A stretch of 43,283 nucleotides of DNA, from positions 128,785 through 172,067 of the forward strand of contig JAHDCV010000001.1 in NCBI GenBank assembly GCA_020629695.1, written 5' to 3'. This DNA is from Acidimicrobiales bacterium. GTDB taxonomy: Bacteria; Actinomycetota; Acidimicrobiia; Acidimicrobiales; SZUA-35. This document shows positions 1 through 43,283 of the stretch, one piece after another. Under the pieces are notes generated by a model. That model was not told where the DNA came from. It saw only the letters and a list, made by a program, of their open reading frames with translations, and did not search any database. The translations under genes and the position numbers were made by a program. Numbering within the stretch: position 1 is the stretch's first letter; each line of letters begins with the position of its first letter.

Positions 1-120
1 CCGCCGTTCGATGTGGCGGTCCGAGACCGCTGTTCGGTTCGGCGGTCGGTACCGCCATGGTGCGAAACCGGTCGGCCGCCCGGGGAGCTCGTCCCCGAGC
101 GACCGACCACGTTTCGTTGC

Positions 121-153
121 GCGACCCACCCGACCCGAGGCCGGGCGGGTCGC
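121..153 (-). terminator. Hairpin downstream of the sugar-binding lipoprotein gene
   Basis: Two 15-base arms (121-135 and 139-153) are separated by a 3-base loop. Read as leftward RNA, the two imperfect positions become G-U wobbles, so the stem pairs throughout; read rightward they are A-C mismatches. It begins 6 bases after the stop codon of the binding protein. There is no U-run after the stem, so it may be a terminator of the U-poor kind common in high-GC bacteria or an mRNA 3'-end stabiliser. Bases 1-120 contain only short GGCGGT/ACCGCC inverted repeats and no gene I can support. Confidence 0.5.
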
Positions 154-158
154 GGGGA

Positions 159-1184
159 TCAGCGGGTGCCGGCCTCGGAGAGGGCGAGCACGTCGGCTGC
201 GTTGTCGGCGGTGACGAAGCCCGGACCGGTGAGGATCGGGAGACCGCCACCGATGACGTTCTGGTTCGTCTGGTTGAGGTACATCGTCAGGATCGGCAGG
301 TAGCCCTGCAGGTACTGCTGCTGGTCGACGGTGAAGAGCACGTCGCCGGCTTCGATGGCACCGAGGAGCTCCGGCGTGAGGTCGAAGCCACCGACGATGA
401 CGTCACGGCCGAGGTCGCCCGCAGCGCGGACACCCGACATGGTGATGACCGGGCCGACGCCCAGGAAGCCGTCGATCGAGTCGTCGGCAGCCATGGCGGC
501 GTTGATCGCGGCCTGCTGGGCGGCGGTGTCGGCGTCGAGGTCCATGAAGTCGGTGGTGACGGTGCCCGAGAAGGTGTCCTCGAGACCAGCGCAACGCTCG
601 GTCAGACCGATGTTGTTCTGCTCCTGCTGACCACACAGCACGTGGGTCGCACCGGCGTCGTTGAAGCGGTTGCCCGCAGCCTGACCGGCGATGAACTCGG
701 TCTGACCGACGTGGGTCAGTGCACCGATCTCCTGGTAGTCGTTCGCACCCGAGTTGAGGGTCACGACCGGGATGCCGTCGGCGACGGCGGCCTGGAGTGC
801 CGGAACGAGGGCGGCCGGGTCGGGCAGCGAGGCGGCGATGCCGTCCGTGCCTTCGCCGATGGCGCCTTCGATGCCCTGCACCATGACGTTGGCATCGTTG
901 TTGCCCGGGACCCAGACGCAGGTCACGCCGAGGTCCTCACACGCGGCGTCCATGCCACGGTTCACCACGGACCAGAACGGACCGTCGTCGGAATGGGTGA
1001 TCATGTGGAAGGTGAGGTCGCTGCCCTGGGTCAGGTCGACACTTTCCTCTTCACCGGAGCTCTCCTCACCGGAGGTCTCCTCTTCAGTTCCCTCTGCCGA
1101 GTCCGAGTCCGAATCGCTGCCGCAAGCGGCTGCGACCAGCGTGAACGCGAACAGCAGTGCCAGAAGGCGCATGAGCTTGTTCAT
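159..1184 (-). CDS. Sugar ABC transporter substrate-binding lipoprotein (ribose/inositol type)
   Basis: This 341-residue protein is a periplasmic-binding-protein-fold (LacI-like, Peripla_BP_4 type) sugar receptor anchored outside the membrane. The N-terminus has a lysine-arginine start, a hydrophobic stretch and a lipobox ending in AAAC at about residue 21, followed by a Ser/Asp/Glu-rich linker. The mature part shows typical family features: a first-strand FHMITHSDDGPFW segment, GNNDANVMVQGIEGAI, a VVTLNSG strand, and VGGFDLTPELLGAIEAGD followed by VDQQQYLQGY near the hinge. Its ATG overlaps the stop of the upstream IolE-like gene as ATGA, and a GGGGAGGA Shine-Dalgarno lies inside that gene, so translation is probably coupled. 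ATPase and permease genes are not in the window. Inositol as ligand is inferred from neighbours only. Confidence 0.9.
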   Translation of the reverse strand: MNKLMRLLALLFAFTLVAAACGSDSDSDSAEGTEEETSGEESSGEEESVDLTQGSDLTFHMITHSDDGPFWSVVNRGMDAACEDLGVTCVWVPGNNDANVMVQGIEGAIGEGTDGIAASLPDPAALVPALQAAVADGIPVVTLNSGANDYQEIGALTHVGQTEFIAGQAAGNRFNDAGATHVLCGQQEQNNIGLTERCAGLEDTFSGTVTTDFMDLDADTAAQQAAINAAMAADDSIDGFLGVGPVITMSGVRAAGDLGRDVIVGGFDLTPELLGAIEAGDVLFTVDQQQYLQGYLPILTMYLNQTNQNVIGGGLPILTGPGFVTADNAADVLALSEAGTR

Positions 1185-2131
1185 TGGGTTTGGTCCTCCC
1201 CATTGGTGGTTGATTCCCGTTCCCCGACCGCACCGGCGTCGCCGGAGGGGTCGAGGGATCGGAGGTAGGCGACGCTGTCGGCAACGTCGCGGAGCGGGCC
1301 GTCACCGGCGGCGGGTTCGCCGTCGGTGAGGGCAGCGTCTTGTTCGACCACGTACCAGCCGTCGTAGCCGGCGGCCTCGAGCGAGGTGATCACCTGGTCG
1401 ACCGGCACGTCGCCACGGCCGAGGGCCGGGAACAGCCCGGCCTGCACGGCCTCCATCAGCGTGAGCTCACCGGCGTTGAGCTGGTCGGCGACCGACACGA
1501 CGGTGTCCTTGAGGTGGACGAGCCCGACGCGGTCGGCGTGGTGACGGGCGAAGTCGAGCGGCGAGCAACCGCCGACGGTGAGGTGCCCGGTGTCGAGCAC
1601 GAACTTCACGTCCGACGTCTCGATGAGGCGCATCACATCGGCATCGGTCTCGATGGTGGCGCCGACGTGTTCGTGCAACGCCTGGGTCAGGCCGTGTGCC
1701 GCACAGATCTCGTCGACCTCGGCCAGCATCATGACGAGATGCTGCCACTCCTCGTCGGTGAGCGCCCGTCGAGGACCCCAGTCCCAGCTCATCACGGGGC
1801 AGCAGACGAAGACCGACGCCCCGGCGTCACGCAGCAGGGTCGCCGCCTCGACGGCGTTCTTCCGTGCCAGGTCGGCCTCGGCCGGGTCGTGGAGCACCAG
1901 GGGGACGAAGGCGGCGAGCAGCTCGAGATCGTGCTCGGCCAGCATCGCTCGGAGCGGTGCGACCTCGGTCGGCAACCAGCCGTAGGACCCGAGTTCGGTG
2001 TGGGTGAAACCCAGTTCGGCCATCTCGGACAGCACCCGCTCGGGCGGCATCTGATAACCCCAACCGGGAACTTCACAGATCCCCCACGAGATCGGCGCGG
2101 TCGCCGTGCGTTCAACCAGTGTCTTCGTCAC
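1181..2131 (-). CDS. Sugar phosphate isomerase/epimerase family TIM barrel, IolE-like
   Basis: A 316-residue AP-endonuclease-2-like TIM-barrel protein. The opening APISWGICEVPGWG and GFTHTELGSYGW segments match the sugar isomerase/inosose dehydratase style. Candidate metal and catalytic positions lie in HEHVGA, VKFVLDTGHL, GLVHLKD and WYVVEQD, the usual Glu/Asp/His/Glu set of this fold. With the MmsA/IolA-type dehydrogenase across the control region, a role in myo-inositol breakdown (2-keto-inositol dehydratase or a related isomerase) is likely but not proven. The GTG start at 2131 has a GAGG Shine-Dalgarno 9 bases upstream. It is first in a leftward operon with the binding protein, under a TTGACA promoter and a LacI operator. 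Confidence 0.85.
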   Translation of the reverse strand: MTKTLVERTATAPISWGICEVPGWGYQMPPERVLSEMAELGFTHTELGSYGWLPTEVAPLRAMLAEHDLELLAAFVPLVLHDPAEADLARKNAVEAATLLRDAGASVFVCCPVMSWDWGPRRALTDEEWQHLVMMLAEVDEICAAHGLTQALHEHVGATIETDADVMRLIETSDVKFVLDTGHLTVGGCSPLDFARHHADRVGLVHLKDTVVSVADQLNAGELTLMEAVQAGLFPALGRGDVPVDQVITSLEAAGYDGWYVVEQDAALTDGEPAAGDGPLRDVADSVAYLRSLDPSGDAGAVGERESTTNGEDQTQ

Positions 2132-2157
2132 GATTCAGTACCTCGCCGGTGGCGTGG

Positions 2158-2177
2158 ACGTTGGAGCGCTTCAACGT
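2158..2177. promoter_or_regulatory. LacI-type operator 1
   Basis: The 20-base sequence ACGTTGGAGCGCTTCAACGT is a palindrome with one mismatched pair and the central CG typical of LacI-family sites. Its core matches the perfect operator at 2303-2318 in all but one base. It lies just downstream of the predicted start of the leftward operon. Confidence 0.75.
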
Positions 2178-2190
2178 CGATCGATTGGGC

Positions 2191-2218
2191 AGACTAGACG
2201 AGCTGTGACCGTTGTCAA
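2191..2218 (-). promoter_or_regulatory. Promoter of the iolE-like/binding-protein operon
   Basis: On the minus strand a perfect TTGACA (2213-2218) is followed after 16 bases by TAGTCT (2191-2196). The predicted transcription start near 2184 places the operator at 2158-2177 just inside the transcript, a position where a bound LacI protein would block elongation or clearance. Confidence 0.65.
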
Positions 2219-2302
2219 CACCCGTCACGAAACCGCAGCGTTCACGGCCGAGCGAACACCACCGGAAACCACGATGGGCGTTCGTGCGACCACAACGCAG
2301 CG

Positions 2303-2318
2303 GTTGAAGCGCTTCAAC
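2303..2318. promoter_or_regulatory. LacI-type operator 2 (autoregulation)
   Basis: GTTGAAGCGCTTCAAC is a perfect 16-base palindrome with a central CG. It covers the -35 hexamer of the LacI gene's own promoter, so bound repressor would shut off regulator and mmsA transcription. It is 145 bases from operator 1, far enough for looping between the two sites. Confidence 0.8.
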
Positions 2319-2332
2319 ATCGACTCTATTCT
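2304..2332 (+). promoter_or_regulatory. Promoter of the lacI-mmsA operon, leaderless start
   Basis: TTGAAG (2304-2309) and TATTCT (2327-2332) are separated by 17 bases. Seven bases after the -10 comes GTG at 2340, so the transcript probably begins at or next to the start codon. No Shine-Dalgarno precedes GTG 2340. Confidence 0.6.
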
Positions 2333-2339
2333 TCTGCTC

Positions 2340-3365
2340 GTGGCCCGAACCCGACCGCCGACGATGGACGACGTCGCTGCAGCCGCCGGCGTGTCCCGAG
2401 CGCTGGTCAGCCTGGTGATGAACGACTCCCCCAAGGTGTCGTCCGAACGGCGCCGGCGGGTGCTCGATGCGGCCGACGAGCTCGGGTACCGCCCCAACCG
2501 TGCCGCCCGGAGCCTCGCCCAACAGCGGAGTCGCTCGATCGGGGTGGTCCTGAACGACCTGCACAATCCCTTCTTCGCGGAGGTGATCGACGGCATCACC
2601 GATGCGGCCCGGGCCGATGGCCTCCACGTGCTGATCAACAGCCCGAACCGTGATCCCGAGCTCGAGATCGAGCTCGTCGAGAACTTCATCGAACTCCGGA
2701 TGGACGCCGTCGTCGTGCTCGGCGCCCGCGGTCGCCCCGATCGCCTGGCCGCAGCGGGACGCGAGATCCCGCTGGTCGTCGTGGGCGACAACGTGCCGGG
2801 CGTCGATGTCGTGATGAACAACGACCGACGCGGTGGCGAGATCGCCGTCGAACACTTCGCCGCGCTGGGCCATCAACGCGTCGCCCACATCGACGGCGGG
2901 GCCGGCGGTGGCGCCTTCGAGCGTCGCGACGGCTTCTGGGACGCCGCGGTGGCCCGTGGCCTCGACGTGAAGGTCCTGCCCGGTGAGTACACCGAGACCG
3001 CCGGCCGCGAGGCGGTGGACCACCTGCTCGCGGCGGGACCACTCCCGACGGCCCTCTTCTGCGCGAACGACGTGGTCGCGATCGGCGCCCTCGACCGCCT
3101 CGACGACCACGGCTTCCGGGTTCCCGACGCCGTCTCCGTGCTCGGCTATGACAACACGAACCTGTCGCAGCTGCGCCGGTTCTCCCTGTCCACCATCGAT
3201 CAGCCCCGCTACCGCATGGGGTGCCTCGCCATGGAACAGGTGCTCAAGCGGATCGCCGGCGACACGAGCGATCCGGTCACCCATCTGGTCGAGCCCGAAC
3301 TGGTGCCACGTCGCACCACGGGCTCGCCGTCACCATCCCACTCCAACGCCGGAGGCCCATCATGA
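2340..3365 (+). CDS. LacI family transcriptional regulator
   Basis: A 341-residue LacI-family repressor. The N-terminal helix-turn-helix reads TMDDVAAAAGVSRALVSLVM followed by the hinge-helix region GYRPNRAARSLAQQRS. The remainder is a periplasmic-binding-like sugar-sensing domain starting SIGVVLNDLHNPFFAEVIDG. I place the start at GTG 2340, seven bases after a TATTCT -10; ATG 2364 is an alternative. Its stop overlaps the ATG of mmsA as ATGA, so regulator and enzyme are co-translated. Two LacI palindromes in the divergent region (2158-2177, 2303-2318) are the likely operators, controlling both the leftward transport operon and its own transcription. The effector is unknown; an inositol-derived sugar is inferred from context. 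Confidence 0.92.
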   Translation: MARTRPPTMDDVAAAAGVSRALVSLVMNDSPKVSSERRRRVLDAADELGYRPNRAARSLAQQRSRSIGVVLNDLHNPFFAEVIDGITDAARADGLHVLINSPNRDPELEIELVENFIELRMDAVVVLGARGRPDRLAAAGREIPLVVVGDNVPGVDVVMNNDRRGGEIAVEHFAALGHQRVAHIDGGAGGGAFERRDGFWDAAVARGLDVKVLPGEYTETAGREAVDHLLAAGPLPTALFCANDVVAIGALDRLDDHGFRVPDAVSVLGYDNTNLSQLRRFSLSTIDQPRYRMGCLAMEQVLKRIAGDTSDPVTHLVEPELVPRRTTGSPSPSHSNAGGPS

Positions 3366-4879
3366 CCACCATCCCCCACTGGATCGACGGTGCCCGCCGG
3401 GCATCGACGTCGGGCCGAACGGCGCCGGTCACCGATCCGTCGACCGGCGCGCAGACCGCGCAGGTCGCGCTCGCCTCGGTCGCCGAGGTGGACGATGCCG
3501 TGGCCGCCGCCAAGGCGGCGTTCCCGGCATGGCGGGACACCTCGATGGCCCGCCGCACGGCGATCTTGTTCCGATATCGCGAGCTCCTCGATCAGAACCG
3601 GCTCGCTCTCGCCGAGCTGATCTCGGCCGAACACGGCAAGGTCCTCGCCGACGCACTCGGCGAGGTCGCCCGTGGCCTCGAGGTCGTCGAGTACGCCTGC
3701 GGACTGTCCGAGCACCTCAAGGGGGAGCACTCCCAGGACGTGTCGACGGGGATCGACGTGCACTCGGTACGCCAGCCCCTCGGTGTCATGGCCGGCATCA
3801 CGCCGTTCAACTTCCCCGCGATGGTGCCCATGTGGATGTATCCCGTGGCCATCGCCTGCGGGAACACCTTCGTCCTCAAGCCGTCGGAGAAGGATCCGTC
3901 GGTCTCGATGCTGGCCGCCGAGTTGTTCACCCGGGCCGGCCTGCCCGACGGTGTGCTCAACGTCGTCCATGGCGACGTCGACGCGGTGCACCGGATCCTC
4001 GACCACCCCGACGTCGCCGGCGTGAGCTTCGTCGGATCGACCCCCATCGCCCGCGCCGTCTACGAGCGGGGCACGGCCGCCGGCAAACGGGTCCAGGCCC
4101 TCGGAGGGGCGAAGAACCACATGCTCGTGCTGCCCGACGCCGACATCGACGTGGCGGCCGACTCCGCCGTGTCCGCCGGCTACGGCTCGGCCGGCGAACG
4201 TTGCATGGCGATCTCGGTGATCGTCGCGGTCGGTGACGTGGCCGACCGCCTCATCCCCGCCATCGAGCAGCGGACCGCCGACCTCGCCGTCGGACCCGGC
4301 ATTCCCGCGTCGGGCGATCCCGCCGACTCGCCCGACATGGGCCCGCTCGTCACGAAGGCCCACCGCGACCGTGTCGCGGGCTTCGTCGACCTGGGTGTGT
4401 CCGAGGGCGCCGACCTCGTCATCGACGGCCGGGGCTACACACCGGACGACCCGGCGGCCGCCGACGGCTTCTGGCTCGGACCCTGCCTGTTCGACAACGT
4501 CGCCGCCGACATGGAGATCTATCGCGAAGAGATCTTCGGACCGGTGCTGTGTGTCGTCCGGGTCGGCTCCTACGCCGAAGGTCTCGAGTTCATCAACGGC
4601 AACAACTACGGAAACGGCACTGCGATCTTCACGGGCGACGGTGCGGCCGCCCGGGATTTCCAGCGGAACGTCACGGCCGGCATGGTCGGCGTGAACGTGC
4701 CGATTCCCGTCCCGGTCGCCTTCCACAGCTTCGGCGGCTGGAAGGACTCCCTGTTCGGTTCGAGCCACATCTACGGCCCGGAGGGCATCCGCTTCAACAC
4801 CGGCTACAAGGCCATCACCAGCCGCTGGCCGAGCCGGGCCGACTCGCAGGTCTCGCTGGTGTTCCCCGGCGGCGACTGA
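3362..4879 (+). CDS. mmsA: CoA-acylating methylmalonate-semialdehyde dehydrogenase (MmsA/IolA)
   Basis: This 505-residue cytosolic aldehyde dehydrogenase converts methylmalonate or malonate semialdehyde with CoA and NAD to propionyl- or acetyl-CoA. The family-typical segment GITPFNFPAMVPMWMYP is present, followed by GNTFVLKPSEKDPS for NAD binding and the catalytic cysteine C281 in AGERCMAIS. Length fits the family (about 500). Start ATG 3362 has GGAGG six bases upstream and overlaps the lacI stop. In inositol catabolism this enzyme is IolA, the last step; it also serves valine breakdown. Linkage to an IolE-like protein and a sugar receptor favours the inositol role. A hairpin follows at 4895-4922. 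Confidence 0.93.
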   Translation: MTTIPHWIDGARRASTSGRTAPVTDPSTGAQTAQVALASVAEVDDAVAAAKAAFPAWRDTSMARRTAILFRYRELLDQNRLALAELISAEHGKVLADALGEVARGLEVVEYACGLSEHLKGEHSQDVSTGIDVHSVRQPLGVMAGITPFNFPAMVPMWMYPVAIACGNTFVLKPSEKDPSVSMLAAELFTRAGLPDGVLNVVHGDVDAVHRILDHPDVAGVSFVGSTPIARAVYERGTAAGKRVQALGGAKNHMLVLPDADIDVAADSAVSAGYGSAGERCMAISVIVAVGDVADRLIPAIEQRTADLAVGPGIPASGDPADSPDMGPLVTKAHRDRVAGFVDLGVSEGADLVIDGRGYTPDDPAAADGFWLGPCLFDNVAADMEIYREEIFGPVLCVVRVGSYAEGLEFINGNNYGNGTAIFTGDGAAARDFQRNVTAGMVGVNVPIPVPVAFHSFGGWKDSLFGSSHIYGPEGIRFNTGYKAITSRWPSRADSQVSLVFPGGD

Positions 4880-4894
4880 GGCCGGCGACCTGCG

Positions 4895-4922
4895 GATCGA
4901 CCCCGGAGACCCGGGGCCGATC
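4895..4922 (+). terminator. Hairpin after mmsA
   Basis: Twelve-base arms (4895-4906, 4911-4922) with a single mismatch surround the loop AGAC, starting 15 bases after the mmsA stop. There is no U-run. It ends 15 bases before the next gene, which has its own predicted -10 at 4926-4931, so it probably ends the lacI-mmsA transcript. Confidence 0.5.
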
Positions 4923-4937
4923 TGGCAGACTCCGGCG

Positions 4938-5630
4938 ATGGAGGCACCCGGCGAACTGATCGGCGTCGGGCGCGCCGCCGACGTGTACGACGTCGGCGGC
5001 GGCCGCGTGCTGCGGCGCTACCGGACCGAGCACGACGCCGCCCCCGAGGCCGCCGTGATGCGCGCGGCGCGGGCCGCGGGTGTTCCGGTCCCCGAGATCT
5101 TCGACGTCGACGGCCGGGATCTCGTGATGGCCCGGGTCGACGGCCGGACGATGTTGGGCGAGCTGATGCGACGTCCCTGGACGCTCCGCCGCCACGCCGC
5201 CGGTCTCGCCGAGCTCCACCGCCGGGTCGCCGCCACACCGAGATCGGCCCTCGCCCATCTCACCGGTGACGACCGGATCGCACCCGACGCCGTGCTGACC
5301 CACGGCGACCTGCATCCGGACAACGTGATCCTCACCGTGCACGGCCCGGTGATCATCGACTGGACCAACGCCCGGCCGGCCTCACCCCATGTCGACGCCG
5401 CACTCACCTGGTTGGTCCTGTCGACCTCGGATCCGGAGGGCGGCCCGGTGGTGCGCGCCTTCGCCACCGTGTTCCGTTCGGCGTTCGTCGACGCGTTCCG
5501 CACGGCCTACGGACCCGCGGAGATCGACGGTGCCGCGGGAGAAGCGCTCGTGATCAAGCTCGCCGATCCCGGCACCAGCGAGGCCGAGCGGGCGGCGATG
5601 CGTGCGGCCGTGCACCCGGCCGGACGCTGA
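4938..5630 (+). CDS. Aminoglycoside phosphotransferase-like (APH) family kinase
   Basis: A 230-residue protein-kinase-fold small-molecule kinase. A nucleotide-loop-like GVGRAADVYDVGGGRVLRRY opens the N-lobe, HGDLHPDNV (residues 122-130, catalytic D124) is the Brenner motif, and VIIDWTNA (D141) carries the metal-binding aspartate. It is shorter than classic APH enzymes (about 260-300), mostly by a compact C-lobe. The substrate is unknown; members act on sugars, choline, amino acids or antibiotics, and nothing here indicates resistance. CAGACT six bases before ATG and no Shine-Dalgarno suggest a leaderless mRNA. It ends directly against the convergent ybaK-like gene. Confidence 0.82.
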   Translation: MEAPGELIGVGRAADVYDVGGGRVLRRYRTEHDAAPEAAVMRAARAAGVPVPEIFDVDGRDLVMARVDGRTMLGELMRRPWTLRRHAAGLAELHRRVAATPRSALAHLTGDDRIAPDAVLTHGDLHPDNVILTVHGPVIIDWTNARPASPHVDAALTWLVLSTSDPEGGPVVRAFATVFRSAFVDAFRTAYGPAEIDGAAGEALVIKLADPGTSEAERAAMRAAVHPAGR

Positions 5631-6110
5631 TCAGGCCGGGGGTGTCGCCAACCCCTCGATGACTTCGCCCCCGAGGGCCGTGAGGATCTCGGGCGACGCG
5701 ATGACCTTGCGGTCACGACCGCCGCCGCCGAGGATCACCCGCTCCCGACCCATGACGGCGGCGTCGATCCACAGGGGCAGATCGTCGGGCCGCCCGAACG
5801 GCGTCACGCCGCCGATCACCATCCCGGTCATCTGTTCGGTGAGCTCACCCGGGGCGAACGAGACCCGGCGCACGCCGAGCTTCTTGCGCACGGCCCGGTT
5901 GACGTCGAGACGTCGATCGGCGAGGACCACACACATCGCCAGCACCGGTGGCTCGGCCTTTCCCATCACGACGATCGCGTTGGCCGAGTCCTCGAGGGCG
6001 TAGCCGTAGTGCTCACAGAAGTCGGCGGTGTCGGCGAGCGCCGGGTCGCACTCGACGATCTCGTAGGCCACACCGGTGGCGTCGGCGGCAGCGGTCACGG
6101 GATCGGACAT
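5631..6110 (-). CDS. YbaK/EbsC family aminoacyl-tRNA deacylase-like protein
   Basis: A 159-residue YbaK-fold protein of the group that hydrolyses mischarged tRNAs, such as Cys-tRNA(Pro). Matching signs are the N-terminal half with ANAIVVMGKAEPPVLAMCVVLADRRLDVNRAVRKKLG, where the KK pair is typical of the active region, then GMVIGGVTPFGRPDDLPLWIDAAVM, the family's GG(V/I)xPxG loop, and the terminal GGGGRDRKVIASPEIL. It covers the whole family length. The start at 6110 (MSDP) is chosen because the domain begins there and TTCACT sits six bases upstream on the coding strand; a longer in-frame extension exists but looks random. Specific tRNA substrate unknown. Confidence 0.87.
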   Translation of the reverse strand: MSDPVTAAADATGVAYEIVECDPALADTADFCEHYGYALEDSANAIVVMGKAEPPVLAMCVVLADRRLDVNRAVRKKLGVRRVSFAPGELTEQMTGMVIGGVTPFGRPDDLPLWIDAAVMGRERVILGGGGRDRKVIASPEILTALGGEVIEGLATPPA

Positions 6111-6202
6111 CGTCCGAGTGAAGCCGATCCCGCCCGCACCTGTCACGCCGGGCGTCCCCCCGGTGCCGCGACGATGCGCACCCGGACTGCGACACTGCGG
6201 AC

Positions 6203-6883
6203 ATGGAACCGAACCGATCCGCGGGACGACACCTCGCCACCTGGCTCGCCGCCGCCACACTGCTCCTCGCCGCCTGCTCGAACGGGGGCGGCGTCGAGCC
6301 CAACGACGCCGCCGAGGAGCCCGTCGACCCCACGACCGCCGTGCAACCGGTCGAAGCGGGCGACGAGGCGAGCCCGACCGCCGCGAACACGCCGTCACCA
6401 CTCGAGATCGTGCTCGACGCGTTGCCGCTGACCTGCAGCGGCACGGAGGTGTCGATCACCTCCGAGCTCTATCGCGATGACTGGGTCGCCGTCCTGCGCG
6501 ACGGCATGCGCTGTCGCTACGAGTTCACCGTGGTGAACCCCGGAACCGTGAGCGCGACGGTCGACTCCGTCCGATTCCGAGGTCTCGCGGCGATCGAGGA
6601 GCTGGAAGCGGTGTCGCTCACCCCGTGGCGCGACGGCGTCGAGCCCCGCTTCGCCGCGGTCGGCGCCGATCTGACCGCCAGCGCCGGACACACCGTGCCT
6701 GCGAACGGTGAGATCCGGTTCGAGCTCGAGTTCACCAGCGCCGAGGCCTGCCGCACGTTCGATCAGCCACCGATCGCGCTCCGGCCGTTCGTCGGGGCGG
6801 AGGTGAGCAGCGACGGTGCGAGCACGACCATCACCGAACTGGCGTCCTCACTGGTGATCCGGGGTAACGCCCTGGAGTGTTGA
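6203..6883 (+). CDS. Predicted lipoprotein of unknown function
   Basis: A 226-residue exported lipoprotein. The N-terminus has Arg/His residues, a hydrophobic segment and a lipobox LLAAC with cysteine near residue 25, then a low-complexity Glu/Pro/Thr linker to about residue 70. The remainder looks like a single beta-rich domain with two cysteines (LTCSGTE, MRCRYEF), VVNPGTVSATVDSVRF and VPANGEIRFELEFTSAEAC, reminiscent of extracellular immunoglobulin-like domains that handle stabilising extra-cytoplasmic interactions. I do not recognise a named family. GACACT six bases before ATG is a weak leaderless promoter. Function unknown. Confidence 0.8.
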   Translation: MEPNRSAGRHLATWLAAATLLLAACSNGGGVEPNDAAEEPVDPTTAVQPVEAGDEASPTAANTPSPLEIVLDALPLTCSGTEVSITSELYRDDWVAVLRDGMRCRYEFTVVNPGTVSATVDSVRFRGLAAIEELEAVSLTPWRDGVEPRFAAVGADLTASAGHTVPANGEIRFELEFTSAEACRTFDQPPIALRPFVGAEVSSDGASTTITELASSLVIRGNALEC

Positions 6884-6911
6884 GCGACGCCCGGGAGCCA
6901 CCGGGCATCGC
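6884..6911. terminator. Bidirectional hairpin between convergent genes
   Basis: Eleven-base arms (6884-6894 and 6901-6911) with a six-base loop begin directly after the lipoprotein stop. The one imperfect pair is a G-U wobble in the leftward transcript and a mismatch in the rightward one. It could end both the lipoprotein and the nfuA-like transcripts, although no U-run is present. Confidence 0.5.
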
Positions 6912-6937
6912 CCTCGGCGGGCGGCGCCGGTCGTACC

Positions 6938-7558
6938 TCAGGTGTAGAAGGGGTTCTCGCCGGCGGTGTGATCGGTCGCGTCGATGACCTCGTCGATCTC
7001 GGGAATGGCGTCCTTGAGCATCTTGCTGATGCCCTCACGAAGCGTCATCGCCGAGGCGGCGCAGCCCTGACACCCGCCGCCCATCGTCACCACGACGTTG
7101 CTGCCGTCGACACCCACGAGTGTCGCGAAGCCGCCGTGGCTGGCCAGAGCGGGGTTGACCGCCTGTTCGAGCACCATCTGGGCCTGCGTGGCGAGGTCGC
7201 CCTCGAGCTTCAGGTCGAGACCTGCGAGCGGGTCCGGCGTGTTCGGGTTCTTGATCACGAGCCCCTGCCCGGTGGAGGGCACGTCGAGGCTCGCCCCGTC
7301 GAGCGACTCGGCCGAGTCGAGCGGCACGATGACCGAGAGTTCACCGTGCTCACCCTGGGTGTAGACGAGGTCGTCGTCCGCCGCGTCGTCGAGCGGCACG
7401 AGATCGAGGGCATACGCGAACTCGGTCATGTTGGCGCCGGTGATGGCGACACGGAGGGCGGTGTTCGCGGGATCCGGCTCGGAGGCCCGCACCTCGAGCA
7501 CGACAGCGAGCGCGTCCTCGGACACGGTGAGCGGAGCGGTGATGACGGCCTCGGACAT
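6938..7558 (-). CDS. NifU-like/NfuA-type Fe-S cluster carrier
   Basis: A 206-residue protein ending in a NifU C-terminal domain: ALASHGGFATLVGVDGSNVVVTMGGGC followed by QGCAASAMTLREGISKML, where the GCQGC motif (CxxC) holds a bridging 4Fe-4S cluster between two subunits. Residues 1-110 resemble a degenerate A-type (HesB/IscA) domain without its cysteines, the NfuA layout, which helps bind client apo-proteins. It would deliver clusters to enzymes in the cytosol. TAGCCT lies seven bases before ATG 7558 on the coding strand and no Shine-Dalgarno is seen, so the mRNA is probably leaderless. Neighbouring ABC-F gene reads in the same direction but ends 38 bases upstream. Confidence 0.88.
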   Translation of the reverse strand: MSEAVITAPLTVSEDALAVVLEVRASEPDPANTALRVAITGANMTEFAYALDLVPLDDAADDDLVYTQGEHGELSVIVPLDSAESLDGASLDVPSTGQGLVIKNPNTPDPLAGLDLKLEGDLATQAQMVLEQAVNPALASHGGFATLVGVDGSNVVVTMGGGCQGCAASAMTLREGISKMLKDAIPEIDEVIDATDHTAGENPFYT

Positions 7559-7565
7559 GGTGGAG

Positions 7566-7571
7566 AGGCTA
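7566..7571 (-). promoter_or_regulatory. -10 hexamer of nfuA-like gene
   Basis: Read on the minus strand this is TAGCCT, seven bases before ATG 7558, fitting the leaderless pattern of the window. Confidence 0.5.
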
Positions 7572-7596
7572 CCGACGCGACCGCACCGGCGAGCAG

Positions 7597-9348
7597 TCAG
7601 CCGCCACGCCGCTCCTCGAGCTCGGCCGACAACTCGAGCCAGGACGACTCGGCCGAGTCGAGTTCATCACCCACCTTCGTGAGCTCCGCACCCAGCTCGG
7701 TGAGCCGCACGTGATCGGTGACGGCACCGTCCATCTCGGCGAGCAGGGCGACTTTCCGCTTCTCGAGGCGGGCCATGGTCTTGTCGACCTGGCGGATCTC
7801 GGCCGAGATCGAACTCGTCGAACGACCCGGCGTGGCCTTGGCTCGCGTGTCGCCCTTCGCCACCCTGGCCGCCCCGGCCGACCGATTCGCACGTCGATGC
7901 TCCAGCCAGGCGGCATGCCCGCCCGGCCAGCGCCGCGCCGATCCATCGCCATCGAGCACGAGCACGTCGTTGGCGACCCGTTCGAGGAACGCACGATCGT
8001 GCGAGACGACCACGACCGCGCCCTGCCAGTCCTCGAGGAAGTCCTCGAGAGCCCGCAGCGTCTCGAGGTCGAGATCGTTCGTCGGCTCGTCGAGGAACAG
8101 CACGTTCGGCTTCGTCGCGAGCGTCGCCACCAGTTGCAGGCGGCGGCGCTCACCGCCCGACAGCAGCTCGACCGGGGACCACTGGTTGTCCTTGGTGAAC
8201 CAGAACGCCTCGGCCAACCGGGCGTCGGTCCAGTCGGGCTCCCGGTGCGGTCCGGCGATCACCTGCCGGACCCGCAACTCGGGGTCGAGCGAAGCTCCCA
8301 GCTGGTCGTGATAGGCGAACTCCACGGTGCTCCCCCAGCGGAGCTCACCGGCGGCCGGGTCGCGTCGGCGGGCGAGCGTGTCCAAGAGCGAGGTCTTGCC
8401 GGTGCCGTTCGGCCCGACGATGCCGAGGCGCTCGCGGGGGTCGAGCCGCAGTGTGAGCCCCCGCACCACGATGCGCCCGTCGGGCGCCTCGACCGACAGG
8501 TCCTCGGCTTCGATCACGACATCGCCGAGGCGGGGGGTCGGGAACTCGAAATGCAGCTCACTCGCCCGCGCCGCTCCCTCGGGTCGAGCCTCGACGAGCG
8601 CCGTCGCCGCGTCGATCCGGGCCTTCGGCTTCGACGTGCGCGCGGGCGCACCCCGCCGGAGCCACGCCAGTTCGGCGCGAGCCAGGTTCTTGCGCACGGC
8701 CTCGGCGCTCGCCGCCGAGACCTCACGCTCGGCCTTGGCCTCGAGATACCCCGCATATCCCGTGTCGTGGAGGTAGTGCTGCCCACGGTCGAGTTCGAGC
8801 ATCCGGTTCGTGACCCGATCGAGCACGTGGCGATCGTGGGAGACCAGCAGCAACCCCCCGGTGTAGGCCGCGAGCCACCCCTCCAACCAGTCGATGGCGT
8901 CGAGATCCAGGTGGTTCGTCGGCTCGTCCAGGATCAGCAGATCGCCCGGATCGACCAGGGCCCGAGCGAGCTGCACCCGACGCGCCTGGCCGCCCGACAG
9001 TGCGTCGGTCGGACGGTCGAGCAACTCGCCGAGGCCGAGTCGGGTCAGCACGGCCTCGGCCTCCCACGGAGCATCCGGAACCGCCGCCGCGACCACCCCA
9101 CGCACGGTCCCGGCCGGCACGGGATCGGCCTGGTCGACCATGACGATCCGAGCACCCTGGCCCCGCCGCAGCGAACCGGCATCGGGCTCGGTCTTGCCGG
9201 CGAGCACCCGGAGCAGCGTGGACTTGCCGGTGCCGTTGATCCCGACGATGCCGAGTCGATCGCCGGTGGAGAGGGTCAGCGAGATGCCCCGGAACAGGTC
9301 GCGTTCGGGGTGGCGCACGGTGAGATCGACCGCGTCGAGCAGGATCAT
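7597..9348 (-). CDS. ABC-F family ATP-binding protein (Uup-like)
   Basis: A 583-residue soluble protein with two ATPase domains and no membrane segment. Domain 1 has Walker A GINGTGKS (36-43), signature LSGGQARRVQLA and Walker B LLILDEPTNHLDL; domain 2 has GPNGTGKTSLL, LSGGERRRLQL and VLFLDEPTNDLDL. Between them is the linker that in ABC-F proteins contacts the ribosomal E/P site, rich in Arg and Ala (LARAELAWLRRGAPARTSKPKARID). A charged coiled-coil tail from about residue 510 (SISAEIRQVDKTMARLEKRK) resembles Uup. Family members resolve stalled ribosomes or protect them from antibiotics. Transcribed divergently from the SGNH gene 35 bases away. Confidence 0.92.
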   Translation of the reverse strand: MILLDAVDLTVRHPERDLFRGISLTLSTGDRLGIVGINGTGKSTLLRVLAGKTEPDAGSLRRGQGARIVMVDQADPVPAGTVRGVVAAAVPDAPWEAEAVLTRLGLGELLDRPTDALSGGQARRVQLARALVDPGDLLILDEPTNHLDLDAIDWLEGWLAAYTGGLLLVSHDRHVLDRVTNRMLELDRGQHYLHDTGYAGYLEAKAEREVSAASAEAVRKNLARAELAWLRRGAPARTSKPKARIDAATALVEARPEGAARASELHFEFPTPRLGDVVIEAEDLSVEAPDGRIVVRGLTLRLDPRERLGIVGPNGTGKTSLLDTLARRRDPAAGELRWGSTVEFAYHDQLGASLDPELRVRQVIAGPHREPDWTDARLAEAFWFTKDNQWSPVELLSGGERRRLQLVATLATKPNVLFLDEPTNDLDLETLRALEDFLEDWQGAVVVVSHDRAFLERVANDVLVLDGDGSARRWPGGHAAWLEHRRANRSAGAARVAKGDTRAKATPGRSTSSISAEIRQVDKTMARLEKRKVALLAEMDGAVTDHVRLTELGAELTKVGDELDSAESSWLELSAELEERRGG

Positions 9349-9383
9349 CGCCGACCCCCGTCACGGCAGGGCAGACTGGCCGG

Positions 9384-10079
9384 GTGCGGCCCGACCCACT
9401 TCCCGTCAAGTTGCCCGGGCGCGGCATTCAGCTCGCGGGGAGAGTGATCCCGGGCATCGGCCGGGTGAACCGTTCGATCCCCGACCACACCGCCTGGTGG
9501 AGTGCCCACAACGAGGCCCAGCCGCTCGGCGGGCCGACGGTGATCTCGATCGGGGACTCGACCGCGTTGGGCATCGGGGCGTCGCATCCGGACCGAGGGT
9601 ACGTGGGCCGGCTGGCCGAACGGGTCGGCCCTCGGGTCGCGACCTACAACCTCGCGATGTCGGGGGCACGAGTGCGCGACGCACTCGATCGGCAGATCCC
9701 ACAACTCGAGCGACTGCTCGACGCCGTCGAGCCGCTGGCCGTCACCTGCGGCATCGGATCCAACGACGTGTTCTGGGATCGCACCGAGGACCTCCACGAA
9801 CAACTCGACGAGCTGGTCGATCGGCTCGCGGCCACCGGTGCACCGGTGGTGGTGCTCGACATCGCCGGGCGCTCCGGCACGGCGCGGCGAGCCCGACGAC
9901 ACCTACGCGACGGCGCCGATCGTGCCGGGTTCACGATCGCCCGTGTGTGGGACTGGCCCCTGGGTGGCGTCGCCTCGACCGCCTCCGACCGGTTCCACCC
10001 GAACGACCGGGGGTACGGCCACATGGACGCGAAGCTCTGGGAAGCCGTCGGCCATCGATTCGGGGAGACGTCGGCATGA
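9384..10079 (+). CDS. SGNH/GDSL hydrolase family protein
   Basis: A 231-residue esterase-like protein. Block I is VISIGDSTALGIGA with the nucleophilic serine, block III GSNDVFW supplies the oxyanion asparagine, and block V SDRFHPNDRGY carries the catalytic Asp-His pair. The block II glycine is plausibly in YNLAMSGARV. No signal peptide or lipobox is visible, so it appears cytosolic; substrate unknown (acyl esters or acetylated sugars are common). GTG 9384 follows CAGACT by six bases (leaderless pattern). Its stop overlaps the DUF3097 ATG as ATGA, so the two are translationally coupled and probably co-regulated. Confidence 0.87.
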   Translation: MRPDPLPVKLPGRGIQLAGRVIPGIGRVNRSIPDHTAWWSAHNEAQPLGGPTVISIGDSTALGIGASHPDRGYVGRLAERVGPRVATYNLAMSGARVRDALDRQIPQLERLLDAVEPLAVTCGIGSNDVFWDRTEDLHEQLDELVDRLAATGAPVVVLDIAGRSGTARRARRHLRDGADRAGFTIARVWDWPLGGVASTASDRFHPNDRGYGHMDAKLWEAVGHRFGETSA

Positions 10080-10930
10080 CCGAGCGCCGCCCCCGACGAC
10101 CCGGCGCCCTCCCGGACAAGATCGATCTCGATGCACCCCGTCGTCGTCGCCCGACCTACCCGGATCATCCGGCGACGCCCGGACTCCGCGTCCGGCATCG
10201 CAGCTCGGGCACCACCGGCACGGTCCGGCGGTTCCGAGCCTCCCACGTCGAGATCGAGACCCGATCGGGCCGGATCGAACTGCTGCCCATCTCGCCGGGG
10301 GCCTTCGAGGTCGCCGGTGCCGACCGTCGCCCCATGGCGGTGTCGCTCGTCGCTCCTCCGAAGGCCAGCCCGAAGTCGACCACGATCACCGCCTCGGGCT
10401 CGGTCTCGGCCGGCGAGACCGCCGCCCGCGTGGCCCGCGCCTCACGGATCCTCGTGGAGGGTCGCCACGACGCCGAACTGGTCGAGAAGGTGTGGGGCGC
10501 CGACCTCCGTGTGGAGGGCGTGGTGGTCGAACCGTTGCACGGCGCCGACGATCTGGCCTCGGTCGTCCGCACCTTCGGTCCTCGCCCGGGCCGGAGGCTG
10601 GGGATCCTGCTCGACCACCTCGTGGACGGATCGAAGGAGTCCCGGATCGCCGCCGGGGTCGATCACCCCGACGTGCTGATCACCGGCCACCGCTACGTCG
10701 ACATCTGGCAGGCCGTTCGACCGGCCGCGGTCGGCATCCCGGCCTGGCCGGTGATCCCGAAGGGTCAGGACTGGAAGCGCGGTGTACTGCGGGAGCTGGG
10801 GGTGAACGTCGAGCCGGGCCAGTTCTGGCAGGCGTTGCTCGGCCGGGTCGGGACCTACGCCGACCTCGAGGCGGACCTCGTCGGCGCGGTCGAACAGCTC
10901 ATCGACTTCGTTGCACCCCCGGAACCGTGA
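10076..10930 (+). CDS. DUF3097 family protein, possible TOPRIM-like nuclease
   Basis: A 284-residue actinobacterial DUF3097-type protein. The basic N-terminus (to about residue 40) precedes a small SH3-like stretch (GTTGTVRRFRASHVEIETRSG). The central part reads RILVEGRHDAELVEKVWG with E128, then VVVEPLHGADDL, then LGILLDHLVDGSKE with D180 and D184; this order of Glu, strand, helix and acidic loop resembles TOPRIM domains such as RNase M5, although the acidic pair is D-x3-D rather than D-x-D. Function is not established. Start ATG 10076 overlaps the SGNH stop. Its 3' end overlaps the convergent GGDEF-EAL gene by 32 bases. Confidence 0.85.
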   Translation: MTERRPRRPGALPDKIDLDAPRRRRPTYPDHPATPGLRVRHRSSGTTGTVRRFRASHVEIETRSGRIELLPISPGAFEVAGADRRPMAVSLVAPPKASPKSTTITASGSVSAGETAARVARASRILVEGRHDAELVEKVWGADLRVEGVVVEPLHGADDLASVVRTFGPRPGRRLGILLDHLVDGSKESRIAAGVDHPDVLITGHRYVDIWQAVRPAAVGIPAWPVIPKGQDWKRGVLRELGVNVEPGQFWQALLGRVGTYADLEADLVGAVEQLIDFVAPPEP

Positions 10931-12515
10931 GCGACGGCGGCGGGCCGGCCGGTTGCGGTGCGTGCTGGGCCTGGCCCGCTTCGTTGCGGAACCATGCGGC
11001 GGGGTTGATCTTGTCCGACGGCACGGGCGGGTTGAACAGGTAGCCCTGCTGGATGTCGACCCCGAGCTCCATGAGCTGGCGTGCCTGCTCCGGGGTCTCC
11101 ACGCCCTCTGCGACCACGGTGAGGCCGAGGGCGGTGGCCATCGAGACGATCGCGTCGATGATCGCGGTGTTCACCGCACCGTTGCGCATGTCGTGCACGA
11201 AGGACTTGTCGATCTTGAGGGACTCGACCATGTCGAACTGCTTGATGTAGCTGAGCGATGACTGGCCGGTGCCGAAGTCGTCGATCGCCAACCGCACACC
11301 GAGTGCCCGGAGCTCGCGCAACACGTTGAGGCCGTCGAGATGGTCGACGATCACGTCCTCGGTGATCTCGAGCGTGAGCTGCGAGGGCGGCAGACCCGAC
11401 CAGCTCAACACCTCCGAGACGAGGAAGGGGAAGGTGTTGTCGAGCAGCTGCTGCTCGGCGACGTTCACTCCGATACGGACGTTGCGAGCACCGGGATTCT
11501 GGTGATTCCACACGGCGAGCTGGGCGCAGGCCTCGCGGAGCACCAGCTCGCCGAGGCGGGCCATCATGGCGGCCTCCTCGGCGACGGGCAGGAACGCCCC
11601 CGGGCCGAGCAGACCACGGGTCGGGTGGTTCCACCGGATCAAGGCCTCGAACGACGAGAGCTTCTGGGTCCGCACGTTCACGAGCGGCTGGTAGTGGACC
11701 ACGAACTGGCTCTCGGAGAACGCCGAGGTGAGGTCCCGCTCGGTGTCGAGGCGGACGACGGCCGCCTTGCGCTGCTCGTCGTCGAAGATCGCATACCCCG
11801 ACTTGGCCTTCTTGGCCTTGTACATCGCGGCATCGGCGTCACGGACGAGATCCTCGGCCGTACGCACGTCGCCGGGCCGGGAGACCGCGATGCCGATCGA
11901 GGTCGACATCACCTGCGAGCCACCTCGGAGCGAGATCGGTTCGTTGAAGGCCTTGAGGATCGACTTGGCGACGGCCGTCACCGAGGCCTCCGAGATCAAG
12001 TCGCGGCACACGACGACGAACTCGTCACCACCGAACCGGCCGACGATGTCGGAGGACCGCACGGTCTTCTCCAGTCGGGCCGCGATGATCCGCAGCAGCT
12101 CGTCGCCGGCGTCGTGGCCCATGGAGTCGTTGATGACCTTGAAGCGGTCGAGGTCGAGGAAGAGCACGCCGACGACCGTGTCGGAGGTCTTGGCCCGGTC
12201 GATCGACTCGCCGAGCTCGCGGAACAGACCGATCCGATTCGTCAGTCCGGTCAACGTGTCGTGGTTCGCCTGGTGCTCGGTCTCCGCGAGATAGCGATGG
12301 TCGTGGCGGGACCGCCATGCGATGACCAGGGCCGCCAGTGTGGCGGCCGCAGCCGTGGCCAGAGACGCTGCGAGGCGTTCGGTCACCGATCCACTGTCGG
12401 AGAAGATGGACACGACGAGCGTCCAGAGGAGCGCGCCGGCCACACCGCCGGCCAGGACCCACATCGGTCCGCGCAGCTCAGATCGCCCGTTCGTCATCAC
12501 CTGTACTAACGGCAC
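10899..12515 (-). CDS. GGDEF-EAL cyclic-di-GMP signalling protein
   Basis: A 538-residue membrane protein with two predicted N-terminal helices (about 17-38 and 48-67) and a very short outside loop. The GGDEF domain has an intact active site GGDEF (162-166) and an RSSD inhibitory I-site five residues before it. The EAL domain is also intact by motif: FEALIRW (290-292), EITED, IDDFGTGQSSLSY, LKIDKSFV, EGVET and QGYLF. Both synthesis and hydrolysis of c-di-GMP are therefore possible. No sensory domain is recognised. GTG 12515 is used; ATG 12497 is an alternative start. Regulation of the balance cannot be read from sequence. Confidence 0.92.
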   Translation of the reverse strand: MPLVQVMTNGRSELRGPMWVLAGGVAGALLWTLVVSIFSDSGSVTERLAASLATAAAATLAALVIAWRSRHDHRYLAETEHQANHDTLTGLTNRIGLFRELGESIDRAKTSDTVVGVLFLDLDRFKVINDSMGHDAGDELLRIIAARLEKTVRSSDIVGRFGGDEFVVVCRDLISEASVTAVAKSILKAFNEPISLRGGSQVMSTSIGIAVSRPGDVRTAEDLVRDADAAMYKAKKAKSGYAIFDDEQRKAAVVRLDTERDLTSAFSESQFVVHYQPLVNVRTQKLSSFEALIRWNHPTRGLLGPGAFLPVAEEAAMMARLGELVLREACAQLAVWNHQNPGARNVRIGVNVAEQQLLDNTFPFLVSEVLSWSGLPPSQLTLEITEDVIVDHLDGLNVLRELRALGVRLAIDDFGTGQSSLSYIKQFDMVESLKIDKSFVHDMRNGAVNTAIIDAIVSMATALGLTVVAEGVETPEQARQLMELGVDIQQGYLFNPPVPSDKINPAAWFRNEAGQAQHAPQPAGPPPSLTVPGVQRSR

Positions 12516-12598
12516 GCGGAGCCGGAATGTGAGACCTAATCCGCGGCGGTCGAATCACCTCTCGGCGGGGGCTCAGGACCTCGCTCATCGTGCCGATG

Positions 12599-13384
12599 AT
12601 GGACACAGACATGTCCTCTGCCCCTCACCACCGCCCGGACCTCGATGTGTCCCGACACTCCCTCCTCGGCGAAGGCTTCCAGCGCCTCGCCCGTGGACTC
12701 GGGCCGTTCATCGATCCCCGCATGGCGGAGTACTTCGACGATGCCGACACCTGGACCGACCTCGCGGCGGATCGGATGGGGCGGGGCGTCGAGCCGGGGA
12801 CGTCGGATCCGCTGTTCCAGCTGCTCGTGCTCCGGCGGTTCTGGGGGCCGGTCTTCGCCGAGCACTTCCGCGACGATCTCCGGCCACTCATCGGCCAGCT
12901 GATCGAAGCCAGGAACCTGTGGGCGCACTTCTCGCTTCCCGACGACCCGGACTATCTCGACCGCATCCTGCTCGGGCTGGAACGCCTGTTGGCCCCGGTC
13001 GAGCCCGAGGGTGCGTCGGAGTTGCGGTCGTTGCGTTCCCGGTTGCGGGATCCCGCAGCCGACGACTCGGCGCCGCCGGATCTGCCCGCCGATCACGACG
13101 GTCCCGACCTGGAAGCGCAGCTCTCCGAGACCGAGATGGCCTTCGAACGTCTCCAGGACGAACACATGAGCCTGGCCCGCCAGCTCGAGCATCGGCGGAT
13201 GTCGGAGGCCGGAGCCAAGCTCCAACTCACCGCGGCCGAACAGCGCCTGCTCGAACTCCAGGCACGTTCGGCGGCGCTCGAGGAACAACTCGTCACCTCC
13301 GACATGAGCCGGGACCGGCTCGAGTGGCTCTTCGTCTCCTTCCTCGCCGTGCTCCTGCTCGTCATGGCGCTCGCCGTCACCTGA
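12599..13384 (+). CDS. Swt1-type HEPN domain protein with coiled coil and C-terminal membrane anchor
   Basis: A 261-residue protein with three parts. Residues about 25-115 look like a Swt1-like HEPN domain: FIDPRMAEYFDDADTW, SDPLFQLLVLRRFWGPVF and the R-x4-H signature in ARNLWAHF (R105 to H110), the catalytic pair of HEPN ribonucleases. Residues about 155-235 form a long Gln/Glu/Leu-rich coiled coil. The last 20 residues (WLFVSFLAVLLLVMALAVT) form a single helix reaching the C-terminus, a tail anchor. ATG 12599 is chosen because CATCGT precedes it by seven bases; GTG 12590 and ATG 12596 are in frame. No antitoxin or ATPase partner is adjacent. RNase activity is inference. Confidence 0.75.
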   Translation: MDTDMSSAPHHRPDLDVSRHSLLGEGFQRLARGLGPFIDPRMAEYFDDADTWTDLAADRMGRGVEPGTSDPLFQLLVLRRFWGPVFAEHFRDDLRPLIGQLIEARNLWAHFSLPDDPDYLDRILLGLERLLAPVEPEGASELRSLRSRLRDPAADDSAPPDLPADHDGPDLEAQLSETEMAFERLQDEHMSLARQLEHRRMSEAGAKLQLTAAEQRLLELQARSAALEEQLVTSDMSRDRLEWLFVSFLAVLLLVMALAVT

Positions 13385-13420
13385 CGGGCACCCGACGGGC
13401 GTGGCGGCGCACGGCTGCCG

Positions 13421-13426
13421 TAGGGT
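13421..13426 (+). promoter_or_regulatory. -10 hexamer of the SDR gene
   Basis: TAGGGT is seven bases before ATG 13434, with no Shine-Dalgarno; leaderless pattern. Confidence 0.5.
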
Positions 13427-13433
13427 CGTCGGC

Positions 13434-14204
13434 ATGGAGATGCGACTCGACGGACAGACGGCGCTCATCACGGGAGGATCCCGCGGCATCGGCAAGGCCA
13501 TCGCCGAGAGCTTCGCCCACGCCGGTGCCTCGATCATGCTGGTGTCCCGCAAACCCGAGGGTCTCGAGGCCGCCGCGGCCGAACTCATCGAGGCGACCGG
13601 CGCCGACGTCGCGTGGCACGCGGGCAACACCGGCGACATCGCCGTTGCCGAGGCGGCCTGCGACGCCACGATCGAACGGTTCGGCTCAATCGACATCCTG
13701 GTCAACAACGCCGCGACGAACCCCTACGCCGGGCCGACCATCGACGTCGACCTCCCTCGTTGGGACAAGACCATCCAGGTGAACCTCACCGCGCCGATGT
13801 TCTGGACCCAGACGGCCTGGCGGCGGTGGATGAAGGACCACGGCGGCAACATCATCAACATCTCCTCGGTCGGCGGCCTCACGACCAATCCCGTGATCGG
13901 CGTCTACGACATGACGAAGTCCGCGCTGATCCACCTGACCGAGCAACTCGCAGCCGAACTCGCCCCCACCGCACGGGTCAACGCGATCTGTCCCGGCCTC
14001 GTCAAGACCGACTTCGCCCGGTTGTTGTGGGAGGGCGAGTCGGGCGACCGGGTGGCGCAGAGCTACCCGATGAAACGCCTCGGTGAGGTCACCGACATCG
14101 CCAACGCCGCGCTCTACCTCGCGTCGGACGCCAGCTCCTGGATGACCGGACAGCACCTCGTGCTCGACGGCGGTGGCCAGGTGGCGTTCTCCTCGGTCGG
14201 CTGA
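13434..14204 (+). CDS. SDR family NAD(P)-dependent oxidoreductase
   Basis: A 256-residue classical short-chain dehydrogenase/reductase. The Rossmann cofactor loop is TGGSRGIG (13-20), the NNAA structural motif is at 91-94, the catalytic serine is in NISSVGG (S144/S145) and the active-site pair is Y158 and K162 in YDMTKSA. An arginine follows the TGGS loop and there is no acidic residue at the end of strand 2 (VSRKPEG), which favours NADP(H). The C-terminus LASDASSWMTGQHLVLDGGG is standard. The substrate cannot be assigned. It is followed after seven bases by the site-2 protease gene, with a hairpin joining the two. Confidence 0.92.
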   Translation: MEMRLDGQTALITGGSRGIGKAIAESFAHAGASIMLVSRKPEGLEAAAAELIEATGADVAWHAGNTGDIAVAEAACDATIERFGSIDILVNNAATNPYAGPTIDVDLPRWDKTIQVNLTAPMFWTQTAWRRWMKDHGGNIINISSVGGLTTNPVIGVYDMTKSALIHLTEQLAAELAPTARVNAICPGLVKTDFARLLWEGESGDRVAQSYPMKRLGEVTDIANAALYLASDASSWMTGQHLVLDGGGQVAFSSVG

Positions 14205-14211
14205 ACCGAGG
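14191..14211 (+). promoter_or_regulatory. Hairpin bridging the SDR stop and protease start
   Basis: CCTCGGT (14191-14197) and ACCGAGG (14205-14211) are perfect complements; the SDR stop codon lies in the seven-base loop and ATG 14212 starts directly after the stem. A ribosome finishing the SDR gene would melt the stem and expose the next start, so coupling is a reasonable inference. Confidence 0.45.
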
Positions 14212-15387
14212 ATGCGCATCCCCTCGATCCGCCTGGCGCGAGTGGCCGGCATTCCCATCCGGGCCGACCTCGGTGTCGCACTGCTCGCCGTCGTCGTCGC
14301 GGTCGGGCTGGCCAACCAGCTCCTGCCGCTCGCGTTTCCCGGGCGCGCCGGATGGGTGCACACGACCGCATCGATCGGCGGCGCCATCGGCCTGGTCGGA
14401 TCGATCCTCCTCCACGAGATCGGGCACGCCGTCGCGGCGCGCCGCAACGGGATCGGGGTGCGGGGGATCACGCTCTGGGTCCTGGGGGGACAGGCCGAGC
14501 TGGACCGTCTCTGCGACACACCGAGGGCCGAGTTCCAGGTCGCCGCCGCCGGACCGGCCGCGAACGGTGCGCTCGCAGCGCTGCTGTCGGTCAGCGGATG
14601 GTGGATCCACAGCCTGACCGGCGCACGGATCGGACCGGGGGTGCTCGGCTGGCTCGCGATCATGAACCTCGTGATCGCGATCTCGAACCTCATCCCGGTC
14701 GCCCCACTCGACGGCGGCCGCATCCTCACCGCCTGGCTGTGGGCGCGTCGGGGCGACGCCGAGACCGCCCGGATCCTGACCGCACGCCTCGGCCTCGTGG
14801 CCGGCGGTTCCCTGGCCCTCGCCGCGATCGCGTGGCTGTTCGCCGATCCGACGAACCTGAACGCGTGGATCCTGCTCGTCACGGGAGGTTTCATCGTGCC
14901 CGGTGCACGCATGGAGCTGGCGGCCGCCGTCATCCGCCGACGCCTGGCGACGACGGTCGTCGCCTCGGTGATGAGTCCTCTGCCGCCGCCCGTCACGGTC
15001 GGCACGCTCGCGACGGCCATCGGCGCCGGCCCACCCTCCGACGCCGTCGTCGGCGTCACCCGATGGACCCACGAACCCGTCGGGTGGGTCACCACCTCGA
15101 AGGCCCGTCGACTGCCCGCTCCGGCCGCGGCGATGACCACCGCCGAGGCGCTCATGACCCCGGAACGAGAGCTCGCCCGTGTCCGGGCCGACGAGTCGCT
15201 CCGTGCGGTCGTCGACCGGCTCGATCTGTTCGGCCCCGAGGCCTTCGTCGGCCGCGACGACCCGATCGTCGTGGAGGACTGGGAGGGTCGCCGCGTCGGT
15301 GGGCTCACCCCCGGGGCGATCGCCCCGCTGCTGAGCCCGCCGAACTGGTGGGGACACACCGTGGTGGCACGGTCCGACGCCGGCTGA
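14212..15387 (+). CDS. Site-2 protease family (M50) intramembrane metalloprotease
   Basis: A 391-residue multi-pass membrane zinc protease. The HExxH motif is HEIGH (H68, E69, H72) inside a transmembrane helix and the third ligand is D167 in NLIPVAPLDGGRI. At least five hydrophobic segments are seen before residue 250. Instead of a PDZ domain it has a C-terminal cytosolic region (about 255-391) with weak CBS-like character (MTTAEALMTPERELARVRADESLRAVVDRL), as in the Rip3-like/SpoIVFB group. Such enzymes cut anti-sigma factors or other membrane proteins; no anti-sigma gene is nearby. Translational coupling to the SDR gene is suggested by the hairpin at its start. Confidence 0.9.
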   Translation: MRIPSIRLARVAGIPIRADLGVALLAVVVAVGLANQLLPLAFPGRAGWVHTTASIGGAIGLVGSILLHEIGHAVAARRNGIGVRGITLWVLGGQAELDRLCDTPRAEFQVAAAGPAANGALAALLSVSGWWIHSLTGARIGPGVLGWLAIMNLVIAISNLIPVAPLDGGRILTAWLWARRGDAETARILTARLGLVAGGSLALAAIAWLFADPTNLNAWILLVTGGFIVPGARMELAAAVIRRRLATTVVASVMSPLPPPVTVGTLATAIGAGPPSDAVVGVTRWTHEPVGWVTTSKARRLPAPAAAMTTAEALMTPERELARVRADESLRAVVDRLDLFGPEAFVGRDDPIVVEDWEGRRVGGLTPGAIAPLLSPPNWWGHTVVARSDAG

Positions 15388-15417
15388 ACATCCCCGGGTC
15401 CACCGATGCCCCGTGAC

Positions 15418-15423
15418 TAGCGT
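15418..15423 (+). promoter_or_regulatory. -10 hexamer of the AI-2E transporter gene
   Basis: TAGCGT is seven bases before GTG 15431; this spacing is the reason for choosing that start over GTG 15413. Confidence 0.5.
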
Positions 15424-15430
15424 CGGGGGC

Positions 15431-16621
15431 GTGGAACCCACCGCGACCGAGACCGATGCGCCGTTGGCGGACACGTCCGCATCCGATCGACGTCTCACAC
15501 CCGCTGTGACCCGACGCTCGATCCTGTTCTTCTGGCTCTCCGGAGCCGGCCTGCTCGCCACGTGGCAGATCGCCAGGAGTCTCCGGGGGCTGCTGATCCA
15601 GCTGCTCGTCTCGCTGTTCCTCGCGTTCGCGATCGAACCCGCGGTCGACCGGCTCGAACGAGCCGGACTCCGTCGCGGGCTCGGGACCGGGTTGATGCTC
15701 GTCGTGATCATCGGGTCCGTCGTGGGGTTCATCGCCGCGATGGGGTCCGTTCTCGCCACACAGATCACCGACCTCGCCCAGGGGCTGCCGGGCTATCTCG
15801 TCTCGATCGAGGAGTGGGCCGAGGAGCGCTTCGGGCTGGAGATCGCCACCGACGATCTGATCGAGCGCATCGAGACCGGCGAGATCGTCGGCCGGGCCGC
15901 CGATGTCGCCCAGAACCTCGTCGGGGTCGGCTCGACCGTGCTGAACGGTGTGTTGCAGGTGTTCACGATCCTGCTGTTCACCTTCTACCTGGCCGCCGAC
16001 GGCCCCCGCCTGCGTCGCACGATCTGCTCGGTCCTGCCGCCGCGCCGCCAGCACGAGGTCCTGCGGGTCTGGGAGCTGGCCACGAACAAGACGGGTGCGT
16101 TCATCTCGTCCCGGTTCGTGATGGCGGTCATCTCTTCGGTGTTCCACACCACCGTCTTCTGGCTGCTCGATCTGCCGTCGGCGGTGGCCCTCGGGCTGTG
16201 GGTGGGCATCGTCTCGCAGTTCGTCCCGGTCGTCGGCACCTACCTCGCCGGTCTCTTCCCGGTCGTCATCGCCCTCGGGGCCGAGCCGATCAAGGCGCTC
16301 TGGGTCATCGTCGCCGTGGTCGCGTACCAGCAGGTCGAGAACTACGTGATCCAGCCGAGGATCACGTCGCAGACGCTGGCGATCCACCCCGCCGTCGCCT
16401 TCGGGGCCGTGCTCGCCGGCGCCGGCCTGCTCGGGCCGATCGGCGCGATCCTGGCGCTGCCGTTCGCCGCGACACTCCAGGGCGTCGTGTCGGCCTATGT
16501 CCAGCGCCACGAGTTCGTCGGTACGGCACCGTCGACGATGGTCGATCCGAACGATGCGGTGGCGCTGGCTCCGATGCCGGACCCCGAGGATCGGGAAGAG
16601 CCGGGACCGGCCGAGGGTTGA
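15431..16621 (+). CDS. AI-2E family (PerM) transporter
   Basis: A 396-residue polytopic membrane protein of the AI-2 exporter/PerM superfamily. Hydrophobic segments near the start (ILFFWLSGAGLL, LLIQLLVSLFLAFAIEPAVDRLE, LGTGLMLVVIIGSVVGFIAAMG) precede a soluble helical loop, then VFTILLFTFYLAADGPRLR and the conserved late region GLWVGIVSQFVPVVGTYLAGLFPVVIAL and EPIKALWVIVAVVAYQQVENYVIQPRI, where the QQ(V)ENYVIQP signature is diagnostic. Its substrate is unknown; members export AI-2, ions or other small molecules. GTG 15431 is preferred over GTG 15413. The glutaredoxin-like gene follows after seven bases. Confidence 0.9.
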   Translation: MEPTATETDAPLADTSASDRRLTPAVTRRSILFFWLSGAGLLATWQIARSLRGLLIQLLVSLFLAFAIEPAVDRLERAGLRRGLGTGLMLVVIIGSVVGFIAAMGSVLATQITDLAQGLPGYLVSIEEWAEERFGLEIATDDLIERIETGEIVGRAADVAQNLVGVGSTVLNGVLQVFTILLFTFYLAADGPRLRRTICSVLPPRRQHEVLRVWELATNKTGAFISSRFVMAVISSVFHTTVFWLLDLPSAVALGLWVGIVSQFVPVVGTYLAGLFPVVIALGAEPIKALWVIVAVVAYQQVENYVIQPRITSQTLAIHPAVAFGAVLAGAGLLGPIGAILALPFAATLQGVVSAYVQRHEFVGTAPSTMVDPNDAVALAPMPDPEDREEPGPAEG

Positions 16622-16628
16622 TGCGGGT

Positions 16629-16964
16629 ATGAGCACCTCCGACGTCCAGGCCATCGAGTTCTACTGGCGGCCCGGCTGCCCGTTCTGTTCCGGCCTCGAA
16701 CGCAACCTGGCCTCGCTCGATCTTCCGCTGGACAAGCGGAACATCTGGGACGAACCCCGACACGCCGAGTTCGTCCGGTCGGTCGCCGACGGCAACGAGA
16801 CCGTGCCGACCGTCCGCATCGGCGACATCTCGATGGTCAACCCGTCCCCCGCGGAGGTCATCGCCGCACTCGACGATCAGGCTCCCCATCTCGTGCCGGA
16901 GGGTGTCGAGGTGCCCGAGCCCGGGCGACTCGGCTCCGCCGTGCGCCGCCTGCTCGGCGGCTGA
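16629..16964 (+). CDS. Glutaredoxin/mycoredoxin-like thiol protein
   Basis: A 111-residue thioredoxin-fold protein with the redox motif CPFC in WRPGCPFCSGLERNL near residue 17, then NIWDEPRHAEFVR and the cis-proline region GNETVPTVRIGD. The WxxPxCPFC start and the actinobacterial context resemble mycoredoxin, which uses mycothiol rather than glutathione; many mycoredoxins have CxYC or CPFC. The C-terminal 30 residues (HLVPEGVEVPEPGRLGSAVRRLLGG) are an extension with no recognised role. It is cytosolic. It follows the transporter gene in the same direction and may share its transcript. Confidence 0.85.
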   Translation: MSTSDVQAIEFYWRPGCPFCSGLERNLASLDLPLDKRNIWDEPRHAEFVRSVADGNETVPTVRIGDISMVNPSPAEVIAALDDQAPHLVPEGVEVPEPGRLGSAVRRLLGG

Positions 16965-16998
16965 GACGAGCGTCACAGGTCGCCCGACCTCCCGGTCA

Positions 16999-17011
16999 TT
17001 GCGCAGCGCAA
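16999..17011. promoter_or_regulatory. Palindrome in the promoter of the first HTH-B12 regulator
   Basis: TTGCGCAGCGCAA is a perfect inverted repeat with six-base arms around one base. It ends two bases before TATTAT (17013-17018), the best -10 candidate for the following gene, so it lies where a repressor would exclude RNA polymerase. Autoregulation is an inference from position. Confidence 0.5.
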
Positions 17012-17039
17012 CTATTATCGGTCGCTGTTCGATGAACGG

Positions 17040-17867
17040 GTGAGCGTGACGACCGAGACCTACATCTCCCTGAAGATCGCAGCCGAGAAGCTCGACCTGC
17101 ACTACATGACGGTGTACCGCTACGTCCGGACCGGACGACTGCCCGCCGTCAAGGTCGACGGCGAATGGCGCGTCCGACAGTCCGACGTGGACTTCCTCGG
17201 CGCGGACGGCGCCGACCGAACGCCGCGGCCGCGCGAAGAACAGCGACCGGCACTCGAGGAACGGATGATCGCCGGCGACGAAGCGGGAGCCTGGCAGATC
17301 ATCGAGCTCGCGCTCGGCAGTGGAGCCGACGTCGAAGAGGTCTACCTCAAGCTCCTCATCCCGGCGATGCGCAGCATCGGCGACCGCTGGGAGACCGAGG
17401 ACATCTCGGTGCTCGACGAGCACCAGGCAACGGCCGTGGCCACCCGCATCGTCGCGCGGTTGGGTCCGATGTTCCGCCGCCGGGGCCGCCGCCGCGGCGT
17501 GGTCATCATCGGCGCACCCGCCGGCGATCCCCATGCCCTGGCTCCCGCGTTCCTGGCCGACCTGCTCCGCGGTCGACGGTTCGAGGTCCTGGACCTCGGA
17601 GGCAACACACCAGCCGAGAGCTTCGTCGAGTTGGCGAGCAAGACCGATGGTGTCCGAGCCGTCGCGATCTCGGCCACCGCACCCGACAACCTGGACGTCG
17701 TCACCGAGACGGTCGCCGCGATCCACGACGCCTGTCCCGGAGTGCCCGTGCTGGTCGGCGGCCACCTCATCAGCTCGCGCGAGGTCGCCGAACAGGTCGG
17801 TGCCGACGACTGGGCACCCGATGCCGAGGGTGCACTCGAGCTGTTCGAGGAGATCCTCGTCCGCTGA
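17040..17867 (+). CDS. HTH (excisionase-type) cobalamin-binding regulator 1, CarH-like sensor
   Basis: A 275-residue regulator. Residues 7-52 form a winged-helix DNA-binding head of the excisionase/HTH_17 type (SLKIAAEKLDLHYMTVYRYV then GRLPAVKVDGEWRVRQSDV). A four-helix bundle follows, then a B12-binding Rossmann domain. Residues matching the AdoCbl photoreceptor CarH are present: W117, then E127 and H128 ten and eleven residues later (W-x9-EH), and H165 in GAPAGDPHAL as lower cobalt ligand. It may therefore bind adenosylcobalamin and sense light or B12 status. GTG 17040 follows TATTAT (17013-17018) and a palindrome. A paralogue lies at 24416. Neither has the DxHxxG of B12 enzymes. Confidence 0.87.
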   Translation: MSVTTETYISLKIAAEKLDLHYMTVYRYVRTGRLPAVKVDGEWRVRQSDVDFLGADGADRTPRPREEQRPALEERMIAGDEAGAWQIIELALGSGADVEEVYLKLLIPAMRSIGDRWETEDISVLDEHQATAVATRIVARLGPMFRRRGRRRGVVIIGAPAGDPHALAPAFLADLLRGRRFEVLDLGGNTPAESFVELASKTDGVRAVAISATAPDNLDVVTETVAAIHDACPGVPVLVGGHLISSREVAEQVGADDWAPDAEGALELFEEILVR

Positions 17868-17924
17868 GCGGACACCGTCACCGATTGCCACCGCTCGACC
17901 GCCCAGCGCGGCCATCATGGATCG

Positions 17925-20345
17925 GTGGCTGATCCAACGAATCCGGCGCCGTTCGCCCGGGAGGTCATCGACGTCCCCGTCGCCGACGAACTCGGCGAGA
18001 GCTTCCTCGCGTATTCGCTCTCGGTGATCACCAGCCGGGCGATCCCGGACGTGAAGGACGGCCTCAAGCCCGTCCAGCGCCGCATCCTCTACTCGATGCG
18101 GGAGATGGGCCTGCGACCCGACCGACCACACCGGAAGTGCGCCCACGTGGTCGGCGACGTGATGGCGAAGTACCACCCGCACGGCGACTCGGCGATCTAC
18201 GACACCCTCGTTCGACTCGGCCAGGACTTCTCCCGTCCCGTCACCCTCGTCGACCCGCAGGGCAACTTCGGTTCCCTCGACGATCCACCCGCCGCCTACC
18301 GGTACACGGAGTGCCGACTGACGCCCGCCGCCATCGATCTCCTCGGCGAGATCGACGAGGACACCGTCGACTTCCGGCCGACCTACGACGGCGAGACCGA
18401 GGAGCCGGTCTGCCTCCCGGCCGTGCTGCCCAACCTCCTCGTGAACGGCACGTCGGGCATCGCCGTCGGGATGGCCACCTCGATGCCGACCCACAACCTC
18501 GTCGAGGTCGCCGAGGCCATCAAACTCGTCATGACCAAGCGGCGGCCGAAGCCGACGATCGACGAGTTGATGGCCTGCGTGCCGGGCCCCGACTTCCCCT
18601 CCGGCGGCCTGGTGATCACCGACGGCATCCGGGAGGCCTACGAGACCGGCCGGGGCTCGGTCCGGATGCGTGCCCGAGCCAAGATCGTGGACGTCACCCG
18701 CTCCCGCCAGGGCATCGAGGTCACCGAACTCCCGTACCTGGTCGGACCCGAGCGGGTCGTCGCCAAGATCAAGGAGTTGATCAACAACGGTCGCCTCCAG
18801 GGGATCTCGAACGTCAACGACGAGTCCGACCGCAAGCACGGCCTCAAGATCGTGATCGAGGCCAAGACCGGCGTGAACGTCGCGGTGCTCCTCGAGAAGC
18901 TCTACAAGCTCACGCCGCTCGAGGAGACCTTCGGCATCAACAACGTCGTCCTCGTCGACGGGGTGCCCACCACACTCGGGCTCTACGAGCTGTGCCACTA
19001 CTACATCGAGCACCGCCTCGACGTCATCGTCCGGCGATCCGAGTACCGCCTCCGCAAGGCGAAGGACCGGCTCCACATCGTCGAGGGCCTGCTGATCGCC
19101 ATCGACAACATCGATCTCGTGGTCCGCCTGATCCGGACCTCGAAAAACGGTCCCGAGGCCCGCCAGCGCCTCATGGACGAGCTCGGGCTGAGCCAGATCC
19201 AGGCCGAGTACGTGCTCGACCTCCAGCTCCGTCGGCTCACCGCACTGTCCTACGACGAACTCGTCGAGGAGAAGCGCACCCTGCTCGCCACCATCGACGA
19301 CCTCGAGAAGTTGCTCGCCTCGGAGCAGCGCCGCCGCACCCTGGTGATCAAAGAACTCGGTGAGGTCGTGGACAAGTACGGCTCGGCCCGCCGATCCGAA
19401 CTCGTGAGTTCCGAGACCCTCCCCGATCTCGAGGAGATGACCGAGGCAGCCGCGGCGGAGGTCACCGACGACCCGTGTGTGCTGTCGCTGTCGGCCACCG
19501 GCTTGATCGGGCGAGAGCCGATCGGCACGTCGCGTTCGTTCACCCCCTCCCGCCACGACGTGATCGAGCGGGTCGTCGTCACGAGCCTGCAGGCCACCGT
19601 CCTCGCGATCACCTCGGCGGGTCGCTGCCTCCATCTCACACCGAACGAGCTCGCCGAGGTGGCCGGTCGTTCGAGGGGCGCCACCCTCGGCGAGACCCCG
19701 GGTGCCCCCGACCTCGAACGGGGTGAGCAGGTCATCTCGCTGTTCACGACCGATGGCCCACCACTCCTCATCGTGACCGCGGCCGGCGTCGCCAAGCGAG
19801 TGGAGCGCGACGTGCTGGCCGGTCAGGGTTCGGGACGCCCCGCCATCGGGCTGGCCGACGGCGACACCGTGGTCGCGGCGATCGACGCACGCGACGACAG
19901 CGAGATCGTGATGGTCTCGAGCGACGCCCAGGCGCTTCGCACCGCCGTCGACGGCATCAGCACCCAGGGTGCGGCCGCGCGCGGGGTGGCCGGCATGAAG
20001 CTCAAGGGGTCCGCCAAGATCGTCGGGGCCGGCCTCGTCGCCGACGGCGCCGTCGTCATCACGACCACCGACGCCGACACGGCGAAGTCGACCCCCATCG
20101 ACGAGATCCCGGCGAAGGGCCGGGGCACGGGTGGGGTGCGGCTCACGAAGTTCAAGCACGAGAAGCGCCTCGTGTTCGCGTGGGTCGGTGTGCCCGAACG
20201 GACCGTCATGCTCGTCGGCCAGGCCGACGCACCATCACGCCCCGACGGCGACCCACAACCGATGTCGCTTCCCCCGACACGTCGCGACGGGCCGAGCGGC
20301 CCGACCGAGCGACGCATCCTCGCCATCGGTTCCATCCGTTGGTGA
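17925..20345 (+). CDS. parC: DNA topoisomerase IV (or gyrase-like) subunit A
   Basis: An 806-residue type IIA topoisomerase A subunit that breaks and rejoins DNA. The N-terminus ESFLAYSLSVITSRAIPDVKDGLKPVQRRILYSM is canonical; the helix with KYHPHGDSAIYDTLVRL carries the quinolone-region residues S89 and D93 in the sensitive (Ser/Asp) state; the DNA-linking tyrosine is Y127 in YRYTECR. A pinwheel C-terminal domain runs from about residue 500. The gyrase-specific GyrA box QRRGGKG is not seen (only a weak KGRGTGGVR near residue 735), so topoisomerase IV-type decatenation is favoured. CATCAT is six bases before GTG 17925. The B subunit follows after 27 bases. Confidence 0.88.
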   Translation: MADPTNPAPFAREVIDVPVADELGESFLAYSLSVITSRAIPDVKDGLKPVQRRILYSMREMGLRPDRPHRKCAHVVGDVMAKYHPHGDSAIYDTLVRLGQDFSRPVTLVDPQGNFGSLDDPPAAYRYTECRLTPAAIDLLGEIDEDTVDFRPTYDGETEEPVCLPAVLPNLLVNGTSGIAVGMATSMPTHNLVEVAEAIKLVMTKRRPKPTIDELMACVPGPDFPSGGLVITDGIREAYETGRGSVRMRARAKIVDVTRSRQGIEVTELPYLVGPERVVAKIKELINNGRLQGISNVNDESDRKHGLKIVIEAKTGVNVAVLLEKLYKLTPLEETFGINNVVLVDGVPTTLGLYELCHYYIEHRLDVIVRRSEYRLRKAKDRLHIVEGLLIAIDNIDLVVRLIRTSKNGPEARQRLMDELGLSQIQAEYVLDLQLRRLTALSYDELVEEKRTLLATIDDLEKLLASEQRRRTLVIKELGEVVDKYGSARRSELVSSETLPDLEEMTEAAAAEVTDDPCVLSLSATGLIGREPIGTSRSFTPSRHDVIERVVVTSLQATVLAITSAGRCLHLTPNELAEVAGRSRGATLGETPGAPDLERGEQVISLFTTDGPPLLIVTAAGVAKRVERDVLAGQGSGRPAIGLADGDTVVAAIDARDDSEIVMVSSDAQALRTAVDGISTQGAAARGVAGMKLKGSAKIVGAGLVADGAVVITTTDADTAKSTPIDEIPAKGRGTGGVRLTKFKHEKRLVFAWVGVPERTVMLVGQADAPSRPDGDPQPMSLPPTRRDGPSGPTERRILAIGSIRW

Positions 20346-20358
20346 CACCCTCGATTCG

Positions 20359-20364
20359 TAGGAT
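20359..20364 (+). promoter_or_regulatory. -10 hexamer of parE
   Basis: TAGGAT is eight bases before ATG 20373; an internal promoter in addition to readthrough from parC is possible. Confidence 0.45.
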
Positions 20365-20372
20365 CCCCTGAG

Positions 20373-22409
20373 ATGGCCGCGACCAAACCCAAGAAGAACG
20401 CCGGCTACGACGCCGACTCCATCCAGGTGCTCGAGGGCCTCGACGCGGTCCGCAAGCGACCCGGCATGTACATCGGCGGCACCGGCACCGAAGGCCTGCA
20501 CCATCTCGTGTGGGAGATCGTGGACAACGGTGTCGACGAAGCCGCAGGTGGCCACGCCCGGCGGATCGAGGTGGTGCTCCACCCCGACGGTTCGGTCGAG
20601 GTCGCCGACGACGGCCGAGGAATCCCGATCGACGCGAAACCCGACGGACGGACGGCACTCGAGGTGGTGTTCACCGAACTGCACGCCGGCGGGAAGTTCG
20701 GCTCCGGCGCCTACTCGGCCTCGGGTGGCCTGCACGGTGTCGGCGCCTCGGTGGTGAATGCTCTGGCGACCAAACTCGTGGCCGAGGTCGACCGCAACGG
20801 CGCCACCCATCGTCTCGTGTTCAACGAGCGGGTGCCCGGCAACTACACCAAGTCCGGCGCGTTCAAGCCCACCTCGACGCTCGCGAAGATCAAGACCGTG
20901 CCGAAGGGCCGCACCGGCACCCGTATCCGCTTCTGGCCGGACACCGACATCTTCGACCCGGATGCGACCATCGACTACGCCACCGTGCGCGAACACGTCG
21001 CCCGGGTCTGCTTCCTCGTTCCCGGGCTCACGGTCAGCCTCCATGACAAGCGGGTGAAAGGCCAGAAGCCGGAGACCTTCGTCGCCGCCGGTGGGCTCGC
21101 CGATTACGTCGACGTGCTCTCGACCGGTGAGAACGTCACCGACATCATCACCATCACCGACGAGGCGACCTTCACCGAGCGTGTGCCGGTGGACGGCAAG
21201 ATGACCGACGTCGAGCGGCCGTGCCGCGTCGACGTGGCGTTGCGTTGGGTCAAGGGGTACGACTCGAAGGTCGTCAGCTTCGTCAACACCATCCCCACCC
21301 GCGAAGGCGGCACCCACGTCGCCGGATTCGAGCGAGCGCTCAGCTTCGTCTCGAACGGGACACTGCTCAAGGACACCCGCAAGCTCAAGAAGCTCGCGAA
21401 GACGAAGGACGACCGGGCGACCCCTGCCGATGTCCAGGAGGGTCTGATCGCGGCGGTGAAGGTCACCTTCCCCGAGCCCCAGTTCAAGGGACAGACCAAG
21501 GGCGAGCTCGGCACCCCGGCCATCCAGTCGATCGTGTACGAGTCGGTGAAGGCCGGGTTCGACACCTGGGCCGCCGGCGGCGGCAAGAAGACCCAGATCA
21601 ACGCGCTGCGCGACAAGATGGCGAACGCCGTCATCAACCGGATCCAGGCCCGACAAGCGCTCGACAATCGCCGCAAGCTCGCCAACCTGTCGTCCACGGG
21701 GATGCCCGACAAGCTCGCCGACTGCCGCAAACACGGACCCGAGGCCGAACTGCTGATCGTGGAGGGCAACTCCGCCGCCGGACCGGCCAAGGCCGGTCGC
21801 GATTCGTCGATCATGGCGGTGCTCCCGTTGCGGGGCAAGGTCGTGAACGCCGGCAAGGCCACGCTCAAGCAGGTCGTCGACAACGCCGAGGCGCAGGCCC
21901 TCATCACCGCGATCGGCGCCGGTTCCGGTCGGGACTTCGACGTCGAGTCGAGTCGGTACGGCCGGATCATCATCCTCTGCGACGCCGATGTCGATGGCAG
22001 CCACATCCGCTGCCTGCTGCTGACGTTGATCTACCACCACATGCGTCCGCTGCTCGAGCACGGCATGGTCTACGCGGCGCAACCCCCGCTGTTCGCCACG
22101 AAGGTCAAGGGCGAGAACGTGTACGCGTACTCCGAAGAGGAGCGCAACACCCTCACCGCGCAACACAAGATCTCCATGGACAAGTGGAAGCGGTTCAAGG
22201 GTCTCGGCGAGATGAACGTCGACGAGCTCGCCGAAACGACGCTCAACCCGAGCACCCGTGTGCTGAAACGCATGAGCATGGACGACGCCGAGCTGATGGC
22301 GGAGGCCGCCAACCTCTTCGACGTGCTCATGGGCTCCGACGTGGCCACCCGCCGGGACTACATCGTCGAGAACTCGGGACTCGTCGACCCCACGCTGCTC
22401 GACATCTGA
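20373..22409 (+). CDS. parE: DNA topoisomerase IV (or gyrase-like) subunit B
   Basis: A 678-residue ATPase subunit. The GHKL ATP site comprises EIVDNGVDEA, DDGRGIPI and GGLHGVGASVVNAL; the transducer follows; the TOPRIM domain has EGNSAAGPAKAGRD (EGNSA in place of the usual EGDSA), PLRGKVVNA and the metal site DADVDGSHI. The end, FKGLGEMNVDELAETTLNP, is typical. There is no large insertion, and LHAGGKFGSGAYSASGGLHG fits actinobacterial ParE-like subunits. It pairs with the A subunit directly upstream, the order A then B being the reverse of the usual gyrB-gyrA operon. Essential for supercoil control or chromosome separation. Confidence 0.9.
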   Translation: MAATKPKKNAGYDADSIQVLEGLDAVRKRPGMYIGGTGTEGLHHLVWEIVDNGVDEAAGGHARRIEVVLHPDGSVEVADDGRGIPIDAKPDGRTALEVVFTELHAGGKFGSGAYSASGGLHGVGASVVNALATKLVAEVDRNGATHRLVFNERVPGNYTKSGAFKPTSTLAKIKTVPKGRTGTRIRFWPDTDIFDPDATIDYATVREHVARVCFLVPGLTVSLHDKRVKGQKPETFVAAGGLADYVDVLSTGENVTDIITITDEATFTERVPVDGKMTDVERPCRVDVALRWVKGYDSKVVSFVNTIPTREGGTHVAGFERALSFVSNGTLLKDTRKLKKLAKTKDDRATPADVQEGLIAAVKVTFPEPQFKGQTKGELGTPAIQSIVYESVKAGFDTWAAGGGKKTQINALRDKMANAVINRIQARQALDNRRKLANLSSTGMPDKLADCRKHGPEAELLIVEGNSAAGPAKAGRDSSIMAVLPLRGKVVNAGKATLKQVVDNAEAQALITAIGAGSGRDFDVESSRYGRIIILCDADVDGSHIRCLLLTLIYHHMRPLLEHGMVYAAQPPLFATKVKGENVYAYSEEERNTLTAQHKISMDKWKRFKGLGEMNVDELAETTLNPSTRVLKRMSMDDAELMAEAANLFDVLMGSDVATRRDYIVENSGLVDPTLLDI

Positions 22410-22421
22410 GGTCGAGCTCGG

Positions 22422-23501
22422 TCAGACGATGACCTCGGCCCGATCGATCGATTCGTCGACGGGCCCCTCGAGCTGGCGGTACAGGGCCACGTGGGCCGAG
22501 TCGCTGATCGCATAGACCAAGCCGGTCAGGATGCCGCCGACGATCAATCCGACGAGCAGCGCGAACGGTGCCTCCCCGACGAATTCTCCGCCCTCGATGA
22601 TGATCCCGTCCGCCTGTTCAACGAGCCACGGCGGGTTCTGGCCGGCCGACCCGAACTGGGAGTCGAGCCCGGCGAGCGCATTGATGGGCGCACTCACCAC
22701 GTTCGTGGCGATGGATGCCGCGAACGTGATCAGCCCCAACAGCAGCAGGCGACCGAAGATCGCGAAGAACCGCCCCTTCGTCAGCCCGAAGCTCGTGCGC
22801 ACCGACGAGACACCCCGCGGCGCCAGGGCCGCAGCGGTCCCGAACATGCTCGACCGCACCCACCACCACACCGATGCCACCAAGGCCACCGGGATCGTCA
22901 GGATGAACAGGATGGGTACGAGCACGCCGACCCCGACGGCGATCGCCCAGATGACGAGGAACCCGAGACCGGTCAGGATCGCGACACCGAGCAGACGCGG
23001 CAACCGCTGGAGCCCGTGGGCGATCGACGCCGACCATGGCAGACCGGGCTCCGGCTCCGCGGCGGCGATCTGGTGCGACACCGCACCACGTGCGGCGAAG
23101 CCGACCAGCGCACCGAACACGACGACGGCGATGCCGACGCCGGCCGCCGCGCCACCGTCGATCGAGATCTCCGCGGTGTCACCGACGTCGATCACCTCCA
23201 GGCGGAACCCCCGCAGCGCCAACCACAGTCCGAGACCGATCACGAGCGCGGTCGAGGTCTGGATGATCGCGAGGATGGCGAACACATGGCCGATTCGGCC
23301 GGCAAGGCTGCGGAAGGTGTCGGACAGCCACGATCCGATGTCGCTGAGACCATTCGGACCGCGTCGACCGGCGGCCGCCGCGCCGGCCTCCGGCGGTGGC
23401 GCGGTCTGCTCGGTCCAGGTCGTGCCGTCCCACCAGCGCACGACCGGCGCGCCATAGGGATCGTCGTACCAGCCGGGCGGGGGAAGTTGCGGGTCACTCA
23501 C
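22422..23501 (-). CDS. DUF2510 domain multi-pass membrane protein
   Basis: A 359-residue protein starting with a DUF2510 motif, LPPPGWYDDPYGAPVVRWWDGTTWTEQT (residues 6-33), an actinobacterial tryptophan-rich module usually found at the cytosolic end of membrane proteins. Six or so hydrophobic segments follow (for example FAILAIIQTSTALVIGLGLWLAL, VGIAVVVFGALVGFAARGA, FLVIWAIAVGVGVLVPILFILTI), similar to glycerophosphoryl-diester/DUF7544-like membrane-domain proteins. Function unknown. It starts 17 bases after the stop of the endonuclease/phosphatase-family gene, so the two probably share a transcript. Its stop is 12 bases from that of parE, in convergent orientation. Confidence 0.85.
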   Translation of the reverse strand: MSDPQLPPPGWYDDPYGAPVVRWWDGTTWTEQTAPPPEAGAAAAGRRGPNGLSDIGSWLSDTFRSLAGRIGHVFAILAIIQTSTALVIGLGLWLALRGFRLEVIDVGDTAEISIDGGAAAGVGIAVVVFGALVGFAARGAVSHQIAAAEPEPGLPWSASIAHGLQRLPRLLGVAILTGLGFLVIWAIAVGVGVLVPILFILTIPVALVASVWWWVRSSMFGTAAALAPRGVSSVRTSFGLTKGRFFAIFGRLLLLGLITFAASIATNVVSAPINALAGLDSQFGSAGQNPPWLVEQADGIIIEGGEFVGEAPFALLVGLIVGGILTGLVYAISDSAHVALYRQLEGPVDESIDRAEVIV

Positions 23502-23518
23502 AGCAGCACTCCATCAGC

Positions 23519-24328
23519 TCACACGTCACGTTCGACGGTGGTGCGTTCATCGGTCTCGACCACCACGCCGTAGTGGTCCGAGGGTACGACCCCGTCGATG
23601 GGCTCGACGCCGAAGAGCTCGGCGCGAAGCGGGTTTCCGAGTGGTTTCGGTCGAGGCCAGGCGATCATCACGTGGTCCAGACGTCGGCGGGGCCACTGGG
23701 CGTTCGCCGAATGCGGGTTCGCCCGGGTCCACGTGTGACCCACCCCGTCGCCGACCGCCGCCCATGCGTCGGTGAAGACCAAGCCGTCGACATAGGTGCG
23801 GGCCCGACCGGTGAGCCGGCGCACCTCGTCCGACTCCGGCTCCGCGTTGAGGTCACCGATCAGCACGACCGGACGGCTGTCCGGACAGTGCCGGTCGGCG
23901 AGATGTCCGACCACGACCGCGAGCTGTTCTTCGCGGAGCGAACTCCGGTCGTACTGCCAGGCGAGATGCGTGACGCCGACGATCTGGGTGCCATCCGGGT
24001 GGGCGATCTCGGCGATGAGCAGGGACCGAACCGCTCGCTCCCCCTCCCGGCCCGGGAGCCGGATGGTCTCCGAGCTCGTGATCGGCCAGCGGGACAACAG
24101 TGCGTTGCCGAAACCGTCGGGCTCGCCGGACGGCTTCGTGGTCCTGGCCAGATGCATGTCGAGGCGCTCGGCGAGCAGGCGGGCCTGGTCGGCCGAGGCG
24201 TCGCTCCACACCTCCTGGAGACCGATCACGTCGGCGGCCACGCGCTCGAGCTCGACGGCGATCGGCTCGGCCCGCTCCTGCCACGGACCGAACTTCCACC
24301 ACAGGTTCCACGTCGCGATCCGCACCAC
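23519..24328 (-). CDS. Endonuclease/exonuclease/phosphatase family protein
   Basis: A 269-residue EEP-fold metal-dependent hydrolase. Motifs in order: RIATWNLWW (metal/active-site Asn), DVIGLQEVW (metal Glu), VTHLAWQYD (His region), VVLIGDLNAEPES (catalytic Asp-Asn), RRRLDHVMI and VVPSDHYGVVVE (terminal Asp-His). No signal peptide or membrane segment. Substrates in the family range from DNA to phospholipids and inositol phosphates, so the reaction cannot be named. The start is GTG 24328 or 24325; no Met lies upstream near the domain. It is divergent from the second HTH-B12 regulator (87 bases apart) and upstream of the DUF2510 gene. Confidence 0.87.
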   Translation of the reverse strand: MVRIATWNLWWKFGPWQERAEPIAVELERVAADVIGLQEVWSDASADQARLLAERLDMHLARTTKPSGEPDGFGNALLSRWPITSSETIRLPGREGERAVRSLLIAEIAHPDGTQIVGVTHLAWQYDRSSLREEQLAVVVGHLADRHCPDSRPVVLIGDLNAEPESDEVRRLTGRARTYVDGLVFTDAWAAVGDGVGHTWTRANPHSANAQWPRRRLDHVMIAWPRPKPLGNPLRAELFGVEPIDGVVPSDHYGVVVETDERTTVERDV

Positions 24329-24403
24329 CCGAGGGTGCCACGAACGAGCGGCGGACGACACGCCGGCCGACGCTCCGGTTCTCCACTGCGGTGGCGGTCT
24401 CCC

Positions 24404-24409
24404 TACGCT
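24404..24409 (+). promoter_or_regulatory. -10 hexamer of HTH-B12 regulator 2
   Basis: TACGCT is six bases before ATG 24416, leaderless pattern. The palindrome found upstream of regulator 1 is not repeated here. Confidence 0.45.
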
Positions 24410-24415
24410 GCGCCG

Positions 24416-25243
24416 ATGAACGTCGATGCGGCAGAGGCCGCCCCGGTCTCGCTGCGCGAAGCAGCCGAGCGACTCGGCGTGCACTACATGACGGCCTATC
24501 GCTATGTCCGCCTCGGCCACCTGCCGGCCGAGAAGGTCGGCGGCCAGTGGCAGATCCAGCTCGACGATCTCCGGAATCTCACGGACGGACCGCCGCCGAC
24601 CGAGCCCATCTCGCTCGAGACCGCCGCCGAGGATCTCCACAGCGCACTCGTCTCCGGTGATGAGGTCGCGGCCTGGCGCATCGTCTCGAACGTCGACCTC
24701 GAGCCGGCGAGGATCTACACCGAGCTGCTGGCGCCGGCGATGGTCGACGTTGGCGCCCGTTGGGCCTGCGGCGAACTGACGATCGCCGACGAGCATCAGG
24801 CGACCGCGGTGGCGACCCGCGTCATCGGTCGCCTCGGACCCAGCTTCGCTCGGGCCGGACGCAAGCGGGGCAAGGTCATCGTCGGCGCACCGGCCGGCGA
24901 CCACCACTCACTTCCGAGCACGTTGTTCGCCGACCTCATCCGCTCACACGGACCCGAGGTGATCGACCTGGGTGCCGCGACGACCCCGGAGGCGTTCGTC
25001 GAGGTGGTTCGACGCCACGAGGCCCGCGTGGTCGTCGTGCTGTCGGTGACCGCATCGGATGCGTTGGACGACGCGGCGGACACGGCCAAGCGCCTGCGTG
25101 AGGAATGGCCGGATCTCTGCGTCGCCATCGGTGGCCGTGCCGTCACCTCGGCGCAGCTGGCGGACGAGCTGGGATCCTCGCTCTGGGCCCCGACGCCCGA
25201 CGAAGCCGCCGCCGCGATCGCCGCGAGCTCCCTGCACGCCTGA
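24416..25243 (+). CDS. HTH (excisionase-type) cobalamin-binding regulator 2, CarH-like sensor
   Basis: A 275-residue paralogue of the protein at 17040, equal in length. The DNA-binding head SLREAAERLGVHYMTAYRYV then GHLPAEKVGGQWQIQLDDL is close to that of regulator 1, especially the recognition helix HYMTxYRYVR, so the two may share DNA targets. The CarH-type W-x9-EH set is W116, E126 and H127, and the candidate cobalt ligand is H164 in GAPAGDHHSL. The shared stretch DEHQATAVATR is identical in both. It is separated from regulator 1 by parC-parE, DUF2510 and EEP genes. Light or B12 sensing is inference from these residues. Confidence 0.87.
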   Translation: MNVDAAEAAPVSLREAAERLGVHYMTAYRYVRLGHLPAEKVGGQWQIQLDDLRNLTDGPPPTEPISLETAAEDLHSALVSGDEVAAWRIVSNVDLEPARIYTELLAPAMVDVGARWACGELTIADEHQATAVATRVIGRLGPSFARAGRKRGKVIVGAPAGDHHSLPSTLFADLIRSHGPEVIDLGAATTPEAFVEVVRRHEARVVVVLSVTASDALDDAADTAKRLREEWPDLCVAIGGRAVTSAQLADELGSSLWAPTPDEAAAAIAASSLHA

Positions 25244-25286
25244 CGCGCTCGATCCTCGACCGACCACGGGGCGGCCAACAGGGATG

Positions 25287-25367
25287 CACCGCATGCCTCC
25301 GGCCTGCCGTTGGCACCGCGTGCCTCCGGCCAGCCGTTGGCACCGCGTGCCTCCGACCTGCCGTTGC
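25287..25367. repeat. Three tandem 27-base repeats
   Basis: Units 25287-25313, 25314-25340 and 25341-25367 share CACCGC(A/G)TGCCTCCGxCC and differ at a few bases. They lie in the 263-base gap between HTH-B12 regulator 2 and whiB. The 27-base period keeps frame, but no start signal or family supports a coding role. The rest of the gap holds the paired palindromes at 25449-25482. Confidence 0.8.
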
Positions 25368-25448
25368 GCCCGGAGTTCGAGGTCGAGCCCGCACCACCAC
25401 CCGAGGTGAGCTTCGACCGCGCCGCGTGAGCAGTCTTGCCCTGCTGCC

Positions 25449-25482
25449 GATTTAGTACTAAGTTCGCCGTTAGCGCTAAATC
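25449..25482. promoter_or_regulatory. Paired AT-rich palindromes upstream of whiB-like gene
   Basis: GATTTAGTACTAA (25449-25461) and TTAGCGCTAAATC (25470-25482) are inverted copies matching at 11 of 13 positions around an eight-base loop. Each also contains its own ten-base palindrome, TTAGTACTAA and TTAGCGCTAA. The block is unusually AT-rich for the window and lies 25-58 bases before the start codon, so it looks like a double operator or a promoter with operators. Confidence 0.6.
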
Positions 25483-25506
25483 CCCCTCCCGCCCCCAGGA
25501 GTCACC

Positions 25507-25887
25507 GTGGACGCCGAGTTCAGCCTTCATCCCGAGACCGACAGCGACTGGGCCGACCAGGCCATCTGCAAGGGACTGACCGAAGTGTTCTTCGGTCCGG
25601 CGGCCGAACGCCCCGAGCGCCGGGTGGAGCGGGAAGCGATCGCCCGCTCCTACTGCTCCGCCTGCCCGGTGCAGCTCGAGTGCCTCCAGTACGCCCGCCT
25701 CAACCGCGAGCACGGCATCTGGGGCGGCGAGAACGACGAGCAGCGGGCCTCGGTCGGCTTCGCCCCGCGATCACCCAGCCGGCGTGCCGTCATCCAGGCC
25801 AGGGATCTCGCCCGCAAGCGCATCGGTGACGTCGAGCCCGATCCGTGGGCCGACCTCCCGACGCTGCACGCCGCCGCCGGGGACTGA
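25507..25887 (+). CDS. WhiB family transcriptional regulator
   Basis: A 126-residue WhiB-like (Wbl) protein. The four Fe-S cysteines are C21 and C50, C53, C59 in the CSACPVQLEC arrangement (CxxCx5C), followed by the turn GIWGGE and a basic tail (RRAVIQARDLARKR) for DNA contact. Wbl proteins bind sigma factor region 4 and sense oxygen, NO or redox state through the 4Fe-4S cluster. GTG 25507 has AGGAG five bases upstream, a clear Shine-Dalgarno unlike most stand-alone genes here. The double palindrome at 25449-25482 suggests regulated transcription. It precedes ferrochelatase by 49 bases. Confidence 0.94.
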   Translation: MDAEFSLHPETDSDWADQAICKGLTEVFFGPAAERPERRVEREAIARSYCSACPVQLECLQYARLNREHGIWGGENDEQRASVGFAPRSPSRRAVIQARDLARKRIGDVEPDPWADLPTLHAAAGD

Positions 25888-25936
25888 TCGCCGTCTCGAT
25901 CGGCTGCCGGAAGGCGGCCGCTGGCACACTCCCGAC

Positions 25937-27013
25937 ATGACGAGTTCGGATGCCTTCTGCCTCTTGTCGTTCGGCGGACCCGACGGACCCGACGACGTGT
26001 TGCCGTTCCTGCGGAACGTGACCCGCGGTCGCAACGTGCCCGACGACCGTCTGGTCGAGGTCGCCGAGCAATACGACCGGTTCGGCGGGCGTTCACCGAT
26101 CAACGATCAGAATCGTGCCCTCCTCGAGGCCGTCACGGAGCAGCTCGCCACGACGGACGATCCGATGCCCACTTACTGGGGCAATCGGAACTGGCACCCG
26201 TTCCTCGGCGATGCCGTGACCGAGATGCGCGACGCCGGCGTCACGCGAGCCTTCGTGTTCGCGACGTCGGCGTTCTCTTCCTACTCCGGCTGCCGCCAGT
26301 ACCGCGAGGATCTCGCCCGGGCCGCCGCCGAGGTCGAGGGCGCGCCCGAGCTCCACAAGTTGCGGTTGTTCTACAACCACCCGGGCTTCCTCGATCCCGT
26401 GATCGACCGGGTTCGGGACGCGCTCACGGCCAGCGACGATCCCGACGGCGCCCGTGTGATCTTCACCGCACACTCGATCCCGCGCAGCATGGCGGCGACC
26501 TCGGAGTACGAAGCGCAGCTGCACGAGGCATGCCAGCTCGTGATGGATGGCCTCGGCATGGGTCAGCGGGTCTGGGACCTCGCCTTCCAGTCCCGGAGTG
26601 GACCACCGCAGATCCCGTGGCTCGAGCCCGACATCAACGATCACCTGCGAGCGATCGCCGACGCCGTCGACGCGGTCGTCGTTGTGCCCATCGGCTTCGT
26701 GTCGGACCACATGGAAGTCATGTTCGACCTCGACACCCAGGCGGCCGAGACGGCCGCCGACCTCGATCTCGGCTTCATCCGGGCCGCCACCGTCGGCACC
26801 GACCCCCGGTTCGTCGCCATGATCGTCGAGCTGATCGACGAGGTCCGAGCCGGCGTGACGCCACGACACCGCGGCGCAGCCGGCCCCTGGCCCGACCCCT
26901 GCCCCGAGGATCACTGCGCGTACCAACCCCGCCGACCGGGTGCGGGTCGTCCGGTCGACGTCGCCGCGAGCACGTCCCGACCGGACGACGCGGGCCGACC
27001 GGGATCGGGCTAG
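25937..27013 (+). CDS. hemH: Ferrochelatase (coproporphyrin ferrochelatase type)
   Basis: A 358-residue enzyme that inserts ferrous iron into a porphyrin; in actinobacteria the substrate is normally coproporphyrin III and the gene is also named cpfC. Motifs: LLSFGGPDGPDDVLPFL at the start, WGNRNWHPFL, FTAHSIPRSM with the metal-binding His, and PIGFVSDHMEVMFDLD. Cysteines C119 (YSGCRQY), C322 and C327 (PCPEDHC) occupy the regions that hold a 2Fe-2S cluster in some actinobacterial enzymes. The last 30 residues are a low-complexity Arg/Pro tail. CACACT is six bases before ATG. Its stop overlaps the convergent kinase gene by four bases. Confidence 0.93.
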   Translation: MTSSDAFCLLSFGGPDGPDDVLPFLRNVTRGRNVPDDRLVEVAEQYDRFGGRSPINDQNRALLEAVTEQLATTDDPMPTYWGNRNWHPFLGDAVTEMRDAGVTRAFVFATSAFSSYSGCRQYREDLARAAAEVEGAPELHKLRLFYNHPGFLDPVIDRVRDALTASDDPDGARVIFTAHSIPRSMAATSEYEAQLHEACQLVMDGLGMGQRVWDLAFQSRSGPPQIPWLEPDINDHLRAIADAVDAVVVVPIGFVSDHMEVMFDLDTQAAETAADLDLGFIRAATVGTDPRFVAMIVELIDEVRAGVTPRHRGAAGPWPDPCPEDHCAYQPRRPGAGRPVDVAASTSRPDDAGRPGSG

Positions 27014-28494
27014 AGACCCAACGCCGGTTCGCCACGCTCGGCGCGATACGCGGCGGCACGGCGGCCGAGCTCGGTCGACGGCGGCGCCGAGACCGACGGC
27101 CACAACTCGGAGGCGATCGATCGCCAGTCGGCGGTCGCTTCGAGGGATGCGAACAGCCCCATGAGGCCCAACGTGATCCGCTGCAGGACCACGAACGACG
27201 GCGGCACGTTGAGCTGTTTCATCAGGTCGCCGTGGTCGCCGTCGGTCCCGAACAGGTGCCGAACACCTCCGGCGGCGTACTCGTCGTCGATCGTCACGGG
27301 ACCGTCGGCGAGCACGTAGGTGTAATAGAACGAGAAGTACTCACCGATCTCGTCGTCGCTGAACGGCGCATCGGGGGCGAGCAGCCCCGCCTCGGTGATG
27401 ACCGCCCGGAACGCCGGCACATCACGATCGATGACCATCGCCTTGATCATGCGCTCGAACAGTGAGGTCTCGTCGGGGTCGAAACGCTTCACGAGGCCGA
27501 AGTCGAGGAAGGTGACCTGGCCGCCCGGCCGGAAGAGGTAGTTGCCCGGATGCGGATCGCCGTTGAACGCCGCATTCCGGTAGATCGAGCCGAACGAGAA
27601 TCGGAACAGCGTCTCGGCGATCAGGTTCTTCTCGCCCTGGTCCCACGACAGCACCTCGTCGAAGCTCGCGCCGACCGCGAGCTCCGAGGTCAGGACCCGG
27701 GCGGTGCTGAACTCGTCGATCACCCCCGGCACGTGGATGAACGGATGCCCCGCGTAGAACTCGGCGAACTCCCGCTGGCTGCGAGCTTCGAGTTCGTAGT
27801 CCAGCTCTTCACGGAGCCGCTCTTTGATCTCGGCCACGACGGGCCCCGACTCGAGACCGGGGAACGCCGTCGCCAGCATGCCGAACAGCCAGTCGGCGTT
27901 GCCCAGGTCGGAGTCGACCGCATCGGCGACGCCGGGGTACTGGACCTTCACCGCGATGGCCCGACCGTCGTGGGTGATCGCCCGGTGGACCTGCCCGATG
28001 GAGGCGGCGGCGATCGGCAGGGGATCCCACTCGGCGAAGAGCTCCGAGGGGGCCGCGCCGAGCTCGGCCTCGATCGTCGACGCAGCGAGCTCGGGCGTCA
28101 TGGGCGGGGCGTCGTTCTGGAGCTGCGCGAGCGTCGTCCGCACGTTGTCCGGCAAGCCCGTGTCGATGTAGGACGCCATCTGCCCGATCTTCATGAGGGC
28201 GCCCTTCATGTTGCCGAGCGCCTCGGTGACGTCGGCCGCCGTGGCGAGCTGGAACTCACGATCGAGTTCCGCTCGACGCTCGGCGTCGGCGAAGGTCTTC
28301 CGGGCCTGGGTCATCGCGAAGCGCCGACCGGTCCGGGCTCCCATCCCGGCGACCGCGAGATTGCGGCGGGCCAGACCGACGGTCCGCACCGGCGCCGCGC
28401 CGCGGTCATCGTCCGCCGATGACGTCGCCCACCGACGAGCGAGCAGGAGCGCCGCGACGGCGCCGGCGGTGAGTGGGACGAGGCGGCGGGTCAC
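27010..28494 (-). CDS. AarF/UbiB/ABC1 family atypical kinase
   Basis: A 494-residue UbiB-family protein. The KxGQ motif is in GALMKIGQMAS, the AAAS nucleotide loop in PIAAASIGQVHRA, the lysine in VKVQYPG, the catalytic NGDPHPGNY and the metal motif LDFG. A hydrophobic N-terminal segment (LVPLTAGAVAALLLARR) suggests membrane association. Family members support quinone biosynthesis or lipid homeostasis as ATPases rather than protein kinases. No quinone genes are adjacent. GTG 28494 is preceded on the coding strand by TACCAT at eight bases. It converges with hemH and diverges from the HELVH protein gene. Confidence 0.9.
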   Translation of the reverse strand: MTRRLVPLTAGAVAALLLARRWATSSADDDRGAAPVRTVGLARRNLAVAGMGARTGRRFAMTQARKTFADAERRAELDREFQLATAADVTEALGNMKGALMKIGQMASYIDTGLPDNVRTTLAQLQNDAPPMTPELAASTIEAELGAAPSELFAEWDPLPIAAASIGQVHRAITHDGRAIAVKVQYPGVADAVDSDLGNADWLFGMLATAFPGLESGPVVAEIKERLREELDYELEARSQREFAEFYAGHPFIHVPGVIDEFSTARVLTSELAVGASFDEVLSWDQGEKNLIAETLFRFSFGSIYRNAAFNGDPHPGNYLFRPGGQVTFLDFGLVKRFDPDETSLFERMIKAMVIDRDVPAFRAVITEAGLLAPDAPFSDDEIGEYFSFYYTYVLADGPVTIDDEYAAGGVRHLFGTDGDHGDLMKQLNVPPSFVVLQRITLGLMGLFASLEATADWRSIASELWPSVSAPPSTELGRRAAAYRAERGEPALGL

Positions 28495-28502
28495 GGAAGA
28501 CG

Positions 28503-28508
28503 ATGGTA
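28503..28508 (-). promoter_or_regulatory. -10 hexamer of the UbiB-family gene
   Basis: Minus-strand TACCAT is eight bases before GTG 28494, leaderless pattern. Confidence 0.45.
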
Positions 28509-28542
28509 GGCAGTTCGGGCACCGCCCCGATCAACCGCGCAC

Positions 28543-28548
28543 TACCGT
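28543..28548 (+). promoter_or_regulatory. -10 hexamer of the HELVH protein gene
   Basis: TACCGT is seven bases before ATG 28556, leaderless pattern. It is divergent from the UbiB promoter 34 bases away. Confidence 0.5.
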
Positions 28549-28555
28549 CGCCGCG

Positions 28556-28954
28556 ATGCGACGCTCCCCCCTGAACGCCGCCGAATTGGCGGCCTACGAC
28601 CACATTCCGGCCGTACTCGCCGAACGGGTCACGGTCTGGGAGCTGCCGAAGGTCCCGGGCCGGTTCGTCGGCATCACCCTCGGGCGCCACGTCGTCGTCT
28701 CCGGCGAGAAGGACCGCACCGGCCGCTCCATGCTGCTCGCCCACGAACTCGTGCATGTCCGACAGTGGGCCGAGCTCGGCGCCGTCGGGTTCCTCGTGCG
28801 GTATCTCGCCGACTTCGTCGCCGGGCTCCGCTCGGAGCGGAGCTGGATGCCCGCCTATCGGGCGATCGAGGCCGAGGTCGAGGCCCGGGAGATCGCCCGC
28901 TCCTGGCGGGTCCGCACCCACGGCCATCGCGGCGATCCCGCGGACGGTGCCTGA
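28556..28954 (+). CDS. Small HELVH (DUF4157-like) putative metalloprotease-fold protein
   Basis: A 132-residue protein with HELVH at H63-H67 followed by VRQW, the arrangement of DUF4157 and related zincin-like domains. The preceding strand GRFVGITLGRHVVVSG fits the strand before the active helix. A possible third ligand is E113 or nearby in YRAIEAEVEAREIA, where the conserved ExxA(D/E) element of this group would lie. No signal peptide. Activity and substrate unknown; many such domains act on polypeptides delivered by toxins, but no toxin architecture is present here. It precedes the second sugar-uptake locus, which has its own promoter. Confidence 0.78.
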   Translation: MRRSPLNAAELAAYDHIPAVLAERVTVWELPKVPGRFVGITLGRHVVVSGEKDRTGRSMLLAHELVHVRQWAELGAVGFLVRYLADFVAGLRSERSWMPAYRAIEAEVEAREIARSWRVRTHGHRGDPADGA

Positions 28955-28995
28955 GCAGCATCGTGCAGGACCCGTGACGAAACGATGACGCGATG

Positions 28996-29024
28996 TTGGC
29001 CACATTCGCGGGTGTGGTTAACCT
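28996..29024 (+). promoter_or_regulatory. Promoter of the second sugar-binding protein gene
   Basis: TTGGCC (28996-29001) and TAACCT (29019-29024) are 17 bases apart, predicting a start near 29031, which is the first base of the operator at 29030-29054. Confidence 0.5.
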
Positions 29025-29029
29025 TGCGA

Positions 29030-29054
29030 CGCTTTCACTGAAAGCGTTTTCAGG
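29030..29054. promoter_or_regulatory. LacI-type operator upstream of binding protein
   Basis: Two dyads overlap. CGCTTTCA-C-TGAAAGCG (29030-29046) is a perfect inverted repeat, and TGAAAGCGTTTTCA (29039-29052) is a near-palindrome with central CG. TGAAAGCGTTTTCAGG (29039-29054) recurs exactly at 30722-30737. Confidence 0.7.
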
Positions 29055-29134
29055 CGCCATCAAACCGATGGCGCTCAGGGGAGATCGCCCGAGGCCGACG
29101 GCCGCGGGTGGACCAAACGGAAAGGAAATTCAGC

Positions 29135-30556
29135 GTGCGCGATTCACGACTGCTGAAGCTTCTCTCGATGCTGTTTGCGTTCGGCCTTCTGGCTGCTGCG
29201 TGCTCCGGTGACGACGACTCGACCGATTCGGCCGACGAGACCACCGAAGACACCGCCGCCGAGGAAGCCGAGAGCGAAGAGGCGATGGAAGAAGAGCCTG
29301 AAGAGGCCATGGAAGAAGAAGCCATGGAAGAAGAGGCCATGGAAGAGGAGTCCTCGCTCGAGGGCACCACCGTCGTCATCACCGGCCCGGAGCGTTCCGA
29401 GGATCAGGCTGGAGCCATCCAGGCCGCCCTGGACGAGTTCGGCGCCGAGAACGGCATCGACATCACCTACACCGGCTCCGCCGACTGGGAGGCCGAGGTC
29501 AACGTGCAGGTGGACGCTGGTTCGCCCCCGGACATCTCCATCTTCCCGCAGCCCGGCAAGCTCGCCGACTTCGCTCGTGACGGCGTCCTCCTGCCGCTCC
29601 CCGAGAACGTCGCCGCCGCCACCGCCGCCAACTGGAGCGATGCGTGGACCGTCTTCGGCAACGTCGACGGCACCCAGGTGGGTATCCCGGTCAAGACCGA
29701 CCTCAAGTCCCTCGTCTGGTACAAGCCGGCCCTGTTCGCCGAGAAGGGCTACGAGGTCCCGACCACGTTCGACGCCTTCGTCGCTCTCGTCGGTGACATG
29801 ATCGCCAATGGCGACACCCCGCTCTGCGTCGGCATCGAGTCCGGCCAGGCCACCGGCTGGGCCTACACCGACTGGGTCGAGGAAATGGTGCTCCGCTTCG
29901 AGGGCGCCGACGTCTACGACCAGTGGGTCAACCACGAGATCCCCTTCAACGACGAGCGCATCGTCGCCCAGATGCAGGCCGTGCTCGACCTCTGGAACAC
30001 CGAGGGCGCCGTGTTCGCCAACGGTGGCACCATCGCCTCGACCAACTTCGGTGACAACTCCGTCCCGCTGGTTGACGAGGACTGCATGATGCACCGCCAG
30101 GCGTCGTTCTTCTCCGGCTTCTTCGACCCGGGCACCACCTTCGGTGCTGACGGCGTCGACGTCTTCTACTTCCCGTCGAACGAGGGCGCTCCCGTCCTCG
30201 GCGCCGGCACCCTGGTCGCGGCCTTCGCCGATCGTCCCGAGGTGTGGGCCGTGATGGAGTACATGAGTGGTGCGGAGTACGCCGCTCGTCGCCAGGTGGC
30301 TCAGTCCGAGCTCAACGGTGGCGGCGTGTCCGGCTTCCTGTCGGCCGTGAACGGTCTCGACCAGGGCCTCTACACCGAGCTCGAGCAGTCGATGCTCGCC
30401 GCCCTGGCCTCGGCCGACGTGGTGCGCTTCGACGCTTCCGACCTCATGCCCGCCGACGTCGGCGCCGGCACCTTCTGGACCGAAGGCACCGCTGCCGTGA
30501 ACGGTGAGAAGGACGCTCAGGCGGCCGCCGATGCCATCGAGGCATCCTGGCCGTGA
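29135..30556 (+). CDS. Sugar ABC transporter substrate-binding lipoprotein (family 1, MalE-like)
   Basis: A 473-residue extracellular solute-binding protein. The signal peptide (RLLKLLSMLFAFGLLAAAC) ends in a lipobox with the cysteine near residue 21, followed by an acidic linker with repeated AMEEE units. The mature domain shows VVITGPERSEDQ, PPDISIFPQPGKLADFARDG and GIPVKTDLKSLVWYKPALF, typical of cluster-B carbohydrate receptors. GTG 29135 has AAAGGAA seven bases upstream, the best start; GTG 29108 lies further up without one. Followed by two strong hairpins, then by the two permeases. The ligand is unknown; the linked GH13_18 enzyme suggests a glucosyl disaccharide-like compound. Confidence 0.92.
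   Translation: MRDSRLLKLLSMLFAFGLLAAACSGDDDSTDSADETTEDTAAEEAESEEAMEEEPEEAMEEEAMEEEAMEEESSLEGTTVVITGPERSEDQAGAIQAALDEFGAENGIDITYTGSADWEAEVNVQVDAGSPPDISIFPQPGKLADFARDGVLLPLPENVAAATAANWSDAWTVFGNVDGTQVGIPVKTDLKSLVWYKPALFAEKGYEVPTTFDAFVALVGDMIANGDTPLCVGIESGQATGWAYTDWVEEMVLRFEGADVYDQWVNHEIPFNDERIVAQMQAVLDLWNTEGAVFANGGTIASTNFGDNSVPLVDEDCMMHRQASFFSGFFDPGTTFGADGVDVFYFPSNEGAPVLGAGTLVAAFADRPEVWAVMEYMSGAEYAARRQVAQSELNGGGVSGFLSAVNGLDQGLYTELEQSMLAALASADVVRFDASDLMPADVGAGTFWTEGTAAVNGEKDAQAAADAIEASWP
29282..29350 (+). repeat. 15-base coding repeats encoding AMEEE
   Basis: Units at 29282-29296, 29306-29320, 29321-29335 and 29336-29350 encode Ala-Met-Glu-Glu-Glu in the linker after the lipobox. The last three are directly adjacent and nearly identical in DNA, so the number may vary between strains. 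Confidence 0.75.
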
Positions 30557-30566
30557 GCCGAATCTG

Positions 30567-30594
30567 ACTCACGGATCCCTCGGGATCGGTGAGT
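30567..30594 (+). terminator. First hairpin after the binding-protein gene
   Basis: Twelve-base arms around CTCG, with one mismatched pair, start ten bases after the binding-protein stop. It precedes a second, longer hairpin. Confidence 0.5.
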
Positions 30595-30598
30595 GACA

Positions 30599-30634
30599 AA
30601 CGGGCGTCGGTTCCTCAGGGAACCGGCGCCCGTT
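30599..30634 (+). terminator. Second hairpin, probable terminator
   Basis: Sixteen-base arms with one G-U wobble and loop TCAG, followed nine bases later by TTTT-C. With the preceding hairpin it should end most binding-protein transcripts before the permease genes and explain a high receptor-to-permease ratio. Confidence 0.65.
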
Positions 30635-30676
30635 CTGCGTTTTCGTGACGAAACACCGATCCGGGGGATGGTCGGC

Positions 30677-30706
30677 TTTTCAGACCGGGTGCTCCTGCGC
30701 CACACT
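30677..30706 (+). promoter_or_regulatory. Possible promoter of the permease genes
   Basis: TTTTCA (30677-30682) and CACACT (30701-30706) are separated by 18 bases, giving a start near 30713, just before the operator at 30722. The match to consensus is weak. Confidence 0.35.
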
Positions 30707-30721
30707 GGGCCGTCTCGCCCA

Positions 30722-30737
30722 TGAAAGCGTTTTCAGG
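30722..30737. promoter_or_regulatory. LacI-type operator upstream of permease genes
   Basis: TGAAAGCGTTTTCAGG is an exact copy of 29039-29054. It lies between the terminator and the permease start, so the same repressor probably controls both transcripts. No LacI gene is beside this locus. Confidence 0.7.
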
Positions 30738-30784
30738 GGTGGGACTGGCCGGCCCTGGGGGGCGGCGCCGGAGAGAGGGAGCAC

Positions 30785-33643
30785 ATGGACGTCACACTCG
30801 ATCGCGTCGACACATCCGTCGACTCGACACTTCTGAACGCGGGAGCGACGAACGGAGCGATGGTCGGGCTCGTCCTCGGCCTGTTCTTCGCCGCCGGATC
30901 CCCCCTGATCGGCCTCGTCGGCGGGCTCGTGCTCGGCGCCGGTTTCGGCGCCGGCACCGTCACGCTGCTCAGCGGACAGACCGACCCGAGACTCCGCATG
31001 GTGATGGGAGCCGGACTCGGCGCCGTCGCTGGTGTCGTTTTCGGCCTCGTCGTCTCCGGCGGCCTGCTGCCCGCCCTGCTCTCGACCCCGATGATCTGGT
31101 GGACGGCATCGGTCGCCGTCGCCGGCGGGGTCCTGGCCTGGCTGCTCGACAACGATCCCGTCGTCGGCACCGCCGCCGGTGCGGCCGTCGGCTGGATGGT
31201 CGCCACGCTCGGTGAGCCCGATCTCGGCGGCGGCACCCGAGCCGAAGCCATCATGGTGTTCGCCGTGCTCGGTGCCCTCGTCGGGTTCGTGATGGCCCGA
31301 CGGCCACCGGCGATCACGACGCCGGTCTACCGACCGACGGCGTTGTTCATGGCCGGGTTGGCCGGCTTCGGCGCACTCCGCCTCATGCACACCTACGGCA
31401 CGAGCCAGAACCTCGACCAGCTGGTGACCACGATCGTCAACGTGATCCTGGCCATCGGTGCGTTCTCGGCGATGTGGGTCGGCATGAACCTGGTGTTCAA
31501 CCAGACCGGCGCCCACTGGTCGCGCTTCTCCGCCATCACCGGTGGGCTCGTCGGCTTCGTCATCACGGCGATCCTGGTCGGCAACCGGGCGATCGCCTTC
31601 CCGGGCGCCGACGAGGACGGTGTGACGCTGCTCAGCCGCTTCGCCGGCTTCGTCGAGGACCTCGTCAACGGTTGGTCCGAGACCTCCCCCGACGGATCAC
31701 CGTGGAACCGCGGCATCGTCGTCGCCATCGTGCTCGGCCTCGCCGGCTACGGCATCGGCCGGGGCCTCGACAGCTACCACGCCATCACCAAGTACCGCCC
31801 GGCGCTCGCCGCCGTCGGCGTCGTGCTCGGCGGGTTGTACGGCTACCACTACACCGGCGATCTGCCGGGGAACACGCCGGTGCTGATGTACACGCTGCCA
31901 CTGATCGGCGGCACCATCCTCGCCGCTGGTGGCTGGCTGTTGTCCACCAGGGACGACCGCCAGGGCCGACTCGTGATCGGTATCGCCACCGGCGCCCTGT
32001 TCGGCCTGTTCCTGGCCGTGTTGTCGACCGAGACCGGCCAGCCCCGGATGACGCCGCTGCCGCTCCCGGTGGCCACCGCCGTGCTGGCCGCCGCCGGCTA
32101 CGGAGTGTCGACGCTGCGTGGCCGCGACCCGATCCGAGGCGCTCTCTGGGGTGCCCTGCTCGGCTGGATCGTGGGCGCCTGGGGTGTTCCCGACATCGGC
32201 GATGCCACGCTGGTCGAGGCCATCGCCGGCTACGTCGGGCCGGGCGCCATCGCCGGAGCGCTCGCCGGATTGACCACCCTGCCCGACGTCGCCCGTCGGG
32301 CCGTCATCGACCAGAAGTCACGTGCGTGGATCTTCATGGCCCCCGCCGTGCTGTTCGTCGGCTCCGCCCTCGTGCTGCCGACGATCATCACCTTCATCCT
32401 CTCGTTGCAGAGCAACGACAAGGACGGTCGTTGGGTCGGGCTCGAGAACTACAACGAGATCATCCGTGCCCCCGGGCTCGAGACGAACCCCAACCTCGAT
32501 CTGAGTGGTGCCGGGGATCTGTTCACGAGCCGTCTGTTCTGGCTGGCGCTCATCCTGCTCGGGGTCGGCCTCGCCACGGCGATGGTCATGGGTCGGCGAA
32601 CCGGCCGAACGGTGGACGTCGACCCGCAATCGGGCGGGGTCATGCTGCTCGGGATCGTGATGTTCGGCTTCGCCGTGTTCTCGGTGCTCCGGGGCACGAT
32701 CATCAACAACCTCTGGTGGGTGTTCGCCGTGACGGCATTCGCCACCGCCTTCGGCCTGGCGGTCGCCGCCTGGGCCGACGGCATCAAGGGCGAGAAGATC
32801 GCGAAGTCGTTGATCTTCATGCCGATGGCCATCTCGGCCGTGGGTGCCTCGATCATCTGGCGCTTCATGTATTCGTCCCGCCCCGCCGGCAAGGAGCAGA
32901 ACGGCACATTGAACGCGGCCTGGATCTGGCTCGGGGAGAAGACCTCGAACCAGGAGAGCTTCGGGGTCGGGTTGTTCGACTGGCACTTCTTCGACTTCCC
33001 GGGCAAACCGCTGTTCCTCGCCGGGTTCGCCGCTCTGGCCGCCTGGCTGGTCGCGACGGGCCTCCGCTCCGCCAAGAAGAACGGGCCGAGTGCACTCGTC
33101 GCCTACCTGGTCATGGCGGCGTTCCCCGTCTGGCTCTTGGTCCGACTCCTCCTCGAGGGTCACCTCGGTGGGGTGATCGAGAACGACGCCGGTGAGTGGC
33201 TCGCCGACCCGATCCTGTTCCGCGAGACGAGCCCGTTCAACAACTTCTGGCTGATGATCGTGATGCTCTGGATCGAGACCGGGTTCGCCATGGTGATCCT
33301 CTCGGCGGCCATCAAGGCCGTGCCGACGGAGTTCATCGAGGCGGCCAAGATCGACGGCGCCGACGACTCGCAGGTCTTCTGGCGGATCGTCATCCCCCAG
33401 ATCGCTCCGACGATCGGCGTGGTGGTCACCACCACGATCGTGAAGGTGACGAAGGTGTACGACTACGTGAAGGTCATGACCGGCGGCAACTTCGACACGA
33501 ACGTGCTCGCCAACTCGATGATCGATCAGTCGTTCCAGTTCGCCAACGCCGGCACGGGCTCCGCCCTGGCGGTGCTGCTGTTCATCATGGTCCTGCCGAT
33601 CATGGTGCTGAATGTGCTCCGGATGCAGAGGGAGGCCGCCTGA
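30785..33643 (+). CDS. ABC sugar permease (MalF type) with about 505-residue N-terminal membrane extension
   Basis: A 952-residue protein, about three times the usual 300. From about residue 510 (RAWIFMAPAVLFVGSALVLP) it is a MalF-type permease with an enlarged region before the core and the EAA loop EFIEAAKIDGADDSQVFWRIVIPQIAP (E852 onward) that docks the ATPase. Residues 1-505 form many Gly/Ala-rich hydrophobic segments of unknown type, with an internal repeat near residues 124 and 448. ATG 30785 has an AGGGAG Shine-Dalgarno. No frameshift or stop separates the parts and codon use is alike, so the fusion is real at sequence level. MalG follows one base after its stop. Confidence 0.9.
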   Translation: MDVTLDRVDTSVDSTLLNAGATNGAMVGLVLGLFFAAGSPLIGLVGGLVLGAGFGAGTVTLLSGQTDPRLRMVMGAGLGAVAGVVFGLVVSGGLLPALLSTPMIWWTASVAVAGGVLAWLLDNDPVVGTAAGAAVGWMVATLGEPDLGGGTRAEAIMVFAVLGALVGFVMARRPPAITTPVYRPTALFMAGLAGFGALRLMHTYGTSQNLDQLVTTIVNVILAIGAFSAMWVGMNLVFNQTGAHWSRFSAITGGLVGFVITAILVGNRAIAFPGADEDGVTLLSRFAGFVEDLVNGWSETSPDGSPWNRGIVVAIVLGLAGYGIGRGLDSYHAITKYRPALAAVGVVLGGLYGYHYTGDLPGNTPVLMYTLPLIGGTILAAGGWLLSTRDDRQGRLVIGIATGALFGLFLAVLSTETGQPRMTPLPLPVATAVLAAAGYGVSTLRGRDPIRGALWGALLGWIVGAWGVPDIGDATLVEAIAGYVGPGAIAGALAGLTTLPDVARRAVIDQKSRAWIFMAPAVLFVGSALVLPTIITFILSLQSNDKDGRWVGLENYNEIIRAPGLETNPNLDLSGAGDLFTSRLFWLALILLGVGLATAMVMGRRTGRTVDVDPQSGGVMLLGIVMFGFAVFSVLRGTIINNLWWVFAVTAFATAFGLAVAAWADGIKGEKIAKSLIFMPMAISAVGASIIWRFMYSSRPAGKEQNGTLNAAWIWLGEKTSNQESFGVGLFDWHFFDFPGKPLFLAGFAALAAWLVATGLRSAKKNGPSALVAYLVMAAFPVWLLVRLLLEGHLGGVIENDAGEWLADPILFRETSPFNNFWLMIVMLWIETGFAMVILSAAIKAVPTEFIEAAKIDGADDSQVFWRIVIPQIAPTIGVVVTTTIVKVTKVYDYVKVMTGGNFDTNVLANSMIDQSFQFANAGTGSALAVLLFIMVLPIMVLNVLRMQREAA

Positions 33644-33644
33644 G

Positions 33645-34712
33645 ATGGCACTCGCAACGAAGTCCCCATCCCTGTCGGTCGACGCCCTGGAGGGCGGCGG
33701 TCCCGGCATCGTCAACCGGATCTACGGCGCCCTTCGCCGGGCCCCGATCTGGATCATCGTGGCCGTCTGGACCATCCCGACGCTCGGGTTGTTCGTCAAC
33801 TCGTTCCGGACCCGCGACGCCCAGCGCCGGGTCGGTTGGTGGCAGACCCTCACCGAAGGCACCACCGAGGCGACCGCCGAGGAGGGCGAGGCTGCGGCCA
33901 ACACCTTCACGGCGGGCCCGCTCACCATGGAGCAGCTCACCACGGAGAACTACGAGACCGTGCTGGCGGCGTCGACGACGACCGACCTGTTCGGTTCGCT
34001 CGTGAACTCCGCCGCCATCGCCATCCCGGCCACGATCATTCCGATCGCGATCGCGGCGTTCGCCGCCTACGGCTTCGCCTGGATCGACTTCAAGGGCCGC
34101 AAGACGCTGTTCATCGGCATGGTGGCCCTGTTGGCCGTGCCGCTCCAGGTGGCGCTGTTGCCGCTGCTCCGCAGCTACATCGGCGGCGCCCACTGGACGG
34201 TCGGCTCGATCGGCACCTTCGAACCGTTGGGTTGGATCGGGATCGAGAAGACGGTGACGGTGCTGCCCGCACTGCAGCTCAACGGCACGGCCGAGTCGGT
34301 GTGGCTCACCCACACGGGGTTCGCGATGCCGTTCGCGATCTTCCTGCTGCACAACTACATCAGTGGCCTGCCGAAGGACATCTTCGAGTCGGCCCGCATC
34401 GACGGTGCCGATCACTTCACGATCTTCTGGCGGTTGATCCTGCCGCTGTCGATCCCGGTGCTCGCCGCCTTCGCCATCTTCCAGTTCCTCTGGACCTGGA
34501 ACGACTTCCTGATCGCTCGCACGATGCTCGGCCCGAACCAGGACGTGCTGCCCACCACGGTGCGTATCGCCAACCTGTCGGGTGACTTCGGTCGGAACGA
34601 CTTCATCCTCCCGGCGGCGGCGTTCATCCAGGCCTTCATCCCGCTGGCGGTGTTCTTCAGCCTCCAGCGGTTCTTCGTGCGGGGCATCCTCGCCGGCTCC
34701 GTCAAGGGCTGA
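33645..34712 (+). CDS. ABC sugar permease (MalG type)
   Basis: A 355-residue carbohydrate permease. The first helix WIIVAVWTIPTLGLFVNSFRT is followed by a long outside loop including an acidic stretch (TEATAEEGEAAANTFTAGPLTMEQLTTENYETVL), larger than in typical MalG. The EAA loop is DIFESARIDGADHFTIFWRLILPLSIP, giving the second ATPase contact. The C-terminal FFSLQRFFVRGILAGSVKG is a family hallmark. ATG 33645 lies one base after the fused permease stop, with GAGG upstream. It must pair with the MalF half of the preceding protein and with an ATPase encoded elsewhere. Confidence 0.93.
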   Translation: MALATKSPSLSVDALEGGGPGIVNRIYGALRRAPIWIIVAVWTIPTLGLFVNSFRTRDAQRRVGWWQTLTEGTTEATAEEGEAAANTFTAGPLTMEQLTTENYETVLAASTTTDLFGSLVNSAAIAIPATIIPIAIAAFAAYGFAWIDFKGRKTLFIGMVALLAVPLQVALLPLLRSYIGGAHWTVGSIGTFEPLGWIGIEKTVTVLPALQLNGTAESVWLTHTGFAMPFAIFLLHNYISGLPKDIFESARIDGADHFTIFWRLILPLSIPVLAAFAIFQFLWTWNDFLIARTMLGPNQDVLPTTVRIANLSGDFGRNDFILPAAAFIQAFIPLAVFFSLQRFFVRGILAGSVKG

Positions 34713-34726
34713 CCCACGATCATCGA

Positions 34727-34758
34727 TGGGCCCGGATCGCCACGGCGGTCCGGGCCCA
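34727..34758 (+). terminator. Strong hairpin between malG-type permease and GH13 gene
   Basis: A ten-base outer stem TGGGCCCGGA/TCCGGGCCCA, a T-G wobble and an inner CGCC/GGCG enclose a two-base loop. It starts 14 bases after the permease stop and lacks a U-run, so it may attenuate or protect the mRNA rather than fully stop it. Confidence 0.5.
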
Positions 34759-34796
34759 CTCGCGTCCCCACCCGAGACCACCACGGAGCAACGTCC

Positions 34797-36407
34797 ATGT
34801 CCGGACCCGAGACCCGTCTCCAGCGGCTCACCGAGATCTACGGTGCCGATCTCGCCACCGTGGTGGCGCCGAGGCTCGAGGCGCGACTCGCCGGTGAGCC
34901 CACCACGGCCGCCCGCCGGCGTTGGTCGCACGATGACATCTGGCTGATCACCTACGCCGATCAGTTCACCGAGACCGACACCGCGCCGCTGGCGACTCTG
35001 CACGACGTGCTCGACGACGAGCTCGCCGACGTCGTCACCGGCGTGCACGTCCTCCCGTTCTGCCCGTGGAGCTCCGACGACGGCTTCGCGGTGATCGATT
35101 ACCACGAGGTCCACGAGCCGTACGGCACCTGGACCGACATCGAGCGACTGGCCGCCGACCGTCCGTTCATGGCCGATGCCGTCATCAACCACCTCTCGGC
35201 GTCGTCGCCGTGGTTCGAGGCGTTCCTCGCCGACGCCGAACCCCATCGCCGGTTCTTCCGGACCGAACACCCCGACACCGACACCTCGGCGGTCGTGCGG
35301 CCGCGCACCCACCCCCTGCTCACGGGGTTCGACACGACCGGCGGACCCCGCTGGGTCTGGACGACGTTCTCGGCGGACCAGGTCGACCTCGATTACGCCG
35401 AACCCGACGTGCTGCTGGCCGTCGTCGACGTCGTCCTCCACTACGCCCGCCGAGGTGCATCGGCGATCCGGCTCGACGCCGTGGGCTTCTGCTGGAAGGA
35501 CCCGGCGACGTCGTCGATCCACCGGCCCGAGACCCACGCGATCGTCCAGCTCCTCGCCGACTGTCTGGCCGACACCCATCCCGGCACGATCCTCATCACC
35601 GAGACGAACGTGCCCCACGAGGAGAACGTCAGCTACCTGCACCCGACGATCCCCGAAGCACAGGCGGTCTATCAGTTCCCCCTCGCTCCCCTCTCGGCCC
35701 ACGCGATCCGCACCGGCGACGTCGACGTGCTGGTCGAGTGGGCCGCGGTCATCGACCCGCTCGTCGCTCCCGGGCGCTCGTTCTTCAACTTCCTGGCCTC
35801 GCACGACGGCATCGGACTGCGACCGGCCGAAGGCCTGCTCGGCGACGACGCGATCGACGAGCTGGTGCGGGCGACCGAGGCCACCGGTGGACGGGTCAAC
35901 CACCGGACCACACCGGGCGGTGGCACGGCGCCCTACGAACTCAACGTCACCTGGTTCGATCTGATCGGCGAGGGGGTCGACACCGACACGGCGATCGCCC
36001 GCCACCTCGCCACCCACGCGCTGCTGCTCGCGCTGCCGGGCGTCGCCGGCGTCTACGTGCACGCACTCGTCGGGTCCTCCAACGACCTGGCGGGCGTCGA
36101 CGCCTCCGGCATCAACCGCCGCATCAATCGGCAGAAGTTCGATCGGAACGACCTCCGCTCGTCGCTGGTGGACGACACGACCGTCGCTTCCCGGGTGCTG
36201 GCCGGGATGCGTGCACTCGTGGGTGAACGTCGAACCCGCCCCGCCTTCCACCCCGAGGGCCGTTGCACGGTCGACCAGCCGGCACCCGGCGTCGTCCGGG
36301 TGCAGCGGCGACACGACGGGCACGACGGGACGTGCACGATCAACTTCCGGGGCACCACCGTCGAGGCGGACGGTCCACTCGGCCCGTACGAGGTGCGCTG
36401 GTCCTAG
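34797..36407 (+). CDS. GH13 subfamily 18 phosphorylase (sucrose/glucosylglycerate/glucosylglycerol phosphorylase-like)
   Basis: A 536-residue alpha-amylase-fold enzyme of the sucrose-phosphorylase group that splits an alpha-glucoside with phosphate to give glucose 1-phosphate. Landmarks: VHVLPFCPWSSDDGFAVIDYHEV, DAVINHLSASSPWF, the nucleophile D227 in AIRLDAVGF, the acid/base E269 in LITETNVPHEEN and the transition-state Asp D337 in FLASHDGIGLRP. Length matches the glucosylglycerate phosphorylase YcjM more than classical sucrose phosphorylases (about 490-500). Being cytosolic and next to sugar permeases, it likely acts on the imported compound. GGAG lies eight bases before ATG 34797. Exact substrate is unresolved. 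Confidence 0.88.
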   Translation: MSGPETRLQRLTEIYGADLATVVAPRLEARLAGEPTTAARRRWSHDDIWLITYADQFTETDTAPLATLHDVLDDELADVVTGVHVLPFCPWSSDDGFAVIDYHEVHEPYGTWTDIERLAADRPFMADAVINHLSASSPWFEAFLADAEPHRRFFRTEHPDTDTSAVVRPRTHPLLTGFDTTGGPRWVWTTFSADQVDLDYAEPDVLLAVVDVVLHYARRGASAIRLDAVGFCWKDPATSSIHRPETHAIVQLLADCLADTHPGTILITETNVPHEENVSYLHPTIPEAQAVYQFPLAPLSAHAIRTGDVDVLVEWAAVIDPLVAPGRSFFNFLASHDGIGLRPAEGLLGDDAIDELVRATEATGGRVNHRTTPGGGTAPYELNVTWFDLIGEGVDTDTAIARHLATHALLLALPGVAGVYVHALVGSSNDLAGVDASGINRRINRQKFDRNDLRSSLVDDTTVASRVLAGMRALVGERRTRPAFHPEGRCTVDQPAPGVVRVQRRHDGHDGTCTINFRGTTVEADGPLGPYEVRWS

Positions 36408-37555
36408 TCGCCGCGCAGCGGCAGGCGGATCGACACGAGCGCGCCACCCGTCTCACGGTTCTCGGCGAGGCAGGCGCCACCGTGTGCGTCCACGATCGTT
36501 CGAGCGATCGCCATCCCGAGGCCGACCGAACCCGACCGGTCGCCCCTGCGGAAGCGCTGGAAGACGTGCTCGATGATCTCCGGATCGAAGCCGGGGCCGT
36601 CGTCGGCGATCTCGATCACGGCGTCGACACCGGTCACCCGCGTCGAGAGCTCGACGAGGCTCGACCGTGCGGCGGCGTTCCGGGTCAGGTTCTCCACGGC
36701 CTGCCGGAGCAGCGCGAAGTCGGCGTCGACGACCGCGGCGTCGCCGTCCACGGCCCGCACCTCGACCCCGTCGACACGGACCGCGGCGGCGACTTCCTCG
36801 ACGAGCAGATCGAGCCGTAGCGGGGCCCGACGCAGCTCGGCCTGCCCCGCCTCGAGTCGGGCGAACTCGAGCAACTCCCCCACGGACGAACTCGCACGCT
36901 CCGACGCCGTCAGGATCTCGTCGAGGGACTCCCGGTACGCCTCCGGTTCGCGCTCACGGGCCAGGGCGTGACCGGCGGAGGCCTGGATGATCGCGAGCGG
37001 TGTCCGGAGTTCGTGCGCCGCGTCGGCGATGAAGTCCCGGTTGACGTTGTGGGCGACCCGTTCGGCCTCGGAGGTCCGGCCACCCAGTTGCCAGGCCAGT
37101 GCACCGGCGCCGCCGGCGAGGAGCAACGGCCAGAACAGGCGGGCGAGGAGCGCTCCGCCGAATCCCGGTCGTTCGTCGGGCACGACGGCCACGATGGCCT
37201 GCTGCTCACGGAATCGTTCCCCGACGGCGAACCAGCGGCCGTCGAGGTCGAACTCGTACTCGACCCGGTCGAACGCCACCGCCGCCTCGGCGATGGTCTG
37301 CAGTGGCGGCTCGACCCAGGTCTCGCCGGCGGTGTCCCACCACGGACCCTCGACATCGACGATCCAGGTGTTCTCCGGCGGCTCGATCTCCTCGATCTGC
37401 AGCCGGAACCAGGCATCGATGTTCGACTCGGCCCACGCGACCTGCTCCGCTTCGGCGACCTCGACGTGACGCTGAGCGAGACGCCACGCGAACGGCGTCG
37501 TCAACACGAACACCGCCACGGCGGCGAGCAGCGCGAGTCGCAGGCGGCGGCTCAT
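36404..37555 (-). CDS. Two-component sensor histidine kinase
   Basis: A 383-residue membrane kinase. One helix near residues 7-24 and another near 136-156 flank a sensor loop of about 110 residues outside the membrane, rich in Trp and Glu and with no recognised domain. There is no clear HAMP; the DHp domain follows directly with H181 in DAAHELRTPLAII. The ATP domain has the N box VENLTRNAA, G1 ADDGPGFDPE and G2 GSVGLGMAIA. It phosphorylates the upstream response regulator, whose stop overlaps this ATG as ATGA. Its stop overlaps the GH13 gene by four bases in convergent orientation. Signal unknown. Confidence 0.93.
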   Translation of the reverse strand: MSRRLRLALLAAVAVFVLTTPFAWRLAQRHVEVAEAEQVAWAESNIDAWFRLQIEEIEPPENTWIVDVEGPWWDTAGETWVEPPLQTIAEAAVAFDRVEYEFDLDGRWFAVGERFREQQAIVAVVPDERPGFGGALLARLFWPLLLAGGAGALAWQLGGRTSEAERVAHNVNRDFIADAAHELRTPLAIIQASAGHALAREREPEAYRESLDEILTASERASSSVGELLEFARLEAGQAELRRAPLRLDLLVEEVAAAVRVDGVEVRAVDGDAAVVDADFALLRQAVENLTRNAAARSSLVELSTRVTGVDAVIEIADDGPGFDPEIIEHVFQRFRRGDRSGSVGLGMAIARTIVDAHGGACLAENRETGGALVSIRLPLRGD

Positions 37556-38223
37556 GCCGTTCCCATCCGGTAGCCGACCCCACGCACGGTCTCGATCGGA
37601 TCCGGCTCACCCGGCACCTCGAGTTTCCGCCGCAGGTTGGCGATGTGCACGTCGACCACATTCGACAGGCCGTCGTAGTTGGCGTCCCAGACGTGTTCGA
37701 GCAGGTCCTCGCGGCGGCACACCTCGCCGGGACGGCGCATCAGGTAGTCGAGCAGGCTGAACTCCCGGGGGGTCAAGGGCACCATGATCGCACCTCGCCA
37801 CACTCGATGGACGGCCGGGTCGAGCGAAACGTCGCCGACCTCGAGGACCGGGCTCGACGCCGCCGCCGGGCGCCGCAACAGCGCCCGCACCCGTGCGGCG
37901 AGTTCGGGGTAGGCGAACGGCTTCGTCAGATAGTCGTCGGCGCCTGCATCGAGGCCGGCGACGGTGTCGCTCAGCCCGTCGCGTGCGGTCAACATGAGGA
38001 TCGGCACGGTCGAGCCGTCCCGCCGCAGGCGCGCCGCCAACACGAGCCCGTCACCGTCGGGCAGTCCCAGGTCCAACACGACGAGGTCGTAGGTGTGGAT
38101 CGAGAGGTGTTCCTCCGCGCCGGCGACCGTGCCGACACGGTCGACGGCGTGTCCTTCCTCGGTCAGGCCCCGCACGAGTACTCGGGCGAGGGTCTCGTCG
38201 TCCTCGACGACCAACAGGCGCAT
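37552..38223 (-). CDS. OmpR/PhoB family response regulator
   Basis: A 223-residue regulator. The receiver domain starts MRLLVVEDDETLARVL with the acidic pocket D8/D9, phospho-acceptor D51 in VVLDLGLPDGDG, T-loop LMLTARDG and K in LTKPFAYPEL. A winged-helix effector domain follows (LTPREFSLLDYLMRRPGEVCRREDLLEHVW and VVDVHIANLRRKLE ... GVGYRMG). ATG 38223 begins the receiver domain exactly; the longer upstream frame is not supported. CATGAAGG direct repeats at 38246-38264, with an 11-base period, are candidate self-binding sites. Its partner kinase is translationally coupled downstream. Confidence 0.94.
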   Translation of the reverse strand: MRLLVVEDDETLARVLVRGLTEEGHAVDRVGTVAGAEEHLSIHTYDLVVLDLGLPDGDGLVLAARLRRDGSTVPILMLTARDGLSDTVAGLDAGADDYLTKPFAYPELAARVRALLRRPAAASSPVLEVGDVSLDPAVHRVWRGAIMVPLTPREFSLLDYLMRRPGEVCRREDLLEHVWDANYDGLSNVVDVHIANLRRKLEVPGEPDPIETVRGVGYRMGTA

Positions 38224-38245
38224 CCGGGCAGTCAACCACGCCGTC

Positions 38246-38264
38246 CATGAAGGACACATGAAGG
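38246..38264. promoter_or_regulatory. Direct repeats, candidate response regulator site
   Basis: CATGAAGG-ACA-CATGAAGG repeats with an 11-base period, one helical turn, the usual layout for OmpR/PhoB dimers. It lies 23 bases upstream of the response regulator start and 46 bases before the DUF1800 gene, so one site could serve both directions. Confidence 0.5.
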
Positions 38265-38309
38265 CGACCTTCACCATCGATTCATGGCGGCATCGGCATC
38301 GTCGGCGAG

Positions 38310-39587
38310 GTGACACTCCTCCGACGACGCATCCCGACCGAGGACCGCACCGACGACCCCTGGTCCCGGGCCGCCCGCCTCCACGCCCGGACGTCGATGG
38401 CCGTCGCCCCCGAGCGGGTCGACGAGCTGGCCGAGCGGTCCTGGAGCGACGCCGTGGCCTTGGTGCTCGGCGCCGACGACCCCGACCCGGCGGTTCCCGA
38501 GGTGTCCGACAGCGGCGACGGCTGGGAGACCACCGCCGCATGGTGGCTCCGACGGATGGCCGACCCCGACGGCGGACTCGGTGAGTACATGACCTGGTTC
38601 TGGCACGAGCTGCTCCCCGTCGAGACGTGGAAGGTCGACCTCGCTCCCCTGCTCGCCGACTATCTCCGCACCCTGCGGGTCCACGCGCTCGGCACCTATC
38701 CCGAGCTCCTGCGGGCGGTCGTGACGGGCGGGGCGATGATCCGGTACCTCGACGCCGACGGTTCGGTGGCGTCGAATCCCAACGAGAACCTCGCTCGCGA
38801 GCTCATGGAGCTCTTCACCGTCGGCCGGGGCCACTACACCGAGGACGACGTCAAGGCGGGTGCCCGCGCGCTGGCCGGCTGGCACGTGGAGTACGAGACC
38901 GCCGAGGTCGTGTTCGACGAGGTCGACGCCTTCGTGGCTCCGCTGATCTTCCGTGGGGTCCAGGCCCGATGGGACCTCGACGCCGTGCTCGACCACCTGG
39001 TCGCCGACCCGTCGACGGCGGTGCGGATCTCGAGCCGCCTGCATCGGCATCTCACCGGAGTCGACCCTGTCGATCCGGCCGAGCTGGGCCGCTGGTGGGC
39101 CGGCACGGGGCTGTCGATCCGACCGCTCCTCGAACGCATCCTGACCACGGTCGACCTCGGCGATCCCGCGCTCGGCCGGGCCCGATCGGGCGTCGAGTGG
39201 TGGGCCGTCACGGCGGGGGCGCTCGGCATCGACGCCGACGATCTCTGGCAGGTCGACCAGACCCGCCAACGACCGTTCGGTCCCCCGAACGTGGCCGGAT
39301 GGCCCACCGGTGCCCACTGGATCGGCCCCGGTCCGCTGCTCGGACGGGCCAGCGTGGTCCAGAACCTCGACCTCGACCGCGCCGACCTCGACGGCCTCAC
39401 CGCCGGCGACGTGTCCGTGGCGATCGACGCGATCGGCCGACGCCTCTGCGTTCCCGCCTGGTCCGACGCCACCCGGGCGGCCATGACCACCGCCGCGACG
39501 AACCCCGGCTTCGGCGACGACCACGGCGCCCGGACCCGACTCCTGATCCGACTCGCCCTGCTGTCACCGGAGGTGGCACTGCCATGA
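38310..39587 (+). CDS. DUF1800 family protein
   Basis: A 425-residue member of DUF1800. The hallmark NPNENLARELMELFTVG is present, as are GYTED-type GHYTEDDVKAGARALAGW, the helix-rich WFWHELLPVETWKVDL before it, and FGPPNVAGWPTGAHWI near the end. No signal peptide is visible from GTG 38310; the family is often found with or without one. CATCGT lies seven bases before GTG. Biochemical function is not established in the literature I know; partners are typically DUF1501 proteins, as here. Its stop overlaps the DUF1501 ATG as ATGA. Confidence 0.9.
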   Translation: MTLLRRRIPTEDRTDDPWSRAARLHARTSMAVAPERVDELAERSWSDAVALVLGADDPDPAVPEVSDSGDGWETTAAWWLRRMADPDGGLGEYMTWFWHELLPVETWKVDLAPLLADYLRTLRVHALGTYPELLRAVVTGGAMIRYLDADGSVASNPNENLARELMELFTVGRGHYTEDDVKAGARALAGWHVEYETAEVVFDEVDAFVAPLIFRGVQARWDLDAVLDHLVADPSTAVRISSRLHRHLTGVDPVDPAELGRWWAGTGLSIRPLLERILTTVDLGDPALGRARSGVEWWAVTAGALGIDADDLWQVDQTRQRPFGPPNVAGWPTGAHWIGPGPLLGRASVVQNLDLDRADLDGLTAGDVSVAIDAIGRRLCVPAWSDATRAAMTTAATNPGFGDDHGARTRLLIRLALLSPEVALP

Positions 39588-40906
39588 CCGACCGAACGAC
39601 CCGACCCGCCGACCATCCCACCCTGGTGCTCCCCGGATCGCCGGTCAGCCGGCGCCGCTTCCTCACCGTGCTCGGCGGCACGGGTCTCGGCCTCGTCGCG
39701 TGCACCAACGGCTCGGGCTCGGCCGGTCGGGCGCCGGCTCCGTCGCCTCGACCCGTCGCGATCCCCCTCGCGATCGCCGACGCCGGACCACCTCCGGCGC
39801 TGGCCGCACCCGAGGATCGGGTCCTCGTGATCGTCGAGCTCTCGGGCGGGAACGACGGCCTGTCGACGGTCGTGCCGGCGAACGACGACGAGTATCGACG
39901 GCTTCGGGGCGATCTGGCGCTCGATCCGGACGAGGTGCACTGGCTCGACGACGACGTCGGTCTGCATCCCCGTTTGGAACGCCTCGCCCGCCACGGGGTC
40001 GCCACCGTCGAGGGGGTCGGCTCGGACCGGCCCGATCTCTCCCACTTCGCCATGGAGGAGCGGTGGATGCGAGGTGACGTGCGGGGCACCACGGCCGCAC
40101 GCGACAGCGTGCTCGCACGGCTCACCGCCGCCGTGTCCGCCGACGGCCGCCCCTTCGGCGCGGTGTCGGTCTCGGGCACCACCCACCACCTCTCGGCCTC
40201 GCCGTACGCCGTGGCGCTGTCCGATCCCGATGCCCTCTGGTTCCTGCGACCCGACCTCGAGTGGCCGGAGGCCGCCGGGCTCCGCGGCGCCTGGGCTGCC
40301 GCCGGGTCGGACCGGGCCGGCGACGTGCTCCTGCGACGATCGGCCGCTCAACTCAATGATCTCGCCGCACGACTGTCGAGCGGCGGGGTCGTCGATCGCG
40401 ACTGGGAGGATCCACTCGTCGCCGATTCGGGCCCGCTCGGGCCCGGGTTGGCCCTCGCCGCCGATCTCATCGAGGCCGAGGTCGGCGTGCGCGTGATCCA
40501 CGCCTCGCTCGGAGGATTCGACACCCACGACGGCCACGCCTGGGCTCACGACGACCTGATGCACCAGCTCGATCTCGGCATCGGCGGGTTCCTCGACCGT
40601 CTCGACGAGCGCGGCCTGGCCGAGTCGGTGGTGGTGGCCACCACGAGCGAATTCGGACGGCGACTCCGGGCGAACTCCTCCGGCGGTCTCGACCACGGCA
40701 CGGCCTCGACGATGCTCGTGGCCGGCGCGATCGGCTCGGCTCGCCATGGCGAACCGTCGTCGCTCACCTCGCTCGATGCCGACGACAACCTGATCGCGAC
40801 CACGAACTTCGACCGCTACCTCGCGAGCCTCGGACAGGAATGGATGGGCGTCGACGCCGACTGGTTGCTGCCCGAAGCGGCCGAACCCCTGGGACTCTGG
40901 GCCTGA
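39584..40906 (+). CDS. DUF1501 family protein with Tat-type signal
   Basis: A 440-residue DUF1501 protein of the sulfatase/alkaline-phosphatase-like fold. The N-terminus SRRRFLTVLGGTGLGLVAC (about residues 23-41) is a twin-arginine signal ending in a lipobox-like LVAC, so it is probably exported folded and perhaps lipidated. The core has VIVELSGGNDGLSTVVP, SDRPDLSHFAMEERW, IHASLGGFDTHDGHAW and ATTSEFGRRLRANSSGGLDHGTASTMLVAG, the usual DUF1501 motifs. It is translationally coupled to DUF1800. Function of the pair is not established; both may depend on the adjacent two-component system through the shared upstream region. Confidence 0.92.
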   Translation: MTDRTTRPADHPTLVLPGSPVSRRRFLTVLGGTGLGLVACTNGSGSAGRAPAPSPRPVAIPLAIADAGPPPALAAPEDRVLVIVELSGGNDGLSTVVPANDDEYRRLRGDLALDPDEVHWLDDDVGLHPRLERLARHGVATVEGVGSDRPDLSHFAMEERWMRGDVRGTTAARDSVLARLTAAVSADGRPFGAVSVSGTTHHLSASPYAVALSDPDALWFLRPDLEWPEAAGLRGAWAAAGSDRAGDVLLRRSAAQLNDLAARLSSGGVVDRDWEDPLVADSGPLGPGLALAADLIEAEVGVRVIHASLGGFDTHDGHAWAHDDLMHQLDLGIGGFLDRLDERGLAESVVVATTSEFGRRLRANSSGGLDHGTASTMLVAGAIGSARHGEPSSLTSLDADDNLIATTNFDRYLASLGQEWMGVDADWLLPEAAEPLGLWA

Positions 40907-40948
40907 AGACGTCGGTGTGCACGCCGGGACCGGGCCGCGTGCGGTCGG

Positions 40949-40954
40949 TAGGCT
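40949..40954 (+). promoter_or_regulatory. -10 hexamer of the glycine-rich protein gene
   Basis: TAGGCT is six bases before ATG 40961, leaderless pattern. Confidence 0.5.
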
Positions 40955-40960
40955 CCGTCC

Positions 40961-42184
40961 ATGGCGACACCGATCCCGCACGCGCTCGTCCGACCGGCCC
41001 GACTCGTCTGGTCGACGCTCACGATCGTGGTGACGGTCGTGGTGATGATCGCCTCGACGGCCGGGCCGGCGTCGGCGCAATCCGCCTCCGAGCTGGCCGG
41101 CGACCTCGATCGTGCCGGGAGTTCGGTCGACGGGGCCGTCAACGCCGATCTGGCCGCTGCGATCTCGACGGCGAACTCGTCGGGGATCGGCTACGTCGAA
41201 GGCGACTTCGGCGACGGTGACGCCGCGACCGCACTCGCCGAGTCCATCGCGGCGGAGCTCGCCTCGTCCGGGAGCGCCATCCACACCGTGATCGTGCGGA
41301 GTGACGGCGGCGTCGGCGGTTGGTCGAACATCCACGGGTCGAGTGATGTGATCGCGGCGATCGATCGCGGGTTCGCCTCGTTCGCCTCGGGTGAGAACGG
41401 CGACGGCCTGGTCGCGGTGACCGATGCACTCGCAGGCGGCACGAGCGCCGCGACGTCCGGCACGTCCGGCGGAGGTGTCTCCAGTGGGGTGCTCGTCGGC
41501 GGCGCCGGCGTGGTCGCCGCCGGTGGCGGCGCCTACTGGTATCGGAACAAGCGGCGCCGTGAGCGGCGGATCGTCGAGGACATGGAAGCCGATCGGGCCG
41601 AGATCAACGAGCAGCTCCGAGACAACGCCGACAAGGTCATCGACCTCGGCGACGCCGTGCTGACCTCCGGCGACGCCGAGCTCCAGCAGATCTACACCGA
41701 GGCATCCGAGACCTACCAGGACGTCTCCCGCTCGATCGAGGCCGCCGCGACGCCGGAGGCCATCGACGCCCTCGATGACCGCATCGATCACGCCGAATGG
41801 CAGTTCGAGCTCATCGAGGCCCGCCTCGCCGGTGACCCCGACCCCAGATCACCGGCAGAGTTGGCCGAGGAGGCGGCGGCGAAGCAGGCCGTCGAGCGGT
41901 CGAAGCCGGCGCTCGGCAAGGACGAGACGATCTTCGCCCCGCCCGGCGGGTCCACGACGGCGCCGCGGCCACCGGCCTCGCCCGTGCCGGTGCCGATGCC
42001 CCGTGGCGGCTACGGACGGCGACGTCGGCGTGGTGGCATGGGCCCGATCATCATCGGCGGCGGCGGTTGGGGTGGCGGCAGCCGACGCACCCAACGCCGG
42101 CACGGCGGCGGCGGCGGTTTCAGCGGAGGCGGCGGCGGAGGGCGCAGTTTCGGCGGCGGCGGAGGCGGCGGCCGGAACTTCTGA
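40961..42184 (+). CDS. Membrane protein with Gly-rich C-terminal tail (TPM/YgcG-like architecture)
   Basis: A 407-residue protein. A signal peptide (LTIVVTVVVMIASTAGPASA, cleaved near ASAQS at about residue 40) leads to an outside domain up to about 165, one membrane helix (GVLVGGAGVVAAGGGAYWY) followed by a basic stop signal NKRRRERR, then a cytosolic coiled coil (about 195-300). The end is low-complexity: Pro-rich, then RRRRRGG, then repeats of Gly with Phe, Ser and Arg to GGRNF. The layout resembles TPM-domain (YgcG-like) proteins, but the outside part matches only loosely. Function unknown. The Gly-Arg tail may bind nucleic acid or form condensates; that is speculation. Confidence 0.78.
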   Translation: MATPIPHALVRPARLVWSTLTIVVTVVVMIASTAGPASAQSASELAGDLDRAGSSVDGAVNADLAAAISTANSSGIGYVEGDFGDGDAATALAESIAAELASSGSAIHTVIVRSDGGVGGWSNIHGSSDVIAAIDRGFASFASGENGDGLVAVTDALAGGTSAATSGTSGGGVSSGVLVGGAGVVAAGGGAYWYRNKRRRERRIVEDMEADRAEINEQLRDNADKVIDLGDAVLTSGDAELQQIYTEASETYQDVSRSIEAAATPEAIDALDDRIDHAEWQFELIEARLAGDPDPRSPAELAEEAAAKQAVERSKPALGKDETIFAPPGGSTTAPRPPASPVPVPMPRGGYGRRRRRGGMGPIIIGGGGWGGGSRRTQRRHGGGGGFSGGGGGGRSFGGGGGGGRNF

Positions 42185-42200
42185 CCGGACGGCGCGGCCG

Positions 42201-43250
42201 ATGCGAGGAGGCCCCGAACCCGACGTCGAGCCAGATGTGCTCGACGAGATCGACGACACACTGCTGCCCGGCTACGAACCCATCGAGGTCGGGGTCCCCG
42301 GCGATGTCACACCGCCCGACCAAGATGGCTCCATGACGTTGTCCGTGGTCAGCCCCGATCTCGAGGTGGAGACCGAGCTCGTCGCGGCGGGCGCCCCCGG
42401 CGAGGTCACCTCGGAAGACGGCGAGGGCGTCGAGCTGCCGCCGCACCTCTCCCCCTCCTCGGCGTCGGCATTCGACCATTGCCCGAGGCGATGGAAGTTC
42501 AAGTACGTCGATCGGCTGAAGGAGCCATCCGGGCAACCGGCGCTCGTCGGCACCTTCGCCCACCGGGTGCTCGAGCTGCTCTGCGAGCTGCCGCCCGGCG
42601 GACGGACCCAGGAGACGGCGAAGGCACTGGCGCGCCAGTGCTGGCCCGAGATGGCCGACGACCCGGAGTTCGCGGCGTTGGAGCTCGACGACGAGGGCGA
42701 ACGGGCGTTCCGCTGGCAATCGTGGCTCGCGATCGCCGGCCTCTGGGCGCTGGAGGACCCGGCCGACGTGGACGTCGTCGGCACCGAGCGCAAGGTGTCG
42801 GCCCAGCTGGGCGACGTGCCGTTCCTCGGCATCGTCGACCGTCTGGATCGGCGCGAGGGCCAGCTCGTGGTGAGCGACTACAAGTCGGGCACCGTGCCCC
42901 GCCTCCGATTCCGCGGCGACAAGATCCAGCAGGTCCTGCTGTATGCGGCCGCGATCGCCGAGACCGAAGGGGAGCTCCCGGATCGTGCCCGCCTGCTCTA
43001 CCTCGGGCAGCGCATCATCGACATCCCTGTCACACCACGACGGCTCGAGGAGGCGACCGGTGCGCTCGGCACCACCTGGGACGAGGTGGGCACCGCCTGC
43101 TCGGCCGGCGCCTTCGAGGCCAAACCCGGGGTGTTGTGCGGTTGGTGTCCCTTCGCCGAACAGTGTCCGGAGGGCCTCGGTGAGCTCCGGAAACGGCAGG
43201 CGAACGGCAACCTGCCGGCGCACGCCCCCGCCAAAGCACTCGTGGCCTGA
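42201..43250 (+). CDS. PD-(D/E)XK nuclease, RecB/Cas4-like with Fe-S cysteines
   Basis: A 349-residue nuclease. After a disordered acidic N-terminus (to about residue 80), LSPSSASAFDHCPRRWKFKYVDRL starts the domain with the first cluster cysteine. The His is in VGTFAHRVLELL, the catalytic core reads GIVDRLDRREGQLVVSDYKSG (Asp ... Asp-x-Lys), and QQVLLYAAAI is motif QhxxY. The other three cysteines are in CGWCPFAEQCPEG, the AddB/Cas4-type set. Such proteins cut single-stranded or end DNA in repair. No Cas genes, RecC or helicase domain are present. ATG 42333 is an alternative start at the domain. A 22-base repeat follows its stop. Confidence 0.88.
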   Translation: MRGGPEPDVEPDVLDEIDDTLLPGYEPIEVGVPGDVTPPDQDGSMTLSVVSPDLEVETELVAAGAPGEVTSEDGEGVELPPHLSPSSASAFDHCPRRWKFKYVDRLKEPSGQPALVGTFAHRVLELLCELPPGGRTQETAKALARQCWPEMADDPEFAALELDDEGERAFRWQSWLAIAGLWALEDPADVDVVGTERKVSAQLGDVPFLGIVDRLDRREGQLVVSDYKSGTVPRLRFRGDKIQQVLLYAAAIAETEGELPDRARLLYLGQRIIDIPVTPRRLEEATGALGTTWDEVGTACSAGAFEAKPGVLCGWCPFAEQCPEGLGELRKRQANGNLPAHAPAKALVA

Positions 43251-43283
43251 CCAGCACAGCCCTCGTGGCCTGACCAGCACAGC
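43239..43283. repeat. 22-base direct repeat at the end of the window
   Basis: CTCGTGGCCTGACCAGCACAGC-type sequence at 43239-43260 recurs at 43262-43283, one base apart, and the second copy ends exactly at the last base. The first copy includes the nuclease stop codon. It may be a true tandem duplication or an end-of-contig assembly product. Confidence 0.7.

Follow-up and report, generated by a model that had tools for sequence, protein, structure and literature searches.

The protein described here, encoded by a gene of Acidimicrobiales, combines an N-terminal HEPN domain of the Swt1 type with a coiled coil and a C-terminal membrane helix, and we assign a probability of roughly one in two to the proposal that it is a dimeric, membrane-tethered chromosomal endoribonuclease used in ordinary RNA turnover or regulation. 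HEPN ribonucleases are best known as toxins and anti-phage effectors. The present gene is old in its family, vertically inherited, dispensable and under purifying selection. Throughout, the window denotes the whole stretch of DNA analysed, 43,283 nucleotides in length; the features discussed are collected in Table 1.

Table 1. Positions in the window of the HEPN gene, its parts and its two neighbours
Feature	Position	Strand	Size or basis
Whole gene: HEPN, linker, coiled coil, C-terminal membrane helix	12599..13384	+	261 aa
Swt1-like HEPN domain (predicted), residues 17-134	12647..13000	+	PF18731 on 26-134; AlphaFold helices; structure match of 13-153 to 4pqz
R-x4-H motif, R105-N-L-W-A-H110	12911..12928	+	invariance among full-length relatives
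Variable linker, residues 151-167	13049..13099	+	low family identity; low pLDDT at 156-166
Coiled coil (predicted), residues 168-238	13100..13312	+	heptad test; weak coiled-coil profile matches; model helix 168-260
C-terminal membrane helix (tail anchor, predicted), residues 239-261	13313..13381	+	hydropathy; conservation
GGDEF-EAL protein, divergent neighbour	10899..12515	-	Pfam GGDEF and EAL
Short-chain dehydrogenase, ∼50 bases past the HEPN stop codon	13434..14204	+	context only

Reading Frame and HEPN Domain

The frame is open throughout from the ATG at 12599 to the TGA at 13384 and encodes 261 residues, other possible starts being the ATG at 12596 and the GTG at 12590. Judged by the codon usage of the neighboring genes, it scores as coding. 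No promoter or terminator pattern, tRNA or Rfam match was found in the window.

A preliminary description, made from the letters of the sequence, had identified a stand-alone HEPN domain, and comparison with the profile of the Swt1 type bears this out. PF18731 (Pfam HEPN_Swt1) matches residues 26-134 with an E value of 4e-11 and 43.6 bits, against a curated cut-off of 27.5 that the relatives L032, L035 and L039 likewise exceed. The remaining Pfam matches of the window protein are weak and fall on the coiled coil; NCBIfam and PADLOC also give weak matches alone, confined to that part, and in PADLOC-DB no model lies over the HEPN domain, the best, LmuB (E 0.0035), covering the coiled-coil part only. 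R105 and H110 are held, as had been stated, in the sequence ARNLWAH. In an alignment of 37 full-length relatives (28 from the window's family, one from f23 and eight of the f51 type) R105, N106, W108, A109 and H110 are each invariant, 37/37, and the R-x4-6-H motif of an active HEPN ribonuclease is thus present in every member.

A good AlphaFold model was obtained with nine sequences, seven of them HEPN domains taken from DUF499-type proteins on viral contigs, a two-sequence alignment having led to a poor HEPN model with pLDDT under 50 over the domain. The mean pLDDT of the good model is 83.7, with values mostly near or above 90 in the HEPN part and near 75 for residues 51-70. Helices span residues 14-45, 49-59, 71-80, 92-110, 117-131 and 136-150, and a single continuous helix extends from 168 to 260. 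Among solved structures the top Foldseek match is yeast Swt1 (4pqz), with an E value of just 0.31, and a second aligner also places 4pqz first, with a Z of 8.6 over 124 residues. By the tool's own warning such Z values can be common among helical domains and bundles, and for this reason the HEPN fold is assigned from profile and model taken jointly. Approximately 12 of the top 19 structure rows are, by title or recall, HEPN structures, including AbiF, HEPN-MNT toxins and Csm6′. A sequence search of solved structures with the window protein alone gave no match; with the family profile the best 60 of 128 matches were nearly all coiled coils (residues 106-255), and no HEPN entry was among these 60. 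The window protein is thus predicted to contain a Swt1-like HEPN domain of helical fold, in agreement with the fold expected from the preliminary description, and the structural match is a modest one.

Coiled Coil and Membrane Helix

Residues 168-235 show heptads, scoring 0.425 where shuffled sequences average 0.168 (p 0.0028), and heptads are significant in 36 of the 37 full-length relatives, L035 being the exception. The coiled-coil stretch of the family profile weakly matches coiled coils of solved structures. Earlier this region had been described as a coiled coil of 80 residues; the heptads and the model helix uphold the coiled coil itself, but its length is nearer 70. In the f51 type the coiled coil ahead of the anchor is longer.

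The last 19 residues have a Kyte-Doolittle mean of 2.64 with nothing following them, as compared with 0.76 for the next best stretch, and all 37 full-length relatives carry a membrane helix at the C-terminal end with at most 5 residues beyond it; the earlier reading of the terminal hydrophobic helix as a membrane anchor is thus supported. Within the helix R240 and E242 are found in 28/28 family members and W243 in 27/28, a degree of conservation that appears to exceed what a bare anchor needs.

Distribution, Constraint and Inheritance

The protein is present without internal stops in 28 of the 39 genomes of the window's GTDB family, 25 of which give one match and three (G023, G029, G030) two matches that are pieces of one frame. 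A search of the order gave matches at E 0.001 or better in 60/297 genomes. Reading of the rows yields 21 full-length proteins among these, 12 from the window's family, one from G060 (f23) and eight from f6, f11 and f51; the other 39 have the HEPN part in common only, mostly within frames of ∼1100 residues. Of two samples of the phylum, one gave matches in 17/396 and the other, searched for PF18731, in 28/326, with 25 above cut-off. When 26 PF18731 frames were read with the HEPN profile a strong C-terminal membrane helix was seen only in L173, L174 and L177, all from Acidimicrobiales, where the ∼1100-residue frames were read in part (an anchor may lie further on) and L176 and L179-L181 were unmatched by the HEPN profile. 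The family profile matched 37/296 in a sample of the class, nine through the full-length type, all nine in the window's order.

Two side observations concern HEPN frames. L165 and L178, two of the 26 read, are without the loose R-x-x-W/L-A/V-H pattern. L204 (G275:C39:201500-205500, minus strand) is an odd fusion, a frame of 347 residues with a Swt1-like HEPN domain (RHRWAH) and an apparent methylguanine-DNA methyltransferase domain whose PCHRVVHE we take to be the motif of that enzyme.

The HEPN domain is the most conserved part of the protein, with a mean identity to the window protein in the family of 63%, followed by the membrane helix (52%), the coiled coil (38%) and the linker (24%); members of the far group, the f51 type, are only 32-37% identical to the window protein. 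For the HEPN domain dN/dS lies between 0.02 and 0.11 in six of seven same-family pairs, the seventh being saturated and not computable, and these values are to be read qualitatively because many dS exceed 1. The lone f51-type pair gives 0.33 in the HEPN domain and 0.69 over the whole gene, so that constraint is less clear in the far group. In Mantel tests the pairwise identities of the HEPN protein correlate with those of three neighbors, the GGDEF-EAL protein (r 0.65), DUF3097 (r 0.83) and a glutaredoxin (r 0.32); a value as high arose in 0/2000 permutations for each of the first two and in 9/2000 for the third. Two family genomes keep the flanking genes but have lost this one, whose product is therefore not essential for RNA decay.

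Searches of 50,697 phage and 72,556 plasmid records gave zero matches, on which basis the identification of the gene as a mobile element was rejected. Relatives do occur on viral contigs (L099-L109, several from the same contig), with the match confined to the HEPN part and without the full architecture; PADLOC typed the L099 protein only, as HmaC.

Genomic Neighborhood

The preliminary description had found no partner adjacent to the gene, and here it needs correcting: a GGDEF-EAL gene is the divergent upstream neighbor in 19/19 family loci fetched (of the 28 gene-bearing genomes), though it survives alone as well. Downstream, a short-chain dehydrogenase is found in 11 of the 19 loci, and genes homologous to 17925 and 20373 of the window, presumably gyrA and gyrB, often come next. 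The HEPN/GGDEF-EAL pair is kept in L072 and L076, where the surrounding gene order is altered. The f23 locus and eight f51-type loci are without the GGDEF-EAL neighbor, and in three of these eight (L086, L091, L092) a divergent HTH-B12-binding protein takes its place.

The 11 family genomes with no match fall into several groups. In four (G007, G011, G025, G027) the GGDEF-EAL gene is at a contig end, where absence of the HEPN gene cannot be told. In G034 and G026 the GGDEF-EAL and downstream genes adjoin with no HEPN gene in between, and G002 has the GGDEF-EAL gene without the HEPN gene, while no clear orthologue of the GGDEF-EAL neighbor was found in G001, G022, G032 and G038. An obligatory partnership with the GGDEF-EAL protein was rejected, since this protein persists without HEPN in G034, G026 and G002.

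Several further features of the loci were recorded. The GGDEF-EAL gene beside the lost HEPN gene of G026 (G026:C38:59874-61412) carries an internal TGA, perhaps from decay or an assembly error. In L066, L067, L068 and L069 there are ∼900 extra bases, relative to the window, between the HEPN gene and the dehydrogenase. Two related HTH genes, at 17046-17867 and 24416-25243 of the window, flank the gyrase-like genes. The loci they match are the same, and B12-binding domains are present in the first of the two. In L086, L091 and L092 a homologue is the divergent neighbor of the f51-type HEPN gene.

A PADLOC scan of 10 neighbors of the window gene found no specific defense gene and no methylase or helicase. 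The possibility of a defense island was rejected, the PADLOC matches being an ABC-F ATPase and an HTH protein only, which were read as shared domains.

Proposed Function and Alternatives

We envision a single-pass, C-terminally anchored protein with the Swt1-type HEPN domain atop a coiled-coil stalk of ∼10 nm, the length of a 71-residue coiled coil. Since the anchor ends the protein the HEPN domain should be cytoplasmic. The coiled coil and the membrane helix would pair two copies, and a dimer is made plausible by the predicted coiled coil. HEPN ribonucleases need a composite active site of two HEPN domains, and with two copies paired the two R-x4-H motifs would face each other and so form such a site. 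RNA would be cut close to the cytoplasmic surface of the membrane, and the cutting would belong to the ordinary RNA turnover or regulation that this lineage encodes on its chromosome, a physiological and not an anti-phage role. A resident, membrane-tethered endoribonuclease would be the simplest account, and a stress or housekeeping role in membrane RNA metabolism seems to fit better than defense, which is not favored by distribution and context.

Of the alternatives, the one to which we give most weight, albeit a clear minority share of our belief, is a membrane-anchored abortive-infection or stress effector that is inactive at first, is switched on when an entering phage or stress on the envelope alters the coiled coil or the membrane helix, and then cuts host RNA so that growth stops. 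It retains this share because the closest relatives sit in defense systems: they are HEPN domains of HmaC/DUF499 proteins, placed in BREX-related defense by a 2026 paper (PMC12839542). The dispensability of the gene and the near invariance of R240, E242 and W243, beyond the need of a bare anchor, would also suit such an effector. Against it stand vertical inheritance in a fixed neighborhood, the absence of mobile relatives in the phage and plasmid records and of specific defense neighbors among the 10 scanned, and a strongly constrained HEPN domain without sign of rapid evolution.

It is less probable, and in our opinion unlikely, that the protein is a non-catalytic or weakly catalytic tether, with an HEPN domain that binds RNA or a protein and is brought to the membrane by the stalk. 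The top structural match, the eukaryotic Swt1 HEPN domain, is said to be motif-less and RNA-binding (PMC3710099), which would agree with a tether. Unlike in eukaryotic Swt1, R and H are invariant in 37/37 relatives, and R, W, A and H in 15/15 DUF499-type domains.

Control of the HEPN RNase by membrane cyclic-di-GMP signaling, with the GGDEF-EAL protein as partner, is suggested by the divergent arrangement in all 19 family loci, the rearranged L072 and L076 included, but we consider it improbable in light of the three genomes that keep GGDEF-EAL without HEPN and of the f23 and f51-type relatives that have no such neighbor; moreover, no motif connects the two proteins.

A toxin whose antitoxin is encoded elsewhere is very hard to credit, even with HEPN domains being common as toxins (PMC3710099), given that no fitting small gene is adjacent and that the loss in G034 is clean, leaving no orphan between the flanking genes. 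The intergenic spaces on either side of the HEPN gene are ∼80 and ∼50 bases, too short to accommodate an antitoxin gene, and the neighbors are the GGDEF-EAL protein and the short-chain dehydrogenase, not the adjacent nucleotidyltransferase antitoxin of HEPN-MNT pairs.

The preferred reading, a resident endoribonuclease, may be extended with an account of its origin that we offer tentatively, with the odds well against it. One branch of Acidimicrobiales would have domesticated a defense-type HEPN domain, of the HmaC/BREX-related kind, and made of it a chromosomal endoribonuclease anchored in the membrane. With the catalytic domain first, then the coiled coil and last the anchor, this enzyme would have the mirror-image layout of RNase Y in an order without RNase Y, and it would shape RNA decay near the membrane. 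If true, this would constitute a route from a defense domain to a resident cell function.

Comparison with Known Systems

The nearest known domains are, by sequence comparison, the HEPN domains of HmaC/DUF499 proteins. When the family profile is compared with a profile of the HEPN domains in the long proteins, the two match with a probability of 99.8% and an E value of 8e-28; two of the long proteins, typed with PADLOC, are HmaC and adjoin HmaB methylases. When 54 HEPN domains are placed on an unrooted tree, a branch of support 99/94 splits the tail-anchored from the HmaC-type domains, which is consistent with one origin of the tail-anchored form and gives no direction of descent. HmaC, the HEPN-DUF499 ATPase of Hma, a BREX-related Type-1 system, has in common with the window protein an N-terminal Swt1-like HEPN domain with R-N-x-W-A-H, and R, W, A and H are found in 15/15 HEPN domains of long DUF499-type proteins. 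The window protein differs in that it has neither the DUF499 AAA+ ATPase nor an HmaC match, with a coiled coil and a membrane helix instead, and its gene, in contrast to Hma and Type-1 BR systems, is without methylase or helicase neighbors among the 10 scanned. A 2026 paper counted HEPN fusions in DUF499 systems of BREX-related defense and proposed HEPN as a possible last-resort suicide effector (PMC12839542).

Yeast Swt1 (4pqz), whose C-terminal HEPN domain is the first structural match of the window HEPN domain in both aligners, has an additional PIN nuclease and an HEPN domain reported inactive; in eukaryotic Swt1 the domain reportedly no longer has the motif and binds RNA (PMC3710099).

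A second comparison is one of layout. The window protein and RNase Y both have a membrane anchor and a long coiled coil, with the anchor at opposite ends. In RNase Y the anchor is N-terminal, and KH and HD domains are present. That RNase Y is anchored in the membrane is stated in PMC7029143. The NCBIfam model TIGR03319 (RNase Y) has no match in the window protein and no sequence relation was found; "mirror-image RNase Y" would be an analogy only. RNase Y is over cut-off in 0/39 genomes of the family and 0/297 of the order, with RNase E/G over cut-off in 38 of the 39. Replacement of RNase Y by the HEPN protein was rejected, there being no correlation: families without the HEPN gene are likewise without RNase Y.

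An HEPN domain followed by a coiled coil and a C-terminal anchor was not found described in the open-access literature. Membrane-associated HEPN proteins, the Swt1 type included, were predicted in 2013 by Anantharaman et al. in three other layouts, with the Swt1-type HEPN domain after a membrane helix, or with an N-terminal HEPN domain split from a Zn-ribbon by two helices (PMC3710099). As compared with their group 2 (helical domain, TM, Swt1-type HEPN; same source), the window protein has the HEPN domain at the N-terminus and the membrane helix last. The same text predicted membrane-localized RNA degradation by HEPN proteins and likened it to that of eukaryotic Ire1 (PMC3710099). A vertically inherited, tail-anchored HEPN protein with its motif intact across a family would provide a clear, testable bacterial case of that prediction.

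Follow-up and report, generated by a model that had tools for sequence, protein, structure and literature searches.

The window, by which we mean the whole 43,283-nucleotide stretch of DNA that was analysed, encodes a 952-residue permease that we read as the MalF/AglF subunit of an ABC importer of the alpha-glucoside type, greatly enlarged by additional membrane helices. Residues 502-540 and 638-951 would form the six-helix core, which would make the sugar path together with a MalG-type partner, and the EAA loop on this core would receive a MalK-type ATPase. Helices appear to have been gained at four tolerant sites: two near the N-terminus (before helix TM0, and between TM0 and core TM1) and two in loops of the core that face outward (TM1-TM2 and TM3-TM4). 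A glycine-rich block of five helices between TM0 and TM1 would be the largest of these gains, and a later N-terminal copy of it would have arisen in the window's genus. The parts of the permease are listed below, with the evidence for each in parentheses.

30785..33643, + strand: expanded MalF/AglF-type ABC permease, 952 residues, about 26 predicted transmembrane helices (open reading frame, BPD_transp_1, orthologue, predicted model)
30785..31399, + strand: N-terminal extension, residues 1-205, seven predicted helices (alignments; helices of the model, of low confidence here)
30929..31303, + strand: first block copy, residues 49-173 (68.3 bits to the HMM of the second copy's family, window left out)
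31406..31507, + strand: probable TM0, residues 208-241, counterpart of the lone N-terminal helix of short AglF-type permeases (alignment, position)
31517..31852, + strand: helices inserted after TM0, residues 245-356, comprising helix 245-271 and helix pair 306-356 (alignments, model)
31880..32299, + strand: second block copy, residues 366-505, common to all long relatives (alignment, genome searches)
32288..32404, + strand: core TM1, residues 502-540 (alignment to short forms, superposition on SugA)
32486..32686, + strand: insert I1, residues 568-634, a helix pair (583-606 and 614-634) in the outward TM1-TM2 loop (gap against short forms)
32696..32872, + strand: core TM2-TM3, residues 638-696 (alignment, model)
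32930..33220, + strand: insert I2, residues 716-812, a helix pair (740-766 and 768-791) in the outward TM3-TM4 loop (gap against short forms)
33236..33637, + strand: core TM4-TM6, residues 818-951 (BPD_transp_1, superposition on SugA)
33335..33418, + strand: EAA coupling loop, residues 851-878, EFIEAAKIDGADDSQVFWRIVIPQIAPT (sequence motif, alignment)

The open reading frame contains no internal stop, and its ATG is preceded by a purine-rich, ribosome-binding-like stretch. Compact proteins are the rule among type I importer permeases. BPD_transp_1, the sole Pfam domain in the permease, matched residues 766-941 with 50.3 bits against a cut-off of 26.4. NCBIfam models showed a sub-cut-off likeness to permeases for sugars, among them GlcT, UgpA, and MalF, and the PDB sequence matches of note (SugA, AlgM, and MalF) all fell past residue 794. 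The domain match and the length of the frame bear out the original prediction of a MalF-type permease about three times as long as usual. A sister species carries a 952-residue orthologue that aligns without gaps and is 80% identical. The 952-codon frame is genuine; a misassembled join is unlikely, because the gapless orthologue is found elsewhere and the junction of block and core is found in many other genomes.

The sister contig is 75-83% identical in DNA to most of the window, and the two share just two exact runs of at least 100 bases. One is a run of 641 bases (29432-30072) within the binding-protein gene; the other, of 1262 bases (33452-34713), starts ~63 codons before the end of the permease gene and takes in the entire MalG gene. 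These runs may reflect recent recombination or cross-assembly of two MAGs.

The full-length AlphaFold model had a mean pLDDT of 71 and a pTM of 0.47, and was weak in residues 1-205. Its core (505-952) superposed on SugA with a Z score of 20.0 and an rmsd of 3.5 over 279 of 285 residues, with the inserts skipped. The full model superposed on MalF with Z scores of 17-19, and the N-terminal residues of MalF reached model residue 242. The model thus predicts a normal six-helix type I core fold. The EAA loop lies between core TM4 and TM5, and its residues E852, A853, D857, G858, A859, and P871 are invariant in 29 proteins. Alignment with relatives 326-345 residues long showed two clean gaps in the core, which correspond to I1 (about 568-634) and I2 (about 716-812). 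The position of I1 was taken from alignments made with MAFFT and from domain hits, as it did not emerge from a whole-core alignment with hmmalign. The position of the EAA loop implies that the loops holding I1 and I2 face outward.

Short relatives open with the single helix TM0, followed by core TM1, and the mid-size relatives L025 and L030 start at a helix that matches residues 208-241 of the window's permease. From position and alignment, 208-241 is probably the equivalent of TM0, although for a single hydrophobic helix the score is not strong. The additional helices outside the core lie in residues 1-205, before TM0, and in residues 245-495, between TM0 and TM1. With the two outward core loops, this makes four sites, and the number of predicted membrane helices rises from ~7 to ~26. 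With the N-terminus taken as inside, lysine and arginine make up 13% of the inner loops and 5% of the outer loops; the topology is a prediction of this kind throughout. The original prediction had described a fusion to a 505-residue membrane domain. That description holds in part: TM0 lies inside the added half, and two transmembrane hairpins lie within loops of the core. We reject the plain joining of an independent domain to the N-terminus, because TM0 is positioned within the supposed added half and because no convincing block was found on its own.

The four repeat motifs reported initially do start at residues 124, 145, 448, and 469, and they are the most conserved part of a block of ~125 residues with five helices. 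A profile HMM for block 366-505, for which 18 homologues were used and the window and its sister excluded, matched residues 49-173 of the window's permease with 68.3 bits (E 2.9e-20 at Z=1000). As controls, we used 400 shuffles, 200 preserving the hydrophobic pattern, and the reversed sequence; the best shuffle scored 12.6 bits and the reversed sequence -2.4. The two copies in the window are 37% identical over 113 residues. The difference between 68.3 bits and the best shuffle confirms the internal repeat as a true duplicated membrane unit. I1 and I2 showed no similarity to the block profile. The helix pair 306-356 may be a copy of the block's first two helices; in relatives it scored 12-15 bits, near the best shuffle.

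The block itself is older than its duplication, and the description of the duplication as ancient was not borne out. Among the genomes searched, a double block was found in the window and L024, both of the window's genus, and, apparently as a separate occurrence, in one genome of another family (L091). In a phylogeny of the block, the two L091 copies grouped with L116 (support 100/95), apart from the copies in the window, which points to an independent duplication at a similar place, before TM0. The two copies from the window did not group together, and the age and route of their duplication are therefore unsure. In its present form, the extension 1-205 was seen only in the window's genus.

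Searches with the block returned matches in 47 of the 397 genomes sampled from the order, in 37 of 296 from the class, and in 16 of 396 from the phylum; these samples overlap, and the class and phylum counts contain a few weak short-frame hits. No convincing standalone copy was found in these genome searches. Frames of 16-24 bits without a permease core in L105-L107 are probably chance matches. At every inspected locus where it scored at least 36 bits, the block immediately preceded core TM1 of a permease of this subfamily. The survey of the fusion proposed at the outset thus gave no convincing sign of an independent module, the block being joined to this core at all of these loci.

When region 206-545 was modelled alone (47 sequences), the pLDDT was 83, and mostly above 85 in the block. 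This model had no confident match in the PDB (best Foldseek E 0.3, best Z score 5.9). The predicted fold of the block region is best described as one without a confident match, which does not make it a new one. Residues 1-504 had no PDB sequence match of note, and neither Pfam nor NCBIfam returned anything above cut-off in the N-terminal part. A known module in the N-terminal half had been named as the finding that would overturn the original prediction; these searches gave nothing above cut-off and no confident fold. Matches of the N-terminal part to ARH3 (E 0.02 or worse) are probably compositional. The window's block did not exceed the gathering score of the glycine-zipper domains PF13488, PF05433, and PF13441 (Gly-zipper_Omp reached 13.4 bits against a cut-off of 25), and glycine-zipper matches in other block members were scattered and weak.

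Permeases of the subfamily have lengths of 326-345, 447, ~630-790, and 820-1004 residues, and across this series the inserts occur at the same four sites. The forms of 326-345 residues are found at L045-L049. The permease of 447 residues (L042) has TM0, about one helix pair, and I1, without I2. Those of L043 and L044 are without block, I1, and I2; their N-termini are longer, with uncertain starts. All long relatives that were inspected retain the block, which spans several families of the phylum. In a tree calculated from core columns only, the 45 block carriers formed one branch (support 100/100) with one change of state, which suggests a single origin of the block. I1 is longer in the clade of giant forms. 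G009 and G032 each encode both a long and a shorter form. At L104 (complement, 863-residue open reading frame), ~218 mostly hydrophobic residues lie between the core TM1 and TM2 segments; this site of growth differs from the window's.

The permease is the second gene in a series of binding protein, expanded permease, MalG-type permease, and GH13 enzyme. The other three genes are the following.

29108..30556, + strand: substrate-binding lipoprotein of the same operon (SBP_bac_1, 61.6 bits; order kept in relatives)
33645..34712, + strand: MalG/AglG-type partner permease, likely start 33645, open reading frame from 33612 (BPD_transp_1, 53.1 bits; similarity to GlcU, UgpE, and MalG; GGAGG before 33645)
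34797..36407, + strand: GH13 enzyme, sucrose-phosphorylase-like (Alpha-amylase family; TIGR03852, 168 bits against a cut-off of 334)

The order of binding protein, permease, and MalG is retained in relatives. It is also that of a Sinorhizobium meliloti plasmid, where it is found with an ordinary permease of 336 residues, an alpha-glucosidase, and UgpC. Binding proteins encoded beside long permeases are 50-69% identical to that of the window (92% in the sister species), against 37-43% for those beside short ones. The operon partners thus follow permease size, and the long forms therefore mark a distinct importer line. Behind its lipid-anchor cysteine, the binding lipoprotein has a strongly acidic linker of ~48 residues with repeated (E)AMEEE units (29210-29353).

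No ATPase gene was found in the window's operon. In L033, L042, L094, and L109, a gene for a MalK-type ATPase adjoins the permease-MalG cluster. Elsewhere in the window's genome there is a lone MalK-type ATPase (G000:C30; L111, ~4777-5967), 54-75% identical to the ATPases at ten loci in relatives, and we infer that it probably serves the window's importer. The homology and the GH13 gene in the operon suggest an alpha-glucoside-type substrate. Among the loci compared, the GH13 gene adjoins the permease, as judged by similarity, only in the window's genus; the true substrate of the enzyme could reveal the importer's sugar.

Between the window and the sister species, dN/dS was 0.33 for residues 1-205, 0.16 for block 366-500, 0.33 for I1, and 0.50 for I2, compared to 0.06-0.13 in the core segments that differ. 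Mean pairwise identity was 28-39% in the added parts and 66-67% in the core. All parts of the permease thus look to be under purifying selection, less strict in the added parts. Block and extension are rich in glycine (17%), which also predominates at their conserved positions, with R395, R445, and W461 among the exceptions. Outside the block, such exceptions include N235, G266-N267 (after TM0b), and R787.

We consider it probable that the importer works and that the extra helices aid it as a peripheral shell, packed through glycines. Import would probably follow the usual route, and the extra helices would most likely stabilise or position the importer, with no second transport route. The packing of such a shell on the core goes beyond what the model can support, given its weakness in residues 1-205 and its pTM of 0.47. 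A scaffold role for the added half, one of those raised originally, is plausible. Positions N235, G266-N267, R395, and R787 could have a more specific role.

Of lower probability is a neutral ratchet, in which functionless helix pairs pile up at tolerant loops and are later hard to lose. Membrane inserts with an even number of helices would leave the topology intact, and packing of the helices against one another would hinder their loss. Copy number and insertion sites do vary by lineage (the duplicated block of L091 and of the window's genus, the ~218 residues at L104, and the longer I1 of the giant clade), and I1 and I2 are poorly conserved. However, dN/dS is below 1 in all added parts, and the presence of the block in all long relatives inspected, from several families, is not what a ratchet favours. 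The purifying selection is compatible with it, because packed helices would be under selection too.

Somewhat less probable again is that the long forms are an undescribed clade of importers with an obligatory extra membrane module in the transport mechanism, for example one that holds the binding protein or tunes the core from the side. Were this true, type I importers could be extended to well over 20 helices by intragenic helix insertion and duplication.

We regard it as improbable that the extra helices are an active module, be it a second channel, a dock for the binding protein before translocation, or a membrane sensor that gates the importer. Conserved loop residues, among them G266-N267 and, on the outward loop of I2, R787 and G795-G796, would fit such a module, as would the co-segregation of binding proteins and MalG partners with long permeases; however, ordinary operon inheritance also predicts this co-segregation, the conserved block positions are mainly glycines, and there is no confident match to a channel or receptor family or fold. 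The channel or pre-translocation receptor of the original prediction found no positive evidence. That misassembly fused two genes can largely be dismissed: the assembly is in 121 contigs, and the operon shares two exact runs with the sister species, one over the end of the permease gene, but the first ~890 permease codons lie outside these runs, the gapless orthologue shows dN/dS well below 1, and dozens of genomes have the same junction of block and core.

Among the closest known systems is the Sinorhizobium-type cluster (L060), which we take to be the alpha-glucoside importer AglEFG(A)K with permease AglF. AglF shares with the window's permease the operon order with a glucosidase-type enzyme, ~52% identity over the aligned core pieces, and a helix before core TM1. 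In contrast, it is 336 residues long and lacks the block as well as I1 and I2, and its ATPase gene lies inside the cluster. At 952 residues and with four insertion sites, the window's permease departs from the usual insert-free AglF of ~330 residues. SugA of the mycobacterial LpqY-SugABC system (PDB 7cag and others) has the same six-helix core, as the superposition indicated; its chains have ~305 residues and no inserted membrane helices.

We found no paper in the open-licence literature that describes such an expansion of a permease. Compared with MalG, E. coli MalF has two further helices at its N-terminus and a long insert that is hydrophilic (PMC3654945). It resembles the window's permease in that helices precede a MalG-like core and an insert occupies the corresponding TM1-TM2 loop (PMC3654945), whereas the permease of the window has ~20 extra helices, and its inserts are embedded in the membrane. 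A 2013 analysis found that ABC uptake permeases range from four or five up to twenty TMSs, through internal duplication and indels (PMC3654945). The 20-TMS permeases, in a series from 5 to 10 to 20, also grew through internal duplication (PMC3654945); however, there the permease unit itself was doubled, whereas here helices without detected kinship to the core surround one unit.

Built on a single core, the relatives appear to form a graded natural series, with no block, a helix pair, one block, or two blocks. This series allows growth by helix gain, the function of the inserts, and the tolerance of transporters for inserts to be tested directly. The type of transporter is already known, and its helix expansion would be an extension of the MalF and 20-TMS theme: with ~26 predicted TMs, the permease would lie beyond the range of four or five to twenty given in the 2013 survey (PMC3654945).
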